In this document: positions 1-64,000 of the stretch, piece after piece
How the letters are laid out: every line of letters begins with the position of its first letter
How positions within the stretch are numbered: position 1 is the first letter of the stretch
Source of the DNA: Pelovirga terrestris
GTDB taxonomy: Bacteria > Desulfobacterota > Desulfuromonadia > Desulfuromonadales > Geopsychrobacteraceae
Reading direction: 5' to 3'
Assembly: GCF_014773365.1 (NCBI RefSeq)
Contig: NZ_JACWUN010000002.1
Location: 124,001-188,000, forward strand
Length of the DNA stretch: 64,000 nucleotides
The notes under the pieces: generated by a model
Seen by the model: the letters and a program-made list of their open reading frames with translations, nothing else
The model's database searches: none
What the model was told of the DNA's origin: nothing
Translations under genes and position numbers: made by a program

Positions 1-558
1 CGGCAGTGGTGGTCCGGGGGTTTCATAACGATGCAGGGTGTCCAGCAGTCTGGCGTTGACAACAATGGAAGCCACCTGGAAGGCAATAGTAGTCAGGGTC
101 GCCAGTTCATCGGCAGAAAAATGATGAATATCACGAGTCTGGATAACCAGAACACCGACGGAGGCACTTCGATCCTGGAGCGGAATGCCGACAAAGGTAT
201 GGAACTGTTCCTCCCCGGTTTCATGAAAAAAACGATAATCGGGATGGTTCTGGGGATGACTGATGGCCAGCACCTGTTGCTCTGCTGCAACCTTACCGGT
301 CAATCCTTCCCCGATTTGTAATTTGACCTTACCGATTGACTCAGGGGTCAGGCCGTGGCTCGCCCGCAGGACCAAGGTGTGCTGGTCATCATCAAGCAGG
401 TATAGAGAGCAAACTTCCGAACGGGCACGGTCGGCGACCAGATGAACAATATTGTTGATTGTTTCGTCGAGATCGTGGGAGCGCAGAATCAGCGCACTGA
501 TATCCTGCAGGGTATGTAACCCGAGCTTAAGATCTGATTTTTTTTTGATTCTGGCCAT
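1..558 (-). CDS. ptsP: PtsP N-terminal GAF domain (partial, runs off the window start)
   Basis: The reverse strand encodes 186 codons open from an ATG at 558 to the window edge, beginning MARIKKKSDLKLGLHTLQDI. The sequence reads as one GAF sensory domain: an N-terminal helix with ALILRSHDLDETINNIV, then VCSLYLLDDDQHTLVLRASHGL, IGEGLTGKVA and FVGIPLQDRSASVGVLVIQT. This start and spacing resemble the GAF region of PtsP, the enzyme I of the nitrogen phosphotransferase system, whose PEP-utilising domains would lie beyond base 1. The catalytic part is not visible, so another GAF protein cannot be excluded. The call rests on recalled similarity to Geobacter-type PtsP. Confidence 0.65.
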   Translation of the reverse strand, partial: MARIKKKSDLKLGLHTLQDISALILRSHDLDETINNIVHLVADRARSEVCSLYLLDDDQHTLVLRASHGLTPESIGKVKLQIGEGLTGKVAAEQQVLAISHPQNHPDYRFFHETGEEQFHTFVGIPLQDRSASVGVLVIQTRDIHHFSADELATLTTIAFQVASIVVNARLLDTLHRYETPGPPLP

Positions 559-668
559 GGAGTATCTAAGGAATTGGGTTAGTCGGCAGGTGAGTTGGCA
601 TTTTAGCCTAAGCTCAGGTTATTTGCGAATGTTATTTCGCACGAGAGGAAAATGGGCGTGGCGCACGC

Positions 669-1652
669 TTACCCCCGGACCAGATAACGGCCGACCTGAT
701 CACTGTGATGACAGGCGACCTGGTGGTCCCCGGTTATCGTCTCCAGCGCGGGGGCCTGTTGTCGGCACCGGTGGTCGGCATAAGGGCAACGGGGATGGAA
801 GTGGCATCCGCCTGGGGGATTGACTGGTGAAGGGATTTCTCCGGTCAGAGCCAGAGGGCGGGCATGGTGTGGATCGGGCACCGGCACGGCGTTGAGCAGT
901 GCTTCGGTATAGGGATGACGAGGGTTTTTATACAGTTCTGACGCGGCACAAAGCTCTACAATGTTGCCCAGATACATGACAGCAATACGGTCACTGACGT
1001 GTTCGATCACCGCCAGATCATGAGCAATGAATAAATAACTGAGTTGTTGTTCTTCGCGCAGCTGTTTCAACAGGTTGAGAACCTGGGCCTGAACCGAGAG
1101 ATCCAGCGCCGAGACCGGTTCATCGGCGATAATCAGTTCCGGTTCCACTGCCAGAGCCCGGGCGATTCCAATGCGCTGGCGCTGTCCTCCGGAAAATTCA
1201 TGCGGGTAGCGCTGTTCGTGCTCTGCCGACAAACCGACCTTTTCCAACAGTTCGATGACGCGGTCGCGCATCTGGCGGGCAGGTACAAGCCGGTGGATAA
1301 TCAGTGGCTCACTTAAAATGGCGCCAATGGTCATGCGAGGATTGAGGGAGGAGAAGGGGTCCTGAAAAATCATTTGCATACGCCGCCGCCAGGGTCGCAT
1401 CTTTGCTGCAGAGAGGCCGGTTAACTCGGTGCCGGCGTAATATATTTGCCCCTGATCCGGTTTGAGCAGCTGCAGGATCAGTTTGCCGGTGGTCGATTTG
1501 CCGCATCCGGATTCGCCGACCAGCCCCAGAGTTTCCCCGGCGTTGATGGTGAAGGAGACGTTGTCGACAGCGACTAGTCTGCCACTATTCCGGCCAAGTG
1601 GATCCAATACTTTAAAGCTTTTTCTTAAGTTTTTAACTTCGAGTAGTGCCAT
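669..1652 (-). CDS. Oligopeptide/dipeptide ABC transporter ATPase, OppF/DppF type
   Basis: ATPase subunit of a peptide importer, acting at the inner membrane face. The protein begins MALLEVKNLRKSFKV, has Walker [10 protein letters not shown], the ABC signature FSGGQRQRIGIARAL, Walker B LIIADEP, the switch His in LFIAHDLAVIEHVSD, and the typical Opp/Dpp C-terminal cysteine motif CHFHPRCPYADHRC. The frame stays open 18 bases upstream to a TTG, but the ATG at 1652 lies just after the stop of the upstream ATPase gene, with GGAGA before it, and fits the family start. It is translated with the preceding OppD-like gene. Permease and binding-protein genes are absent nearby. The substrate is unknown. 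Confidence 0.9.
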   Translation of the reverse strand: MALLEVKNLRKSFKVLDPLGRNSGRLVAVDNVSFTINAGETLGLVGESGCGKSTTGKLILQLLKPDQGQIYYAGTELTGLSAAKMRPWRRRMQMIFQDPFSSLNPRMTIGAILSEPLIIHRLVPARQMRDRVIELLEKVGLSAEHEQRYPHEFSGGQRQRIGIARALAVEPELIIADEPVSALDLSVQAQVLNLLKQLREEQQLSYLFIAHDLAVIEHVSDRIAVMYLGNIVELCAASELYKNPRHPYTEALLNAVPVPDPHHARPLALTGEIPSPVNPPGGCHFHPRCPYADHRCRQQAPALETITGDHQVACHHSDQVGRYLVRG

Positions 1653-1654
1653 AT

Positions 1655-2614
1655 TTATGACTGTCTCCAACAGCGAACCAGGTGGTTTTCAGCAACTTCC
1701 TTGAGGGCTGGGCGTTGCTGCTGGCCGTTGTCGCACAAACAGCTACAGCGTGAGGCAAACAGACACCCTTCATGGTTTTTGGTTAAATCTGGCAGTTGGC
1801 CGGTGATGGTGGCCAGGCTGTTTTTTTCACCGATGCGCGGAACGCATTGCAATAATCCCCTGGTGTAAGGGTGGAGCGGGTTAGAAAACACCAGGTCTAC
1901 ACTCCCCAGTTCAATAATCTGACCGGCATACATGATGGCCACCCGGTCGGCGTTGCTTGCGACAATTCCCAGATCATGGGTGATCAGCAGGGTTGCCATC
2001 CGCCGATCTTGTTTGAGTTTGAGCAGCAGGTCCATGATCTGGGCTTGAATCGTGACATCGAGAGCCGTTGTCGGCTCATCGGCGATCAACAGCTTTGGGT
2101 CACACGCCAGGGCCATGGCGATCATCACCCGTTGGCGCTGTCCCCCTGAAAGCTGGTGCGGGTAGTCACCTAAGCGCTGCTGTGGATCGGAAATGCCGAC
2201 CTGAACCAGGCTCTGTGTCGCGTGAGCACGTGCTTCGCGGCGCGAAAGTCCCTGATGCAGGCGCAGCACTTCAGCAATTTGATCACCAATCTTCAGCACC
2301 GGATTCAGAGAAGTCATGGGTTCCTGAAAAATCATCGAGATGTCATTGCCGCGGATTCGGCGAATTTCGATTTCGGGCAAGTGGAGCAGGTCGCGTCCGT
2401 CGAGATGGATCTCACCACCGACGATACGCCCCGGTTCCGGCAGCAGGCGTAAAATGGAGAGGGCAGTCATCGATTTGCCGCAACCGGATTCACCAACCAG
2501 GGCCAGGGTTTCGCCCTGCTCAATATGAAAAGACACACCATCAACGGCCTTGAGCAGGCCATTGCGAGTGAAGAAGTAACTCTTGAGATTGGCGACGGAC
2601 AAACGTGGGGGCAT
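1655..2614 (-). CDS. Oligopeptide/dipeptide ABC transporter ATPase, OppD/DppD type
   Basis: First gene of a two-gene ATPase operon on the reverse strand, 319 aa. Visible are Walker [20 protein letters not shown], the Q-loop region [20 protein letters not shown], the signature [15 protein letters not shown], Walker [20 protein letters not shown], the switch region [10 protein letters not shown] and the C-terminal [12 protein letters not shown] motif found in peptide importer ATPases. OppD and OppF normally form a heterodimer driving two permeases. Those permeases and a solute-binding protein are not encoded here, because the next gene upstream is on the opposite strand. Either the pair serves permeases encoded elsewhere or the operon has been split. 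Confidence 0.9.
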
Positions 2615-2792
2615 ACGGCTTATTGCTCCTTAGCAGGCTGATCCATGTGTACATGCTGGTGGTGAAATGGTCAAGGGCTCCCGTTGGTCTGTGTTCGTCG
2701 TCCCTGATGAGGGTTAAAACAGAAGGAAGAACGTCCCCATATTTTTCATTAAAATACTGGCGTTACCTGAAACAAACAAGAATAATAGCAAC

Positions 2793-3671
2793 ATGAATTT
2801 TAACTATGTTGATCTCCATATCCATACGACCTGTTCAGACGGGTTTTTCAGTCCTGAAGATGTCGTCATGCAGGCGGCCCGGGCTGGGCTGGTGGCTATT
2901 GCTTTGGCCGATCATGACAATATTGACGGTATTATTCCGGCCACTCTGACCGCTTCCTCCCTGGGGATTGAGGTCATTCCCGCAGTCGAGTTGTCCAGCC
3001 AGTGGCAAAGCTACACCGATATGCACCTGCTTGGTTATGGTTTCGATTACCATGATCCGCGACTGATTGCCGAACTTGAGCACTTCCAGTTGTTTCGCGC
3101 CAGCCGCAACGAACAGATTATCGATGCAGTGAATCTTAAACTGGCCGAAGAAGGTCGGGCGCCCATCGCTGCCCAGGAGGTTCGCAAGCTGGCTGGTGGC
3201 AGTATCGGGCGGCCACACATTGCCCAGGTGTTGCGTCAAAAAAAATATGCCAATAGTAACGAGGACGCTTTTACCCGCTATCTGGTGCCCTGTAATGTGG
3301 AAAAACACTATTTTCCCGCAGACGAGGCTATTCGTCTGGTGCACGCCTGCGGAGGTATCGTGGTTCTGGCACATCCACCCTACGTTACCCGTGATCGCCA
3401 TCAGCTTGAAAAACTGGTAGCAGAACTGGTACGCCTGGGGCTCGATGGGATCGAAGTCTACAATAATGGTTCCGGCCTGGAGGACAGCGACTGGCTGATT
3501 CGTCTGGCGGCGCACCATGGCCTGGTGATTACCGGCGGTTCGGATTTTCATGGTGAGCCTGGCTCTGCTATCCAGATCGGCCATGGCCTGCGCGGTATCA
3601 GGGTTGCTTATGACTGTGTCGAGCAGATTAAGGATGCACTGATCCGGCGTGGTGAGCCCCTGCGCTGGTAA
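2793..3671 (+). CDS. PHP-domain phosphoesterase (YciV/TrpH/RNase AM family)
   Basis: A 292-aa PHP-family metal-dependent phosphoesterase. Metal ligands are visible in DLHIHTTCSDG (His9, His11, Asp16), in LADHDNIDG, in the acidic EVIPAVELS, in VVLAHPP and in the C-terminal GSDFHG. Length and motif order match the TrpH/YciV group, known to hydrolyse nucleoside 3',5'-bisphosphates and, in E. coli, to trim RNA 5' ends. The exact substrate is not readable from sequence. It is divergent from the peptide-transporter ATPases across a 178-base gap and convergent with the downstream crotonase gene, 8 bases away. No strong ribosome binding site precedes the ATG. Confidence 0.85.
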   Translation: MNFNYVDLHIHTTCSDGFFSPEDVVMQAARAGLVAIALADHDNIDGIIPATLTASSLGIEVIPAVELSSQWQSYTDMHLLGYGFDYHDPRLIAELEHFQLFRASRNEQIIDAVNLKLAEEGRAPIAAQEVRKLAGGSIGRPHIAQVLRQKKYANSNEDAFTRYLVPCNVEKHYFPADEAIRLVHACGGIVVLAHPPYVTRDRHQLEKLVAELVRLGLDGIEVYNNGSGLEDSDWLIRLAAHHGLVITGGSDFHGEPGSAIQIGHGLRGIRVAYDCVEQIKDALIRRGEPLRW

Positions 3672-3679
3672 TCAATCTT

Positions 3680-4468
3680 TTACTGATCGCGCCACTGTGG
3701 TTGGCGTTTTTCCAGAAACGCGAGCATCCCTTCTTTTTGGTCAGCAGTTGCAAAGCATAGCCCGAACAGGTCAGCCTCGTAAGCAAAGGCGCGTTGCATA
3801 TCCATTTCCCGACCATTATTGACCGCTTCCTTGATCAATTGTAGCGCCATTTTAGGCTTGGCTGCGATGATTTGCGCCAACTCCCGGGCCCTGGCCAATA
3901 GCCCGGTCGCCGGGACCACTTCGCTCACCAGGCCAATCTGTGCGGCCCGGGCGGCGCTGATCCGTTCACCGGTGAACATCAGCTGTTTTGCCATGCTGCT
4001 GCCCACCAGCCGTGGCAGGCGCTGGGTGCCACCCCAGCCGGGGATGATGCCAAGGTTTACTTCGGGCTGGCCGAGCTGGGCACTGTCGGCAGCAATCCGG
4101 ATGTCGCAGGCCAGGGCCAGTTCGCAGCCACCGCCTAAGGCATAGCCGTTGATGGCAGCAATATAGACTGTGCTGCCGTATTCAATTTTATTCAGCAACT
4201 GCTGGACATCGACCGCAATCCGGCGGGCGCCCAGCGGGTCAAGGGGTTGCATCACGCCGATATCCCCACCAGCGACAAAGGCTTTTTCGCCGGATCCGGT
4301 GATAATAGCGACCTTGATCTGTGGATCGGCTTCAATTGCGCTGACGGCAGCATCCAGCTGTTGCAAAGTTAGCTGATCCAGGGCATTAAGGGCCTTGGGT
4401 CGGTTGATGGTCATCAGGGCAAGGGCGTCAAATTTTTCGGTGATAACCAGATCGCCGGCTGTTTCCAT
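3680..4468 (-). CDS. Enoyl-CoA hydratase/isomerase family protein (crotonase)
   Basis: A 262-aa crotonase-fold enzyme, probably hydrating short-chain enoyl-CoA in beta-oxidation or a related acyl-CoA route. The oxyanion-hole segments KAFVAGGDI and INGYALGGGCELALACD are present, and both catalytic glutamates appear 20 residues apart (Glu116 in GGGCELAL and Glu136 in GQPEVNLGIIPG), the spacing of true hydratases. The C-terminus carries the usual EADLFGLCFATADQKEGMLA segment. The start has AAAGGAA six bases upstream. It stands with the next reverse-strand gene (M20 peptidase) 36 bases upstream; other beta-oxidation genes are not seen. Crotonases vary widely in substrate, so the exact reaction is inferred. 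Confidence 0.85.
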   Translation of the reverse strand: METAGDLVITEKFDALALMTINRPKALNALDQLTLQQLDAAVSAIEADPQIKVAIITGSGEKAFVAGGDIGVMQPLDPLGARRIAVDVQQLLNKIEYGSTVYIAAINGYALGGGCELALACDIRIAADSAQLGQPEVNLGIIPGWGGTQRLPRLVGSSMAKQLMFTGERISAARAAQIGLVSEVVPATGLLARARELAQIIAAKPKMALQLIKEAVNNGREMDMQRAFAYEADLFGLCFATADQKEGMLAFLEKRQPQWRDQ

Positions 4469-4504
4469 GTGAGGTTCCTTTTGCTGTGATGTCGGTAGTG
4501 TGGC

Positions 4505-5638
4505 TCAGGCGTTACGGATAATTTCCACCAGCAGGGAACTGACCTTCTCCATATCAGCAACCGCAACCTGTTCCTGCGGAGTATGAACCTTGGCCATGCC
4601 GGTGCCCAGAATCACCATGTCAATACCATGACCATTAAAAATATTGGCGTCGGAGCCGCCGCCGGCGGCGGCAATCTGCTGCGGACGCTGCAAGGTCTTG
4701 CCGGCATTCACAATCAGTTGCACGATGGGGGCTGTTTCCGCTATCTGCATAGCAGGAAAATCTTCCTGGATTTCAATCGCCATGGATGCCGACCGGGTTT
4801 TACCGTCAACAACCACTGAACTGTTGTACGCCTCTTCCTCAAAGCATCGAATGATTGCTTCAGTAACCTGTTGTAACCGCTCAGGCGCGTGGCTGCGCAC
4901 CTCGCCGCGGAGGCTGACCTGGCCGGGGATAATATTTGTAGCAACGCCGCCGTTGATCGTGCCGATGTTGGCGGTGGTGTGTTCATCAATGCGCCCCAGG
5001 GTCATGCGCGCAATCGCCTTAGCGGCAATTGTGATGGCAGATATTCCTTGTTCCGGACAAACCCCGGCGTGGGCTTCGAGGCCGTAGATGTCAATTTTCA
5101 TGCGGTTGGCAGCGGGGGCACGGGTGATGATGCGGTCAATGCCGGTGGTATCAAGGGCGACCCCACGCTTGCCTTTAAGCACTGAAAAATCAAAGGCTTT
5201 AGCGCCCAATAGTCCCAGCTCTTCACAGACGGTGATCACAACCTCCAGCGGTCCGTAGGGAATGTTCTGTTGGTTAAGGACCTCGATGGCTTCAATCAGT
5301 TCGGCAATTCCGGCTTTGTCATCGGCTCCTAAAATGGTATTGCCGGCACTGGTGAAAATTCCATCGTTCAGCACCGGCTGAACATTTTCGGCCGGGCTGA
5401 CGGTATCCATATGGACACTGATAACAAAGGGATCTCCTGCCCGGGTACCGGGAAAACGGGCGATCATATTGCCGCTGTCGCTGCCGATAGTCGCGCCGGC
5501 AGTGTCAACCTCCACCGTGGCACCAAGCTGAGAAAAACGCTGGTGCAGATAGGCTGCGATAGACGCTTCCCGATAGGATGGACTGTCGATTGAGGCAAGG
5601 CGAAAGAATTCATCGGCAATTCTTTGTTGGTTGATCAT
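4505..5638 (-). CDS. M20 family metallopeptidase, PepT-like
   Basis: A 377-aa zinc-dependent exopeptidase of family M20. The metal ligand segment FVISVHMDTVSPAENV, the bridging aspartate in NTILGADDKAGIAELIEAI and the catalytic Glu-Glu pair in VVITVCEELGLLGAKAF are all present, followed by a dimerisation domain (EAHAGVCPEQGISAITIA) and the C-terminal AAAGGGSDANIFNGHG and GTGMAKVHTPQEQV. These signatures match the peptidase T-like subgroup, which releases N-terminal residues from tri- or dipeptides in the cytoplasm. AAGGAAAA precedes the ATG. Together with the peptide-transporter ATPases nearby it could support peptide use, but that link is only positional. Confidence 0.88.
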   Translation of the reverse strand: MINQQRIADEFFRLASIDSPSYREASIAAYLHQRFSQLGATVEVDTAGATIGSDSGNMIARFPGTRAGDPFVISVHMDTVSPAENVQPVLNDGIFTSAGNTILGADDKAGIAELIEAIEVLNQQNIPYGPLEVVITVCEELGLLGAKAFDFSVLKGKRGVALDTTGIDRIITRAPAANRMKIDIYGLEAHAGVCPEQGISAITIAAKAIARMTLGRIDEHTTANIGTINGGVATNIIPGQVSLRGEVRSHAPERLQQVTEAIIRCFEEEAYNSSVVVDGKTRSASMAIEIQEDFPAMQIAETAPIVQLIVNAGKTLQRPQQIAAAGGGSDANIFNGHGIDMVILGTGMAKVHTPQEQVAVADMEKVSSLLVEIIRNA

Positions 5639-5764
5639 TGTTTTTTCCTTTTTTTTATGGTGTCTTCTCTTGTGTCGTTTGATTTATTTTCCGGCAACAA
5701 TGCTAGCAGCTAAAACCAGTGCTGGACAGAGAAAAGTGTTAACTGTTACAATCCTTAAATTAAA

Positions 5765-5915
5765 TTTATTAACTATTCAGTTCTATCCTTGCACCGGGTC
5801 GGGAATCCTATGTCAAGGGACGCTTTTCGTCATCCATGACTGCTTTTTGTCGCCGTCCATGGCGACAAAAACCCTTGCCACAGGATCCCCGACCCGGTGT
5901 TGAAAAGGTGCTCAA
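5765..5915 (+). repeat. Palindromic dispersed repeat, copy R1
   Basis: The main content of the 385-base gap between the M20 peptidase and the aldolase gene. The core at 5792-5899 is an imperfect inverted repeat with 28-base arms (CACCGGGTCGGG at the left, CCCGACCCGGTG at the right) enclosing two smaller hairpins: GTCAT-CC-ATGAC and TTTTTGTCGCC-GTCCAT-GGCGACAAAAA. The flanks (CTATTCAGTTCTATCC left, TTGAAAAGGTGC right) match the reverse complement of the flanks of R5-R7, so core and flanks are antiparallel here. No T-tract follows, so it is not an ordinary terminator. The rest of the gap is AT-rich and shows nothing else. Confidence 0.85.
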
Positions 5916-6023
5916 TTTATTAATAAAAGTTGAACTAACCTATCGTCCTGGGAAAAACGCGTCTTTCAACCAGGACTTTCAACAACCACATTATACTGGA
6001 CTCCCCGCACGCGGAAAATATTT

Positions 6024-6671
6024 ATGATGTTAGCCGAACAACGACAACAGATTGTTGATTATGGTATGAAGATGATTCAGTCCGGGTTAACGACTGGCAG
6101 TGGTGGTAACCTCAGTATGCTCTGTCGTGAGACCGGTCTGGTCGCAATCGGGCCGAGTGGCATTGACTACGCTGACGTCAGCAGTAACCATATTGTTATC
6201 GTTGATCTGGACGGCCAGCGAGTTGAAGGCTGTCTGAAACCTTCCAGCGAATTGAGCTTTCATCTGGCGTTGTACAAAGCCAGACCTGATATCGCCGCAG
6301 TGGTTCATACGCACTCTGTTTACGCCACCACAATGGCATGCCTGCACTGGGAAATTCCAGCAGTCCATTATCTTGTGGCTTTCTCGGGTCAGAAAGTTCC
6401 CTTGGCCGACTATGCTACATTCGGCAGTCCTGAACTGGCTGAGAATGTGGTGACCGGGATCGCTGATTATCATGCCGTGCTGTTGGCGAATCATGGTCTG
6501 GTCGCTGTCGGTGCTGACCTCAAGCAGGCTTTTAACGTGGCAGAAGAAATTGAATTGGTCGCTAGAATATACTATCAAGCCAAATCGGTTGGTGAACCGG
6601 TTCTGGTCAATCATGAAGAGATGGAAGCCGTCTTGAAAAAGTTCACGACCTATGGGCAACAGTCAACGTGA
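6024..6671 (+). CDS. fucA: Class II aldolase, L-fuculose-1-phosphate aldolase type
   Basis: A 215-aa zinc aldolase, the same length as E. coli FucA and collinear with it. The catalytic Glu76 (KPSSELSFH) and zinc ligands His95 and His97 (VVHTHSVYATT) and His157 (LLANHGLVAVG) are present. FucA splits L-fuculose 1-phosphate into dihydroxyacetone phosphate and L-lactaldehyde. In bacteria without fucose genes, homologues often act on 5-deoxyribulose or 5-methylthioribulose 1-phosphate in salvage of SAM by-products. No fucose genes lie nearby, so the salvage role is a reasonable alternative. The ribosome binding site is weak (GGAAAAT), and repeat copies flank the gene on both sides. Confidence 0.8.
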   Translation: MMLAEQRQQIVDYGMKMIQSGLTTGSGGNLSMLCRETGLVAIGPSGIDYADVSSNHIVIVDLDGQRVEGCLKPSSELSFHLALYKARPDIAAVVHTHSVYATTMACLHWEIPAVHYLVAFSGQKVPLADYATFGSPELAENVVTGIADYHAVLLANHGLVAVGADLKQAFNVAEEIELVARIYYQAKSVGEPVLVNHEEMEAVLKKFTTYGQQST

Positions 6672-6682
6672 GCAGTTTTTTT

Positions 6683-6740
6683 TGTATCTGTTCAGCACCG
6701 GATCCCCGACCCGGTGCTGGGATAGAGCTGAATAGCTACT
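6683..6740 (+). repeat. Dispersed repeat, short deleted copy R2
   Basis: This 58-base element begins with the family left flank GTATCTGTTCAGCACC and passes directly into the family right end (ATCCCCGACCCGGTGCTG, then GATAGAGCTGAATAGC). The interior with the two small hairpins is missing, as if deleted between the outer arms. What remains can fold as CAGCACCGG with CCGGTGCTG. It lies between the aldolase stop and the TPR gene start and is followed by a run of eight T at 6741-6748, so this copy could also help end the aldolase transcript. Confidence 0.75.
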
Positions 6741-6799
6741 TTTTTTTAAGTTCCAGTCTCGCTGGAATGTCTATGATAAAGGCAAAGTAAGGAGTCAAT

Positions 6800-7906
6800 G
6801 TGAGTCAGGTTTTCAATCCATCTAGTGACAATCCGCAGGCACAGAGTTCGATCATCGATCTGTCTAAAAAAGCACGACAGAAATTGCGGGCAAGTTGCTA
6901 TAACGATGCCAGACAGTTGTTTGCTGAAGGCCTCGAACTTGAGCCGGACAACCCTTATCTGTTGTCGGGAATGGGTGATGCCAGTCGCGAGATGGGTAAC
7001 TTCGAGGTTGCCGAAGAGTGTTATCTTAAGCTTTTGCAGATCGATAAAAACAACCTGTTTGCCCTGCGCGGTCTTGGTGATGTTTACAAGAAACTGAATC
7101 GGCACAACGATGCCATCACCATGTGGGAGCGCTATCTGCATCTGCGGCCCCGTGACAAGCACGTGATGTCGCGGATTGCCGACAGTGCCAAAGTGTTGTT
7201 GCAATTTGAGCGCGCTGAACAGATGTATCAGAGTATTATTCAGTTTGCTCCGGATGATCGGTTCGCCCTGTCGGGCCTGGCTGATTTACAGCATCGTCTG
7301 GGTAACGACCAGGAAGCGATCCGGATTTATGAAAAGATATTGGGTTTTGGCGGCAAGTCACTGCATATCCTTACGATTCTCGGCAAGTTGTGCTGGCGGG
7401 TCTCCGATTTTGACAAGGGGGAAGTTTATTTTCGCCGTGCCCTTGAGGTCGACCCGGATAATCCCTACGCCCTTTACGGTCTGGGGAACTGTCACCGCTG
7501 GCATAAACGCTATCAGGAAGCGATCGCGGTCTGGCAGAAAATTCTTAAAAATTCTGAGGGGACGCAGGCCCTGCATACACGGATGGGCGATGCCTATTAC
7601 CATATTGGCATGAAGGACGAAGCTGCCCGGTCTTATCGGCGCTCTATTAGTTTCGGTCGTGATCCTTTTTCGCTGGCCGGGCTGATCTGTCTGTCCGTTG
7701 ATATCGGCGATCTGGATACGGCGGTCGCTACTTTCTTTGATCTGGTTGTGGCGGATGACGATCCCCTCTATCAGCTCGATATGCTTAGCCGGCGCTTGCT
7801 CCGTACTCTGCCACAGCCTGTCATGGAGGCATTCTACCGTTATTTGTTAAACTCTCATGGTAAGCTCGAAGCCGATCTGGCTACGGCCGTGCGGACCTAT
7901 TGTTGA
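6800..7906 (+). CDS. Tetratricopeptide repeat protein
   Basis: A 368-aa protein made almost wholly of TPR units from about residue 25 to 300, for example ARQLFAEGLELEPDNPYLLS, AEECYLKLLQIDKNNLFALR, AITMWERYLHLRPRDKHVMS and GEVYFRRALEVDPDNPYALY. There is no signal peptide or membrane segment, so it is probably a cytoplasmic protein-interaction scaffold. The GTG start is fixed by TAAGGAG six bases upstream. The C-terminal 65 residues (LICLSVDIGDLDTAVATFFD onward) drift from the TPR pattern. No enzymatic domain is seen and the partner is unknown. It converges with the radical SAM gene downstream. Confidence 0.85.
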   Translation: MSQVFNPSSDNPQAQSSIIDLSKKARQKLRASCYNDARQLFAEGLELEPDNPYLLSGMGDASREMGNFEVAEECYLKLLQIDKNNLFALRGLGDVYKKLNRHNDAITMWERYLHLRPRDKHVMSRIADSAKVLLQFERAEQMYQSIIQFAPDDRFALSGLADLQHRLGNDQEAIRIYEKILGFGGKSLHILTILGKLCWRVSDFDKGEVYFRRALEVDPDNPYALYGLGNCHRWHKRYQEAIAVWQKILKNSEGTQALHTRMGDAYYHIGMKDEAARSYRRSISFGRDPFSLAGLICLSVDIGDLDTAVATFFDLVVADDDPLYQLDMLSRRLLRTLPQPVMEAFYRYLLNSHGKLEADLATAVRTYC

Positions 7907-7927
7907 TGCTGGTTGTGGCAGCGCGGA

Positions 7928-9265
7928 TCAGAGTTGCGCCGGTAGCGGCCAGTCGTTTTCAAACCCGCGAGGATAAAAGTTTTCGCGGGTTCGGTTAAAA
8001 TAACCAAACTGGAGGCGCGGAACCTGTTGTTTGAGCAGATCCAGCATCTTCTTCATGCCGATCCCTTTGCCTTCGGCACCCAGGGTTGACCAGTAGAGCA
8101 GGGGGTCAATGCTGAGATTGCGCATCTGAATCAGGTCGATTCCTGTATCTTCCACCCGCTTTAACAGGGTTTCAATTTCATCCTCGCGATCGGTGATTCC
8201 CGGAAACACCAGATAATTGAGCATGGTAAATAAACCATGCTGTTTAGCCCGGCGGATCGACTCCAGGACATCGGCAAAGCGGTAGCAGCGTGGGCGGTAA
8301 TAGGCGTTGTAGAAACGCTCCTGTACCGAGTTAAGAGAGACCCGGATGGAATCAACCCCGGCCGCCGCCAGCTGGTCGATGGCCCCAGGGATCGAAGCAT
8401 TGGTATTGAAGTTAATGGTGCCGCGATCGGTCTGGCGGCGCATTTGTCTGACTGCTGCGCAGACGATATCGATCTGCATGATCGGATCCCCTTCACACCC
8501 CTGGCCAAAGGAAACGATGGCGTTCTCTGCCTTTTCTAGATGAGGAACGGCCAGCGCACAGATTTCATCAACGGTCGGGACAAAATCAATGCGATCTTGA
8601 CTGGCCTGACAGGCTTTGGGCTCATCCTGCAGGGAAATACACCCAAGACACTGGGCATTGCAGGCGGGAGAACAGGGCAGGGGAGCTTCCCAGCGTCCGA
8701 AAAACAGATTCTTGGCGGCGAAACAGTGATAATCAAGGGCACAGCGGGACAATTGTTCCAGTAGACGATTATCCGCTTCGTTTGCCAGTCGCCGGCGTAC
8801 CAACGGCTCCAGTTTGCGGTCGTCAAAGTGCTCGGGCTCCCACTGGCGGTTGCGATCGACCCGGACCGCCGCAACATAGAAACGCTCTTCCTCAACGCAC
8901 CAGCCCACTGCCGTGTAAGACCAGAGGGTTAGTTCAACCGGTTTGTTAAGATAGTCTGCGGCAGGCAACAGGGTACGGGTAAACCCCGGAGTGACAAAAG
9001 CGGAAACCGCCTGCAAGCAACCACCGCCCCAGGATTTCGGCATCCGGCCGACGGTTTTCTGCTGACCGCTGCGGCGATCAAAGCCGATCGGCGGGGTGTT
9101 GGGAATGGTAAACAGGCGGCTGCCTTCCGGTAGGGGAATCAGTTCCTCTGCTTGGGGCCGACACAGGGATAAACCGTTCATGCCCGCCATCAGAAGATCC
9201 GGATGCTCGAATACCTCGCCGTCAGAATCGGCAACGACGGTTAAAAATGTTCTGCTTTTGCTCAT
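7928..9265 (-). CDS. Radical SAM protein of unknown function
   Basis: A 445-aa protein with a late radical SAM core. The cluster-binding CX3CX2C is C202-NAQ-C206-LG-C209, preceded by one more cysteine (Cys198). FGQGCEGDPIMQ matches the SAM-binding GGE-type segment, and NFNTNASIPGAIDQL, SIRVSLNSV and FTMLNYLVFPGITDREDEI are typical barrel strands. The first ~190 residues (VVADSDGEVFEHPDLL, GFDRRSGQQKTVGRMP) form a distinct N-terminal domain I do not recognise. The frame extends 23 codons upstream, but GAAAGGAAG just before the ATG at 9265 settles the start. No partner gene is adjacent, so the substrate cannot be guessed. Confidence 0.85.
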   Translation of the reverse strand: MSKSRTFLTVVADSDGEVFEHPDLLMAGMNGLSLCRPQAEELIPLPEGSRLFTIPNTPPIGFDRRSGQQKTVGRMPKSWGGGCLQAVSAFVTPGFTRTLLPAADYLNKPVELTLWSYTAVGWCVEEERFYVAAVRVDRNRQWEPEHFDDRKLEPLVRRRLANEADNRLLEQLSRCALDYHCFAAKNLFFGRWEAPLPCSPACNAQCLGCISLQDEPKACQASQDRIDFVPTVDEICALAVPHLEKAENAIVSFGQGCEGDPIMQIDIVCAAVRQMRRQTDRGTINFNTNASIPGAIDQLAAAGVDSIRVSLNSVQERFYNAYYRPRCYRFADVLESIRRAKQHGLFTMLNYLVFPGITDREDEIETLLKRVEDTGIDLIQMRNLSIDPLLYWSTLGAEGKGIGMKKMLDLLKQQVPRLQFGYFNRTRENFYPRGFENDWPLPAQL

Positions 9266-9534
9266 GCGCCACTTCCTTTCGCGAAGCCTCGGAATATAGC
9301 ATACAAAGCTGTTGGCGACGAGTGATCTGACCAAAAACTGCTCAAATGCACAACGAACGACTGTTCATTGCCCTAAAAAAACACCAGACGGCCGCATCTA
9401 CTTTACAAAAATAGTAGTCCTTGATAAAAAAAACTGCCAAAAGTTCTTTATCTAATAACAAAAGAATCCAAACCGGCTGACGTTCGTTACCTTGATGATC
9501 GTTCGGTTGAATTTGACAATCAGGAGTTTTGTTG

Positions 9535-9900
9535 ATGAAAAATATGGTATTCGCATCGGTTCTGCTTGTTTTTCTGTTTCTTGCCGGCTGTAGCGGTAAC
9601 AGCGATAAATACGGCGCCGGGGTTGATCCTGCTGCGCCAAAAGTCCAGGTCAAGGATATCTTTCTGCAACCGGATCTGATGGGCAAAACAGTTACGCTCG
9701 AAGGGCGCATCGTTAGTCAGTGTGCCTCCAATGGTTGCTGGTTTTATCTGCAGGATGACACCGGTCAGGTTTATGTCGACCTGGCGCGCAACGGCTTTGA
9801 GTTGCCTTCGATGCCTAACAAAACGGCCATCGCCAGTGGGACGGTTGCGCGCACCCAACAGGCTTTTTTACTGATCGCCACCGGGGTTGAAATTAAATGA
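9535..9900 (+). CDS. Lipoprotein with an OB-fold-like domain, first gene of an ABC export operon
   Basis: A 121-aa lipoprotein. The signal peptide MKNMVFASVLLVFLFLAGC ends in a clear lipobox (LAGC), so the mature protein is lipid-anchored in the envelope. The remainder (VKDIFLQPDLMGKTVTLEGRIV, QCASNGCWFYLQDDTGQVYV) has the strand pattern of small OB-fold proteins (tRNA_anti or DUF4920 type), with two cysteines six residues apart that could bind metal or heme or form a disulfide. AGGAG lies eight bases before the ATG. The stop overlaps the permease start (ATGA), so the three genes form one operon. The role is inferred as an accessory to the transporter. Confidence 0.75.
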   Translation: MKNMVFASVLLVFLFLAGCSGNSDKYGAGVDPAAPKVQVKDIFLQPDLMGKTVTLEGRIVSQCASNGCWFYLQDDTGQVYVDLARNGFELPSMPNKTAIASGTVARTQQAFLLIATGVEIK

Positions 9901-11063
9901 CCAGCTATTTAAAGCTTGCCGCAAAAAACATCCTGCGTCATCGCACCCGCAGTTTACTGACCATGCTCGGCATTGCCGCATCGGTTGGTGTACTGTTCGC
10001 TGTGTTGTCCTTCAATAAAGGGTTCACCGAAGGTCTGGCGGTTGAGCTGGAGCGCACCGGTCTGCATTTCATGATTGTACCGTCCGGCTGTGCCCACGAG
10101 GTCGCAGCGCTGGTGTTGCATGGGGCGGTTATCCCCAAGTTTCTCGATACCGGGGTGATGGAACATGTCGAGGGCACGGCAGGGATTGATCTGGCAACTC
10201 CGATCCTGGTGGCGCAGCTGCCCGACCAGCAACGGGGCAAGATCGATCTGATCTACGGCATTGAGATGAACGTGCTCGAAGCGATTAAACCCGGGTGGGA
10301 AATCACCGGCACGATCCCGCGCCATGAACATGAGGTACTGTTAGGCTACGAGGTTGCCCAGCATGACAACCTTCAACCCGGCGATCATTTCTCTTCCCCG
10401 GCAGCAGGGGTTGATCTCATTGTTGCCGGCATTGTTGGCTATTCCGGTAGTCAGGATGATGCCTTTGTCTACCTGCCGATACAAACCGCCCAGAACCTGC
10501 TCGGTTATCCCCAATCAGCCACGGCCATCGGCGTCAAGGTTGATGACCCGACCCGCATCGGCGCCATTACTGAGTCCTTAACCTCAACAGTGCCCGGTAT
10601 CCAGATTGTCACCATGGGCGAAGTGATGAATTCCGTCTCCAATCTGGCCGCTGCCGCGCGGGCTTTAAGTCTCGCCATCGTGCTGATCGCCATCCTGATC
10701 AGTGCCGTCGGGGTGATGAACTCGATTCTCATGGCGGTCTTTGAACGCACTCAGGAGATCGGCATGATGCGCGCTGTCGGGGCGTCACGGTGGGATATCT
10801 TCCGCATTATCTTGAATGAAACGACGATCCTTGCCCTGGTCGGTGGTGTCGTCGGCATCGTGCTGTCGACCCTTGGTGCCCGCCTGATTGAAGCCTTTGT
10901 CCGCTCCGTCATGCCCTTTGTCCCTTCCGGCGACCTGATCCGTTTTGATCCCATCGTGGCCTTGGGAAGCGTGGCATTTATCTTTGTTATCGGGCTTTGT
11001 GCCGGCATTTATCCAGCGGTCAAAGCATCGAAAATTAATCCGGTAGAGGCGATCAAGGGATGA
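9897..11063 (+). CDS. MacB/FtsX-family ABC transporter permease
   Basis: A 388-aa inner-membrane permease with the MacB/LolC topology: one N-terminal membrane segment (LLTMLGIAASVGVLFAVLSF), a periplasmic domain of about 200 residues, then three C-terminal segments around LAIVLIAILISAVGVMNSIL, ILALVGGVVGIVLSTLGARL and VALGSVAFIFVIGLCAGIYP. The cytoplasmic motif FERTQEIGMMRAVGASRWDI contacts the ATPase. These transporters move lipoproteins or other substrates by mechanical coupling rather than classic import. The periplasmic entry has a motif MIVPSGCAHEV with a cysteine and histidine close to the membrane. The start overlaps the lipoprotein stop and the end overlaps the ATPase start, so the stoichiometry is probably coupled. 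Confidence 0.85.
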   Translation: MTSYLKLAAKNILRHRTRSLLTMLGIAASVGVLFAVLSFNKGFTEGLAVELERTGLHFMIVPSGCAHEVAALVLHGAVIPKFLDTGVMEHVEGTAGIDLATPILVAQLPDQQRGKIDLIYGIEMNVLEAIKPGWEITGTIPRHEHEVLLGYEVAQHDNLQPGDHFSSPAAGVDLIVAGIVGYSGSQDDAFVYLPIQTAQNLLGYPQSATAIGVKVDDPTRIGAITESLTSTVPGIQIVTMGEVMNSVSNLAAAARALSLAIVLIAILISAVGVMNSILMAVFERTQEIGMMRAVGASRWDIFRIILNETTILALVGGVVGIVLSTLGARLIEAFVRSVMPFVPSGDLIRFDPIVALGSVAFIFVIGLCAGIYPAVKASKINPVEAIKG

Positions 11064-11716
11064 TTGAACTAAAGCATATCGAAAAAACCTATCGTCGCGG
11101 TGTCGAAACGGTGCGCGCCTTGCGTGGTGTCAACCTGACCATCAACGCCGGTGAATTAATGGCCATTGTCGGTCCCTCCGGGGCCGGTAAGACGACTCTG
11201 CTGCACATCCTGGGGTGCCTTGATCAGCCGACCAACGGCGATGTGCTTTTTGACGGTGTCAATACCGCCGGCATGCCCGAATCACAACTGGTCAAAATCC
11301 GCCGCGAGAAAATCGGCTTTGTCTTCCAGCAGTTCTATCTGATTCCGGGCTTGAGTGTGTTTGATAATATTGCCCTGCCGTTGCTCTTCAGTAAAAAGCC
11401 GGCGCAGCGTAAAAAGATTGAACAACTGGCTGAAATGGTTGGACTGGAACATCGCCTCAACCATGCCCCTGCCCAGTTAAGCGGCGGGGAAATGCAGCGT
11501 ACCGCCATCGCCCGTGGCCTGGTCAATGATCCGGCGATCCTGCTGGCGGATGAACCGACGGGCAACCTGGACACGGAAAACAGTGAAAAGATCTATGCCA
11601 TCTTACGACGCCTCAGCAATGAGGGGTTGACGACGATCATGATTACCCACAACCCGGAGCTGGCTGCCCGGGCTGAACGCACCGTCAAAATCAGGGATGG
11701 TTTGATCTGCCCCTGA
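11060..11716 (+). CDS. LolD/MacB-type ABC transporter ATPase
   Basis: A 218-aa ATPase partner of the upstream permease: Walker [11 protein letters not shown]-loop [20 protein letters not shown], signature [15 protein letters not shown], Walker [13 protein letters not shown], and switch His in [11 protein letters not shown]. Length and the [14 protein letters not shown] segment are typical of the LolD/MacB/FtsE branch. Its ATG overlaps the permease stop. The closest known systems are LolCDE (lipoprotein release) and MacAB (efflux); here the third component is a lipoprotein rather than a MacA-type adaptor. The transported molecule is not evident. A copy of the dispersed repeat lies downstream. 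Confidence 0.9.
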
Positions 11717-11734
11717 GATATATTCATTTTTCTG

Positions 11735-11887
11735 TAATTACCCAGCACCATCCTTGCGCAGGGTTGGGGATCCTATGGCAAGGGTTTTTGTCGCCATGGA
11801 CGGCGACAAAAAGCGGTCATGGATGACCCATCGGGGAACAATCGCGTCCCTTGACATAGGATTCCCGGCCCGGTGCTGAAAAGATAC
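11735..11887 (-). repeat. Palindromic dispersed repeat, copy R3
   Basis: A reverse-strand copy of the repeat family in the 220-base gap between the ATPase and the B12-type radical SAM gene. Outer arms CAGCACC and GGTGCTG are at 11742-11748 and 11872-11878; the inner hairpin GTCGCC-ATGGAC-GGCGAC begins at 11790. Core and flanks run in the same relative direction as in R5 and R7. It carries a longer core variant (an extra stretch around ATCGGGGAACAATCGCG) shared with R6, and the left arm has a ten-base insertion relative to R1. No protein-coding frame spans it. Confidence 0.85.
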
Positions 11888-11936
11888 CTTTTTCTTAATC
11901 CTTGGCTGGGGGTGGGCAATCGGTTAATCTGTCGCC

Positions 11937-13616
11937 ATGAAGACCCTGTTGACCACCCTGCACAGCCGTTATATCCATGCCAGCCTGGCCTTGCCCTACC
12001 TCAAGGCCTATTGCCTCCCGGTCTGCCCGACCATCCAGATTCTAGAGCTTACCCTCAATCAACCTAAAGAAAATCTCCTCGCCCAGATCGTAGCTGCTGA
12101 TGCCGAGATCATCTGTTTTTCCGTTTATCTGTGGAATCGGGTAACAACCCTGGAACTGGTCAACTGCCTGAAGCAGATCAATCCTGACTATCGGATCGTT
12201 CTCGGTGGCCCGGATATCTCTTTTGAGGTCCCTGACTTTTTTCACCAGGTTCCGGTAGATGCCATTATCTGTGGGGAAGGGGAGTTGCCTCTGCGTCATC
12301 TCCTTGCTGCCTGGCAGGCCGGCAAAGAGCCATCTTCTTTTCCTGGTGTGCAACTGCGGGGAGAGTATTCATCCGGCGAGGAGAGCCTGCTCGACCGGCT
12401 CGATCAAATCCCATCCCCTTTTGCTGCGGGGTTGGTTGATTTGACCCGTGGACTGGTATATTACGAGAGCAGTCGGGGTTGCCCGTATCGTTGCAGCTTT
12501 TGTCTGAGTGCCCGCAGTCGCCGGGTTCGCTCTTTTTCCATGGAGCGTATCAAGGCCGACCTCGGTCTGTTGATGGAACAACAGGTCAAGCTGATCAAGT
12601 TCGTAGATCGCACCTTTAATTATGATGCCGTGCGTACCCGTGAGATTTTTCGTTATATCCTGGAGCATAATCATGCCAGCGCTTTTCATTTTGAAATCGG
12701 CGCCCACCTGCTTGATGAACCGACCCTCCAGCTGCTGGAGCAGGTTCCGCCTGGGATTTTTCAGTTTGAAATCGGGGTCCAGGCAATCCTGCCGGAAACC
12801 TTGCAGCAGGTTTCCCGTGCCATGTCGCTGGATCTGCTGGCAGACAATGTGCGGGCCTTGAGTGAACGCACGAGCATACACCTCCATCTGGATCTGGTTG
12901 CCGGGCTGCCGGGCGGGGGGCTGCCGGAATTTTTTGATGCCATCGATTGGACTTATGACCTGGGTACAGATCACCTGCAGATTGAACTGGTAAAGCTGCT
13001 GCCCGGTACGCCTCTGCGGCAGCAGGCCGTAGAACAAAAAATCTGTTACGACCGGGCCCCTCCCTATACGGTGCTGTCTACCGGCCACTGGAGTTTTTCT
13101 GAGCTGGAACGGGTGCGCGGCATCAGTCGGCTCAATGACCTGTTGGTTAACAGCCATAAGTTCCCGCGCTTGATGGCGGCCCTTATTGCCACTGCCGGAT
13201 CCCTCTCAAGGGCTCTGGATGAGTTGAACCGTTACTGGTGCGAGCAGCAATTGCATGCCGGCAGCCGTTCGTTGCGGCAGTTGGCTGACGAACTGAATCG
13301 CTACCTGGAATGGTGTCCCGCCGGCAAGTCCCAGCTTCACCTGCGCGAAGCCCTGGCCCGCGACTATGCACATCTTGAGCGGGTCGTCAGTGGTACCGCT
13401 CCCGATTTTTTTGATCAACGCTTAACGGTGCAGGAGCAGACGCAGGTCCGTCAACAAGTGAAAAAGCAATTGCAAGGTTTGGTGCGGGAAGGGAAAGTGC
13501 AGTTTTTCAGCAGCGTTTTTTATCACTTACCGGAATCCCCCGGACGCCGCATTATGACTTTTCTCTATGTAACCAGAACGTCAACCGGGGTTGAGGTCGA
13601 GGAAGTGATGTTGTAG
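11937..13616 (+). CDS. B12-binding-type radical SAM protein
   Basis: A 559-aa protein with an N-terminal cobalamin-binding-like Rossmann domain (residues 1-125: TLHSRYIHASLALPYLK, EIICFSVYLWN, IVLGGPDIS) and a radical SAM domain with C182-PYR-C186-SF-C189. The barrel segments IKFVDRTFNYD, FQFEIGVQAILPETLQQV and LHLDLVAGLPGG follow. The usual DxHxxG cobalamin motif is not apparent, as in many members of this class, so B12 use is uncertain. The remaining C-terminal region (from about residue 395) resembles the DUF4080-type extension. Members often modify RNA, lipids or peptides; the substrate is unknown. No clear ribosome binding site precedes the ATG. Confidence 0.8.
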   Translation: MKTLLTTLHSRYIHASLALPYLKAYCLPVCPTIQILELTLNQPKENLLAQIVAADAEIICFSVYLWNRVTTLELVNCLKQINPDYRIVLGGPDISFEVPDFFHQVPVDAIICGEGELPLRHLLAAWQAGKEPSSFPGVQLRGEYSSGEESLLDRLDQIPSPFAAGLVDLTRGLVYYESSRGCPYRCSFCLSARSRRVRSFSMERIKADLGLLMEQQVKLIKFVDRTFNYDAVRTREIFRYILEHNHASAFHFEIGAHLLDEPTLQLLEQVPPGIFQFEIGVQAILPETLQQVSRAMSLDLLADNVRALSERTSIHLHLDLVAGLPGGGLPEFFDAIDWTYDLGTDHLQIELVKLLPGTPLRQQAVEQKICYDRAPPYTVLSTGHWSFSELERVRGISRLNDLLVNSHKFPRLMAALIATAGSLSRALDELNRYWCEQQLHAGSRSLRQLADELNRYLEWCPAGKSQLHLREALARDYAHLERVVSGTAPDFFDQRLTVQEQTQVRQQVKKQLQGLVREGKVQFFSSVFYHLPESPGRRIMTFLYVTRTSTGVEVEEVML

Positions 13617-13635
13617 GGACTTTTTTATGGTATTG

Positions 13636-13679
13636 GCCGACAAGAAAAGGCCGGGAATCCCCGGCCTTTTCTTGTCGGC
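13636..13679. terminator. Strong bidirectional hairpin terminator
   Basis: A perfect 20-base-pair stem (left arm 13636-13655 starting GCCGACAAGAAAAGG, right arm 13660-13679) with a four-base loop AATC. It lies 19 bases after the radical SAM stop and 27 bases past the stop of the convergent OmpA-like gene. The stem contains AAAA/TTTT stretches in both directions, so it can end transcription from both sides. Confidence 0.85.
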
Positions 13680-13706
13680 TCAGCTGTGTCGTTTCTAGCT
13701 TAGTGG

Positions 13707-14981
13707 TTATTCAACATCATAACCACAGGCAACATCGACCCGCCGGTTAAAGGCTCGTCCCTCTTCGGTGTTGTTGTCGGCAACCGGTTTTGATTCTCCC
13801 ATGCCCTGGGTTGTCATCTTTGTCGCCGGAACATTGAAGCGTTCGACCAGGGCATTCTTTACCGCGGTGGCCCGCCGCTCGGAGAGGGTCTGGTTGTAGG
13901 CTTCAGGACCGGCACTGTCGGTATGACCGATGATAGCAACCTCGTGGCCGGGGTAATTGCTAATACAGGCTGCCGCTTTGGCTAATTCACTATCAAACTC
14001 GGTTGAAACGTTTGCACTGTCAAACCCAAAATTGATGCGCAAAGAGAGGACGGTCGGACATCCTTCAGTATCAACCCGGACGCCGGGCGGGGTGCCAGGG
14101 CACTTGTCAAGATAGTCCGCAACACCGTCACCATCGCTGTCAAGCGGGCATCCCTTAGCATCAACGGCAACGCCACGGGGGGTATTGGGGCATTGGTCAA
14201 GATGGTCAGGTACGCCATCACCATCACTGTCACGCACAACCGGAGCCGGTGCCGGAGCGGGGGCCGGTTGTGCTGCGGGTTCGGTCAGGAAGACAGCGGA
14301 GACAAACTGTGACATGGCATGCGCGTCTGCCAGCTTGGCGGCGCTGGTCGCGAAGCCACACTGCCCGGCCTGGGCAACCTTCTCAAGGACTTTATGACCC
14401 ATGGAATTGCGCTCATTGCCAACGGCTATCGTGTAAATACAGAGGTCGTCGCCCAGCTGATCTTTCGCTTGTTTGGCGGCCGCAGGCGCGTTGTCCATGT
14501 CGAGGCCGTCACTGATGATAATCAGTGCCGATTGACCACCAGCAGCTTTAACATCCTGCGCTGCCGAGCCAAGAGCTGCGCCAAGGGGGCTGGTGCCGCC
14601 AATGTATTTGATTTGTCCGAGGCTGTCATGGAAGGCTTGACGCTCATGACGGGTCATACCATAGACCAAATCAGTAGGATGTTGGGACTGATAGCTGTTA
14701 TGACCAAAGGTGCGCAAGCCGGAATTGTAGGACAGATCGGCAGGAATCCCCTGGTTAATTCGACTGGCGATGTCTCTGGCTGTGATAAAATATTTGCCGC
14801 CCTCTTCCATGCTCAACGATGAGTCGAGAATGATCTGGAAGTTATCGATCTTGGCAACCTTGCCGCCACTGTTAACCGCTGGTGCTGTCAGTGGTTGTAA
14901 AGGGGGTTGCGGTACCGGCGCGCAGGCACCGACAAGGGCGATGAGTGCACACCCGGTAAAAAATTTCATCCATCCCGTCAT
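13707..14981 (-). CDS. Outer-membrane OmpA-family lipoprotein with von Willebrand A domain
   Basis: A 424-aa envelope protein. The signal peptide ends GCALIALVGACAP, with a lipobox-like VGAC. A von Willebrand A domain follows, with a MIDAS metal site DSSLS in NFQIILDSSLSMEEGG and later IIISDGLDM. Next come two thrombospondin type 3 calcium-binding repeats (DSDGDGVPDHLDQCPN, DSDGDGVADYLDKCPG). The C-terminal 110 residues are an OmpA peptidoglycan-binding domain (VAIIGHTDSAGPEAYNQTLS, GMGESKPVADN). It probably links the outer membrane to the cell wall and binds a protein ligand. The ATG at 14981 has AGAGGAA upstream; the frame extends 12 more codons but without a site. Confidence 0.85.
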   Translation of the reverse strand: MTGWMKFFTGCALIALVGACAPVPQPPLQPLTAPAVNSGGKVAKIDNFQIILDSSLSMEEGGKYFITARDIASRINQGIPADLSYNSGLRTFGHNSYQSQHPTDLVYGMTRHERQAFHDSLGQIKYIGGTSPLGAALGSAAQDVKAAGGQSALIIISDGLDMDNAPAAAKQAKDQLGDDLCIYTIAVGNERNSMGHKVLEKVAQAGQCGFATSAAKLADAHAMSQFVSAVFLTEPAAQPAPAPAPAPVVRDSDGDGVPDHLDQCPNTPRGVAVDAKGCPLDSDGDGVADYLDKCPGTPPGVRVDTEGCPTVLSLRINFGFDSANVSTEFDSELAKAAACISNYPGHEVAIIGHTDSAGPEAYNQTLSERRATAVKNALVERFNVPATKMTTQGMGESKPVADNNTEEGRAFNRRVDVACGYDVE

Positions 14982-15255
14982 GATTCGTTCCTCTTGAATA
15001 AAATTGCGGAATTGCATGAATTATTTAATATCATGTTGTTTGGTAGATGCAAGGGGGGCGGACGGGTAATAACCGTCGTTCAGCCTGGGGTAGTGGTCAG
15101 GTCCTTAGCCGATATCTGTAAAGATTCAAGGCATTAGCGGGGCGGTTGAGCGCTGGACAGAAGACACATTATTTCTCATTAAGAACGAAGTGTCAGCGTC
15201 AGCCGACCAGGTGCTTTGGCCGCATGAGGTTCTTTGCCGCGGCTAACCGTCCTTG

Positions 15256-16569
15256 TTAGGCTGGACTTTTGTTAAGCCGATCAAGGATGCTCTCCAGTTG
15301 GGTCAGGCGCTCATCAATACGCTGAATCTGTTCTATTGTGTTGATGGCACAAATCTCACTGGGGCAGGTGTCACAACCTTCACAAAAATGACGTGGAGGT
15401 AGCTGGGTCAAGAGCTCGATGAAAAAAGTTGAAGACTCATCAAGGTCAGCAAAGTGAGGGTCCTTTTTGATCGCAGTGGCACGATCCTGTTCATGACTGA
15501 TCAGGCTGTGGCCGAGTTGAAACAGGCGCTGCAGCCAGGTCGTGTGGAAAATCTCGCTAGCCTGGTCAAGATCGGTGCCGGCGAGATACTGCAGGGCCAG
15601 ATTGAGGTTGTCGTAGGTTTGCTGCAGGGCGTCACGGACTTCTGTGCTTGACGACAGATCAATGCGGTCAGCACTGAATTTGCGGTTGACCAGGTGGAGC
15701 ATCTCACAGGCCAGTTCATGGGGGATCCCTTCTTCCATCACTGCTGCGAGAAAATGGTGCGGGGTGGCAGTCTTGAGCAATGCCAGTGGGTTGGGCAGGC
15801 TGTCAGCTTCGAGACGAAAATCCTGTTTATCGCCAACAACGAAGGTTTGTGGATTGGTTCTGCTATAGATCACCCTGGCGTCCATGGTCGGGATAATCCC
15901 CAGATCGAGCAAGCGGGCACTGCGCCCTTGATAAACCTCTTCCTCCAGCACCAACAGGCTTTCGCTGCGGATAATTTCCATGATCTGCAGATAATGGTTT
16001 TGCTCACGTTCCTGCCAGATGTTGAACAGCGAACCCAGGATCTTGGCGGCGTCTTCTGACTTGTATTCAATGTCGTAAATGGCTTCAAGGCGCTTGGCAT
16101 TTTCTGCATCGTCATCATCATAGGCTTCAAGACCACGGATAATGGTCACATGCTTGCCGATCATCAGGGCGAGGATTTCCGGCTCTGTTTCGCGCGCTAA
16201 CCGGCATATTGTTTCTTCATCGCAGTTGGATAAAAACTCCAGCCAGTTTAACGCTGATTCCGGGTTCAGGGTGTCCAGATCCCAGCAATCAAGATCGAGA
16301 ATCAGAGTGATTTGCGCCGGGGAGGCCAGAGAAATCAACTCCAGAGAGTCTTCCGCGCCAAGATCATTGACGGTCAGGTAGAGTTCCTGGGGATGCAGCC
16401 TGGGAACAACAATCTCCGGTTTGCTGCTGTTAAAGATCAGGCGATATTTATCTTTGCCCTGTGCCTGATGAATCTGCAGCAATTGCTCTTTGAGGGGCAT
16501 TTGATGGAAGGATATCGGCACCGCTACAGACTGTTGCGATCTGTTTGTGATCTGGTTTTTTTCGTTCAT
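15256..16569 (-). CDS. DUF6178-like protein of unknown function
   Basis: A 437-aa soluble, acidic, largely helical protein. The repeated use of Leu/Glu segments such as NWLEFLSNCDEETICRLARE and the ending in a coiled-coil-like IEQIQRIDERLTQLESILDRL suit the DUF6178 family, which I recall from deltaproteobacteria; I cannot confirm this without a search. Near the C-terminus is a compact cysteine cluster CEGCDTCPSEIC (C-x2-C-x2-C-x4-C), which could bind a metal or iron-sulfur cluster. There is no signal peptide. It is transcribed divergently from the sensor kinase gene, 242 bases away. No function can be assigned. Confidence 0.6.
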   Translation of the reverse strand: MNEKNQITNRSQQSVAVPISFHQMPLKEQLLQIHQAQGKDKYRLIFNSSKPEIVVPRLHPQELYLTVNDLGAEDSLELISLASPAQITLILDLDCWDLDTLNPESALNWLEFLSNCDEETICRLARETEPEILALMIGKHVTIIRGLEAYDDDDAENAKRLEAIYDIEYKSEDAAKILGSLFNIWQEREQNHYLQIMEIIRSESLLVLEEEVYQGRSARLLDLGIIPTMDARVIYSRTNPQTFVVGDKQDFRLEADSLPNPLALLKTATPHHFLAAVMEEGIPHELACEMLHLVNRKFSADRIDLSSSTEVRDALQQTYDNLNLALQYLAGTDLDQASEIFHTTWLQRLFQLGHSLISHEQDRATAIKKDPHFADLDESSTFFIELLTQLPPRHFCEGCDTCPSEICAINTIEQIQRIDERLTQLESILDRLNKSPA

Positions 16570-16680
16570 GAAAATGAAAACTCCGGTCAGCAGGTTGTGA
16601 AAACAAGGTCAGGCATGATCAGGTTGCCTTTTGTCCTTTGTCGCTTGCAGCGATACTCTAAAACAGCCATCTCAATAGCG

Positions 16681-16729
16681 CAATCACCATGTGCCCGAGC
16701 CTTATAAATTGTCCCGGACCTGGTGATTG
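16681..16729. repeat. Inverted repeat in a divergent promoter region
   Basis: CAATCACCA at 16681-16689 is mirrored exactly by TGGTGATTG at 16721-16729, with 31 bases between, about 80 bases before the sensor-kinase start and 110 bases before the divergent DUF6178-like gene. It could be an operator or an RNA hairpin. No T-tract follows it. The evidence is symmetry only. Confidence 0.35.
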
Positions 16730-16811
16730 TCGTTAATAACTTCATTTTTCTTTCATGAATTGATAATCTGCAGTATTACCTTGGGCCTTCAGTCTTTCGG
16801 ATTTCCTATTC

Positions 16812-18806
16812 ATGGTGAGAACCCAGCCAGAACAATCCATTAAAAACAAGCTGGTCATTTTGTTGATGCTGATCAGTGTGCTGTTGTTGCTGGTTTTCAG
16901 CCTGGTTGTGCTGACGGCTGAAATCTTTGCCACCCGGGCCGCGTTGATTCAGGAAATCAGGGTCCTTGCAGCGGCAATAGGAAGCAGTAGCCGTCAGGCT
17001 CTGGTCCTCGGTCAATACCAGGAAACAGAAAAGTTTCTTGCTGCGTTAACGACCCAGAAACATATCCATGCTGCCTATCTGTTTAATCACCAGGGTGAGC
17101 CGGTAGCAGAATATCTGTCTCATAACAAGGCTGCTTTTACCTGGAGATTTCTTGAGAAGGACTTCAACGCTTCCAATAAAGCTCATTGGACCACTGCAAC
17201 CGAAGAACAAATTCATTCCAGTCTTTCACATCTGGGTGTTTTTATTCCGATCTTCTATACTGAAAATCGTATTGGCACCATTTATGTGCTCAGTGATCTT
17301 GCTACCCTTTACGGGCGCTTGAGTGGTGTCGCGCTAGGCACGACCCTGTCGCTGATGCTGTTGTTCATTTTTTCCTGGTTTCTTGCAGGCCGTCTGCATA
17401 AGCCTGTTTCTGAGCCCTTGCTGAACCTTGCCGGGGTCATGGAAAAAATTTCGGTGCAACAGGATTATTCGGTACGGGCGACAAAAATGAGCAATGACGA
17501 AATTGCCCTGCTGGTTGATGGACTGAATCACATGCTTGATCAGGTTGAAGATTATCAACGGCAGCAATCTCGCTATCAGGACCATCTCGAGTTGACCGTT
17601 CATCAACGAACGGCCGAGCTGCGGACAGCGGTGGCGGAGCTGAATAAGGCGCGTCAGTTGGCGGATTCAGCAAATGAGGCCAAGTCGCAGTTTTTGTCGC
17701 GCATGACCCATGAACTGCGAACCCCGCTCATTGGTGTCCTCGGGATGAACGGCCTGTTGCAGCGCACCGCGTTGACAGAATACCAGCGCACCCTGGTTGA
17801 TACCGTTGATAGCTCTGGTAACGACCTGCTGGCTCTGATCAGCGATGTTCTTGATATTGCCAGGATTGAAGCCGGGGTGATAGAGCTTGAGCACCACGAA
17901 ATCGTTCCGGCGGACATGGTTGCGGAGGTTGTCGCGCTGCTCAAACCCCAAGCACAGGCCAAGGGGGTCGAGCTTATCGCCGATATCCCCACCAGCGCCT
18001 TGCGCCGGATTCGTGGAGATCGGGCGCGAATCCGACAGATCATGATGAATCTGATTGGTAACGCGATCAAATTTACGCCCAAAGGAACCATTACTGTAGG
18101 CTTGCAACTGGTGTCGGAACAGCAGGAGCTGGGGCAATTTATCTTTATCGTAAAGGATACCGGGATTGGGATGGATGAGGCGACCAGTCGGCGGATATTT
18201 GAGCTATTCTATCAAGATAAAAGTCTGCCCTCCGAGGGTGCTCTGGGCAGTGGCCTCGGTTTGCCGATTGTTAAACAGCTGGTTGATCTGATGGGGGGCA
18301 ACATCACTGTCGCAAGTCGTCCCGGAGAAGGTAGCTGCTTTACCGTGGAGCTGAGTTTGCCTTTGCTTGAGCAGATACCATCGACGAAACCGGTGACCAA
18401 GGCGGATGTCATTAGCCCCTCCAGCGCCCCTCGCGTGCTCTATGTGGGTCGGCATGCTGCCGAGCGGCAGTTGCTGCGATTGACGCTGGCTGTCTGGCAG
18501 GCTGTCCCTGTTTTTGTCGACAATCTCCAACAGGCGGTGGCCATGTGTCAGCGCGCTCATGTTGTTCTGCTGATCCTTGATGCGGCCGAGCTCACACCCG
18601 GGAATCTTAAAGAGCTGCAGGCATTAAAAAACGAATTGCCACCCTGTTGTCTGCTTGGTGACTATGAATCTGCTGATCTGATCACGGACCCTCTGCTTGG
18701 ATACCTTGAAAAACCGCTCAATCAAACCGCCTTGCGCCGGATTATCGATCCTTTACTGGTGACATCAGCCACTGCGTCTTCCGTTGCTGCCGGGAAGGCT
18801 GGCTGA
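16812..18806 (+). CDS. Membrane hybrid sensor histidine kinase with degenerate receiver
   Basis: A 664-aa sensor kinase. Order: membrane segment (residues 11-34, LVILLMLISVLLLLVFSLVV), a periplasmic CHASE8-like sensor (35-170), second membrane segment (VALGTTLSLMLLFIFSWFLA), HAMP linker, coiled coil, HisKA with His300 (SRMTHELRTPL), and a HATPase domain with N-box MMNLIGNAIKFTP and G-boxes DTGIGMD and GSGLGLPI. The C-terminal 125 residues resemble a receiver with Asp590 in LLILDAAEL and a late Lys-Pro (GYLEKPLN), but the N-terminal acidic pair is missing (LYVGRHAAERQL), so phosphotransfer there is doubtful. The stop overlaps the start of the propeller gene. No response regulator is adjacent. 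Confidence 0.88.
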   Translation: MVRTQPEQSIKNKLVILLMLISVLLLLVFSLVVLTAEIFATRAALIQEIRVLAAAIGSSSRQALVLGQYQETEKFLAALTTQKHIHAAYLFNHQGEPVAEYLSHNKAAFTWRFLEKDFNASNKAHWTTATEEQIHSSLSHLGVFIPIFYTENRIGTIYVLSDLATLYGRLSGVALGTTLSLMLLFIFSWFLAGRLHKPVSEPLLNLAGVMEKISVQQDYSVRATKMSNDEIALLVDGLNHMLDQVEDYQRQQSRYQDHLELTVHQRTAELRTAVAELNKARQLADSANEAKSQFLSRMTHELRTPLIGVLGMNGLLQRTALTEYQRTLVDTVDSSGNDLLALISDVLDIARIEAGVIELEHHEIVPADMVAEVVALLKPQAQAKGVELIADIPTSALRRIRGDRARIRQIMMNLIGNAIKFTPKGTITVGLQLVSEQQELGQFIFIVKDTGIGMDEATSRRIFELFYQDKSLPSEGALGSGLGLPIVKQLVDLMGGNITVASRPGEGSCFTVELSLPLLEQIPSTKPVTKADVISPSSAPRVLYVGRHAAERQLLRLTLAVWQAVPVFVDNLQQAVAMCQRAHVVLLILDAAELTPGNLKELQALKNELPPCCLLGDYESADLITDPLLGYLEKPLNQTALRRIIDPLLVTSATASSVAAGKAG

Positions 18807-20965
18807 TGAACCGCTCTTTACCAATGATTGCCTTGTTCTCCGGTATTGCGCTGGGGGTGCTTCTGTTGATCTGGTCGGGCGGGCTATTCCTAAGCTACCT
18901 CGGTTCCAGCGAAAGCCTGGTGGTCAACCCGCCCCCGGTTCAGCGATTGGCGGTTGGCAGCACCACGACCTTGCAGCTAACCGGTAATGGCTTTGATGGT
19001 GATACTCAGGTCAGTCTGATCATGGATGTCAGCAATCAGGACACAGTAGTTAACCGCTATCCGCTGGATGGATTTTTCAATACCAGTCTGATCATGGGTG
19101 AGACCCTGATCCTTGGCAGTAATGACGGTCTGAATCTTGTCAGTATTGCGGACCCTGACTCGCCCCGGCTGCTTAAGACCTACCTGCCCGGACGTTCGGT
19201 TGTTGATCTGCACTACAGCGATGGTAAGCTGTTTGTCTCCTGTGGGCGACTGGGATTGGTTATTATGACCCTGGAGCAGGGGCGTCTTACCATCGAGGCT
19301 GAAATCTGGACCGGCGATACCACGACCACAAGTTATTTTCATGCGGGTCATTTGTATGTGAATAGTCACTTCGGTGGTCTTAAGATGTACCGGTTGAACG
19401 AGTTACTGTCGCCACGGCAGGTTGGACAACTGGATTTTGACAGCATCATCAGAGGGATGGCGTTTTATGGTGAGCGGCTTTTTCTCTTTGATCGTAGCGG
19501 GGTACTTTTCCTTTACGATTGCAGCAATCCAGCGGCTTTGAAACTGATAGATCAGGTGCGCTTCGAATCAGGTGTGCGTGCTGTACTGATAAATAAGCAG
19601 CGGCTCTATGTTGCTCTGCCCGACAGTTTCAGGGTCTTTGCGTTGGACCAGACGGATCAGCTCAATCGGCTGGACCAGCTGACATTGGTTCAGAGCTGGG
19701 ATGGTTTCGGCTCGATTATGAGTCTGATCGAAGGACAGCATCATCTCTACCTGATTGACCGTAGTGTCGGTTTGCGGATTTTTGATCTTCGTGATCAAAC
19801 ATTGTCTGAGCAGATGGCCTTCGCGGAAGGGCTGCAAACCCTGGCCGAAAAGGGTGATTATTTATACGTAACCGGTTCGCTGGAAGGACTGTTGACCATT
19901 GATCGTCGGCATTTACGTTCGCGCCAGGTCATCTCCTGGATCAGCTCCTTGCCCGGCGTAAGCGATGGCATCGTGGTTGATGACCTGTTTTATCTCAGTT
20001 TCAAGCACACGGGGGTTGGCGGTGTTGCCTTTGTAGATAAACAGCAAGGGCGCGCCGTTCACTTTGACCATGCTTCATATCCTAGCTACGCTCTGGCTCG
20101 ATATGAAGATGTACTTTTTGTTAACCAGGACAATGGCAGTATCAAGGTGTTCGATATCCGTGTTCGCACCAGCCCCCAATTCCTCGCGGAATGGCCTGAT
20201 TATACAGCAAATCGCTTACTGGTCATCAATGATTATCTGATCAGCTTTTCACTGCGAACCGGCCTGCGGGTGACCACTGTCGCCGATATCGATGCCGCTT
20301 CGGTAGTCGACCAGATGGCGGCGCCACAGATTCTTGGCATGGTCGCCGTGAATGATTATTTGATCTGTGTCACCTATGACCAGGGGCTATTGACGTATCG
20401 CGTTCATGCTAACGGCAAGTTGGAACAGGTCGCCCAGCTGCGGCCTCCCTTTCCGGCGCAACAATTTGCTCAACAGGTCGATGTTGATGTCCATGAAGGC
20501 CTGGCCTATATCGCTAATGGTCGCTCCGGGTTGTTGATTGTCGATGTCAAGGATCCAACCCGGCCACAACTGGTCAGTACCATTGCCGTGCCGGGCTATA
20601 GCAAAGGAGTGCGGTTTCATGAGAACCTGGTCTATCTTGTCACCTTGCGCAACGGAGTTCATATTGTTGATGTAACGGTGCCCGGCCGGCCACTGGTGGT
20701 CGGTACCGTGCCGTTGAGTCGATTATCAAAGTTTTTGCTTGTCGATGCTGGACTGCTGTATTTTTTTCAACATGCAAGCGGTATATCGGCCATTCCTCTT
20801 CCTCATTTTGCCGACCGGATGACATTGCAATCGCGCAACCGACTGAGTTTCGTCTTGTCGGCACCGAAGCATCCGGGGCGCTACAATCTGGTGGTCAGTA
20901 ATCGCCACGGCATGGTTAATCATAATGCGGTTTTTGAGATTTATGAAGAAACGGGTCTTGAATGA
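18806..20965 (+). CDS. Large membrane-anchored LVIVD-repeat beta-propeller protein
   Basis: A 719-aa protein with an N-terminal membrane anchor (LPMIALFSGIALGVLLLIWS), then an IPT/Ig-like strand block (VGSTTTLQLTGNGFDGDTQV), about 600 residues of LVIVD-type beta-propeller repeats (LLIVDVKDPTRPQLVSTIAV, VHIVDVTVPGRPLVVGTVPL and weaker earlier units such as LNLVSIADPDSPRLLKTYLP), and a C-terminal Ig-like end (HPGRYNLVVSNRHGMVNHNA). It should sit in the periplasm or envelope and bind a ligand or protein; LVIVD proteins have no established enzyme activity. Its ATG overlaps the kinase TGA by one base, so the two are translationally coupled, which suggests it senses or presents a signal for the kinase. 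Confidence 0.8.
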   Translation: MNRSLPMIALFSGIALGVLLLIWSGGLFLSYLGSSESLVVNPPPVQRLAVGSTTTLQLTGNGFDGDTQVSLIMDVSNQDTVVNRYPLDGFFNTSLIMGETLILGSNDGLNLVSIADPDSPRLLKTYLPGRSVVDLHYSDGKLFVSCGRLGLVIMTLEQGRLTIEAEIWTGDTTTTSYFHAGHLYVNSHFGGLKMYRLNELLSPRQVGQLDFDSIIRGMAFYGERLFLFDRSGVLFLYDCSNPAALKLIDQVRFESGVRAVLINKQRLYVALPDSFRVFALDQTDQLNRLDQLTLVQSWDGFGSIMSLIEGQHHLYLIDRSVGLRIFDLRDQTLSEQMAFAEGLQTLAEKGDYLYVTGSLEGLLTIDRRHLRSRQVISWISSLPGVSDGIVVDDLFYLSFKHTGVGGVAFVDKQQGRAVHFDHASYPSYALARYEDVLFVNQDNGSIKVFDIRVRTSPQFLAEWPDYTANRLLVINDYLISFSLRTGLRVTTVADIDAASVVDQMAAPQILGMVAVNDYLICVTYDQGLLTYRVHANGKLEQVAQLRPPFPAQQFAQQVDVDVHEGLAYIANGRSGLLIVDVKDPTRPQLVSTIAVPGYSKGVRFHENLVYLVTLRNGVHIVDVTVPGRPLVVGTVPLSRLSKFLLVDAGLLYFFQHASGISAIPLPHFADRMTLQSRNRLSFVLSAPKHPGRYNLVVSNRHGMVNHNAVFEIYEETGLE

Positions 20966-21013
20966 ATTGCTCCCGGATGTCGGGATGAAAACAGGTCAGG
21001 TTGTTAAGGGATC

Positions 21014-21856
21014 ATGCGTATACTCGGATTTATCCTATCAGCGGCTGTGCTGCATGTAGTTGTGCTGGTTTTAACCCCGGATAGCAGCAATCAGCGGTTT
21101 GACGACATCCTGGTCGGGGTTGAATTGGTCCAGCGACAGATGGATTCTTCTGCCACAGCTGATACCTTTAGCGAAGGGCAGGAGTCAACAGCCACTGACA
21201 GATCCGAGCCGTCCTTGCCTGACCGGATTGACAACGTCGTTGCGGTTGAGGTGGCCACTTCACCAGAGCCTGTTAACGAACTGATTGAACCGAAACGGGC
21301 GGTTGCCATGAATCGTCCTGCGCCGCAACCCATTCCGGGACCATATCAGCAGCCACTGCCTGACGATACGACGGTTGCTGCAACGCCGGATAACAACTCA
21401 GCACCTGTTCTCGCCCAAGTTACCCAGCAAGCAGTCGATCGCCATGCAGAGGCTGAGGCCGTACCGGTATTACAACGCTCTCTTTCTGAGCAACCGGCTG
21501 TCAGACCGGCAAAGGCCAAAAAGGCAGAGAGCATTGACGGCATCAGGGCGCCATTGATCGAGCAGGTGGCCGCCGCGCCGCGCTATGGTTATCATCCTGC
21601 CCCTGCCTACCCACGCCTGGCGCGACATCGTGGGTGGGAAGGAACTGTGGAATTTAAGGTCCGTGTACTTCCTGATGGTCAGGTTGGTGAGGTGACGCTC
21701 ATAAGTTCCAGTGGTTATAAGAATCTTGATCAGGCCGCCCACAGAGCCATTAACCGCTGGCGCTTTACCCCGGCCAGTCGAGCCGGAAAGGTGGTTGAGA
21801 GCTGGGTTGTGGTCCCGGTCCATTTTGTTCTGGATGGGCAGCCGCGCACACCCTAG
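21014..21856 (+). CDS. tonB: TonB-family energy transducer
   Basis: A 280-aa TonB-type protein: an N-terminal membrane segment (RILGFILSAAVLHVVVLVL), a low-complexity Pro/Glu/Ala linker through the periplasm (residues 30-190), and a C-terminal TonB domain (YHPAPAYPRLARHRGWEGTV, VTLISSSGYKNLDQAAHRAI, NRWRFTPASRAG). TonB carries proton-motive force to outer-membrane receptors. ExbB/ExbD are not adjacent. AAGGG precedes the ATG. It follows the propeller gene by 48 bases and is probably cotranscribed with the kinase. A second TonB lies at 48.4 kb and the only TonB-dependent receptor in the window at 44 kb. Confidence 0.88.
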   Translation: MRILGFILSAAVLHVVVLVLTPDSSNQRFDDILVGVELVQRQMDSSATADTFSEGQESTATDRSEPSLPDRIDNVVAVEVATSPEPVNELIEPKRAVAMNRPAPQPIPGPYQQPLPDDTTVAATPDNNSAPVLAQVTQQAVDRHAEAEAVPVLQRSLSEQPAVRPAKAKKAESIDGIRAPLIEQVAAAPRYGYHPAPAYPRLARHRGWEGTVEFKVRVLPDGQVGEVTLISSSGYKNLDQAAHRAINRWRFTPASRAGKVVESWVVVPVHFVLDGQPRTP

Positions 21857-21959
21857 CCAGGTTGCTCTTTTGGTGCCAGCAAGGGTATTGTTTCAATTTC
21901 TGCCCCTGGTGTTTTGACCGTTCCTGCTGGTGGCTTTTTGCTAGAACATGAGGAGTTTT

Positions 21960-22634
21960 ATGAATGAAGGTCATCAGCAACGTGATATGTTGCAGCGGAT
22001 CAGTAAGTGTGCAGAGGCATTGCGTCAACACGCCGACAGGTTGCCTGGCCCGGAGCCGGAATCTACCGCCACATTGATGGAATATTTACAGCAGTTGGCG
22101 CTTTATGCTGACGCCGTGAATTTAAGCAGTGTGCAGAAAATAGCCGACCAGGTGTGCTACTCATTAGCCAGGCCTGGTGGATTGCCGTCACGATTGCAGC
22201 AACTGGAAAGTCGAAACTACAGTCTTGCCGCAGAGTGGCTGGAACAACTGGCCCGCCTTTATCGCGGAGGCTTACCGGAACCAAGGGAGCTGATTGCCGA
22301 TCTGCTCTACAGTTTTTCTCTGCTGGAACAAGCCGTCGGTGCTCAGCGCGTTGAACAGGGTGGACCCTCAGACCTCTTTGATGAGGATCCGGTAGCGACA
22401 TCAGAGGCATGGAACTCCTATGTTCAGGATAATGATCCCTTTGTCGATGATCCGGGCTTTGGCCACTTGTTTGATCTGTTGCAGCGAACCTTGAGTCACG
22501 CCACAGAATTGCGGGCGGACTTCCCTGCGGATCCTTTTTTTCAGGATCCCCAGGCTACCGGTACCGGTTCTGTCGACATGTTAGCTGCAGACCCCGGTCG
22601 GGGTGACGATGGAGATCAGAACAATCAGGATTAA
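21960..22634 (+). CDS. Unrecognised soluble protein downstream of tonB
   Basis: A 224-aa protein with no signal peptide or membrane segment. The first 140 residues look helical (MLQRISKCAEALRQHADRLP, LEQLARLYRGGLPEPRELIA). The tail is acidic and rich in Asp/Pro (DPFVDDPGFGHLF, FPADPFFQDPQ) and probably disordered. I do not recognise a family. An ATG four codons earlier exists, but AGGAG four bases before the ATG at 21960 supports the inner start. It lies 103 bases after tonB and before the tRNA cluster, possibly the last gene of the kinase-propeller-tonB unit. Confidence 0.6.
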   Translation: MNEGHQQRDMLQRISKCAEALRQHADRLPGPEPESTATLMEYLQQLALYADAVNLSSVQKIADQVCYSLARPGGLPSRLQQLESRNYSLAAEWLEQLARLYRGGLPEPRELIADLLYSFSLLEQAVGAQRVEQGGPSDLFDEDPVATSEAWNSYVQDNDPFVDDPGFGHLFDLLQRTLSHATELRADFPADPFFQDPQATGTGSVDMLAADPGRGDDGDQNNQD

Positions 22635-22735
22635 TCGGGCTTGCTAGAGGCGTGAGTTGCGACAAAATTCATTGCAAATCTTTTATCAGCATGCTAGAAA
22701 CCAGCCCTTGTCGGTTACCACAGGCTGCAATGTAG

Positions 22736-22812
<77 letters not shown>

Positions 22813-22862
22813 TTTTTGTTTGACAATTTATTATTTATTTTATAAAGTACCGAAGTTTTTCT

Positions 22863-22939
22863 GGTGGGTGTAGCTCAGTTGGTAGAGCACTGGATTGTGG
22901 CTCCAGATGTCGAGGGTTCAAGCCCCTTCACTCACCCCA
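22863..22939 (+). tRNA. tRNA-His (anticodon GTG)
   Basis: A 77-base cloverleaf with anticodon stem CTGGA/TCCAG around TTGTGGC (anticodon GTG) and acceptor arms GTGGGTG and CACTCAC. The extra G at position -1 (22863) facing C73 is the identity element of histidine tRNA. CCA is encoded. Confidence 0.95.
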
Positions 22940-22949
22940 TTTAAGCGCG

Positions 22950-23016
22950 AACAATGCTCACCTTCCACGCTCAGTTAGCCGGTCAGACCGGGTGGGTATG
23001 GGGGGTGAGCATTGTT
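22950..23016. repeat. 13-bp inverted repeat between tRNA-His and tRNA-Leu
   Basis: AACAATGCTCACC (22950-22962) is exactly complementary to GGTGAGCATTGTT (23004-23016), with 41 bases between. In the tRNA precursor it would form a long hairpin between two tRNAs and could guide processing. No T-run follows, so termination is unlikely. Confidence 0.6.
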
Positions 23017-23036
23017 GCTTGTCGTGTTGATGTTGT

Positions 23037-23121
23037 GCGGATGTGGTGGAATTGGCAGACACGCTAGACTTAGGATCTAGTGCCGCAAGGCGTGGGAGTT
23101 CGAGTCTCCCCATCCGCACCA
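23037..23121 (+). tRNA. tRNA-Leu (anticodon TAG)
   Basis: An 85-base class II tRNA with acceptor GCGGATG/CATCCGC, anticodon stem CTAGA/TCTAG around CTTAGGA (anticodon TAG), a long variable arm (TGCCGCAAGGCG), T-loop GTTCGAG and encoded CCA. Confidence 0.95.
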
Positions 23122-23226
23122 GACATTAAGGTTTTCTTTTAATTCAATTCACCGGGTTTTGCTATGTGCCCTTGTCTCCATATCCCTAAAGATGTTGAAT
23201 TGCAAATCAGGAAGGACAGTTAATTA

Positions 23227-24561
23227 ATGAATGTTACCGTCGAAGATTTGAGCCCGATCAAGAAGAAAGTCACCATCGAAGTCCATGCCGATCTGGTTGC
23301 CAGTGAGTTGGACAGTGCTTTTAAAAAAATCGCCAAGACCTCAAATATCAAAGGCTTTCGCAAGGGAAAGGTGCCCAAAAAGATACTTGAGCAACAATAC
23401 GGCCCCAAAGCGCATTACGACACCATTGGATCGTTGATTAACAACAGCCTTTATAAGGCGCTGATCGATAACAAGATTGAAGCTGTATCCCAACCGGAAG
23501 TTGTCCAAACCGGAGCCATTGAAGAGGGGAAGCCCTTTGCTTATGAAGCGGAAGTCGATGTGCGACCGGAGCTGACAGCAAAAGATTATACCGGCCTTGA
23601 GCTGGAAAAAGAGAAGCTTGTTTTCGATGAGGCGGCAGTCGATCAGCAGTTGGAGCAAATGCGCCAGTCCAGGGTGCAGCTGGTTGTTGCTGAATCCGAG
23701 AGCGCCCGCCATGATGATACCGTGGTGATCGATTTTACCGGCTATATTGATGGTGTAGCCTTTGAAGATGGCGCCGCAGAGGACTATCAGCTGGAGCTGG
23801 GATCTAACAGTTTTATCCCCGGTTTTGAGGAGCAACTGGTTGGCATGAAGCGGGACGAGGAAAAAGACATCAGTGTGACCTTCCCCGAGGCCTATGGCGC
23901 CAAGAATCTGGCCGGCAAGGATGCTGTCTTCAAGGTCCTGCTCAAGGAAATCAAGGAGAAAAAGGTTCCTGCCCTGGATGATGATTTCGCCAAAGAGCTG
24001 GAAGCGGAAGGCCTGGAGCAGCTCAAAGAAAAAACCCGTGAGAACCTGAAGTCCCAGCAGCAGCAGCAGATCGATAATCAGCTGCAGGAAAACCTGATGA
24101 ATGCCCTGCTGGAAAAGAACCCCTTTGAGGTGCCGGACGGGATGGTCACCAACCAGCTCATGTACCTTAAAGACAGCTTTTCACAGCGCTTAAAGGCCCA
24201 GGGGATGTCGTTGGAAATGTTGGGCATGAATGACGAAAGCTTCAACAAAACCTACTGGGATATGGCGACCCAACAGGTCAAGGGAGAATTGCTGCTCGAT
24301 GCGATCGCTCAGCAGGAGCAGCTTGTTGTTGCTGATGACGAGGTTGAAAAAAAATTCGCAGCTTTTGCCGAGCAGAGCAACACCCCGCTCGAGCAGGTCA
24401 AACAGTTCTTTGAAAACGATCAGGCCCTACGCGGCCTTAAGGGGCAATTGCTGCAGGAAAAAGTTTCTGCATTTTTGCTTGATAGCGCCGTTATTACCGA
24501 GGTTGAGCCCAAGACCCCTGAGGATGAGAACGACTCTGAAAACCCAGAAAAGGAATCCTGA
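23227..24561 (+). CDS. tig: Trigger factor (ribosome-bound chaperone and prolyl isomerase)
   Basis: A 444-aa protein with the three trigger-factor domains. The N-terminal ribosome-binding domain contains the signature [17 protein letters not shown] (residues 40-56). The FKBP-type isomerase domain follows (residues 155-240, [40 protein letters not shown]). The C-terminal domain forms the helical cradle. It binds nascent chains leaving the ribosome. It heads the tig-clpP-clpX group, two bases from clpP, linking folding and degradation in one transcript. It follows the tRNA-Leu gene by 105 bases. Confidence 0.97.
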
Positions 24562-24563
24562 AC

Positions 24564-25160
24564 ATGTCATTGGTACCCATGGTTGTTGAAGATACCGGTC
24601 GCGGCGAACGAGCCTACGATATTTATTCACGCCTGTTAAAAGACCGGATCATCTTTTTAGGTGGTGCCATCGAAGATCACATGGCCAACCTGATTATTGC
24701 TCAGTTATTGTTCCTTGAATCAGAAGATCCTGATCGTGATATTCACCTTTATGTGAACTCACCAGGCGGTGTGGTGACAGCGGGGATGGCGATTTATGAT
24801 ACCATGCAGTACATTAAATCCCCTGTTTCTACCATCTGTATCGGCCAGGCCGCCAGCATGGGGGCTATTCTGCTCGCGGCTGGAGCTCCCGGTAAGCGTT
24901 ACGCACTGCCCCATGTCCGGATAATGATTCATCAGCCGCTGGGTGGATTTCAGGGACAGGCGTCGGATATTAATATCCATGCCCGTGAAATTCTGCGCAT
25001 GCGTGAAAGCCTGAATGAACTGCTGGCTCGCCATAGCGGCCAAAAACTTGAGAAGATTGCTCTTGATACGGAACGGGATTTTTTCATGGATAGCGAAAGC
25101 GCCCGTGATTATGGTATCATTGACGACATCGTGAAGAAGAAACCCGGTCGTCAAGAGTAA
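24564..25160 (+). CDS. clpP: ATP-dependent Clp protease proteolytic subunit
   Basis: A 198-aa serine peptidase forming the double-heptamer chamber of the Clp protease. Catalytic Ser98 ([11 protein letters not shown]) and His123 ([16 protein letters not shown]) are present, and an aspartate follows in the C-terminal part. The head ([16 protein letters not shown]) and [15 protein letters not shown] are canonical. It sits between tig and clpX, 14 bases before clpX. No propeptide is obvious. Confidence 0.97.
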
Positions 25161-25174
25161 CGGAGGTACACCAG

Positions 25175-26422
25175 GTGAGTTCAAAAGAAGAAAATAGCCA
25201 TTTGACCTGTTCATTTTGTGGAAAATCACAAGAAGAAGTCAAAAAGCTCATTGCCGGTCCGACGGTCTATATCTGTGATGAGTGCATTGAGCTGTGTAAC
25301 GATATCATTGATGAGGAAGCGCGGCAGGATCAGGCTACTGTTGGCAGCGGAAAGAATCTTCCAAAACCTTCAGAAATCAAGGACGTCCTTGACGAGTATG
25401 TGATTGGCCAGGACCGTGCCAAAAAAATTCTCTCGGTTGCAGTCTACAACCATTACAAACGGGTCGAATTTTCTGATAAAAATGACGACATTGAAATTCA
25501 GAAAAGCAACATCCTGCTGCTTGGTCCCACCGGCAGTGGTAAAACCCTGTTGGCCCAGACGTTAGCCAGGGTTCTGGATGTGCCTTTTACTATTGCCGAT
25601 GCGACCAATCTGACCGAAGCCGGCTATGTTGGTGAGGATGTCGAGAATATTATCCTGAGCCTGTTACAGGCGGCGGACTATGATCTTGAAAAAGCACAAA
25701 AGGGAATCATCTATATCGATGAAGTCGACAAGATTGCCCGTAAGTCAGAGTCTCCCTCAATCACCCGTGATGTGTCAGGGGAGGGGGTACAGCAGGCGCT
25801 ACTGAAAATCATCGAAGGAACAACCGCCAGCGTGCCGCCCAAGGGCGGGCGTAAGCATCCGCAACAAGAGTTCCTCAAGGTTGATACCACCAACATTCTG
25901 TTTATCTGTGGTGGTGCTTTTTCCGGGCTGGAAAAGATCATCAGCAAGCGTATCGGTTCCAAAGCCATGGGTTTTGGTGCCGAAGTCCGCTCGTTAAAGG
26001 AAGAAGACCTTGGTGATCTGCTGACCAAAATCCAGCCGGGTGATTTGCTGAAATATGGCCTGATCCCCGAGTTTGTCGGCCGGGTACCGGTGATTGCCAC
26101 GCTTAATGAGCTGGATGAAGAGGCCCTTATCCAGATTCTGCGTGAACCAAAGAACGCCCTGATTAAACAGTACCAGCGGTTGTTTGACATGGAGAATGTT
26201 AAACTGAAGTTTACCGATGGTGCTCTGGTTGCGGTCGCCCGGGAAGCCCTGGCACGTAAGACCGGTGCCCGTGGTTTACGCTCGGTGCTTGAGAATTCCA
26301 TGCTTGAGGTGATGTATGATATTCCCTCACAGGATCGCGTCAGAGAAGTTGTCCTCAATGATGAAGTGATTACCAAAGGGAACAAGCCGATCATTCTCTA
26401 CGATGTTGCTGAAAGCGCCTGA
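25175..26422 (+). CDS. clpX: ATP-dependent Clp protease ATP-binding subunit
   Basis: A 415-aa AAA+ unfoldase feeding ClpP. The N-terminal C4 zinc-binding domain ([19 protein letters not shown]), Walker A GPTGSGKT from residue 117, Walker [10 protein letters not shown] and the pore loop [10 protein letters not shown] are visible. The ClpP-binding IGF-type loop appears as [14 protein letters not shown]. The GTG start is supported by GGAGG upstream. Its terminator lies about 46 bases after the stop, so lon probably has its own promoter or relies on read-through. Confidence 0.97.
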
Positions 26423-26468
26423 CCCCTTCATTGTTTCTATGGTGGCAATCACTTCCGGTTGATTTTCT

Positions 26469-26507
26469 GGAGCGCAGACCCTTTGTTGGGCGTCTGCGCT
26501 CCTTTTG
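26469..26507 (+). terminator. Rho-independent terminator after clpX
   Basis: A stem of 11 base pairs (GGAGCGCAGAC at 26469-26479 and GTCTGCGCTCC at 26492-26502) with a 12-base loop is followed by TTTT. It ends just 18 bases before the lon ATG. Confidence 0.8.
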
Positions 26508-26524
26508 TCTGTAGAGGTAAAACT

Positions 26525-28873
26525 ATGTCCGATGACGATGCCCGGGTTATTGATCAACGCCAGTATCCTTTGTTGCCGCTACGCGATATCGTTGTTTTTC
26601 CCTATATGGTTGCCCCCCTTTTTGTTGGTCGACCGCTGTCAATCGGCGCCCTTGAGAGTGCGGTACAGGACGCCGATAAACTGATTTTTTTGACGACCCA
26701 AAAAGATCCACGAAACGATGACCCTGCTGGAGATGATCTTTACTCAGTCGGCACTCTGGGAAAGGTTGTCCAGCTGCTAAAGCTTCCCGATGGCACGGTG
26801 AAGGTTCTGGTTGAGGGAATTCAGCGCGGTGAAATTCAATCTTTTGCGCCGGGCAAAGATTACCACCGGGTCGTTGTCACGCCATTGCAGGAAGACGCAT
26901 CGACCCGCTCGACCGAGTTGGAAGCGGTGATGCGGGCAGTGGTCAGTGCTTTTGATGCCTATATCACCTTAAGCAAAAAAATCCCGCCTGAGGTCAACGC
27001 AGCACTTGTCGGCATTGATGACCCAGCCCGGCTCGCAGATACCGTAGCGGGCCATCTGCAGGTCACGATTGCGGAAAAGCAGGAGGTGCTGGAACTCCTT
27101 AATCCTGCGCGGCGACTTGAGCATCTGCTGGTATTGCTGGAACAGGAGACGGAAATCCTGCAAATTGAAGGGCGGGTCCGCAGTCGTGTCAAGAGTCAGA
27201 TGGAGCGCAGTCAGAAGGAATACTATCTCAATGAACAGATGCGGGCCATTCAGAAGGAGCTCGGTCAGCAGGATGATTTTAAGCAGGAGCTTCTGCAGTT
27301 TGAGCAGCAGGTTGATGATAAAAAAATGTCAACAGAGGCTCAGGTCAAGGCCCGGGCCGAAATTCGCAAGCTCAAGATGATGTCCCCCATGTCGGCAGAA
27401 GCGACGGTGGTGCGTAACTATATCGAGATGCTGTTGTCCTTGCCGTGGGATAAGGGCACCCGTGATCGCCATGATCTGGTGAAGGCTGAGCAGATCCTTG
27501 ATGAGGATCACTATGGGCTCTTCAAGGTTAAGGAACGTGTCCTTGAATATCTGGCGGTACAAGCGCTGGTTAAAAAAATCAAAGGACCCATCCTGTGTCT
27601 GGTAGGCCCCCCCGGTGTTGGCAAGACCTCGCTGGGACAATCGATCGCCAAAGCCTTACAACGAAAATTCGTCCGCATGTCGTTGGGGGGGGTTCGTGAC
27701 GAAGCGGAAATCCGTGGTCATCGGCGTACCTATATCGGTGCGATGCCGGGGAAGATTATTCAGGGACTGCGCAAGGTCGGGGTGAAAAATCCGGTTTTCA
27801 TGCTGGACGAAATCGACAAGATGAGCACTGATTTTCGCGGTGATCCTTCTTCTGCGCTGCTTGAAGTGCTTGATCCTGAACAGAACAACAGTTTTGTCGA
27901 CCATTTTCTTGACGTGGACTACGATCTGTCAAGTGTGCTTTTTGTCGCGACCGCCAACAGCCTGCACTCGATTCCCCGACCGTTACACGACCGGCTCGAA
28001 GTGATCCGTATTGAGGGCTATTCCGAAGAAGAAAAGTTGCATATTGCGCGGCGCTATCTGCTGAAAAAACAGATCGCAGCTCATGGCCTGAAGGCCGATC
28101 AGGTCCAATTTTCCGACGCGGCACTCTACGATATTATCCGCCACTATACGCGCGAGTCAGGGGTTCGCAGCCTCGATCGTCAAATTGCTGCCGTGATGCG
28201 CAAGCTGGCTAAAAGGGCGCTGCTTGAGGGGAAGAAAAAACACTTCAGGGTGACGGACAAGCAGATCACAAAATTTCTTGGAGTGGCACAATTCACGTAT
28301 GGGTTACGTGAAAAAGAGGATCAGGTCGGGCTGGCTACCGGCCTCGCCTGGACTGAAACCGGTGGAGAATTGCTGGTTATTGAGGTCACAACCTTCCCAG
28401 GACAGGGCAAGCTCATTATTACCGGGCAACTGGGAGAGGTTATGCAGGAATCCGCCCAGGCCGCTTTAAGCTACATCCGTTCACGCTGGCAAGAGTTGGG
28501 CCTTGAAGAAAACATGATCTCCTCCCTTGATATTCATATCCATGTGCCGGAAGGTGCCGTACCCAAAGATGGACCCTCTGCCGGCATCACCATTGCCACC
28601 GCGCTGGCGTCAGCCCTTAGCGGTCGGCGTGTCACCAAAGAAGTTGCAATGACCGGTGAGATTACCCTGCGTGGACGAGTCCTTGCGATCGGTGGATTAA
28701 AGGATAAAATTCTTGCTGCCAGGCGTGGCGGCATAGCACGGGTCATCATTCCGGCAGATAACCGTAAGCATCTAGTGGAACTGCCGCAGGAACTGGTGAA
28801 GAGTATCGAGGTTGAAACAGTGGAGCATATGGATCAGGTTCTGGCCCTGGCGCTGCTCCCACCCTTGGGATAA
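26525..28873 (+). CDS. lon: ATP-dependent protease Lon
   Basis: A 782-aa Lon protease: N-terminal substrate-binding domain (PLLPLRDIVVFPYMVAPLFV), central coiled coil, AAA+ module with Walker A GPPGVGKTS from residue 361, and a C-terminal Ser-Lys peptidase domain with catalytic Ser685 in KDGPSAGITIA and the following Lys in LKDKILAARRGG. It degrades misfolded and short-lived regulatory proteins. The frame stays open 22 codons upstream into the clpX terminator, but AGAGGT before the ATG at 26525 and the family start MSDDD-type fix the start. Confidence 0.96.
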   Translation: MSDDDARVIDQRQYPLLPLRDIVVFPYMVAPLFVGRPLSIGALESAVQDADKLIFLTTQKDPRNDDPAGDDLYSVGTLGKVVQLLKLPDGTVKVLVEGIQRGEIQSFAPGKDYHRVVVTPLQEDASTRSTELEAVMRAVVSAFDAYITLSKKIPPEVNAALVGIDDPARLADTVAGHLQVTIAEKQEVLELLNPARRLEHLLVLLEQETEILQIEGRVRSRVKSQMERSQKEYYLNEQMRAIQKELGQQDDFKQELLQFEQQVDDKKMSTEAQVKARAEIRKLKMMSPMSAEATVVRNYIEMLLSLPWDKGTRDRHDLVKAEQILDEDHYGLFKVKERVLEYLAVQALVKKIKGPILCLVGPPGVGKTSLGQSIAKALQRKFVRMSLGGVRDEAEIRGHRRTYIGAMPGKIIQGLRKVGVKNPVFMLDEIDKMSTDFRGDPSSALLEVLDPEQNNSFVDHFLDVDYDLSSVLFVATANSLHSIPRPLHDRLEVIRIEGYSEEEKLHIARRYLLKKQIAAHGLKADQVQFSDAALYDIIRHYTRESGVRSLDRQIAAVMRKLAKRALLEGKKKHFRVTDKQITKFLGVAQFTYGLREKEDQVGLATGLAWTETGGELLVIEVTTFPGQGKLIITGQLGEVMQESAQAALSYIRSRWQELGLEENMISSLDIHIHVPEGAVPKDGPSAGITIATALASALSGRRVTKEVAMTGEITLRGRVLAIGGLKDKILAARRGGIARVIIPADNRKHLVELPQELVKSIEVETVEHMDQVLALALLPPLG

Positions 28874-28939
28874 TAAAAACGAGGATGACAAATAAGTTGC
28901 GAAAACTTGCTCAAGCCCCGTTATGACGGGAAAAAGAGC

Positions 28940-28969
28940 TTGACACTTTTTTCGCAAACCTGATATACC
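28940..28969 (+). promoter_or_regulatory. Sigma-70-type promoter of hup
   Basis: A -35 box TTGACA at 28940-28945 and a -10-like TATACC at 28964-28969 are separated by 18 bases, about 50 bases before the HU start codon. The inverted repeat TTGCGAAAA (28897-28905)/TTTTCGCAA (28949-28957) has its right half inside the spacer, which would suit an operator. This is a sequence inference only. Confidence 0.6.
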
Positions 28970-29019
28970 TTACGCGTTTTCGGACGGATCACATTAATCA
29001 ATCATCAAGGAGGTATCCC

Positions 29020-29292
29020 GTGACTAAAGCGGATCTTGTCAACGCAATGGCAGAAAAAGCTGAAATTAGCAAAACTGATGCTGAAGCAGCACTCAAGGCA
29101 TTTATCGAAACTGTAACAGAGGCGCTTCAGTCAGGTGACAAGGTTGCACTGGTTGGTTTTGGTACCTTCAGTGTTGGCGATCGTGCTGCACGGACAGGAC
29201 AGAATCCGCAAACAGGTCAGAAAATTGAAATTGCAGCTGCCAAGGTTCCCAAGTTCAAGGCCGGCAAGGCGTTGAAGGATGCAGTCAATTAA
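29020..29292 (+). CDS. hup: Histone-like DNA-binding protein HU
   Basis: A 90-aa HU-family protein covering the whole fold: [20 protein letters not shown] helices, [20 protein letters not shown], and the DNA-wrapping arm [20 protein letters not shown]. It bends and compacts DNA without sequence specificity. The GTG start sits seven bases after a perfect AAGGAGGT. The lon-hup adjacency is common in proteobacteria. A weak hairpin follows. Confidence 0.96.
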
Positions 29293-29332
29293 ACCCTGTT
29301 AGTCACGTTCGAAGCAGTTTAACGATAGTGGG

Positions 29333-29394
29333 AACAGGAAGCATTTGCCGTCCGGCATGTCATTCCGTCTGGGCGCATACAAGCTTCCTGTTTC
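29333..29394 (+). terminator. Possible terminator hairpin after hup
   Basis: AACAGGAAGC (29333-29342) pairs with GCTTCCTGTT (29383-29392) across a 40-base loop; TTTCTG follows. The long loop and short T-tract make it a weak candidate. It lies just before the tRNA-Asp gene. Confidence 0.4.
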
Positions 29395-29404
29395 TGTCTG
29401 AAGA

Positions 29405-29481
29405 GGGGCTGTAGTAGAGTCGGTTACAACGCCGGCCTGTCACGCCGGAGGTCGCGGGTTCAAGTCCCGTCAGCCCCGCCA
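29405..29481 (+). tRNA. tRNA-Asp (anticodon GTC), copy 1
   Basis: A 77-base cloverleaf with acceptor GGGGCTG/CAGCCCC, anticodon stem CCGGC/GCCGG around CTGTCAC (anticodon GTC), T-arm CGGG-TTCAAGT-CCCG and encoded CCA. It is identical to the copy at 29588-29664. Confidence 0.95.
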
Positions 29482-29504
29482 TTTTTTAGAATTGTATCAA
29501 CGTC

Positions 29505-29580
29505 GGGCGAATAGCTCAGCTGGGAGAGCGCCTGCCTTACAAGCAGGATGTCGGGGGTTCGAGCCCCTCTTCGCCCACCA
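29505..29580 (+). tRNA. tRNA-Val (anticodon TAC)
   Basis: A 76-base cloverleaf with acceptor GGGCGAA/TTCGCCC, anticodon stem CCTGC/GCAGG around CTTACAA (anticodon TAC), T-arm GGGGG-TTCGAGC-CCCTC and encoded CCA. It sits between the two tRNA-Asp copies. Confidence 0.95.
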
Positions 29581-29587
29581 TATTTAA

Positions 29588-29664
29588 GGGGCTGTAGTAG
29601 AGTCGGTTACAACGCCGGCCTGTCACGCCGGAGGTCGCGGGTTCAAGTCCCGTCAGCCCCGCCA
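29588..29664 (+). tRNA. tRNA-Asp (anticodon GTC), copy 2, bounding the ATPase island
   Basis: The second identical 77-base tRNA-Asp gene. Its 3' 49 bases (29616-29664) reappear with one base missing at 37022-37069, beyond the ATPase operon. This is the pattern left when an element integrates at the 3' end of a tRNA gene. Confidence 0.95.
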
Positions 29665-29671
29665 TAAAATC

Positions 29672-29705
29672 AAGCACTTAGCCAGTTTTGGTTAGGTGCT
29701 TTTTT
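29672..29705 (+). terminator. Terminator after the tRNA-Asp/Val cluster
   Basis: AAGCACTTAGCC (29672-29683) pairs with GGTTAGGTGCTT (29690-29701), with two mismatches or wobbles, followed by a T-run to 29705. It ends the tRNA transcript and insulates the ATPase operon from it. Confidence 0.75.
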
Positions 29706-31948
<2,243 letters not shown>

Positions 31949-31956
<8 letters not shown>

Positions 31957-32287
31957 CGAATCCGATCAGAAACCGTTGAAGTCGCCGCCGAAGCTAAGCC
32001 GGGAAGTTGGCGTCAAGGCGGAGCGCAAATTGCGTGCGCAACGCCATGTCAACCGTACCGTCTGGTTCGGGCTGGGCATGATGGGGCTGATCGGCTGGTC
32101 GGTAACGATTCCGACCCTGCTCGGTGCGGCGCTGGGTCTGTGGCTGGATCAGCAGTATCCGGGAGGTCGATCCTGGACCCTGGCCCTGCTGGTTGTCGGC
32201 CTTGCCATCGGCTGCTTGAATGCCTGGCATTGGGTGACCAGAGAAAACCGGGCCATGCGTGAAGAACAGGAGGATGACGATGAATGA
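31949..32287 (+). CDS. atpQ: N-ATPase accessory membrane protein AtpQ
   Basis: A 112-aa protein with a basic N-terminus and two membrane hairpin segments (VWFGLGMMGLIGWSVTIPTL, WTLALLVVGLAIGCLNAWHW) separated by GLWLDQQYPGG, ending in an acidic tail. It matches AtpQ (AtpZ/AtpI-like), a small subunit found in N-ATPase operons and thought to help c-ring assembly or cation supply. Its ATG lies eight bases before the atpC stop. Confidence 0.85.
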
Positions 32288-32603
32288 AGCGTTTCGTTTG
32301 GCGCCGGTGTTGGTGGCGGGCGTGTTGCTCGGGGCGATTTTTTATGGCGGCCTGTGGTGGACAGTTCGCCAGGGCGTTTCGTCCCAACGGCCGGCGCTTT
32401 GGTTCTTCGGCAGTCTGCTGCTGCGGATGAGCATCGTCCTGACCGGATTTTATGTTGTTGCTGATGGTCAGTGGCAGCGACTGCTGGTGTGTTTCGTTGG
32501 ATTTGTGACGGCGCGCCTGATCGTGACGTGGCTCACCCGCCCGCCGGTCGATTCTCGCAATGTGCCGGCAAAGGAGGGTTGTCATGAATTTAAGTCCCGA
32601 TGA
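32280..32603 (+). CDS. atpR: N-ATPase accessory membrane protein AtpR
   Basis: A 107-aa protein with three membrane segments (LAPVLVAGVLLGAIFYGGLW, ALWFFGSLLLRMSIVLTGFY, LLVCFVGFVTARLIVTWLT). AtpR is specific to N-ATPase operons; charged residues within its helices have been suggested to interact with the c-ring glutamate, here Arg in LLLRMS and TARL. The perfect AGGAGG six bases before the ATG at 32280 fixes the start, overlapping the atpQ stop. The frame is open seven codons further upstream. Confidence 0.85.
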   Translation: MNEAFRLAPVLVAGVLLGAIFYGGLWWTVRQGVSSQRPALWFFGSLLLRMSIVLTGFYVVADGQWQRLLVCFVGFVTARLIVTWLTRPPVDSRNVPAKEGCHEFKSR

Positions 32604-33282
32604 GATCATTTTCTGGCAATGCGGTTTTTTCAAGCTCAACGCCACCATTGTCTTCACCTGGGGACTGATGTTGGTCATGGCCGTCGGGTCATTACTCATC
32701 ACCCGTAACATTTCCATCGGTCTTGCCCGTTCCCGGTGGCAAAATCTGCTGGAAATTGTCGCCACCCTGACCGAGAAACAAATCGAAGAAGTGGGCCTTG
32801 GCCACCCGAGAAAATATCTCCCCTTTTTGGGCACGCTCTTTCTGTTCGTCGCCATGGCGGCCCTGTTCACTGTCTTTCCCGGCTACGAGCCGCCGACCGG
32901 CTCGCTCTCGACCACCGCGGCGCTGGCGCTCTGTGTGTTTGTGGCGGTGCCGCTGTTTGGCATCATCGAACGCGGCTTTGGCAATTATCTCAAGTCCTAT
33001 GTGCAGCCGACGTTCATCATGCTGCCGTTTAATATCATCAGCGAACTTTCGCGCACGCTGGCCCTGGCTGTTCGTCTGTTCGGAAACATGATGAGCGGGG
33101 CGATGATCATCGGTATTTTGCTGACCATCACGCCCTTTATCTTTCCGGTCGTGATGAAGGCCCTCGGCCTGCTCACCGGCATGGTGCAAGCCTACATCTT
33201 CTTTATCCTGTCCACGGTTTACATCGCGGCCGCTACCCGTGTGAATACATCAAAATCTGAAGTGGACCCCATTGAACCATGA
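32584..33282 (+). CDS. atpB: N-type ATP synthase subunit a
   Basis: A 232-aa membrane stator subunit. The essential half-channel arginine lies in ALAVRLFGNMMSGAMIIGIL. Other helices include FKLNATIVFTWGLMLVMAVG, LPFLGTLFLFVAMAALFTVF and GMVQAYIFFILSTVYIAAAT. It carries ions past the c-ring. Start chosen at the ATG with AAGGAGGG upstream; it overlaps the atpR stop by 20 bases. The 50-base gap to atpE contains three copies of GAACCAT. Confidence 0.93.
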   Translation: MNLSPDEIIFWQCGFFKLNATIVFTWGLMLVMAVGSLLITRNISIGLARSRWQNLLEIVATLTEKQIEEVGLGHPRKYLPFLGTLFLFVAMAALFTVFPGYEPPTGSLSTTAALALCVFVAVPLFGIIERGFGNYLKSYVQPTFIMLPFNIISELSRTLALAVRLFGNMMSGAMIIGILLTITPFIFPVVMKALGLLTGMVQAYIFFILSTVYIAAATRVNTSKSEVDPIEP

Positions 33283-33331
33283 ACCATAAACCTTGAACCA
33301 TAAATAATGACAACCAGGGAGATCTCATACT

Positions 33332-33613
33332 ATGGATAGCATGACGTTAATCGCAATCGCATCTATTCTCGCTGCAGGCCTCACCACCGGCATCGGCTGT
33401 ATCGGCCCGGCGCTGGGGGAAGGGTGGGCAGTATCGACCGCGCTGAGATCGCTGGCTCAGCAGCCAGACGCCTCCGCCACCATCACCCGGACCTTGTTCG
33501 TGGGGCTGGCGATGATCGAATCCACGGCCATTTATTGCTTCGTGGTCTCGATGATTCTCATATTCGCCAACCCGTTCTGGAACTACTTCATCGCTCAAAC
33601 CACAGGACAGTAA
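33332..33613 (+). CDS. atpE: N-type ATP synthase subunit c (ion-binding rotor)
   Basis: A 93-aa hairpin of two membrane helices. The first helix has Glu30 in GPALGEGWA and the second has the ion-binding cluster Glu63-Ser64-Thr65 with Tyr68 (MIESTAIYCFVV). The ES/T...Y set is the sodium-coordinating pattern of Na+-type c subunits, but the second carboxylate at position 30 is typical of N-ATPases and in some of these rotors goes with proton use. Ion specificity is therefore open. The start has AGGGAG about ten bases upstream. Confidence 0.93.
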   Translation: MDSMTLIAIASILAAGLTTGIGCIGPALGEGWAVSTALRSLAQQPDASATITRTLFVGLAMIESTAIYCFVVSMILIFANPFWNYFIAQTTGQ

Positions 33614-33617
33614 GCCG

Positions 33618-34472
33618 ATGTTAATCGATTGGTTCACCATCGCTGCGCAGGTGCTCAACTTTCTCATCCTGGTCTGGTTGATGAAACGCTTTCTCTACAA
33701 ACCCATCCTCGACGCCATCGACGCGCGGGAGGAGAGGATCACCAGAGAGCTTGCCGATGCCGACGCAAAAAAGGCTGAAGCGCAAAAAGAGAGTGCGGCG
33801 TTCGAGCGCAAAAACCAGGAATTTGACCAGCAGCGCAACGCGCTTCTGAGCCAGGCAACGGAGGAGGTAAAAGTCGAACGTCAGCGTCTTCTTGACGAGG
33901 TACTACAGGCGGCCGAAGCTCTTCGCGCCAAACGGCAGGAGGCCCTTGTGCGCGAACAACAGACCCTGAACGACGAAATAACCCGCCGGACGCGCAAGGA
34001 AGTTTTCGCCATCACGCGCAAGACGCTGACGGACCTCGCCGGGGCAAGCCTGGAAGAGCGCATCAGCGAGGTGTTCAGGCGCCGTTTGCGAGAGCTGGAC
34101 GCTGAGGCGAAGGGACGCTTTGCCAAGATCCTGAACACATCATCCGCTCCGGTGCTGGTGCGCAGCGCCTTTGAGCTGCCGGCTGAACAGCGAGCCGCGA
34201 TCCATCAGGCGCTCAACGAAACCTTCGCGGCTGAAATCGACGTTTGTTTCGAGATCGCACCGGACCTGATCAGCGGCATCGAACTTACCGCGAACGGACG
34301 AAGGATCGCCTGGAGCATCGCCGATTATTTGACGTCACTGGAAGAGAGCATTGGCGAACTGTTGCAAGGACCGGCCAAACCCAAAACCAAACCGGAGGTT
34401 GATCCGGCCACGCAAGCCGAACCCAAGCCGAAGCCCGGGACGCAACCTGTCGCTGCCAAGGAGACGCAATGA
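33618..34472 (+). CDS. atpF: N-type ATP synthase subunit b with fused delta-like C-terminus
   Basis: A 284-aa peripheral-stalk protein, much longer than a usual b subunit of about 160. Residues 4-25 form the membrane anchor ([20 protein letters not shown]), residues 30-140 a long charged helix, and residues 165-250 resemble the C-terminal half of the delta subunit ([40 protein letters not shown]). A Pro/Lys-rich tail ends the protein. No separate atpH gene is present in this operon, consistent with the fusion. It lies four bases after atpE and overlaps atpA by ATGA. Confidence 0.88.
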
Positions 34473-36013
34473 GCGCCCCGGCAGATGCTTTACAAAACGG
34501 TGTCGACCGCGCTTTCACCGTTCTTGGCCGGGGGCGCGAAATCTTCACGCCGCAACTGACGGCGCGGGAGGTGGGCACGATTACCGGTGTCGCCACGGGC
34601 ATCGCCCAGGTCACGGGCCTTCCCGGCGTCGGCTTTGATGAATTGGTGATGTTTCCCGGCGATGTCTTCGGCATCGCCTTCAATGTCGACCCGGAAGAGA
34701 TCGGCGTTGTCCTGCTCGGCGAATACTGGCATCTGAACACCGGGGATGAAGTCCGGCGCACGGGCCGGGTCATGGACGTGGCCGTGGGCGACGGATTGCT
34801 GGGACGTGTCATCGACCCACTTGGCCGGCCTCTCGACGGCAACGGACCGGTGGCCGCCAGCCGGCGTCAGCCGATCGAACGCCCCGCCACGCCCATCATG
34901 GATCGGGCGCCGGTCACGGTGCCGCTCCAGACCGGAATTAAAGTTATCGATGCGCTCATTCCCATCGGTCGCGGTCAGCGCGAGCTGATCCTCGGCGACC
35001 GCCAGACCGGCAAGACCGCCATCGCCGTCGACACCATTCTGAATCAGCGCGGCAAGGATGTCCTGTGCGTTTATTGCGCCATCGGTCAGCGAGGGGCCGC
35101 CATCGCCAAAGCGGTGGCCACTTTGCGGGAAAAAGAGGCGATGGATTATACCGTCGTGGTCGTCACCGAGGGCAATGATCCGCCCGGTCTCGCGTACATC
35201 GCCCCTTATGCCGCCACCAGCATTGCGGAGTTTTTCATGGAAGCGGGGCGCGATGTGCTGATCGTTTATGACGACCTCACCCATCATGCCCGCGCCTATC
35301 GCGAACTTTCTCTGTTACTGCGCCGACCGCCCGGCCGCGAAGCATTTCCCGGCGACATTTTTTATATCCACTCGCGGCTGCTCGAGCGCGCCACGCACTT
35401 ACGCAAGGAACTGGGCGGCGGCTCGCTCACCGCGCTGCCCATCATTGAAACCGAAGCGCAGAATATTTCCGCCTACATTCCGACCAATCTGATTTCGATC
35501 ACCGATGGGCAGATATACCTCTCGCCGGCGCTGTTCGAGCTGGGTGTCTTGCCCGCGGTCGATGTCGGAAAGTCCGTCTCACGCGTCGGTGGCAAGGCGC
35601 AACGCGCCGCTTACCGTGCGGTAGCCGGCGATCTCAAACTCTCCTACGCGCAATTTGAAGAACTCGAAACCTTTGCCCGGTTCGGTGCTCGGCTCGATGA
35701 AGATAACCGCAAGGTCATTGCCCATGGGCAGCGCATCCGGGCCATCCTCAAGCAGCCGGAATTCGCGCCGGTATCCATGCCCGGCCAAATCACTCTGTTG
35801 CTGGCGTTGACCGCAGATCTGTTCGTCGAGGTACCGCTTGACCGGATGAACGCGGCCGAGCGGGCCGTGCGCCAGGCGGCGGCCAAGATTCCGGCGGAGG
35901 TGAGCGAGCGCCTGGAGAGCGCCGACACCTTGAGCGCTGCGGATCGTGAAACGATCATTGAGATCGCCCGCCAGGCCCTCGCTGCGTTTTTAACCGCAAT
36001 GGAGATGTCATGA
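34469..36013 (+). CDS. atpA: N-type ATP synthase alpha subunit
   Basis: The 514-aa non-catalytic F1 subunit, with Walker A GDRQTGKT from residue 176, [20 protein letters not shown] as the full P-loop, and the alpha-specific QYTVV-type region seen here as [40 protein letters not shown] and [12 protein letters not shown]-like [15 protein letters not shown] are also present. Start overlaps the atpF stop, end overlaps the atpG start, each by four bases. Confidence 0.95.
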
Positions 36014-36897
36014 GCGACACCTCCGCGAGCCTGCGCCGAAAAATCGATAGTGCCGGAAATTTGCAGTCGGTCGTCCGCACGATGAAAGCCCTGGCCGCTT
36101 CCAGTATCGGTCAATATGAGCAATCGGTGCGGGCGCTCGGTGATTACTATCATACGGTGGAGCTGGGATTGGGCGTCTGTTTTCGCGACGCCGATTCCTC
36201 TGGCCTGATGACCGGAGAGACCAAACAAACGAATAAGGGTGTGATCGAGGCGGTCGTGTTCGGCTCAGACCAGGGGCTGGTGGGCCAGTTTAATGACCTG
36301 GTGGCCGATTATGCGGTCAAGACGCTGGCGACTCTGACCGCCAAGGCCAATGTCTGGGCTGTCGGCGAGCGCGTGCAGGCACGCCTGGCGGACGTGGGAC
36401 TGCCACTGTTGGGACTCTTTACCGTGCCGAACTCGGTCACAGCCATCTCCTCGCTGGTCGGGCAGATTCTCGTGGAAAGCAAGACGCATCGCGATCAGGG
36501 TGAAGTCAGTGAACTTTACCTCTTTTACAACCGCCCTGCGTCCGGGGCGGTTTACACCCCCGTTAGCCAACGATTGCTGCCGCTAGATGCAACCTGGCGC
36601 CGCGAGCTGGCCGAACTTCACTGGCCGCTGGAGAATTTGCCTGAGATCATTGGCGACAAAACCGAGACACTGCGGGCGCTGATCCGCGAATATCTCTTCG
36701 TTTCACTTTTTAGGGCCTGTGCCGAATCCCTCGCCAGCGAGAACGCAAGCCGCCTGGCAGCGATGCAGCGCGCCGACAAAAACATCGACGAGCTGCTGGA
36801 GGGTCTCAATAGGACATTCCACCAACTGCGTCAGAGCGGCATCGACGAGGAACTGTTTGACGTTATCTCCGGCTTTGAAGCCTTGAGCACAAACTAA
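36010..36897 (+). CDS. atpG: N-type ATP synthase gamma subunit
   Basis: A 295-aa rotor shaft. The N-terminal coiled-coil half carries [26 protein letters not shown]-type conserved residues (visible as [16 protein letters not shown]) and the C-terminal one ends [20 protein letters not shown]. The middle is divergent from housekeeping gamma, as known for N-ATPases. It is the last gene of the operon; 124 bases later the tRNA-Asp fragment marks the island end. Confidence 0.9.
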
Positions 36898-37021
36898 AAT
36901 GTGATACATTGACTCGGTGAAGGTTGGTCGATTTTGGTACCCCTGTTGTGTTAACCGAATTTTTTTCTCCTGGCTATTGTTTTCACCTGATGGACTCGAA
37001 TTTTATAAATTATTCAGTAGA

Positions 37022-37069
37022 CGGCCTGTCACGCCGGAGTCGCGGGTTCAAGTCCCGTCAGCCCCGCCA
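37022..37069 (+). repeat. Truncated tRNA-Asp 3' copy (candidate attachment site)
   Basis: These 48 bases match the 3' 49 bases of tRNA-Asp (anticodon loop to CCA) with one missing G in the variable region. They lack the 5' half of the tRNA, so they cannot make a functional product. They lie 124 bases past atpG and directly before thiE, marking the right border of the inserted ATPase segment. Confidence 0.9.
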
Positions 37070-37095
37070 TTAATTCAACAAAAAGGGACGGGTTT

Positions 37096-37731
37096 TTAGC
37101 AGTGACCGATAGCGTCTATGAGTTTTTTGCATACCGATGTAGGGTTTTTTGCCGTCAATAAGCTGGAGATGACCGCAGCCCCATGGGTACCGGTGGTCAT
37201 AACCGCTGGGGTATTGGTGACCGTTATGCCTCCCAGGGCGTACATTGGCAGCGCAGATGCCCGGCAGGCTTCTTGTAGTTCCGAAAGCCCCTTGGGCGCA
37301 CCGTAGCTTGCCTTTGAGGGGGTATAAAACACCGGACCATAGGTGGCAAAGTCAGCGCCCTGATCGGCGGCAGTGGTCACTTCTTCGGTGGAATGGGTAG
37401 AAACGCCGATCAGTTTTTCTTTGCCTAACAATTGTCGCGCTACCGCTGTGGGCAGGGAGCGACTTCTTAAGTGGACACCGTCGGCATTAACCGCCAGGGC
37501 AATGTCAACGCGATCATTGATGAGCAGCAGGCAGTTGTGACGCAAGGTGATGGTGCGAAGATGTTGTGCCATGTCGTAGAGCTGCTGTGCCGGCAAATCC
37601 TTCTCACGTAGCTGAATCATCCGTACTCCGGTTACCATCAATTGTTCCAGTACCTCGAAAAAATTCTGTTCCGGTCGAATCAGCCGGCGATCGGTGATCA
37701 GGTAAAGGGGCGGCAGGGGGGACTGTTTCAT
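37096..37731 (-). CDS. thiE: Thiamine-phosphate synthase
   Basis: A 211-aa TIM-barrel enzyme that joins the pyrimidine (HMP-PP) and thiazole phosphate moieties. The motifs LYLITDRRLI, MIQLREKDLPAQQLYD, LLINDRVDIALAVNADGVHL and GADFATYGPVFYTPSK are typical, though the usual SxHxxEE helix appears as GVSTHSTEEVTTAAD. It is the last gene of the riboswitch-controlled thiFSGHE operon, eight bases after thiH. Its end is only 27 bases from the tRNA-Asp fragment. Confidence 0.94.
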   Translation of the reverse strand: MKQSPLPPLYLITDRRLIRPEQNFFEVLEQLMVTGVRMIQLREKDLPAQQLYDMAQHLRTITLRHNCLLLINDRVDIALAVNADGVHLRSRSLPTAVARQLLGKEKLIGVSTHSTEEVTTAADQGADFATYGPVFYTPSKASYGAPKGLSELQEACRASALPMYALGGITVTNTPAVMTTGTHGAAVISSLLTAKNPTSVCKKLIDAIGHC

Positions 37732-37738
37732 TGGAGTC

Positions 37739-38869
37739 CTATCGTTCTTCTGCAGAGGTTAAAAAAGCCGTGTCCCAATCTTTCCAGACCGGATCATAGC
37801 CTGCCTGTTTGAGCAGCTGTTCAATCTCAGCCGGGCTGCGATCATCGCTGATACTGAACTGTCCTCCTTCATCTGAGTGATTGCCATAACCGCCGGGAGC
37901 GGTGCAGGAACCGGCACTCATCTGGGTGATCCCCAACGGCAGGAGATTGTCGCGCAAGGCAGCGCTTTCACGGGTCGAAAGAACCAGCCCGGCGTCGGGC
38001 AACAACAGGCGCAAGGCACAGATAAACTGGGTTAATTGACGATCCGAGACTATATGTTCTGGCGTAAATCCTCCCGCAGCGGGGCGCAGGCGTGGGAAGG
38101 AGAGGGTCACCAGTGTTTTCCAGAAACGGTGCATCAAGTAGCGAGCGTGCAGGCCGGAGTAGAACAGATCACTCAGGCTGTTACCAAGACCGAGCAGTGA
38201 ACCAATGCCAATCCTGCGCATGCCGGCCTGACCGGCACGTTCGGGGGCAAGCAAGCGGTAGTTATAGTCACTTTTGGGGCCGTAGGGATGCAGGTCACGG
38301 TAGCGCTCCCGATCATAGGTCTCCTGATACAGGGTCAGTCCATCAACCCCGGCGTTGACCATCCGCCCATAGTCATCAGTCGACATGGGGAAGACCTCAA
38401 TTGAAATCGAACCACAGTACGGCTTGATGATCTTTACCGCCGCTTCAAGGTAGTCGACATCAGCCGCTTGCGGTGCTTCGCCGGTCAGCAGTAACAGGTG
38501 GCGAAATCCTTGATCGTGCAGATAACGGGCTTCGCGTTCAGCTTCATCTAGGGTCAGGGTTTTGCGTATCAGGTCATTCTCGGCATTAAAACCACAATAG
38601 CGACAGCCGTTCAGACACTCATTGGACAGATAAAGAGGAGCATAGAGTAGAATTGTCCGGCCAAACCGCTGACGGGTGATCTGCTGGGCCTTAAGAGCCA
38701 TCCGTTCGAGTTGCTCAGCGGTTATTGCAGGGTTCAGCAGGCAGGCAAAATCCTCTATGCTGATCCGTGGTTGCCCGAGGATCTGATCAATCTGCGCTGC
38801 CGTGGCTGAGTTAATGGCATCCAGTACCGCCGCCCGTGGATAATTGTTGATCTGATCTAAAAAACTCAC
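37739..38869 (-). CDS. thiH: 2-iminoacetate synthase (tyrosine lyase) ThiH
   Basis: A 376-aa radical SAM enzyme that splits tyrosine into dehydroglycine and p-cresol for thiazole formation in anaerobes. The cluster motif [11 protein letters not shown] (CX3CX2C), the SAM-site [16 protein letters not shown], and [20 protein letters not shown] are present. The C-terminus includes [20 protein letters not shown]. Use of ThiH rather than the oxygen-dependent ThiO fits an anaerobe. It overlaps thiG by four bases. Confidence 0.94.
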
Positions 38870-39642
38870 GACTCATTCCTTAAAAAGCCCGTCAATGGAC
38901 TGGAGGCGCTGGCTTGCAGACGTTTTGGTCCTAGTCCAGCAAGGTAGGCTTCACGTCCGGCCTCAACCCCCTTGGAAAAAGCGCGGGCCATGGCTGCCGG
39001 GTCGGGTGTGTCGGCTAAGGCGGTATTAACCAACACCGCCGCTGCACCCATCTCCATTGCTTCGGCGGCATGGGAAGGGGCACCCAGGCCGGCGTCGACA
39101 ACGACGGGTATGCGGGCCTGTTCAATAATAATAGCGATCAAGTCGCGGGTTAGCAGACCGCGGTTGGTGCCAATGGGAGCACCCAGGGGCATTACGGTGG
39201 CAGCTCCGGCTTCTTCCAGGCGTTTGGCCAGGACCGGATCGGCCGGCATGTAGGGCAATACGATAAACCCTTCCTTTGCCAGGATTTCAGTGGCCTTAAG
39301 GGTTTCAATGGGGTCAGGCAAGAGATAATAGGGGTCCGGTGTCACTTCGAGCTTGATCCATGGTTCGCAGCCGGCTGCTCTGGCGATGCGGGCCAGTCGA
39401 ATAGCTTCTTCAGCAGTGCGCGCACCACTGGTGTTGGGCAGGAGTAGATAACGCTCCCGGTCAATATGAGAGAGCAGACTATCCTGCGGATTATTGATGT
39501 CAACCCGTCGTAAGGCAACAGTGACAATTTCACAGCCGGAGTGTTCCATGGCGTCAAGCATGGCTTGATGGGATGAAAATTTACCAGTGCCAACCATCAG
39601 TCGTGAACGAAAGGTACGGTTCGCGATCTGTAATAGATCCAT
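38866..39642 (-). CDS. thiG: Thiazole synthase
   Basis: A 258-aa barrel enzyme that forms the thiazole ring from deoxyxylulose phosphate, dehydroglycine and ThiS thiocarboxylate. The Schiff-base lysine is in [51 protein letters not shown] and [20 protein letters not shown] are diagnostic. The frame extends 21 codons upstream over the thiS end; the ATG at 39642 gives the family's normal length. dxs, at 58.9 kb, supplies its sugar substrate. Confidence 0.94.
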
Positions 39643-39688
39643 AATAATTAACGCCTCGCTAGGGGTGATAAGTGAAATTGAGTGGTCT

Positions 39689-39889
39689 TCATCCGCCACC
39701 GACAAATTGAATCAGTTCAATCGTGTCACCTTCACGTAGAATGGTTTCGCGGTACTGTTGCGGCGCAAGAATCGTACCGTTATGTTCAGCCACCACCTGT
39801 TCCGGGTTGACACCGACCATCTCAAAGAGGGCTGCGATGCTGGTGGGGTCAGTAATCTGCTTGTGCTTACCGTTAACAGTAATTCTCAT
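39689..39889 (-). CDS. thiS: Sulfur carrier protein ThiS
   Basis: A 66-aa ubiquitin-fold sulfur carrier ending in the required di-glycine (ELIQFVGGG). The start MRITVNGK and [22 protein letters not shown] are typical. ThiF adenylates the terminal glycine, which then carries sulfur as a thiocarboxylate to ThiG. It lies seven bases after thiF. Confidence 0.95.
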
Positions 39890-39896
39890 AGGTGAG

Positions 39897-40727
39897 CTAC
39901 CCTTGTGTTGCCGGATCTTCTCCGAGTATCAGCCTTAACACTGCGTTGGCCTGATGATGAGCGGCAATTCCGACACGTGGTGCCATCAGGCCGCAACCAG
40001 GTCCGGCGGAGGTCAGATTGTCGCCACAGAGATAGAAGCGGTTGTTGATTTTTCTGGTACGAATCGAGTTGCCGGGTTCATAGCCTGCCATGCCCGATGC
40101 CGCAACCAGATATTTTTCCGGGACATCGCGCAAAAACGTATTAGCAAGCATGGCCTTCTGATCGGCTCGGTCAAAGGCCTCAACAAGAATATCCATGTCA
40201 GCAAAAAGTTCATTGACGTTTTCTGCAGTAATTTTGCCATAATAACTATCCACGGTGACCAGTGGATTAATGCGTTGCAGATTATCGCGTAGGGCATGCA
40301 CCTTGGGCAAACCAATCTGATCAACAAAATACTGCTGACGATTGAGGTTGGATGGTTCAACCACATCAAAATCAGCGATTCTGATAAAGCCGACACCGGT
40401 TCGAGCCAGGGCGATGGCAATAGCTGAACCAAGACCACCGGCACCGGCAATGCCGACCCGCGCCTTTTTGACTTTGGCGTGGACTCCAGGGGTGTGGCGC
40501 GCCATCATTAAGGCTTCTAGTTCCTGAGGTGATGGTGCAACGCCACGGCGGATCATGACAATATGGTCCTGATCGGCGATAAGATGATCATCGGGGCAAG
40601 GGTAGCCATTGACAATCAACAGATCGGCATTTGGACACTGTTGTTGTTGCAGATCGCGTAAAGGCATCTTCGCAGCGACGGTCAGGCTGCGTTCGTTGAG
40701 GTAAATCTGTATTTGTTTTCTGTTCAT
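39897..40727 (-). CDS. thiF: ThiS adenylyltransferase ThiF with N-terminal ThiS-like domain
   Basis: A 276-aa E1-like enzyme activating ThiS. The N-terminal ~65 residues (MNRKQIQIYLNERSLTVAAK, ADLLIVNGYPCPDDHLIADQ) resemble a degenerate ThiS fold without a C-terminal GG. The rest is an E1 domain with GIAGAGGLGSAIAIALARTG and FDVVEPSNLNRQQYF. This arrangement matches the ThiF family-2 type of anaerobes. The ATG at 40727 lies directly after the T-run of the riboswitch terminator; only GGTGG in the terminator stem can serve as ribosome binding site. A GTG four codons upstream is an alternative. Confidence 0.88.
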   Translation of the reverse strand: MNRKQIQIYLNERSLTVAAKMPLRDLQQQQCPNADLLIVNGYPCPDDHLIADQDHIVMIRRGVAPSPQELEALMMARHTPGVHAKVKKARVGIAGAGGLGSAIAIALARTGVGFIRIADFDVVEPSNLNRQQYFVDQIGLPKVHALRDNLQRINPLVTVDSYYGKITAENVNELFADMDILVEAFDRADQKAMLANTFLRDVPEKYLVAASGMAGYEPGNSIRTRKINNRFYLCGDNLTSAGPGCGLMAPRVGIAAHHQANAVLRLILGEDPATQG

Positions 40728-40753
40728 AAAAAAAGCCACCAGGCAAGGCGGCT
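40728..40753 (-). terminator. Riboswitch-controlled terminator before thiF
   Basis: On the reverse strand AGCCGCC (40753-40747) pairs with GGTGGCT (40740-40734) across a six-base loop, followed by a T-run ending at 40728, one base before the thiF ATG. The upstream GCGGC in the riboswitch tail can pair with GCCGC of this stem, giving an antiterminator. The GGTGG needed for translation is also buried in the stem. Confidence 0.8.
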
Positions 40754-40778
40754 GACGAAGAGTATTCGTTTTTACGCC

Positions 40779-40866
40779 GCTTCCCTACGCCGGTATCAGC
40801 CGGATCAGGTTCCAAGGGTCGTTCCGTTTGTCCGGAACTCTCAGTAACAATGACTCCCCTAGCGTT
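40779..40866 (-). promoter_or_regulatory. TPP (thiamine pyrophosphate) riboswitch
   Basis: The reverse strand shows the THI-box landmarks in order: AGGGGAGT near 40860, ACTGAGAG, then CCCTTGGAACCTGATCCGG, TGATACCGGCGTAGGGAAG ending near 40779. These form the pyrimidine-sensing and pyrophosphate-sensing arms that bind TPP. It lies in the 307-base gap upstream of thiF and should shut off thiFSGHE when thiamine pyrophosphate is plentiful. The rest of the gap, up to 41034, shows only presumptive promoters. Confidence 0.93.
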
Positions 40867-41034
40867 ATCAATGCTTTGAACGTTACCAGACCGGTTTTCT
40901 TCAAGTCAACAGCTAAGGCTGAATATTCGCGCGGGATCAGCGCTTTAAATCCGTGGTTTTTTGCTCAAGCTTCACGTATGATACGCCGTTTTTGAGAATT
41001 TGCTGAACCAGAGAATTGAATTAAAGGGACAGGT

Positions 41035-41355
41035 ATGACGATTTCTGAACGTTATCGAGATATTGTGCAACAACTTGAGCAGCAGGCTGATGATTTTTAT
41101 ACCATGTTGCCGGAAGAAGCGACCAAACCACTGCATTTTGTTGATCGTGCAGCTGAGGAATTGGAGGAATGGGTGGAAAGTGTTGGGGAAATTCCCCGCA
41201 ACCAGCTTGAAATCAAATTGTCGCCGGTTCTGCTAAAAGCACATGGTGACCTTGATCGCGCCCGGGTTCAACTTGAGCAGGCTGAGCACCATGCCGTTGC
41301 CGCTCTGATCTGGGAGATGGAACAGCTGCTCTATCGCCTGCTCAATGATCTGTAG
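41035..41355 (+). CDS. Small helical protein of unknown function
   Basis: A 106-aa acidic, fully helical-looking protein (RYRDIVQQLEQQADDFYTML, DRAAEELEEWVESVGEIPRN, LLKAHGDLDRARVQLEQAEH). There is no signal peptide, membrane segment, or cysteine. It has AAAGGGAC before the ATG and codon use like its neighbours, so it appears real. I do not recognise a family. It is followed by repeat copy R4 and faces the DAHP synthase gene. Confidence 0.6.
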   Translation: MTISERYRDIVQQLEQQADDFYTMLPEEATKPLHFVDRAAEELEEWVESVGEIPRNQLEIKLSPVLLKAHGDLDRARVQLEQAEHHAVAALIWEMEQLLYRLLNDL

Positions 41356-41367
41356 TCCTGTTATAAC

Positions 41368-41467
41368 TGTTCAGGGCCGGGGCGGGAATCCTCTGTCAAG
41401 GGACGTGACAGTTTCCCTTGCTACAGGGTCCAAAAGCCCTGCGCAAGGAGAGAGCTGAATCGTTACC
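41368..41467 (+). repeat. Palindromic dispersed repeat, degenerate copy R4
   Basis: A shortened, diverged member: left part TTCAGGGCCGGGGCGGGAATCC, here given as the family arm at 41380-41391, then TGTCAAGGGACG, CCCTTGCTACAGGG, and right flank GAGAGCTGAATCGTTACC. The two inner hairpins are lost, replaced by a short GTGACAGTTT. It lies between two convergent genes. Confidence 0.7.
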
Positions 41468-41473
41468 TCCGGT

Positions 41474-42529
41474 TTAACGTTGTCGGGCTTTTAGTCGCTG
41501 ATAGGCACAGGTCAGCATCTCGACAGTGGTATCCCAGTCAACGCATTTATCGGTAATTGAAACGCCATACTTCAGCTCCCGTGGGTCGTCCGGTAAGGAC
41601 TGGTTGCCGGCGTTGATGTTGCTTTCGATCATAACACCGGTAATGGAGCCAGGCCGCGCTACCAGCTGGTCAACAACGTTGTCAAGAACTTCCTTTTGGC
41701 GCTCGTGATCCTTGCAGGAATTGGCGTGACTGCAGTCCACCATGATGGCGGTGGAAAGATTCTTGGCGCTAAGCAAAGCTGTTGTTTGTTCAATATCTTC
41801 CGGGTAGTAATTGGGGCGGTCGTTACCGCCACGCAGGACGATATGAACGTTCGGGTTGCCGCTGGTCTGGACGATGGATGAGCGCCCTTCGCGGTTGATG
41901 CCGAGGAAGCTGTGGGGATGCTTAGCCGCTGCCATGGCATCAGCAGCAATGGTCAGGGTGCCGTCGGTACCGTTTTTAAAGCCGACCGGAAAGGACAGAC
42001 CGCTGGCCATTTCGCGATGGGTCTGTGACTCGGTGGTGCGCGCACCGATCGCGCCCCAGCTGATGATATCTGCAAGATACTGCGGGGTAATAGGGTCCAG
42101 CATCTCGCTGGCAATGGGTAGTTTCATGGCGGTCATGGCGCAAAACAGCTGGCGCGCGATTCCTAAGCCCTTGGAAATCTGGTGACTGCCGTTCATGTCA
42201 GGATCGTTGATCAACCCTTTCCAGCCGATGGTCGTGCGCGGCTTTTCAAAATAGACGCGCATGATGATGAACATCTGGTCGCTCAACGCATGTGCCAGTT
42301 TTGACAGGCGCTGGGCATAATCCAGGGCCATGGCACTGTCATGGATAGAGCAGGGGCCAACGACTACCATCAGGCGTTTATCTTCCCCGCGCAGGATAGC
42401 TTTAATCGTGTTGCGGCTGTTATTGACAAAATTGGCCCCATCAAGGGGCAAAGGGAACACCTGCTTGAGTTCGGCCGGCGCGATAATGGGCGTGACATCA
42501 AGCACATTCAGGTTGTTGGTTTGAACCAT
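41474..42529 (-). CDS. 3-deoxy-7-phosphoheptulonate (DAHP) synthase, type I
   Basis: A 351-aa class I DAHP synthase, the first step of aromatic amino acid biosynthesis, condensing phosphoenolpyruvate and erythrose 4-phosphate. Motifs include VVVGPCSIHDSAMALDYAQR, FEKPRTTIGWKGLINDPDMN, ISWGAIGARTTESQTHREMA, VGFKNGTDGT and VMIESNINAGNQSL. This set matches the E. coli AroF/AroG/AroH group, but which feedback type it is cannot be read with certainty. The ATG at 42529 has GGAGACGAG upstream; the frame continues seven codons further. Confidence 0.93.
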   Translation of the reverse strand: MVQTNNLNVLDVTPIIAPAELKQVFPLPLDGANFVNNSRNTIKAILRGEDKRLMVVVGPCSIHDSAMALDYAQRLSKLAHALSDQMFIIMRVYFEKPRTTIGWKGLINDPDMNGSHQISKGLGIARQLFCAMTAMKLPIASEMLDPITPQYLADIISWGAIGARTTESQTHREMASGLSFPVGFKNGTDGTLTIAADAMAAAKHPHSFLGINREGRSSIVQTSGNPNVHIVLRGGNDRPNYYPEDIEQTTALLSAKNLSTAIMVDCSHANSCKDHERQKEVLDNVVDQLVARPGSITGVMIESNINAGNQSLPDDPRELKYGVSITDKCVDWDTTVEMLTCAYQRLKARQR

Positions 42530-42772
42530 GAGCTCGTCTCCGCGAAACAAGTGGTTAGGCTGCTTTCACATTTAAGGCTAGTAATCTAACCATTTTTACT
42601 ATTTGCTGTCAAAGATTGTTTCTTGGGTTTTTCAGGGATTTATTGACACTGTCCCGGCCTTTTAGTTATATAACGCCCAGCAATTGTCGCGATTTTTCTG
42701 GTTTTTCATTCGCAAACTGCATGGGGATGATCCTGCATTTTTTGGATGGGCCCGGTTTAAGTGAGGTGAGAT

Positions 42773-43057
42773 ATGGGTTTTCTGATTATTGCCATTGCCC
42801 GGATTCTGGAACTGGCATTTACCATTTATATTTTTATCGTTATCGCCAGGGCGCTGATTTCGTGGGTTAATCCCGACCCGTACAACCCCATTGTGCGTTT
42901 TCTTCATAATATGACCGATCCTGCCCTTTATCGACTGCGGCGGCTGATGCCTTTCCTGCAAATGGGCGGGCTGGATTTATCTCCTGTTGCTCTTTTGCTC
43001 CTTTTGTCAGTTGTGCAGCAGCTGGTAGTCGGTTTTCTTTACCGTCTGGCGGCCTGA
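42773..43057 (+). CDS. YggT family membrane protein
   Basis: A 94-aa protein with two membrane segments (LIIAIARILELAFTIYIFIV, LSPVALLLLLSVVQQLVVGF) around the family motif ALISWVNPDPYNPIVRFLHN and MTDPALYRLRRLMP. YggT proteins are linked to cell division/septum positioning and osmotic tolerance; the mechanism is unclear. GAGGTGAG precedes the ATG. It forms a group with DivIVA and DUF167, a common arrangement around cell-division genes. Confidence 0.88.
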   Translation: MGFLIIAIARILELAFTIYIFIVIARALISWVNPDPYNPIVRFLHNMTDPALYRLRRLMPFLQMGGLDLSPVALLLLLSVVQQLVVGFLYRLAA

Positions 43058-43084
43058 TTTATTTGCGATTAAGCAGGGCAACTT

Positions 43085-43615
43085 ATGCGTATTACTCCTA
43101 TCGAGATCCAGCAGCACCGGTTTAAAAGTCGACTCTTTGGTTATGATACCACCGCAGTTGACCAGTTTCTGGAAATGCTCGCCGATGAGCTGGAGCAGCT
43201 GTATCATCAGAACAATGATTTGAAGGAATCCCTGGCGCGCACCCGAACCTCTCTGGAACAGATGCGCGAGCGTGAGAAGCTGCTGCAGCAAACCCTGATC
43301 ACCGCGCAGAAAATGACCGAGGAGCTGAAAGACCAGGCGCGCCGTGACGCAGAAATTGTTATTGCCGAAGCCCATATCGAGGGAGAGCGCGTATTGCGCG
43401 ATGCCAATGAGCGGCGCATCCAGCTGGTCGGGGAGATTCAGGAAATCAAACGGATCAGACATTCCTTCAGAAACAGCTTGCGCGCCCTGATTAACAACCA
43501 TCAGCAGCTTCTTGATATGGATATTGATACCCTGCAGATTGATCTGCAACAGCATCCGGAAAAATTACAGGCTTTGTTTGCCGACGACATAACGGATGAC
43601 GACCTTTCTGATTAA
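43085..43615 (+). CDS. DivIVA-domain protein
   Basis: A 176-aa protein starting with the DivIVA lipid-binding head (MRITPIEIQQHRFKSRLFGY, DTTAVDQFLEMLADELEQLY) followed by a long coiled coil (residues 35-130). DivIVA proteins sense membrane curvature and recruit polarity or septum factors. It sits 27 bases after the YggT gene and its TAA overlaps the next ATG by one base, so the three genes form one operon. Confidence 0.9.
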   Translation: MRITPIEIQQHRFKSRLFGYDTTAVDQFLEMLADELEQLYHQNNDLKESLARTRTSLEQMREREKLLQQTLITAQKMTEELKDQARRDAEIVIAEAHIEGERVLRDANERRIQLVGEIQEIKRIRHSFRNSLRALINNHQQLLDMDIDTLQIDLQQHPEKLQALFADDITDDDLSD

Positions 43616-43917
43616 TGCCTGACTATCTCAGCGAAACAGCAGATGGAGTAATCCTTTCTCTGGTAGTACAGCCGCGCTCGTCCAAAAATCAGCTGGCAGG
43701 TTGCCATGATGGAGCCCTCAAAGTGAGGCTGACGGCGCCACCGGTTGACGGTGCCGCCAACAAGTGCTGTTGTGCTTTCCTGGCAAAGCTGCTGCGGGTT
43801 CCGCTACGTGACATAGAAATCCTCTCCGGAGTAAGGTCGCGCCATAAGCGCTTGCTGATCCACGGGCTCTGTCAGAACGATATTATTGAACGCCTTGGTG
43901 CGATAAACGATGAATAA
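43615..43917 (+). CDS. DUF167/YggU family protein
   Basis: A 100-aa protein of the conserved YggU fold: GVILSLVVQPRSSKNQLAGC, LKVRLTAPPVDGAANKCCCA, FLAKLLRVPLRDIEILSGVR, SRHKRLLIHG. Function is unknown in the whole family. The ATG overlaps the DivIVA stop. There is a run of three cysteines (KCCCAF) where most members have NKALIEFL-type residues. Confidence 0.88.
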   Translation: MPDYLSETADGVILSLVVQPRSSKNQLAGCHDGALKVRLTAPPVDGAANKCCCAFLAKLLRVPLRDIEILSGVRSRHKRLLIHGLCQNDIIERLGAINDE

Positions 43918-43969
43918 ATAAACAGCTCAGACTGGGGGGGACGGGCATCAACTAAAAAAGCGTTATCTG

Positions 43970-46396
43970 ATGAAAATCTGCCTGCTGATGATTGTGCTGT
44001 TTTATTCGCCCCTGCTGTGGGCTGAGGATTCTCTGCTCGCCCTTGGGGACGGGCAGGGACAAGCCGCCCCAAATCTGCACACAATGACTCCGGTCATTGT
44101 CCACGCCACCTCGATTGAATCGGGTGAAACCATCATCGAAGGTGCGGCCCTGGAGTTGATGCCGTCCGCCACCGGTTCTGTCACTGAAGCCCTGAAGGGC
44201 ATGTCGCAAATCCAGTACGACTACGAGCGTCAGTCCAGTCTTACCGTTGGTGAAATCGCCCCGCCGCGGATCTCTATCTCCGGTGCCAGACCATACGAAA
44301 ATAACTTCATGATCGATGGCATGAGTGTGACTAATACCTTGAATCCGTCGGGGTTGGATAATTCAAGGAACACTACTGATTTGCCCGTAGGGGGCAGTGA
44401 TGTCGTGCTGTTCTACGATTCCTCATTGCTCGAGTCGATTCAGGTCTATACTAGCAATATCCCTGCAGTTTATGGGGGATTTGTTGGCGGCGTTGTTGAT
44501 GCTAAATTGCGTGAGCCGCGCTCCGATTACTGGCGTTTTAGTCTCAGCGGCGGATATACCTACGATGGTTGGTTTGATTTGCGTGATGAAGACAAGGAAT
44601 CAGTCACCCCGAACAATCAGCCCCGGTTTCGCATCTATCGGACAGGCACCAGTGCTGAAGGGCCTGTTGGTAACAAAGCTGCCGTTTTGTTGTCGTATGT
44701 TCGCCATCATTCCACGATTCCGTTGACGCGCGTCAAGGTTGACGGAACAACCTACAAAGATAACCAAACCCGTACCAATGAAAACTATTTCGCTCGCTTG
44801 AATCTGCAACCCCACAATGAGCTGAATCTCAATCTTGATCTTACCTACGCCCCCTACGAAGCATTGCGCTGGGATCCGATCTTCCGTGGCAGTGAATGGT
44901 ACATCAACAACCGTTCCTGGCGTTTTGCCACCCAGGCAGATTATTTTTTAACCAGTGGCGTGTTAACGACCAAGGCCGCTGTTGCTCGGCATGGCTTCAG
45001 TCGTGATAGCAAGACTAGCTTCCGCTATGCCGGCTTGGAGGACAAATACGGCGGGTTGGGTGATACCAAGAATAGAACCCGTGATGCCCGCGCCTCTGTC
45101 AGCTTTGTTTCGACGGATGTTGATATCAATGTCGGTCACATCAGTTATACAACCGGTATCGAATATGGTTACAAGCATATCGATATGTGGAATGAGGGGT
45201 TGGTGATCCATAATTTAACAGCGACCAGAAGAACCATACAAACCTATGAAGAAATCTCCCAAGCGCGGCATAATTCAAACATCGGCGGCTATGGGCAACT
45301 GGAAGTTGTCTGGCACAGGCTCTTGTTGCGTCCGGGGGTACGTATCGACTACGACCGTTTTTCCGGTAACACCGATATTGCGCCCCGTTTTAAGTCTGAA
45401 GTTGATGTATTCGCTAATGGCAGTTTGCGTCTTGGTGCTGGCGCAAACCGCTACTATGGCCAGCATTTAAGCGCTTATGCATTTCGCCGACATCGACCGA
45501 TTCATACGCAGATATATGATATTCAGGAAGATGGCAGCGAAGTTCCACGTGATCCGACGATCAGTGCCGTCAGAAACTTCAGTAGCGATGGGCTGTCAAC
45601 CCCTTACTCCGATGAAATTTCTGGAGATCTGTCAGGATCGATTGTTGGTACTGATTATGTGGTTTCTGCTGTCCGCCGCAAACACCAAAAGCAGCTTATC
45701 AGTAAGTCCAGTGATGGGATAGACTATGTTTTAACTAACGATGGCAAAAGTGAGTACCTGGGCATCACTGGCACCTTGTCCCGTGTCTTTGCAACGGATT
45801 ATCTTGGTACCCATCGGGTTTCGTTAAGTGCGACAAAATCGAAGACCTATTCCGTGACAGGCTTTTTTGATTCCAACGTAAGGGAAAATCTTGTTATTCA
45901 GGGGTACGACCTTACTTACGATACGGTATTTTATCGGGAGGGACTTATTTCGCGCTCGGATCTTCCGGCTGAAAATTACAATGCTCCATGGATTCTTGCT
46001 GTTACCCTCAATAGCAGCTTTTACCAGGATCGTTTGCGTTTGATGTCGGTGGTGCGTTGGCGTGATTCGAGTAGGGGACTGGTAGCTGATCGCCGGATCA
46101 GCGATGAAACCCCCTATGGGACAACGTCCGGTAGCAACACGGTAGCAAGCAATTTCTGGATCAATCCCGAGGGTGGTTATTCCCAAGCGTACACATACGA
46201 CAAGATATCGGGCGGCGCTACAACTGATCTGACTATCGAATTTGACCTTTACCGGTACAATGAGCGCACGGTTACCATGATTGGCGAAGTCCTTAATCTT
46301 TTTAATGGGCGGGCAGAAACCGGGCAGTCGGTGGATGACACCAGAATTGTTAATCACGGGCGCGGCTTTTATCTGGGCTTTAATATGGTCTTTTGA
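43970..46396 (+). CDS. TonB-dependent outer-membrane receptor
   Basis: An 808-aa receptor. Signal peptide MKICLLMIVLFYSPLLWA; a TonB-box-like TPVIVHATS near residue 40; a plug domain with ISISGARPYENNFMIDGMSV, NPSGLDNS, SIQVYTSNIPAVYGGFVGGV; then a large beta-barrel rich in aromatic strands, ending with the phenylalanine typical of outer-membrane proteins (YLGFNMVF). The ligand is unknown; no siderophore or corrinoid genes are adjacent and no clear Fur or B12 site precedes it. It may use either of the two TonB proteins in the window. Confidence 0.9.
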   Translation: MKICLLMIVLFYSPLLWAEDSLLALGDGQGQAAPNLHTMTPVIVHATSIESGETIIEGAALELMPSATGSVTEALKGMSQIQYDYERQSSLTVGEIAPPRISISGARPYENNFMIDGMSVTNTLNPSGLDNSRNTTDLPVGGSDVVLFYDSSLLESIQVYTSNIPAVYGGFVGGVVDAKLREPRSDYWRFSLSGGYTYDGWFDLRDEDKESVTPNNQPRFRIYRTGTSAEGPVGNKAAVLLSYVRHHSTIPLTRVKVDGTTYKDNQTRTNENYFARLNLQPHNELNLNLDLTYAPYEALRWDPIFRGSEWYINNRSWRFATQADYFLTSGVLTTKAAVARHGFSRDSKTSFRYAGLEDKYGGLGDTKNRTRDARASVSFVSTDVDINVGHISYTTGIEYGYKHIDMWNEGLVIHNLTATRRTIQTYEEISQARHNSNIGGYGQLEVVWHRLLLRPGVRIDYDRFSGNTDIAPRFKSEVDVFANGSLRLGAGANRYYGQHLSAYAFRRHRPIHTQIYDIQEDGSEVPRDPTISAVRNFSSDGLSTPYSDEISGDLSGSIVGTDYVVSAVRRKHQKQLISKSSDGIDYVLTNDGKSEYLGITGTLSRVFATDYLGTHRVSLSATKSKTYSVTGFFDSNVRENLVIQGYDLTYDTVFYREGLISRSDLPAENYNAPWILAVTLNSSFYQDRLRLMSVVRWRDSSRGLVADRRISDETPYGTTSGSNTVASNFWINPEGGYSQAYTYDKISGGATTDLTIEFDLYRYNERTVTMIGEVLNLFNGRAETGQSVDDTRIVNHGRGFYLGFNMVF

Positions 46397-46433
46397 CGAA
46401 CCGCCGTCAGTTAAAAAAATCCGCAATAGAATA

Positions 46434-46463
46434 TTGACAAATGCCTGGACATATAACTAAAAT
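46434..46463 (+). promoter_or_regulatory. Candidate promoter of the FmdB-like gene
   Basis: TTGACA at 46434-46439 and TAAAAT at 46458-46463 with an 18-base spacer, about 45 bases before the start codon at 46510. Confidence 0.55.
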
Positions 46464-46509
46464 TCAAGGTTGTTCAATAACTATTTACAGCCGATGGAGG
46501 GTTCATCAC

Positions 46510-46773
46510 ATGCCAGTATATGAATATCAGTGTGAAGATTGCGGTCACCGATTTGAAGTTCGTCAGAAATTTTCTGACCAGCCGGTATCAGAGTGCGTCA
46601 AATGTGGCGGCCATGCGAAAAAAGCTATTTCTGTTGCCGGTTTTGCCCTGAAGGGGGGCGGCTGGTATCAGCAGGGATATAATAATGCCGGGGCCAAGGC
46701 GGAAAGCTGTCCGGCTGCCGGCAGTGCTCCCGGCGATTCCTGTGCCGGTTGCCCGAAGGCAGTTAACGGCTGA
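46510..46773 (+). CDS. FmdB-type zinc-ribbon protein
   Basis: An 87-aa protein starting with the FmdB zinc ribbon MPVYEYQCEDCGHRFEV, second pair ECVKCGGHAKKAI, so four cysteines bind zinc. The tail adds another CPAAGSAPGDSCAGCP cysteine cluster. FmdB-type proteins are regulatory or scaffold proteins, best known near formamidase genes; the role here is unknown. GGAGG nine bases before the ATG at 46510 decides the start; the open frame runs 23 codons upstream. Confidence 0.85.
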   Translation: MPVYEYQCEDCGHRFEVRQKFSDQPVSECVKCGGHAKKAISVAGFALKGGGWYQQGYNNAGAKAESCPAAGSAPGDSCAGCPKAVNG

Positions 46774-46802
46774 GACCCTTCATCCTATGATCCCTTAAAA
46801 AC

Positions 46803-46833
46803 GTCCCCGTTGATTATCACGGGGATTTTTTTT
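46803..46833 (+). terminator. Rho-independent terminator after the FmdB-like gene
   Basis: TCCCCGT pairs with ACGGGGA around TGATTATC, followed by eight T. Clear intrinsic terminator in the 310-base gap that also holds repeat R5. Confidence 0.88.
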
Positions 46834-46897
46834 GCCATTTTTTTCGTTAGAGGTTGCTTTACAAACGAACATGCCTGTGTTTAGAGTTAAAAAATTC

Positions 46898-47040
46898 GTA
46901 TCTGTTCAGCGCAAGATCTCGGATCCTATGTCAAGGGACGCTTTTCGTCATCCATGACCGCTTGTTGTCGCCGTCCATGGCGACAAACACCCTTGCCACA
47001 GGAACCCCGACCCTGCGCAAGGACAGTAGTGAATAGTTAC
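46898..47040 (+). repeat. Palindromic dispersed repeat, copy R5
   Basis: A full-length forward copy: left flank GTATCTGTTCAGCGC, arm GGATCCTATGTCAAGGG, hairpin CGTCATCCATGAC, hairpin GTCGCC-GTCCAT-GGCGAC, right arm CCCTTGCCACAGG and flank TAGTGAATAGTTAC. Core and flanks share the forward direction (as R3 and R7). It lies between the terminator of the FmdB-like gene and folD. Confidence 0.85.
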
Positions 47041-47083
47041 AAAATTTCTATGTTATCGGGAAACATACTCGGGAGGAGAAACA

Positions 47084-47932
47084 GTGGCACTGATTATTGA
47101 TGGTAAGGCCCTGGCAGGACAAATTCGTGAAGAGATAGCGCAACAGACACAGCAACTTATTGCCAACGGTGTGACCCCCGGTCTGGCGGTGGTTCTGGTG
47201 GGTGAAGACCCGGCCAGTCGGGTCTACGTGACCATGAAAGAAAAAGCCTGTGCCGCAGCAGGGATTTATTCGGTGGAACATAAGTTGCCGGCAACGACAA
47301 CCGAGCAGGAGTTACTTGATCTGGTAACCCGCCTTAATCAAGACGCCCGCATTGATGGAATTCTGGTCCAGCTGCCCTTGCCCGAACAGATTGACGAAGC
47401 TAAGATACTTGAAGCCATTTCTCCTGCTAAAGATGTCGACGGTTTTCACCCTTACAATGTTGGTCGCCTGGTCACGGGTAATGCGCTGTTCAAGCCGTGC
47501 ACACCCTATGGTGTGATGGTGATGCTGGAGCGCATCGGTGTTGATCTCAAGGGTAAAAACGTGGTGGTTGTCGGCCGTTCTAATATCGTCGGCAAACCGG
47601 TCGCGCTGATGTGCCTGGCCGAGCATGCTACGGTCACCATCTGCCATTCGCGCACCCAGGATCTTGCCGCCAAGGTTTTGGCTGCTGATGTGGTGATAGC
47701 TGCGGTTGGACGTCCGGAGATGATTCAAGGTGACTGGATCAAACCTGGTGCGGTCGTCATTGATGTTGGTGTTAACCGGGTTGGTGAGAAAAAGCTGGTG
47801 GGCGATGTGGCATATGCCGCCGCCGCCGAACGTGCGTCAGCAATTACCCCGGTCCCTGGCGGGGTCGGCCCGATGACGATTGCCATGCTCCTGCAGAACA
47901 CCCTGGAAAGTGCCAAGCGGCGCGCAAGCTAA
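47084..47932 (+). CDS. folD: Methylenetetrahydrofolate dehydrogenase/cyclohydrolase
   Basis: A 282-aa bifunctional enzyme interconverting methylene- and formyl-tetrahydrofolate with NADP. The signatures [20 protein letters not shown] (catalytic Lys in VTMKEKAC), [36 protein letters not shown] and [20 protein letters not shown] are intact. The GTG start follows GGGAGGAG. It lies 84 bases before gcvH, grouping two one-carbon metabolism genes. Confidence 0.95.
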
Positions 47933-48016
47933 CTGTTGATGATTTAAGTTGTTGATACTTAAAGAATTGTTGCCCTTTTGTTGACCGCTCACCGATAACC
48001 GGTTTGGGAGGATTTC

Positions 48017-48403
48017 ATGGATATACCGGATGATTTAAAATATTCCGAAGAGCATCAATGGGTGCAGGCAGAAGATGATATCGCGTTGATCGGTATCAGC
48101 GACTTTGCCCAGGAGCAATTAGGTGAGATTGTTTTTCTCGAATTGCCTGAAGTGGGTGATCAGTTGCAGTCAGGAAAGCCCTATGGCGTGGTTGAGTCAG
48201 CCAAGACGGTTTCTGATTTGTATGCGCCGGTCACTGGTGATGTCGTTGAGATCAACGATGAGTTGCCCGATAGTCCGGAAATCATTAACAGCTCCCCTTA
48301 TGAAGATGGCTGGTTGATCAAGGTGAAGCTGGTTGATCCTGCTGAACTTGATGACCTGCTTGATGCTGCAAGTTATGAAGAAATGATCGAAGATGAAGAA
48401 TAG
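48017..48403 (+). CDS. gcvH: Glycine cleavage system H protein
   Basis: A 128-aa lipoyl carrier. The lipoylated Lys63 lies in GVVESAKTVSDLYAPV. The head KYSEEHQWVQAEDDIALIGI and tail YEDGWLIKVKLVD are typical. It shuttles the aminomethyl group between the P, T and L proteins, whose genes are not seen here. lipB at 63 kb would provide lipoylation. Confidence 0.94.
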   Translation: MDIPDDLKYSEEHQWVQAEDDIALIGISDFAQEQLGEIVFLELPEVGDQLQSGKPYGVVESAKTVSDLYAPVTGDVVEINDELPDSPEIINSSPYEDGWLIKVKLVDPAELDDLLDAASYEEMIEDEE

Positions 48404-48424
48404 TCATTTGCTGATTTTACTTTT

Positions 48425-49435
48425 TTACCGCCCATAAATATAGCGCCCGGATAAGCGATACTCAAAATAAGCTCTGATCCGGAGCTGATCGTGGGGATAA
48501 TGTCTGCCGAGCGGCCCAAACGGGGCCGCCCGGTAGACGGCTTGAATCGCCTCGAAGTCCAGCAAATCAGAGCCGCTGGTGCGGCGTAAATCGACATCGA
48601 TTAATTCTCCCTCCTTGTTGACGATAATCAGTAATTCCAAGGTACCGTCAATCCCGTTCATCGCTGCCTCAGCAGGATAATTCCAGACCCGCTCAACCCG
48701 ATCGTGGAAGCGCCTGAAAAAAGAGACCAAACGGTCGTGCTGCAGATTCAGCCAAATCTCCTCACCAGGCTCAACATCATCCCGTTGCCGATTTCTGTCC
48801 CGCGGATCCTGCTGCCCTGCGGCAATTTCAGCGAGCCTGCTGGGCGAAGGAAATAACTGGTCACGGGTTAACCGGGGTGGTTCCTGTTGTTCCAGTGGCG
48901 CCGGATCTTCCGTAAGCCGTTGCGCTTCCTGTGGACCTTCCTCGGTTCGGGGTTGTGGTTGCTCCGGATCTGCCGGGGTGGTTGGTGGTGGAGTCGGTGC
49001 CGCTGCCGGGGCAGCCGCTGCCGGTGGCTCTGGAACGGATGGCGGTAGCGGCGCAGGTTTTGGTGGTTGTGCCGGGGTCGGCATGATGCCTTGACGCTGG
49101 TCGCGCACATCGTCACCTGGTGGGGCCTGTTCCCGTTCTACCCGTTGATCACGTTCGGCCCGGCGGGGTGATTCTACCTCCTGCTCCGGTTCAGGGGGGC
49201 GGGGCGGTTGGTCGATTTCGTAGCTGGGTTGTGGTTCCGGTTCAGGTTCCGGCTCTGGTGGTGGCATATCGACCAGCTGGATAACCGTCGGCTGCGACGT
49301 CGTTGCCACTGGCTCTGCGGTCTGTAACAACAAAATTGCTACGACATGTAGCAGCAAGGACAGGAGCAGGCACGCCAGGAACAGGTGGGTACGGCTAACG
49401 ATCCTGGTTGATTTTTGTGATGAAAGATTGTCCAT
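48425..49435 (-). CDS. Second TonB-family energy transducer
   Basis: A 336-aa TonB/TolA-like protein: N-terminal membrane helix (THLFLACLLLSLLLHVVAIL), a very Pro/Glu-rich linker (residues 50-200, PPPEPEPEPEPQPSYEIDQP), and a C-terminal TonB domain (WNYPAEAAMNGIDGTLELLI, VDLRRTSGSDLLDFEAIQAV, RIRAYFEYRLSG). It differs from the 21-kb TonB in linker and sequence, so the two are probably specialised. No ExbBD is adjacent. Confidence 0.85.
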   Translation of the reverse strand: MDNLSSQKSTRIVSRTHLFLACLLLSLLLHVVAILLLQTAEPVATTSQPTVIQLVDMPPPEPEPEPEPQPSYEIDQPPRPPEPEQEVESPRRAERDQRVEREQAPPGDDVRDQRQGIMPTPAQPPKPAPLPPSVPEPPAAAAPAAAPTPPPTTPADPEQPQPRTEEGPQEAQRLTEDPAPLEQQEPPRLTRDQLFPSPSRLAEIAAGQQDPRDRNRQRDDVEPGEEIWLNLQHDRLVSFFRRFHDRVERVWNYPAEAAMNGIDGTLELLIIVNKEGELIDVDLRRTSGSDLLDFEAIQAVYRAAPFGPLGRHYPHDQLRIRAYFEYRLSGRYIYGR

Positions 49436-49674
49436 GATGTCTGACTATACACTGTCATTGCAGCAGGTCACCAGTAGCTTTTACTTTGTCATCATTCGTG
49501 AAATATCGACAAGCGACAGGTTCATATCGGCGCTGATGAATGCCCCTGGCAGGCACTTAAAAAAAGGAAAAACATTGACCCTCGGTGAGGGGCTGAGTAT
49601 AACCAACAGACACAAAAAGTCTAACCCCCAACGGGTAATCAGCCGTTTTTTACGTGAACTAAAGGAGGTTTCAA

Positions 49675-50676
49675 ATGCATCTGGTTGATCAGATTAAAGC
49701 CAAGGCACGTGCCGATCTGCAAACTGTCGTTCTGCCTGAAGGCTACGATGATCGCATGATCGAAGCAGCAGCCAGGATCGTCGGTGATAACCTTGCCAAT
49801 GTGGTGTTGCTGGGTAAACCCGACGAACTCATTGCCCAGGCTGCAACCCTGGGGGTGTCCCTTGCCGGGGTGGCTCTGGTAGAGCCGAAAAATTCCGACT
49901 ACCTGCCGGCTTTTATTGATGAGCTGGTCGAGTTGCGCAAAAAAAAGAACCTGACTCGCGATCAAGCTATTGGTTTGTTGACCGCTGACGACAACCTCTA
50001 TTTTGCTGCAATGATGGTGCGTTTTGGCGAAGCTGGGGGGGCGGTTGCCGGCGCTGCCAATACCACCGGTGATGTCCTGCGTGCCGCTTTTCAGGTGGTT
50101 GGCACTGCCGCCAACATGAATACCGTTTCCTCGGTTTTCCTGATGGTGACCAAAACCCCGGAATTTGGAGAAAACGGGGTCTTATGTTTTGCTGACTGTG
50201 CCGTTAATCCTAACCCTGATGCCCAGGCTCTGGCCGAAATTGCTGTCAGTACCGCGGCCAGTTGCAAAAGTTTTCTTGGTGTTGATGCCCGGGTCGCCAT
50301 GCTCAGCTTCTCAACCAAGGGCAGCGCCGCCCATAGCGATTGCGACAAGGTCCTCAAGGCCTTGGAGATTGCCCGCACGCTGGCGCCGGAATTGGCTATC
50401 GACGGCGAACTGCAGGCCGATGCAGCATTATTGCCCAAGGTTGGTGAAAAGAAAGCCCCGGGTTCATCCGTTGCCGGTCGTGCTAATACGATCATTTTTC
50501 CCGATCTGGATGCGGGTAATATCGGCTACAAGCTGGTTGAGCGTTTGGCCGGAGCAGAAGCGGTCGGGCCGATTATCCAGGGTCTGGCAAAGCCGATTAA
50601 CGATCTGTCCCGCGGTTGTTCGGTCGATGATATTGTCAATGTGGCGGCGATCACCGCGGTCCAGGCACAGGCCTGA
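49675..50676 (+). CDS. pta: Phosphate acetyltransferase
   Basis: A 333-aa class I phosphotransacetylase interconverting acetyl-CoA and acetyl phosphate. [64 protein letters not shown] and [18 protein letters not shown] are characteristic. AAAGGAGG before the ATG is near-consensus. Acetate kinase is not adjacent. A P-loop/DRTGG protein resembling the N-terminal part of long Pta enzymes lies separately at 61.7 kb. Confidence 0.94.
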
Positions 50677-50706
50677 TGATCGATTCAGTCTGGTCGGCAG
50701 ATAACC

Positions 50707-51396
50707 ATGATCCAGCTGTATAACGTCTCCAAACGCTACAGCCGCGATTCGGTAGCGGTTAACGACTTGTCACTGAAAATTGACAAGGGGGAATTCGTCT
50801 ATGTTACCGGCGCCTCAGGCGCTGGTAAGACCACCTTTTTACGGATGCTCTACGTCGCTGAACGACCAACCCGTGGCCAGATCCTGGTGGATGGTCAGAA
50901 TATCACCCGCATCCGCAGTCACCATATTCCCTATTTACGCCGCAAGATCGGCGTCGTCTTCCAGGATTTCAAGCTGTTACAGAGTCGCAGTGTCTTTGAA
51001 AATGTTGCGTTTGCCCTCGAAGCCCAGGGTAAAAAACGCTTTGAGGTCAGTAAAAAGGTGTATCAGGCCCTCAAAGAGGTCGGTCTTGAACACCGTTTAC
51101 AGCGCAAACCGCTGGAGCTTTCCGGCGGAGAACAGCAGCGCATCGCTATAGCCAGAGCGCTGGTGGTTGATCCCCTGATTCTGTTGGCTGATGAGCCGAG
51201 TGGGAATCTGGATCTGGGGGTGACCCTTGAAATCATGGAACTTTTCAAGCGCGCAAATGCCCGGGGCACGACGGTGCTGCTGGCTACTCATGATTATAAC
51301 CTTCATCAACGCTTCCCCCGTCGGGTTATCACCCTCGATGAGGGCAAACTGGTTGGCGACCAGCGCCCGCTGGATTCTGTCGGGTCAGAGCATTAA
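50707..51396 (+). CDS. ftsE: Cell division ATPase FtsE
   Basis: A 229-aa ATPase: Walker A VTGASGAGKTTFLRM, FQDFKLLQSRSVFENVAFAL, signature LSGGEQQRIAIARAL, Walker B LILLADEPSGNLD and LLATHDYNLHQRFPRR. With FtsX it drives periplasmic wall hydrolysis at the septum rather than transport. It lies 30 bases after pta and starts the ftsE-ftsX-envC-ctp-deacetylase cluster. Confidence 0.95.
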   Translation: MIQLYNVSKRYSRDSVAVNDLSLKIDKGEFVYVTGASGAGKTTFLRMLYVAERPTRGQILVDGQNITRIRSHHIPYLRRKIGVVFQDFKLLQSRSVFENVAFALEAQGKKRFEVSKKVYQALKEVGLEHRLQRKPLELSGGEQQRIAIARALVVDPLILLADEPSGNLDLGVTLEIMELFKRANARGTTVLLATHDYNLHQRFPRRVITLDEGKLVGDQRPLDSVGSEH

Positions 51397-51420
51397 ATTA
51401 TCGAAATGGAGGTTCCGGCG

Positions 51421-52317
51421 GTGCTGGAAACAGTTCGCTATTTTTTTCTAAGAGCCTTGCGCAATATGCGTCAATGGCCTTTTTTATGTAGTGCCGCGAT
51501 CCTCACCATGGCGGTATCCTTAGCGACGATTGCGACCTTTTTCCTGATTGTCGTGAATATCGAACAATTGGCCGCTCGCTGGACCGAGGAAATCCAGGTG
51601 ATTGTCTATTTGCAACGTCCCCCGACACCTCAGGAGCTGCCTGAACTGGTCAATAAGCTGGAACAACTGGACGGCGTTGAGCGGGTCACCTATGTATCGC
51701 CGAGTGAAGCGATGGAACGCTTTGGCGAGCGCTTGGGGGAAGATGCTGCCTTGTTGCAGGGGGTGCGGCCTGATCTGTTGCCGGCTTCTTATGAGCTGGC
51801 CTTGCACCGGGATTTTCGCAGTCACCAGGGGATAGAAGAGATTATCAGACAACTGGAAAACCTGATTCCGGTTGATGATCTGCGTTATGGCCAGACCTGG
51901 CTGGAGCGGTTTAATCATTTTATCAGTATGCTGCGCTTTGTTGGGGCTTTTTTAGGTGGTTTTCTGTTGTTTGCAACCCTCTTTATCGTCGCTAATACCA
52001 TTCGGCTGACCCTTTATGCGCGGCGCGATGAACTGGAGATCATGGCTCTGGTTGGCGCGACCATGCGTTTTATTAAAATCCCTTTTATGCTGGAAGGGGC
52101 AATCCAGGGATTTGTCGGCGGGTTGTTATCTTTGTTGTTTCTGAGCTTTTCTTTCTCTATGATCATTTCACGCGGGTTAAATGCTTTCTGGTTGACCCCG
52201 ATGGATTTTGATCTGCTGTTCCTGACTGCCACCCAGCAGCTATTACTGGTTCTGGCCGGGGTGGTGCTTGGTGTCCTCGGTAGCCTCTCCTCTTTGCGCC
52301 GCTTTGTTCGGATCTGA
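51421..52317 (+). CDS. ftsX: Cell division membrane protein FtsX
   Basis: A 298-aa permease-like protein with a short N-terminal cytoplasmic tail, membrane segment 1 (LCSAAILTMAVSLATIATFF), a periplasmic domain (WTEEIQVIVYLQRPPTPQEL, VERVTYVSPSEAMERFGERL) and three further membrane segments including VGAFLGGFLLFATLFIVANT and GLLSLLFLSFSFSMIISRG. It signals across the membrane to the EnvC-type activator. An ATG at 51406 is in frame, but GGAGG at 51408-51412 is placed for the GTG at 51421. Confidence 0.92.
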   Translation: MLETVRYFFLRALRNMRQWPFLCSAAILTMAVSLATIATFFLIVVNIEQLAARWTEEIQVIVYLQRPPTPQELPELVNKLEQLDGVERVTYVSPSEAMERFGERLGEDAALLQGVRPDLLPASYELALHRDFRSHQGIEEIIRQLENLIPVDDLRYGQTWLERFNHFISMLRFVGAFLGGFLLFATLFIVANTIRLTLYARRDELEIMALVGATMRFIKIPFMLEGAIQGFVGGLLSLLFLSFSFSMIISRGLNAFWLTPMDFDLLFLTATQQLLLVLAGVVLGVLGSLSSLRRFVRI

Positions 52318-53480
52318 TGGTGAAACGAACCGTCTTTTGCCTGATTATTTTTATTTTTCTACTCTCAGTTACGGTCTATGCCGACAATCTGGCGCAAACC
52401 CAGCACCGGCTTGAGCAGATTCGCCTGCGCATCGAAAAAGCGGAAGCCGACATCAAGGCGCAACGTCAGACGGAAATCGACATCAGTCGTGACCTGGCCC
52501 TGTTGGGTGGCCAACTGCAGCGGATTGATGAGCGTATCAGCAGGATCAAGGACGAACAGCAACGTTTGCAACGCGACCTGGGACAACAGCAACAACGGCT
52601 CAGGCAGAGTCAATCCCAATCGGAAAAAATTGCTAAAGGCCTCGAACAGCGTCTGGTAGCTCTCTACAAAGAAGGTGAAACCGGTATGCTGAAAATTCTT
52701 TTTTCAGCAGATTCTCCCAGCGAACTGATGCAGCAGTACCACTACCTGACCCGGGTCATGGAGAACGACAGGGACCAACTGGATGAATTTCGTCAGGCGA
52801 TTACCAATCAGCAGCACCAACTGACCCAACTCAAGCAACTCCAGCAGCACCAGTCGGACCTGCTCAAACGTGAAGAGGCAGAACGGCAAGAGGCGGTCGG
52901 CGCGCGCCGGTTACAGGCGCGGCTGTTGCAGCAGGCGCAAAGTCAAAACAAGAAATTGCAGGAAGAAATAACCGTCTTACACCAGGATGCTCGGCGCCTT
53001 AAAGGGCTGGTAGAGCAACTGCAGAAAACCCCGCCGCCGCCATCACGTACCGTCCCGCCCGTCGTGCCTGGTGGGACGCTTGATTTTGCCGGTCAGCGCG
53101 GTCAGCTGAACTGGCCACTGCAGGGGGCCGTGTTGATCAGGTTTGGAACCCAGCGAGACGACAAGCTAGGTACAATATATGAGAGCAATGGCCTGGAAAT
53201 TTCCGCCCGCCCAAATACCGAGGTCCGTGCTGTTGCCAATGGTCAGGTTGTTTATGCCGACTTTTTCCGAGGCTATGGAAATCTCTTGATTGTCAGTCAT
53301 GAAGGGGAGTATCACACCCTGTACGCCCAGCTGGATCGTTTGCATAAAAAAACCGGTGATTCAGTTGCGACCGCTGAGCTGATCGGTCACAGTGGCTTAT
53401 CAGGCCGCGAAAGTATCTATTTTGAAATTCGCCACAAGGGCGCACCGGTCAATCCATTGATCTGGTTAAGACCTCTGTGA
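52317..53480 (+). CDS. envC: EnvC-type amidase activator (coiled coil plus degenerate LytM)
   Basis: A 387-aa secreted protein: signal peptide (FCLIIFIFLLSVTVYA), a long Gln-rich coiled coil (residues 25-245), a Pro linker, and a C-terminal LytM/M23 domain. The LytM zinc ligands are not kept: the position normally HxH reads SIYFEIRHKG and YAHL is YAQL, so it should activate an amidase instead of cutting peptidoglycan itself, as E. coli EnvC does. The ATG overlaps the ftsX stop, and the FtsX-EnvC coupling matches. Confidence 0.88.
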   Translation: MVKRTVFCLIIFIFLLSVTVYADNLAQTQHRLEQIRLRIEKAEADIKAQRQTEIDISRDLALLGGQLQRIDERISRIKDEQQRLQRDLGQQQQRLRQSQSQSEKIAKGLEQRLVALYKEGETGMLKILFSADSPSELMQQYHYLTRVMENDRDQLDEFRQAITNQQHQLTQLKQLQQHQSDLLKREEAERQEAVGARRLQARLLQQAQSQNKKLQEEITVLHQDARRLKGLVEQLQKTPPPPSRTVPPVVPGGTLDFAGQRGQLNWPLQGAVLIRFGTQRDDKLGTIYESNGLEISARPNTEVRAVANGQVVYADFFRGYGNLLIVSHEGEYHTLYAQLDRLHKKTGDSVATAELIGHSGLSGRESIYFEIRHKGAPVNPLIWLRPL

Positions 53481-53494
53481 TCAGGAGCAAGCTA

Positions 53495-54880
53495 ATGTTG
53501 TTGCGTAAGAGTATTTTGTCATTGATTTTTATTCTGCTGATCGGTTACCCCACCATGGTGCCGGCGGCACCGGTCCTGAACAGTCAGCAGGATTATCAGA
53601 ACCTGGAATTATTGATCGACGTGCTGACCCTGGTGCGTGACAATTATGTGGAAGAGATCAGCCTGGAAACATTGATTGAGGGTGCTGTGCGAGGTATTTT
53701 CGAGAATCTCGATCCCCACAGCAGTTACCTGACGGCAGATATGTATGATGATCTCAAGGTTGAGATCCAGGGGCAGTTTGGTGGTATCGGCATCGAGTTG
53801 GCAATCAGGGATCGTGAACTGGTCATTGTCGCTCCGATTGAAGGTACACCGGCCTGTCGTGCCGGCATCCTTGCCGGCGATCAGATTGTTGTGATCAACG
53901 GTAAAACGACCCGTGATCTTGATATGATGCAGGCGGTACGGTTGTTGCGCGGTGAGGTCGGCGAGGGGGTTGAGCTGACCATCTCGCGACCCGGCATGGC
54001 GGAGCCCTTTGAGGTGACTCTGGTGCGTGAGGTGGTTCAGGTGCAATCGGTGCGGAGTCGTTTGCTGGATAACAATTATGGTTATCTGCGCCTGATTCAG
54101 TTTCAGGAACGCAGTGGAGAGGATGTCGCCGAACATCTGCAGCAACTCCACAGCCAAGCTGATGGTGGGCTCAACGGACTGATCCTTGACTTGCGCAATA
54201 ATCCCGGTGGATTGCTGGATGCGGCGGTGGCTGTGGCGGATCTGTTTATTGCTGACGGCGTGCTTGTTTCTGCCTCCGGACGCCAACCGGAAACCCGGCA
54301 ATCCTTCCCGGCTCAGGCTGATAATACCCAGCCGGACTATCCGCTGGTGGTGCTGATCAATGGCGGCAGTGCCAGCGCTTCAGAGATTGTTGCCGGCGCC
54401 CTGCAGGATCATCAACGTGCCGTTATCCTTGGCGAACAGAGCTTCGGCAAAGGGTCGGTGCAGACCATCATCCCCCTGCCTGACCGGGCCGGGTTGCGGC
54501 TGACAACGGCTCACTATTATACCCCGTCAGGGCGTTCGATCCAGGCCTTGGGGATTACCCCCGACATTCTCGCTCCACAGATGCTGCTATCACAGCAAAG
54601 GGTCCCTGATGGTATGCGTGAACAGGATCTGGATAAACACCTGCCGGCACAGGCGCCCCGCACCCAGGCCAGGCCATTGTCGCAGCAAGAGGAGCAGGAA
54701 TTACAGGACCGGAATAGCGATTATCAATTGCAGCGCGCCCTCGATCTACTTAAAGGCTACCAGCATTTTAATCGCAAGAAAGATACAGCTGTAGATCATA
54801 ATAGTTTGAACAACGTATCTGTTCAGCACCGGGTTGGGGCTCCTGTGGCAAGGGTATTTGTCGCCATGGACGGCGACTAA
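53495..54880 (+). CDS. ctp: Carboxy-terminal processing protease (S41), C-terminus formed by a repeat
   Basis: A 461-aa periplasmic protease. Signal peptide MLLRKSILSLIFILLIGYPT, a PDZ domain (IVAPIEGTPACRAGILAGDQ) and a catalytic domain with Ser in NGGSASASEIVAGAL and Lys in GEQSFGKGSVQTIIPL. It degrades or matures envelope proteins. AGGAG before the ATG fixes the start, downstream of an in-frame GTG at 53477. The last ~23 residues (VSVQHRVGAPVARVFVAMDG) are encoded inside repeat copy R6, which also supplies the TAA stop, so the original C-terminus was probably altered by the insertion. Confidence 0.92.
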   Translation: MLLRKSILSLIFILLIGYPTMVPAAPVLNSQQDYQNLELLIDVLTLVRDNYVEEISLETLIEGAVRGIFENLDPHSSYLTADMYDDLKVEIQGQFGGIGIELAIRDRELVIVAPIEGTPACRAGILAGDQIVVINGKTTRDLDMMQAVRLLRGEVGEGVELTISRPGMAEPFEVTLVREVVQVQSVRSRLLDNNYGYLRLIQFQERSGEDVAEHLQQLHSQADGGLNGLILDLRNNPGGLLDAAVAVADLFIADGVLVSASGRQPETRQSFPAQADNTQPDYPLVVLINGGSASASEIVAGALQDHQRAVILGEQSFGKGSVQTIIPLPDRAGLRLTTAHYYTPSGRSIQALGITPDILAPQMLLSQQRVPDGMREQDLDKHLPAQAPRTQARPLSQQEEQELQDRNSDYQLQRALDLLKGYQHFNRKKDTAVDHNSLNNVSVQHRVGAPVARVFVAMDGD

Positions 54881-54970
54881 AAGCGGTCATGGATGACCCA
54901 ACGGGAAACAATCGCGTCCCTTGACATAGAATTCAAAGGCCCGGTACGAGAATAGAGCTGCATAGTTGCT
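54813..54970 (-). repeat. Palindromic dispersed repeat, copy R6, overlapping ctp
   Basis: Full-length copy with flanks in the forward direction (GTATCTGTTCAGCACC left, ATAGAGCTGCATAGTTG right) but the core on the reverse strand (GTCGCCATGGACGGCGAC then GGTCATGGATGACC). This antiparallel arrangement is shared with R1. It has the long core variant also seen in R3. The first 68 bases are translated as the end of ctp; the rest lies before the deacetylase gene. Confidence 0.85.
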
Positions 54971-55006
54971 GAGCAACTTCATCCATGCCGAAAGAATGTA
55001 TCACTA

Positions 55007-56206
55007 ATGGCCACCCGAAAAAAAACGTCTGCCACCAAAAAAGTAGCGAAGAAAGCAAAACCCCCATCAGGATCACAACTGGTATTGAGTCAACCCGCCC
55101 GCATGCTGGTGGCAAGCGTTGTTCTGGTGATTTTTGTCGGTGTCTGTTTGCTGGTTTTGACCAGCTTGCGCGACCGGTTGCTGATGCGGGCGGATGTCGT
55201 TGTCTATGAAGAGCCGGTCAGAGAATATCAACCGACCCGCCAGTATGTTTATGACGATGTTTACCGGCTGGTTGATCTGCAATTAATCAGTGGTCCACAA
55301 TCACAAGGCTGGCGTCGGGTTTCGGCTGCGGATGGTGTTGATACGCGTGAAATTTTCGGCAGTTTTCCTCATCCTGGGCGCTTGTCGGAACTGGCACAGC
55401 ATATTGAGCAAACCCGTGCTCCGGCGCGTCTGGACATTGCTGAGCCGCAAGGGGTTATCCAGTTGTACTGGGAAGGGGAGCCCCGGCTCACACTGATTTT
55501 TGAGCCTCCGGCTCCGGTAGATCGTGCTCAACGTTCACGGATTGCCATTATTATTGATGATCTTGGTCCGTCATTAACTACCTTGCGCCAGTTTCTTGAT
55601 CTGGGGTTGCCCCTCACTCCGTCGATCCTGCCGGGTAGTGACAGGGCCGGAGCTTCGGCTGAGCTGCTGCGTAAAGCCGGCCGCGAATACTTGATCCATG
55701 TTCCCATGGAACCGCGGAGTTATCCACAGACCAATCCGGGTGCTGATGCCCTGTTGCTGCAGCATTCGGAAGTTGACATCCGCCGCTGGATGCAACACTA
55801 CCGTGACCAGGTGCCGGGCGCAGTCGGCATGAACAACCACATGGGTTCGCGTTTTACCGAATATGCCGAGCCGATGCAGATTGTGCTGGACGAACTGAAA
55901 CGTCAGGATCTGTTTTTTGTTGACAGTGTTACTATCAGTAGTTCGGTCGCTTTTGCTGAAGCGCGACGGATGGGATTAAAAACCGCCGCCCGTGATATTT
56001 TTCTCGATAATGAAGAAAATGTAGACTATATCCGCCGCCAGTTACGCAAAATGGTACAACTGGCAAAGAAGCAGCCTGAGGTCATCGCCATTGCTCATCC
56101 GTATCCGGAAACCCTTGAGGCTCTGCGGCTGGAAAAGGATTGGTTGCTGTCTCAACCCATTGATTTTGTCCCGGCATCGCGATTGGTGAAACGTTACAAC
56201 AATTGA
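55007..56206 (+). CDS. Divergent polysaccharide deacetylase family protein (YibQ type)
   Basis: A 399-aa membrane-anchored protein: basic N-terminus (MATRKKTSATKKVAKKAKPP), membrane segment (ARMLVASVVLVIFVGVCLLV), then a deacetylase-like fold from residue 185 (IAIIIDDLGPSLTTLRQFLD, LPLTPSILPGSDRAGASAEL, YLIHVPMEPRSYPQTNPGAD, VGMNNHMGSRFTEYAEPMQI). This is the divergent family 2 group found next to FtsEX-EnvC-Ctp genes; catalytic activity is unproved. It probably acts on cell wall glycan. It starts 36 bases after repeat R6. Confidence 0.85.
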   Translation: MATRKKTSATKKVAKKAKPPSGSQLVLSQPARMLVASVVLVIFVGVCLLVLTSLRDRLLMRADVVVYEEPVREYQPTRQYVYDDVYRLVDLQLISGPQSQGWRRVSAADGVDTREIFGSFPHPGRLSELAQHIEQTRAPARLDIAEPQGVIQLYWEGEPRLTLIFEPPAPVDRAQRSRIAIIIDDLGPSLTTLRQFLDLGLPLTPSILPGSDRAGASAELLRKAGREYLIHVPMEPRSYPQTNPGADALLLQHSEVDIRRWMQHYRDQVPGAVGMNNHMGSRFTEYAEPMQIVLDELKRQDLFFVDSVTISSSVAFAEARRMGLKTAARDIFLDNEENVDYIRRQLRKMVQLAKKQPEVIAIAHPYPETLEALRLEKDWLLSQPIDFVPASRLVKRYNN

Positions 56207-56238
56207 TACAACGGTGATGTTAGTTTTTGGCATAAAAC

Positions 56239-57489
56239 ATGGAATCTCTTGTGAACAGTGAACATTACAATCCGGCGGTGGTGAAGGTTACCGAACTGGT
56301 CGGAGCGCTTCAGGAACTGGTTGAGGACAACTTTGTCGACGTTCTGGTTCAGGGGGAATTGAGCAATGTTTCACGCCCAACCTCCGGTCATCTCTATTTT
56401 ACCCTCAAGGATTCATCTGCCCAGATCCGTTGCGCCATGTTTCGCAGTCAGGCGCGTCTGTTGAACTTTCTACCGCAGGACGGAGAGGGTGTTATCTGTC
56501 GCGGCCGGGTATCTGTATATGCGCAACGGGGCGATCTGCAGCTGATTGTTGAAGAAATGAATCCTGAAGGGGTAGGGAGTCTACAGCAGGCATTTGAAGA
56601 GGTGCGGCAGCGGCTTGATAGGGAGGGGCTGTTTGCGCGCGAGAAAAAGAAGCCCCTGCCCGCTTTTCCGCAAACCATTGGCGTGGTCACCTCAGCCAGC
56701 GGGGCAGCATTTCAGGATATTCTGCAGATTCTGCGGCGCCGGGCGGTCGGGGTGACCGTATTACTACGTCCGGTGCGGGTTCAGGGTGTTGGTGCGGCAG
56801 CGGAAATTGCTGCAGGCATCGCCGACCTCAACCGTCACAAGGATGTCAATGTCATGATTGTCGGGCGTGGTGGCGGATCGAAAGAAGATTTGTGGGCCTT
56901 CAATGAAGAGGTTGTCGCGCGCGCCATTGCTGCTTCAGAGGTTCCGGTGATCTCTGCGGTTGGCCATGAAACCGATGTGACGATTGCTGATCTCGTAGCG
57001 GATCTGCGGGCCCCGACACCCAGTTCCGCCGCTGAACTGGTTGTCCAGAATCGTCTGGAGCTGGAGCGGCACCTTGATCAGTTAATGCTGCGCCTCGGAC
57101 GGCAGATGCGCTGGCAGCTCAACCTGCTGAACAGCCGCCTGGATGGTCTGAAAAAACGGCTGAAATCTCCGACCGAGCCGTTGCGGCAGCAGCAACAGCA
57201 GGTGGCCCAGCTGCTGTCACGCCTGGTCCAGGGGATGCGGCATGGATGTCAGGAGCACCATCATCGTCTCAATCAGCTTGCCGGACGATTAACGGCTCTT
57301 TCGCCGACGGCAGTGCTTAACCGTGGTTATGCAATCGTCCTGCACGACAACCAGGTGGTTGTGTCGAGCCGTCAGGTTCAAAGCCGAGATGACCTGCGCG
57401 TTATCCTGGCGCAAGGGCAAATACAGGTACAAGTGACAGCGGTGACCGGGTCAGATGAAGAAGATGTGGATCCCACTCTTGACCTGTAG
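56239..57489 (+). CDS. xseA: Exodeoxyribonuclease VII large subunit
   Basis: A 416-aa nuclease subunit with an N-terminal OB fold (VLVQGELSNVSRPTSGHLYF, TLKDSSAQIRCAMFRSQARL) and the catalytic segment (TIGVVTSASGAAFQDILQIL, VNVMIVGRGGGSKEDLWAFN, ISAVGHETDVTIADLVADLR, APTPSSAAELVV). The coiled-coil C-terminus binds XseB. The complex degrades single-stranded DNA from both ends. A repeat copy (R7) separates it from xseB. Confidence 0.95.
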   Translation: MESLVNSEHYNPAVVKVTELVGALQELVEDNFVDVLVQGELSNVSRPTSGHLYFTLKDSSAQIRCAMFRSQARLLNFLPQDGEGVICRGRVSVYAQRGDLQLIVEEMNPEGVGSLQQAFEEVRQRLDREGLFAREKKKPLPAFPQTIGVVTSASGAAFQDILQILRRRAVGVTVLLRPVRVQGVGAAAEIAAGIADLNRHKDVNVMIVGRGGGSKEDLWAFNEEVVARAIAASEVPVISAVGHETDVTIADLVADLRAPTPSSAAELVVQNRLELERHLDQLMLRLGRQMRWQLNLLNSRLDGLKKRLKSPTEPLRQQQQQVAQLLSRLVQGMRHGCQEHHHRLNQLAGRLTALSPTAVLNRGYAIVLHDNQVVVSSRQVQSRDDLRVILAQGQIQVQVTAVTGSDEEDVDPTLDL

Positions 57490-57524
57490 TCATCGGGGTG
57501 TAGATAATCAGCAAAACAACATTC

Positions 57525-57669
57525 GTATCTGACCTTGCGCCGGATCTTCGGATCCTATGTCAAGGGACGCTTTTCGTCATCCATGACCGCTGGTTGTCGC
57601 CATCCATGGCGACAACCACCCTTGCCCCAGGATCCCCGATCCGGCGCAAGGACAGAGCTGAGTAGTTAC
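57525..57669 (+). repeat. Palindromic dispersed repeat, copy R7
   Basis: Forward copy with flanks GTATCTGACC and AGAGCTGAGTAGTTACC. Outer arms CTTGCGCCGGATC and GATCCGGCGCAAG are perfectly complementary, and the inner stem TGGTTGTCGCC/GGCGACAACCA has paired G-C changes where R1 has T-A pairs. It lies between xseA and xseB, two genes that usually share a transcript. Confidence 0.88.
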
Positions 57670-57691
57670 CAAAATTTAAGGGACAGTACTT

Positions 57692-57919
57692 ATGTCAAAG
57701 AAAAACGGATTTGAGGCAGCACTGCAGCGACTTGAACAGGCGGTTGAACAGCTGGAGTCAGGTGAGCTGTCGCTGGAGAAAGCCCTTACGGTCTTCAGCT
57801 CCGGGGTCAAAGAAGCCGACTATTGCCGCGAGTCCTTGCGTGCCGTTGAGCTTAAAGTCGAACAATTGCTGCAACAGAGCGATGGCAGTGAACAGCGGGA
57901 GCTTGTCGATGGACAATAA
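57692..57919 (+). CDS. xseB: Exodeoxyribonuclease VII small subunit
   Basis: A 75-aa helical subunit with the family core FEAALQRLEQAVEQLESGEL and SLEKALTVFSSGVKEADYCR. Several copies coat the XseA stalk. Its 3' end overlaps the ispA start by 11 bases, a common xseB-ispA coupling. AGGGAC precedes the ATG. Confidence 0.93.
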   Translation: MSKKNGFEAALQRLEQAVEQLESGELSLEKALTVFSSGVKEADYCRESLRAVELKVEQLLQQSDGSEQRELVDGQ

Positions 57920-58814
57920 TGGCAGCGAATTGCAGGCCTATTTAGGTCGTCAATTGGCGCTGATTGAAGAAGCTTTAGACTGTTTCATGCCGGCTGCTAC
58001 CATCCGTCCGGACCGCCTTCATCAAGCCATGCGCTATTCGGTGTTAGGTGGCGGTAAACGCATTCGTCCGGTGTTAATGCTGGCGGCATGTGAAGCGGTG
58101 GGAGGTGATGGCCGCCACGCTCTGCCGGCGGCGTGTGCGGTCGAAATGATTCATGCCTATTCGTTGATTCATGACGATCTGCCGGCTATGGATAATGACG
58201 ATTTACGGCGTGGTCGCCCGACCAACCATAAGGTCTATGGCGAAGCGACCGCTATTCTGGCCGGTGACGGTTTGTTGACTGAAGCCTTTGTCTTGCTCAG
58301 TCGTAGTGATCTGTTGCCGGGAGTATCCGCAGCTGATCGCCTGACCATCATCAACCTGCTGGCAACCCACGCCGGTACCCGTGGTATGGTGGGCGGTCAG
58401 ATGGTTGATATGGAGGTTGAAGGACGTCCCATTGATCTACCGACACTGGAATATATCCATACCCACAAGACCGGGGCGCTGATCAAGGCAGCAATCGACA
58501 TTGGTGGTATTATTGGTGGATCACAGCCCGAGCAGCGAGACGCTCTGCAGCGCTACGCTGCGGCCGTCGGGTTGGCATTTCAGATCGCTGATGACATCCT
58601 CGACGTGACGGCAAAAACGGAAGAATTGGGCAAACCCAGCGGCAGCGACCTGCAACGCGGCAAAGCAACCTATCCAGCTCTTCTCGGCCTTAACCAGGCC
58701 CGGGAGCGCGCGCGGGAACTGAATGAGGTGGCGATCAACGCCTTGCAGGTTTTCGGTCTGGAAGCACAGCCGCTGCGAGCTATTGCGCGTTATGTCATCG
58801 AGCGTTCATACTGA
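57909..58814 (+). CDS. ispA: Geranyl/farnesyl diphosphate synthase
   Basis: A 301-aa short-chain polyprenyl synthase. The first aspartate-rich motif DDLPAMDNDD with GRPTNHKVYGEA and the second one (FQIADDILDVT) are present, plus GGGKRIRPVLMLAA. It condenses IPP with DMAPP and GPP for quinones and undecaprenyl lipids. The frame is open 66 codons upstream through xseB as an alternate reading; the ATG at 57909 gives the expected MDNNGSELQAYLGRQL start. Confidence 0.93.
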   Translation: MDNNGSELQAYLGRQLALIEEALDCFMPAATIRPDRLHQAMRYSVLGGGKRIRPVLMLAACEAVGGDGRHALPAACAVEMIHAYSLIHDDLPAMDNDDLRRGRPTNHKVYGEATAILAGDGLLTEAFVLLSRSDLLPGVSAADRLTIINLLATHAGTRGMVGGQMVDMEVEGRPIDLPTLEYIHTHKTGALIKAAIDIGGIIGGSQPEQRDALQRYAAAVGLAFQIADDILDVTAKTEELGKPSGSDLQRGKATYPALLGLNQARERARELNEVAINALQVFGLEAQPLRAIARYVIERSY

Positions 58815-58875
58815 TCACGTGACCGTACCCGATGTGAGTAAGGTGCCGGTTGAATCCGGTTGACAAGGAGAACAA

Positions 58876-60777
58876 ATGGAAAGGCTATTGCCGCAGATCC
58901 AATCGCCGGAGCAGCTCAAAGCTCTCGATAAAAAGCAACTGCCCCAATTAGCTCGCGAACTGCGTGAACAGATTGTCACAACGGTGGCCGCCAATGGTGG
59001 TCATCTGGGTAGTTCGCTGGGCGTGGTTGAGTTAACCATTGCTCTGCACCGGGTTTTTAGCTCCCCGGCGGATAAAATCCTCTGGGATGTGGGGCACCAG
59101 GCTTATGCCCACAAGCTGCTGACCGGCCGCCAGGAGCAGTTCCCGACCTTGCGCCAGTGGCAGGGTCTAAGCGGCTTCCCGAAACGCAAAGAAAGCGTGC
59201 ACGATGTTTTTGATGTTGGGCACTCCAGCACCTCCGTCTCAGCGGCGCTGGGGATGGCCGTGGCCGGGGATATTCTCGGTGCTGATGATCGGATTGTCGC
59301 CGTCATCGGTGATGGTTCTCTGACCGCTGGTATGGCGTTTGAGGCTCTTAACCATGCCGGTCATCTGAAACAGAAAATGGTCGTTATCCTTAACGATAAT
59401 GAGATGTCGATTTCACGCAACGTCGGCGCCCTTTCGTCGTTCATGAGTCGTAAGATGACGTCTGATACCTTTATCCGGTTTAAAAAAGAAACGGAAACCC
59501 TGCTGAATTATATCCCCGGAATTGGTCGTGATCTGGTCGGTATCGCCAAGCGCGCAGAGGAGTCGCTGAAAAGCTTCATGACCCCGGGCATGTTGTTTGA
59601 GGGCTTCGGTTTTGATTATTTTGGTCCTCTTGACGGTCACAATCTCGAAGATCTGATGGAAACCCTGAAGAACGCTGCCCAGATTAAGGGGCCGGTTCTG
59701 CTGCACATATTGACCAAAAAAGGGAAGGGCTATGAGCCGGCAGAAAAAAACCCGGCCAAATTTCACGGAATCGGTCCCTTTGATCCGCAAACCGGAGAGG
59801 TGCCGGCACCTGCTGCCGCAACACCGCCATCCTACACCGAAGTTTTTGGTCGAACCCTGGTTGATCTTGCCGCCACTGATCAACGGATTGTCGCAATTAC
59901 CGCAGCGATGGCAGAAGGAACCGGCTTGAAGCCGTTTTCACAAACGTACCCGCAACGCTTTTACGATGTCGGTATTGCCGAACAGCACGCAGTGACCTTC
60001 GCCGCCGGCCTGGCTGCCCGTGGATTGCGCCCGGTCGTTGCTATCTATTCCACTTTTATGCAACGGGCTTTTGATCAGGTGTTGCACGATGTCTGTCTGC
60101 AGAATCTGCCGGTTACCCTGGCGCTTGACCGTGGTGGTCTGGTCGGGGCCGATGGTCCGACCCATCATGGTGCTTTTGATCTGTCTTTTTTGCGCTCCAT
60201 TCCCAACCTGATCGTGGCCGCACCGCGGGATGAATACCAATTGCAGCGGTTGATGAAAACCGCCCTGAGCGTTGATGGACCTTTTGCTTATCGCTATCCG
60301 CGGGGCAAGGGGACGGGAACTTTGTTGCCGGAGGAAATTGAACCGGTAGCTATTGGTCAATCGGAATTGTTGCGAGAAGGTCCAGATGGCTTGTTGATTG
60401 CTATTGGCAGCATGGTCCAGCAAGCCCTGGCTGCCGCGGAGCAACTGGCAACCGAAGGGATTGACCTGGGTGTTCTGGATGCGCGCTTTATCAAACCTTT
60501 GGATCGTGACCGGATGATTGCCCTTGCTGAAAACGCTCCCTTTGTCATGACAGTGGAAGAAAACGTGCTACAGGGGGGCTTTGGCTCAGCGGTGCTGGAG
60601 ATGTTCAGTGATGTCGGACTGCAAGTTCCGGTAATACGCATCGGTATTCCCGATCGCTTTATTGAGCAGGGTTCGCAGGCGCAACTCTATGACAGCCTTG
60701 GTCTCAACGCAGAGCATATGGCCACCCGGATTCGCAAACTGGTCAAGCTGGAAGAACGGCACCAGTCTGCCGGTTAA
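58876..60777 (+). CDS. dxs: 1-deoxy-D-xylulose-5-phosphate synthase
   Basis: A 633-aa thiamine-diphosphate enzyme, first step of the methylerythritol phosphate pathway. [36 protein letters not shown], the TPP motif [18 protein letters not shown] through [34 protein letters not shown] and [20 protein letters not shown] are intact. The product also feeds thiazole synthesis by ThiG. AAGGAG before the ATG. It follows ispA by 61 bases. Confidence 0.96.
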
Positions 60778-60792
60778 CGCTGCCGCACTGTG

Positions 60793-61566
60793 TCAGTTCT
60801 CAGCGGGCAGATAGCGTCCGGCCCAACAGGCAATCAGCTCGCCAACATAGTGTGCGTCGGCTTCTTTTGACAGCAAGTGATCAGTATTGTCGAGACTGAT
60901 AAAGGACTTAGGGTGTCTGGCTGCCTGATAAATCAGCCGGGCATTATCGATATTGACCACCGGGTCGCTGGGCGAATGCAATACCAGTAGCGGTCGTCCA
61001 AGTTTTTTAATCCTCTCTTCCGATTTATGGGTTGCCAGATCCGCAACGAACTCCCTGCCAATGGTAAAGCTGCGTCCGGCTATGTCAACCGTGGCTGAAC
61101 CCCGTTCCTTGATCTCCTCGAGCGCGTGAGCCAGCAGGTGGGTCACATGCTGTGGATCAAAAGGAGCAGCGATGGTCACCACCGCGCGTACGGATGCCAT
61201 CAGACGGGTCGCCTGCAGAACAGCGGCGCCGCCGAAGGAGTGGCCAATCAGAATATCCGGTCCTGCGGTGTTCTGCTTGAGCCAGGTAGCAGCAGCTACC
61301 AGATCACCAATATTTGAGGATAGATGGGATGAGGAAAAATCTCCCTGACTGTCACCCAGGCCGGTAAAGTCGAAACGTAGCACCCCGATATTTTTAGCGG
61401 TCAGGGCGCGACTGATATGGCGGGTTGATTTAAGGCTCTTACCACAGGTGAAGCAGTGGGCAAACAGAGCCCAGCCGCGCGGCTTAGCCTTCTCAGGCAC
61501 GTCAAGGATACCCGCGAGTTGGTGGCCACTATCAGGATTGGTGAAGTTGATCTGCTGGCTGCTCAT
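60793..61566 (-). CDS. Alpha/beta hydrolase
   Basis: A 257-aa hydrolase with nucleophile motif IGHSFGGAA (Ser in GHSFGG), an oxyanion segment ALFAHCFTCGKSLKSTRHIS, catalytic aspartate in LHSPSDPVVNIDNARLIYQA, and histidine in SLDNTDHLLSKEADA. It matches the serine-aminopeptidase S33-like/BAAT group; in some bacteria it is fused to an OsmC domain, absent here. The substrate is unknown. It is convergent with dxs and divergent from the P-loop/DRTGG gene. Confidence 0.85.
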   Translation of the reverse strand: MSSQQINFTNPDSGHQLAGILDVPEKAKPRGWALFAHCFTCGKSLKSTRHISRALTAKNIGVLRFDFTGLGDSQGDFSSSHLSSNIGDLVAAATWLKQNTAGPDILIGHSFGGAAVLQATRLMASVRAVVTIAAPFDPQHVTHLLAHALEEIKERGSATVDIAGRSFTIGREFVADLATHKSEERIKKLGRPLLVLHSPSDPVVNIDNARLIYQAARHPKSFISLDNTDHLLSKEADAHYVGELIACWAGRYLPAEN

Positions 61567-61698
61567 GCCGTCTCCAAGGTTGGTTGATGGTGTTTTGGAA
61601 TAATGAGATTAAATCCGATCAGAACGCTGAACTTTGCGTGACTTTTATGTCAATATATTTTATACGGTAGCCAGCATCAGCTTTCAAGGAGATGGATC

Positions 61699-62796
61699 AT
61701 GGCGCGCAAAATATTTGTAGCCGCAACCGGCATGAACAGTGGTAAAACCACCACCAGTGTATCATTGATGCACATGGCGTTGCGTAAATACAAAAAAGTT
61801 GGGTTTATTAAACCGATCGGCCCTAAACCGGTTGAATTTCAGGGGCAGCTTGCGGATAAGGATGCCGTGTTGATGGCGCGGTACTTCGGTCTCGAGAATG
61901 ACCTGCATCTGATGTCCCCCTTTGTTTTGCAAGACGGGGATACGCGCCGGGTCATTGATGGGGAACTGACCCGGGAGCAGATTCGCAATCAGGTGTTCGG
62001 GGCGATAAAAGAATTGGACGAAAAAAACGACTTTCTGATTATCGAAGGCGCAGGTCATACCGGGGTCGGTACCGTTCTGGGGTGCAACAATGCTCATATT
62101 GCCAAAATGACCGGAGCAACGGTTTTATTGGTTACCGGGGGTGGACTAGGGAATGTTATTGATAGCGCCCAGGTAAACATAGCACTTTTTCAAAAGGAAC
62201 AGGCACGGGTCAAGGCCATTCTGATTAACAAGATTATCCCGGAGAAGCGTGAACAGACCCTGAAATATCTCGATATGGCCTTTGCCGATGAAGATATCAC
62301 GGTGCTGGGCGGTTTTAATTATCAGCCGATTCTCGCCAATCCGACCATGCGTCGTATCGCCGGGGTGCTTGGGGTTGAACTAAAAGCCAACTACGACCAG
62401 TCCCAGCGCATTATCCATCACGTTCAGATTGGTGCTGCCTCGGCCCAGCGGGTGGTTGAATTGTTGCGTGATTCTACCCTGGTTATCGTCAATAGCAGTC
62501 GTGATGAATTGTTGGTGACCCTGTCCAACCTCTACCATCTTGATGAATTTCGCCCCAGGATTGCCGGCGTGGTGATCCCGGGATCGAGTGAGATCAGTCA
62601 TATCACCATGAAAATCATCAACAGCAGTGGTATCCCTTACATGATTGCCAAGCGCACCTCATCAAAGGTGTTTGAAATGATCAGTGATGATGTTTCCAAA
62701 TTGACCGTGGAAGACACCCATAAACTAAAGTTATTGACTGAGTTGGCCGAGAAAAGATTAAATTTTGAAGAGATTGATGCGTTGCTCGATACGTAG
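61699..62796 (+). CDS. P-loop/DRTGG protein resembling the N-terminal region of long phosphotransacetylases
   Basis: A 365-aa protein. Residues 1-215 form a BioD-like P-loop domain (KIFVAATGMNSGKTTTSVSL, VGFIKPIGPKPVEFQGQ, DFLIIEGAGHTGVGTVLG). Residues 220-335 form a DRTGG domain (IGAASAQRVVELLRDSTLVI, VVIPGSSEISHITMKIINSS). The same pair occurs fused at the N-terminus of long Pta enzymes as a regulatory module; here it is a stand-alone protein, the catalytic Pta being at 49.7 kb. It may act as regulator or have an unknown reaction. GGAGAT precedes the ATG. Confidence 0.85.
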   Translation: MARKIFVAATGMNSGKTTTSVSLMHMALRKYKKVGFIKPIGPKPVEFQGQLADKDAVLMARYFGLENDLHLMSPFVLQDGDTRRVIDGELTREQIRNQVFGAIKELDEKNDFLIIEGAGHTGVGTVLGCNNAHIAKMTGATVLLVTGGGLGNVIDSAQVNIALFQKEQARVKAILINKIIPEKREQTLKYLDMAFADEDITVLGGFNYQPILANPTMRRIAGVLGVELKANYDQSQRIIHHVQIGAASAQRVVELLRDSTLVIVNSSRDELLVTLSNLYHLDEFRPRIAGVVIPGSSEISHITMKIINSSGIPYMIAKRTSSKVFEMISDDVSKLTVEDTHKLKLLTELAEKRLNFEEIDALLDT

Positions 62797-62878
62797 ATTT
62801 TATGCAGACAGGTGGTTTTTACTGCTGCTGCCGGCTGGAATCATTTGTGCGACTTTTACAATGGAGAAAAAATCAAGT

Positions 62879-63070
62879 ATGTTAATCCGGGTACGTTATA
62901 AAGATGGTCGCATCGACCTGGTTCCCTCTGAAACCCTCGATGAAATGATTCTGATGAGTGACATCGAGCGGATTGAGCGTAACAACAGCTGGGTAGTGCT
63001 TGGTGAAGAACCGGTTCGCAGCACATTGCGTGGGCGTTATTACGGGTTGGGACAACAACGAAAAAAATGA
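62879..63070 (+). CDS. Small conserved-looking protein upstream of lipB
   Basis: A 63-aa basic protein, MLIRVRYKDGRIDLVPSETL and RIERNNSWVVLGEEPVRSTL, ending YYGLGQQRKK. It looks like a small beta-rich domain with a Lys/Arg tail. GGAG sits 12 bases before the ATG. The reading frame is open farther upstream, but the extension overlaps the P-loop gene and has unlikely composition. I do not recognise the family with certainty. The lipB ATG is 11 bases after its stop. Confidence 0.6.
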   Translation: MLIRVRYKDGRIDLVPSETLDEMILMSDIERIERNNSWVVLGEEPVRSTLRGRYYGLGQQRKK

Positions 63071-63080
63071 TGTGAACGAT

Positions 63081-63752
63081 ATGGCTGCAACCACTGCTAC
63101 TAGCGCCCCTTTGCTGCAGATTCAGGATTGGGGCGTACTTGTTTATGAGCAGGCCTGCGTCCGACAACAGGACATGGTGCAGGGGCTGTTGTCCGGTTGT
63201 GGTACCAACACCCTGGTGCTGACTGAACATCCAGCCACCGTCACCCTCGGTCGGCGTGGCGGCGAATCTGACTTGCGCTGTGCTGAAGAGACTTTTGCTG
63301 ATCGTGGTGTTATGCTCCAGCGGATCAATCGTGGAGGTCTGGCCACTGCTCACGAGCCCGGCCAGCTGGTGGTCTATCCGGTGGTGGAGCTGCCGGTCAG
63401 GGATCTGCGTCACTTTACCTCCGGCGTTCTTCAGGTTGTTGTCGACCTGCTCGCCCAGTATGCTGTGGTTGGGGAGTTGCGACCGGGCAATCCGGGGGTC
63501 TGGGTTAAGGGACGCAAAATCTGCAGCTTTGGTATTGCCCTGAAGCGTTGGGTGAGCTGTCACGGTATCGCCCTGAATCTCAATAATGATCTCTCAACCT
63601 TTGACCTCATTGTGCCCTGTGGGGTGCCTGACGAACAGGTGACCTCCCTGGTCCGGGAAACCGGCAAGCCGGTTGATATGCAGCAAATCAAAGAGCAGGT
63701 GGTGACGCTGTTCTGTCGGCAATTCGGTTATCAGCCGGTTTATGGGGAATAG
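63081..63752 (+). CDS. lipB: Octanoyl-[acyl carrier protein]:protein transferase
   Basis: A 223-aa transferase that moves octanoyl from ACP onto lipoyl domains such as GcvH. The RGG motif INRGGLATAHEPGQLVVYPV, the lysine region GVWVKGRKICSFGIAL, CHGIALNLNNDLSTFDLIVP and the catalytic Cys in VPCGVPDEQV are present. The usual HGPGQ reads HEPGQ. The open frame extends 27 codons upstream over the small gene; MAATTATS at 63081 gives the normal length. Confidence 0.92.
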   Translation: MAATTATSAPLLQIQDWGVLVYEQACVRQQDMVQGLLSGCGTNTLVLTEHPATVTLGRRGGESDLRCAEETFADRGVMLQRINRGGLATAHEPGQLVVYPVVELPVRDLRHFTSGVLQVVVDLLAQYAVVGELRPGNPGVWVKGRKICSFGIALKRWVSCHGIALNLNNDLSTFDLIVPCGVPDEQVTSLVRETGKPVDMQQIKEQVVTLFCRQFGYQPVYGE

Positions 63753-63777
63753 GGAGCGGGGAGTGGGGAGTGGAAAA

Positions 63778-64000
63778 ATGGTACGTAGTCTGGCTGGAAA
63801 AACACTCTTTATTACCGGTGCCAGTCGTGGCATTGGCCTGGCGGTGGCACTTAAAGCGGCAGCCGATGGAGCTAACATTGTTGTGGCGGCCAAAACAACA
63901 GAAGCTCATCCTGAGCTGCCCGGCACAATCTATACCGCTGCAGAACAGATTGTCGCAGCCGGTGGCCAGGCTCTTCCGCTGGCTGTTGATATCCGTGATG
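63778..64000 (+). CDS. Short-chain dehydrogenase/reductase (partial, runs off the window)
   Basis: A 74-codon open frame to the window edge: MVRSLAGKTLFITGASRGIG, then ALKAAADGANIVVAAKTTEA and LPGTIYTAAEQIVAAGGQAL. The glycine-rich TGASRGIG cofactor motif shows an NAD(P)-binding Rossmann start. The AAKTTEAHPELPGTIYTAAE segment resembles HSDL2-type SDRs. Catalytic residues lie beyond the window. It follows lipB by 25 bases after a G-rich tandem (GGGGAGT units). Confidence 0.85.
   Translation, partial: MVRSLAGKTLFITGASRGIGLAVALKAAADGANIVVAAKTTEAHPELPGTIYTAAEQIVAAGGQALPLAVDIRD

Follow-up and report, generated by a model that had tools for sequence, protein, structure and literature searches.

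A CHASE8 sensor kinase, an LVIVD double propeller and a FusA-type receptor as a candidate trans-envelope sensing module in Pelovirga terrestris and its relatives

What does a sensor histidine kinase do when its gene runs directly into that of an LVIVD propeller, with tonB and a further small gene behind? This arrangement was found in 64,000 nucleotides of Pelovirga terrestris (Desulfuromonadales, Geopsychrobacteraceae; assembly GCF_014773365.1, contig NZ_JACWUN010000002.1, positions 124,001 to 188,000 of the forward strand), a stretch that we call the window and whose numbering is used throughout. An initial annotation, made from the sequence alone, had suggested that a hybrid kinase paired with a 719-aa envelope propeller and a TonB, with a 224-aa unknown protein behind them, points to an envelope signalling unit, perhaps one that senses an outer-membrane ligand or status, and knew of no named system with this composition. 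As read from the sequence, the four ORFs of 16812-22634 lie on one strand where the annotation had placed them. The kinase stop does overlap the propeller start, by the one base that the two codons have in common in TGATG, and tonB, which starts 48 bp past the propeller gene, and the small gene follow on the same strand. The features to which we refer are listed below:

16812-18806, + strand: sensor histidine kinase, CHASE8-HAMP-HisKA-HATPase, 664 aa (Pfam)
16995-17009, + strand: candidate docking stretch in the kinase, codons for QALVL, aa 62-66 (alignment to AAVVF)
18806-20965, + strand: LVIVD propeller protein, 719 aa (Pfam LVIVD and AlphaFold model)
21014-21856, + strand: TonB, 280 aa (Pfam TonB_C)
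21948-22634, + strand: predicted degenerate Hpt-like protein, 228-aa ORF, or 224 aa if counted from the second Met at 21960 (profile comparison with hhalign, and model)
43970-46396, + strand: TonB-dependent receptor (TBDR), assigned by homology to the FusA/YddB family, displaced third partner, 808 aa

Downstream of the fourth gene come tRNA-Arg, tRNA-His and tRNA-Leu, then trigger factor, ClpP, ClpX and Lon. A promoter consensus scan of the 16812-22634 region found promoter-like sites no denser than in its shuffles. By title or shown abstract, no publication in the open-licence literature was found to describe a kinase-propeller-receptor locus; none of the papers there that mention LVIVD has a title on a kinase or receptor locus, and propeller and FeoB are absent from the available part of the main text of the Pelobacter carbinolicus genome paper.

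The breadth of the association was assessed computationally. A propeller match was obtained in 79 of 98 relatives (E <= 1e-3, with the weaker matches possibly representing other LVIVD proteins), and 40 propeller regions, one per genome, were fetched (L031-L070). In 38 of these 40 loci the gene immediately upstream of the propeller encodes the same kind of histidine kinase; the exceptions are L064, which has no kinase, and L067, which runs into a contig edge. Kinase and propeller are separate genes in all 38 loci having both, and by the start codons that our script called their frames overlap in 27 of them; 18 of these overlaps measure exactly 1 or 4 bases. For comparison, 18 other LVIVD loci (L111-L122, L126, L127, L129-L132) were examined, 17 of which, judged by title or kinship, belong outside the order and one, L114, has its order not given; with flanks of differing length, none contained a kinase or receptor match at 1e-6. 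Because a kinase stands upstream in 38/40 propeller loci against 0/18 of these, the pairing is real, old and beyond chance. The coupling read from a single genome, which a neighbourhood peculiar to that genome would have undone, thus holds: the pair is kept in relatives.

The genes behind the pair fared differently. A tonB gene occurs within the fetched region in 28 of the 40 loci, and the TonB of the window is one of two TonB_C proteins found in its genome. The fourth ORF matched no Pfam family. Other genera of the family have genes for a REC-DUF4388 protein and an Hpt-CheW protein behind tonB; at L045 a CheA-type protein then begins, with Hpt and a kinase dimerisation domain. Compared with the Hpt-CheW profile, the fourth ORF of the window scored 99.6% in hhalign (E 1.3e-24), and its structural model (pLDDT 73.3) was most like CheA P1 (TMt 0.74, E 0.02; no match under 0.001), while the phosphoacceptor motif is absent from it in the alignment. 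Judged by profile and model, the fourth gene is related to an Hpt protein of a chemosensory cluster and has decayed, and it is probably a neighbour rather than a working part of the device. The unknown protein of the annotation is accordingly left out of the set; the Hpt-CheW protein of which it is a degenerate relative belongs to the chemosensory cluster behind tonB in relatives. What stands of the proposed envelope unit is the conserved, mostly overlapping pair, together with TonB as part of a wider set, since the conserved neighbour of the pair is a TonB-dependent receptor.

The TBDR gene is adjacent to the propeller and convergent on it in 35 of 40 loci (partly masked in L048). A large TPR-like lipoprotein adjoins the TBDR in several families, and at two loci of family f5 (L124, L125) lipoprotein, TBDR, kinase and propeller all point in one direction. 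In the genus of the window, the TBDR is away from the kinase-propeller locus in four of four genomes, 23 kb distant in the window itself, where it is preceded by DivIVA and a small conserved gene; two other congeners show the same neighbours and the third has a 176-aa ORF of DivIVA length at this place. The receptor is likewise not at the locus in L061, and in L050 (G020) a receptor of the window-genus type lies on the far side of the tRNAs. Linkage of the TBDR to the pair is therefore not obligatory. The receptor of the window is the sole Plug-domain protein found in its genome. At 43970-46396, outside 16812-22634, this third partner was out of view of the initial annotation.

Which kind of receptor is this? 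A profile of 21 receptors was compared with PDB (E up to 0.01) and retrieved FusA (4zgv, 5.2e-188) and 6ofr (3.2e-129), which we take to be E. coli YddB; the only further match was PirA (1.8e-4). The window receptor alone gave 1.5e-59 against 4zgv and 7e-37 against 6ofr. With full-length homology to FusA well above that to other TBDRs, the receptor is assigned on sequence grounds to the FusA/YddB family. According to the available parts of the sources, FusA imports plant ferredoxin for iron (PMC5095587), and FusA homologues have varied gene neighbours, often including an M16 protease, and in some cases periplasmic processing partners (PMC6793856); the words kinase, propeller and lipoprotein do not occur in the part of this survey text available. 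The candidate set resembles the Fus system (FusA, the TonB-like FusB, FusC and FusD) and YddB/PqqL in having a full-length FusA/YddB homologue, often with tonB near, but it has a kinase and a propeller where a FusC-type M16 protease would be, none being linked as a rule. More specifically, M16 genes were present in all 31 genomes searched, within about 12 kb or less of the propeller only in two (G054, G004), and the M16 matches of the window genome are on contigs other than C22; an M16 protease as FusC-type partner was accordingly rejected.

On the inner side of the envelope, Pfam assigns CHASE8 (3.7e-10) and HAMP (7.1e-8) to the window kinase, and the phosphoacceptor His is present in it and in all 32 kinases aligned. 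The designation "hybrid" turned out to be historical only: no receiver domain was matched in the window kinase by Pfam at E up to 0.1, and its residual C-terminal receiver is without the acidic pair and Thr. The internal pseudo-receiver of two congeners (801 and 805 aa) is also missing from the 664-aa window protein. Across the 32 kinases, the pocket of the C-terminal receiver is intact in 15, degenerate in 9 (the window included) and missing or not assignable in 8. No response regulator linked to the kinase was found within the window; at L059, the gene of a sigma-54 response regulator is immediately upstream of the kinase. The sensor-module model NF053592 of NCBIfam (HK_near_YfiR_like), made for sensor histidine kinases that accompany YfiR-like proteins, matches residues 9-246 of the window kinase with 1-222 of the model's 223 positions. 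At 139 bits the match misses the cut-off of 194, as do those of L065 (172.5), L054 (179.3) and L052 (166.4), and three of six other kinases scanned were not among the matches at E up to 1e-45.

YfiR-like proteins (DUF4154) occur in 23 of 96 genomes of the order, with no match to PF13689 in the genome of the window. We fetched 20 DUF4154 regions, representing 21 of 28 listed DUF4154 places. In all 20, DUF4154 is encoded between a transducer gene and a TBDR (TBDR by Pfam), and CHASE8 was found by Pfam in all ten transducers scanned (six kinases and four GGDEF-EAL proteins). With these cassettes beside the propeller loci, the same plan occurs in this order in two versions, one YfiR-paired and the other propeller-paired, and some genomes have both. 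Mutual exclusion of YfiR and propeller was considered and rejected, DUF4154 being present in 6/19 genomes without and 17/77 with a propeller match.

The two versions differ at the docking site of YfiR. For YfiN, genetic data locate the binding of YfiR in the AAVVF stretch, and YfiR-insensitive alleles include F70L, as given in the available part of the source (PMC3375315). The window kinase has QALVL at this position, with Leu66 in place of Phe, and no AAVVF-type motif. Docking Phe plus Asp two places on was observed in 20/20 YfiR-paired transducers and 4/32 propeller-paired kinases (Fisher p 8e-11, a value that overstates independence because the aligned rows are related by descent); Phe alone is still at the docking position in 6/32 propeller-paired kinases. 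L215 was excluded from the count for a wrong 5' extension, and its motif as printed is also Phe plus Asp. In a quick kinase tree, propeller-paired and YfiR-paired kinases did not form two clean clades, and a single clade of propeller-paired kinases was not rejected (p 0.54). From the sister cassettes and the changed docking residues, we read the 14-bladed double propeller as a candidate replacement of YfiR, acting as periplasmic adaptor between TBDR and CHASE8 kinase.

This reading places the locus beside YfiNR/YfiBNR and the NF053592 kinases, which likewise have a CHASE8-HAMP transducer next to a separate periplasmic partner, and a TBDR in the YfiR version of this order. In YfiNR the partner is a YfiR-like protein of about 190 aa, whereas here it is a 719-aa, predicted membrane-anchored double LVIVD propeller; the docking Phe/Asp is mostly lost, and the TBDR is of FusA type and usually convergent. 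Measured against the features that define YfiNR, the window has the CHASE8-HAMP-output architecture, an LVIVD rather than a DUF4154 partner, and no AAVVF motif. By analogy, the module most likely works like YfiNR; by these tests it is not a YfiNR member. The earlier remark that no named system has this composition is best recast: the locus is a variant of a recognisable plan of TBDR, periplasmic adaptor and CHASE8 transducer, and its relative that has been studied is YfiR/YfiN.

Does the receptor belong to the device by descent? In pairwise distances over 32 loci including the window, kinase and propeller are closely correlated (Pearson 0.84), and the correlation with the receptor is lower for both propeller (0.46) and kinase (0.41). 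This comparison left out 9 of the 40 loci (L033, L048, L049, L056, L061, L063, L064, L067, L068), where a gene was cut, masked, split or uncalled, TBDR or kinase was lacking, or a near relative was already included. Kinase and propeller both hold genera g4 and g5 together as clades, and g6 is a clade for the kinase and not the propeller; in the receptor tree, each of the three was rejected as a clade (AU p 9e-6, 7e-49 and 3e-8, from tests on 27 rows of families f1 and f10-f19 that were made after the distance results were known). In Mantel tests on 14 loci, tonB follows the propeller (p 0.0025) and the kinase (p 0.01), not the receptor (p 0.31), and TBDR against propeller gave p 0.07. Thus, the receptor has been exchanged in place between genera while the kinase-propeller pair was inherited together, and a specificity between adaptor and receptor is not supported, because the TBDR phylogeny departs from that of the pair.

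Such independence is what one would expect if the pair sensed envelope state or a periplasmic small ligand by itself, with TBDR and tonB as mere long-standing neighbours. The rejected receptor clades in g4, g5 and g6, which the kinase keeps, speak for this explanation, as do the departure of the TBDR, but not of the pair, from its place in the genus of the window, and the modest propeller-receptor correlation with its Mantel p of 0.07. It has to be set against co-occurrence: among 60 genomes, TBDR and propeller were both found in 45, TBDR alone in 0, propeller alone in 6 and neither in 9 (Fisher p 3.4e-7, uncorrected for kinship), and in each of the six propeller-alone genomes the propeller match is partial or near a contig end. 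Every one of the 45 TBDR genomes thus has a propeller match, and in 38 of them the two genes are on the same contig no more than 10 kb apart. The uniform gene direction at L124 and L125 and the TBDR in 20/20 YfiR sister cassettes also argue against a pair that senses alone, and we consider this explanation rather unlikely.

The fold of the propeller protein raises a second alternative. An AlphaFold model made from 10 sequences (pLDDT 86.2, pTM 0.77) has a TM helix at 4-32, strands at 46-61, 58 strands in 68-668 and further strands at 671-713, so that Ig-like strands flank the propeller region before (46-61) and after (671-713). We read the model as two seven-bladed propellers, about 77-369 and 374-665, or 14 blades. 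In VIA-align, single propellers fit within about 77-369, or over ranges like 68-665 with only about 280 residues aligned; from these ranges the second propeller is read at 374-665, closed by the strand preceding the first. The LVIVD protein is predicted to be anchored in the inner membrane and periplasmic.

The hybrid two-component systems (HTCS) of Bacteroides, according to the available part of the source, have two seven-bladed propellers and an Ig-like part (PMC3243724). The protein of the window could then be a split analogue that binds an oligosaccharide or another organic ligand itself, in its double propeller, and signals through the kinase, in the manner of HTCS next to SusC/SusD. The model recalls HTCS (e.g., BT4663) in its 14 blades and putatively Ig-like strands, and the gene is linked to those of a histidine kinase and a TBDR; Foldseek placed the BT4663 periplasmic domain (4a2l) at rank 3 (E 1.9e-18) and PorZ (5m11) at rank 8, a profile search found 3ott, 4a2l and 3v9f at E 2e-4 to 8e-3, and the TPR-like lipoprotein beside the TBDR may recall SusD. 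However, 4a2l ranks among double WD40 proteins that score equally, which means that the fold is not particular to HTCS. The 50 VIA-align rows are mostly WD40 propellers with no HTCS among the matches listed, which is no evidence of difference. Reg_prop and Y_Y_Y gave no Pfam match up to E 0.1 in two propellers scanned, propeller and kinase are separate polypeptides with CHASE8 interposed, the receptor is FusA-like and not SusC-like, and the Pfam-scanned neighbours include a single glycan enzyme (alpha-amylase family, upstream in L052). A split HTCS analogue therefore appears improbable. Least probable of all is a propeller that handles the receptor's cargo by periplasmic binding or unfolding and that the kinase only regulates without contact: such a role would suit the periplasmic processing partners reported for some FusA homologues (PMC6793856, in its available part) and the presence of M16 near the propeller in only 2/31 genomes, but it leaves the overlapping frames, the co-divergence of kinase and propeller and the changed CHASE8 docking site unaccounted for.

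Is iron involved? Three loci of family f4 (L051, L057 and, by similarity to L051, L070) have feoB and DtxR/FeoA genes immediately ahead of the kinase, and L061, of the same family, has DtxR/FeoA without feoB there. Apart from the receptor family, these neighbours are the chief pointer to iron. In TBDR/tonB regions, only 1 of 23 had a Fur-type box that was equalled by at most 2 of 100 shuffles, none of seven upstream regions of the window and relatives stood out against shuffles, and no riboswitch was found near receptor or kinase in five sources. A clustered set of two-component genes, TBDR and TonB is also known from Vibrio parahaemolyticus (PeuRS-PeuA-TonB2), where PeuA is a ferric enterobactin receptor and, in the available part of the source, no propeller is mentioned (PMC4141801).

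Taken together, we favour, with a probability of roughly 0.55, a trans-envelope sensing module in which the cargo or state of the TBDR is read by a propeller docked on the CHASE8 kinase. The FusA/YddB-type receptor, powered by TonB, would carry its ligand across the outer membrane, the ligand probably being a protein that bears iron, or a fragment of such a protein. The membrane-anchored double propeller would dock physically on the CHASE8 domain, at the place taken by YfiR in the sister systems, and would raise or lower kinase activity according to receptor cargo or state. The kinase may then hand its phosphate to a response regulator encoded elsewhere.

FecA-FecR signalling offers a parallel. 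More tentatively, the locus may reflect a general plan of receptor, exchangeable periplasmic adaptor and CHASE8 transducer, with YfiR replaced and the receptor swapped at a fixed locus, which would be a kinase-based counterpart that reads protein import. Since the docking site has changed and the order also contains YfiR sister systems, the replacement idea is directly testable. If true, the periplasmic adaptors that connect outer-membrane receptors with CHASE8 transducers would be interchangeable parts, a family of LVIVD double propellers would gain a function, and there would be a kinase route for sensing FusA-type protein import.

Divergent DUF6178 and OmpA/VWA genes lie 5' of the CHASE8 sensor kinase in the window and again adjoin the kinase in most fetched family-f1 propeller loci. 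In family f4, feoB and DtxR/FeoA genes are found immediately 5' of the kinase (three loci).

window 13707-16569 (-), DUF6178 and OmpA/VWA genes
L051:11367-14001 (-), feoB and DtxR/FeoA genes
L057:123-2912, feoB and DtxR/FeoA genes
L070:10894-13696, feoB and DtxR/FeoA genes

Four loci of genus g6 (L039, L041, L042, L043) have in common a GGTAAMYTAYC motif between the TonB-dependent receptor (TBDR) gene and tonB, in the divergent promoter region; the motif was not found 5' of the kinase in the same four loci.

Two propeller genes follow the kinase in tandem in family f12 (L062, L063, L068), and longer propellers of about 1030-1050 aa occur in families f10, f14, f19 and f20 (L053, L055, L056, L058, L060).

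Elsewhere in the window, the genome's second TonB_C-domain protein is encoded close to the displaced TBDR, and a TPP riboswitch (Rfam, 74 bits) lies 5' of the gene at 39897-40739.

window 48425-49435 (-), second TonB_C-domain protein
window 40765-40870 (-), TPP riboswitch

DUF4154 regions fetched from the window's taxonomic order (L200-L219) contain recurrent cassettes of a TBDR, a YfiR-like (DUF4154) protein and a CHASE8 transducer, whose output is either a kinase or GGDEF-EAL.

L201:5001-9681, example of such a cassette

A lipoprotein-like protein of about 1055 aa directly adjoins the TBDR in L052 and is also next to it in L053, L056, L058, L064 and L123-L125.

L052:11073-14240 (-), lipoprotein-like protein

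In a domain scan of three of these proteins, that of L064 gave weak TPR and CarboxypepD_reg matches and those of L052 and L053 no above-threshold match. We read the C-terminus as acidic and TSP3-like, and the protein is possibly a surface partner of the TBDR.
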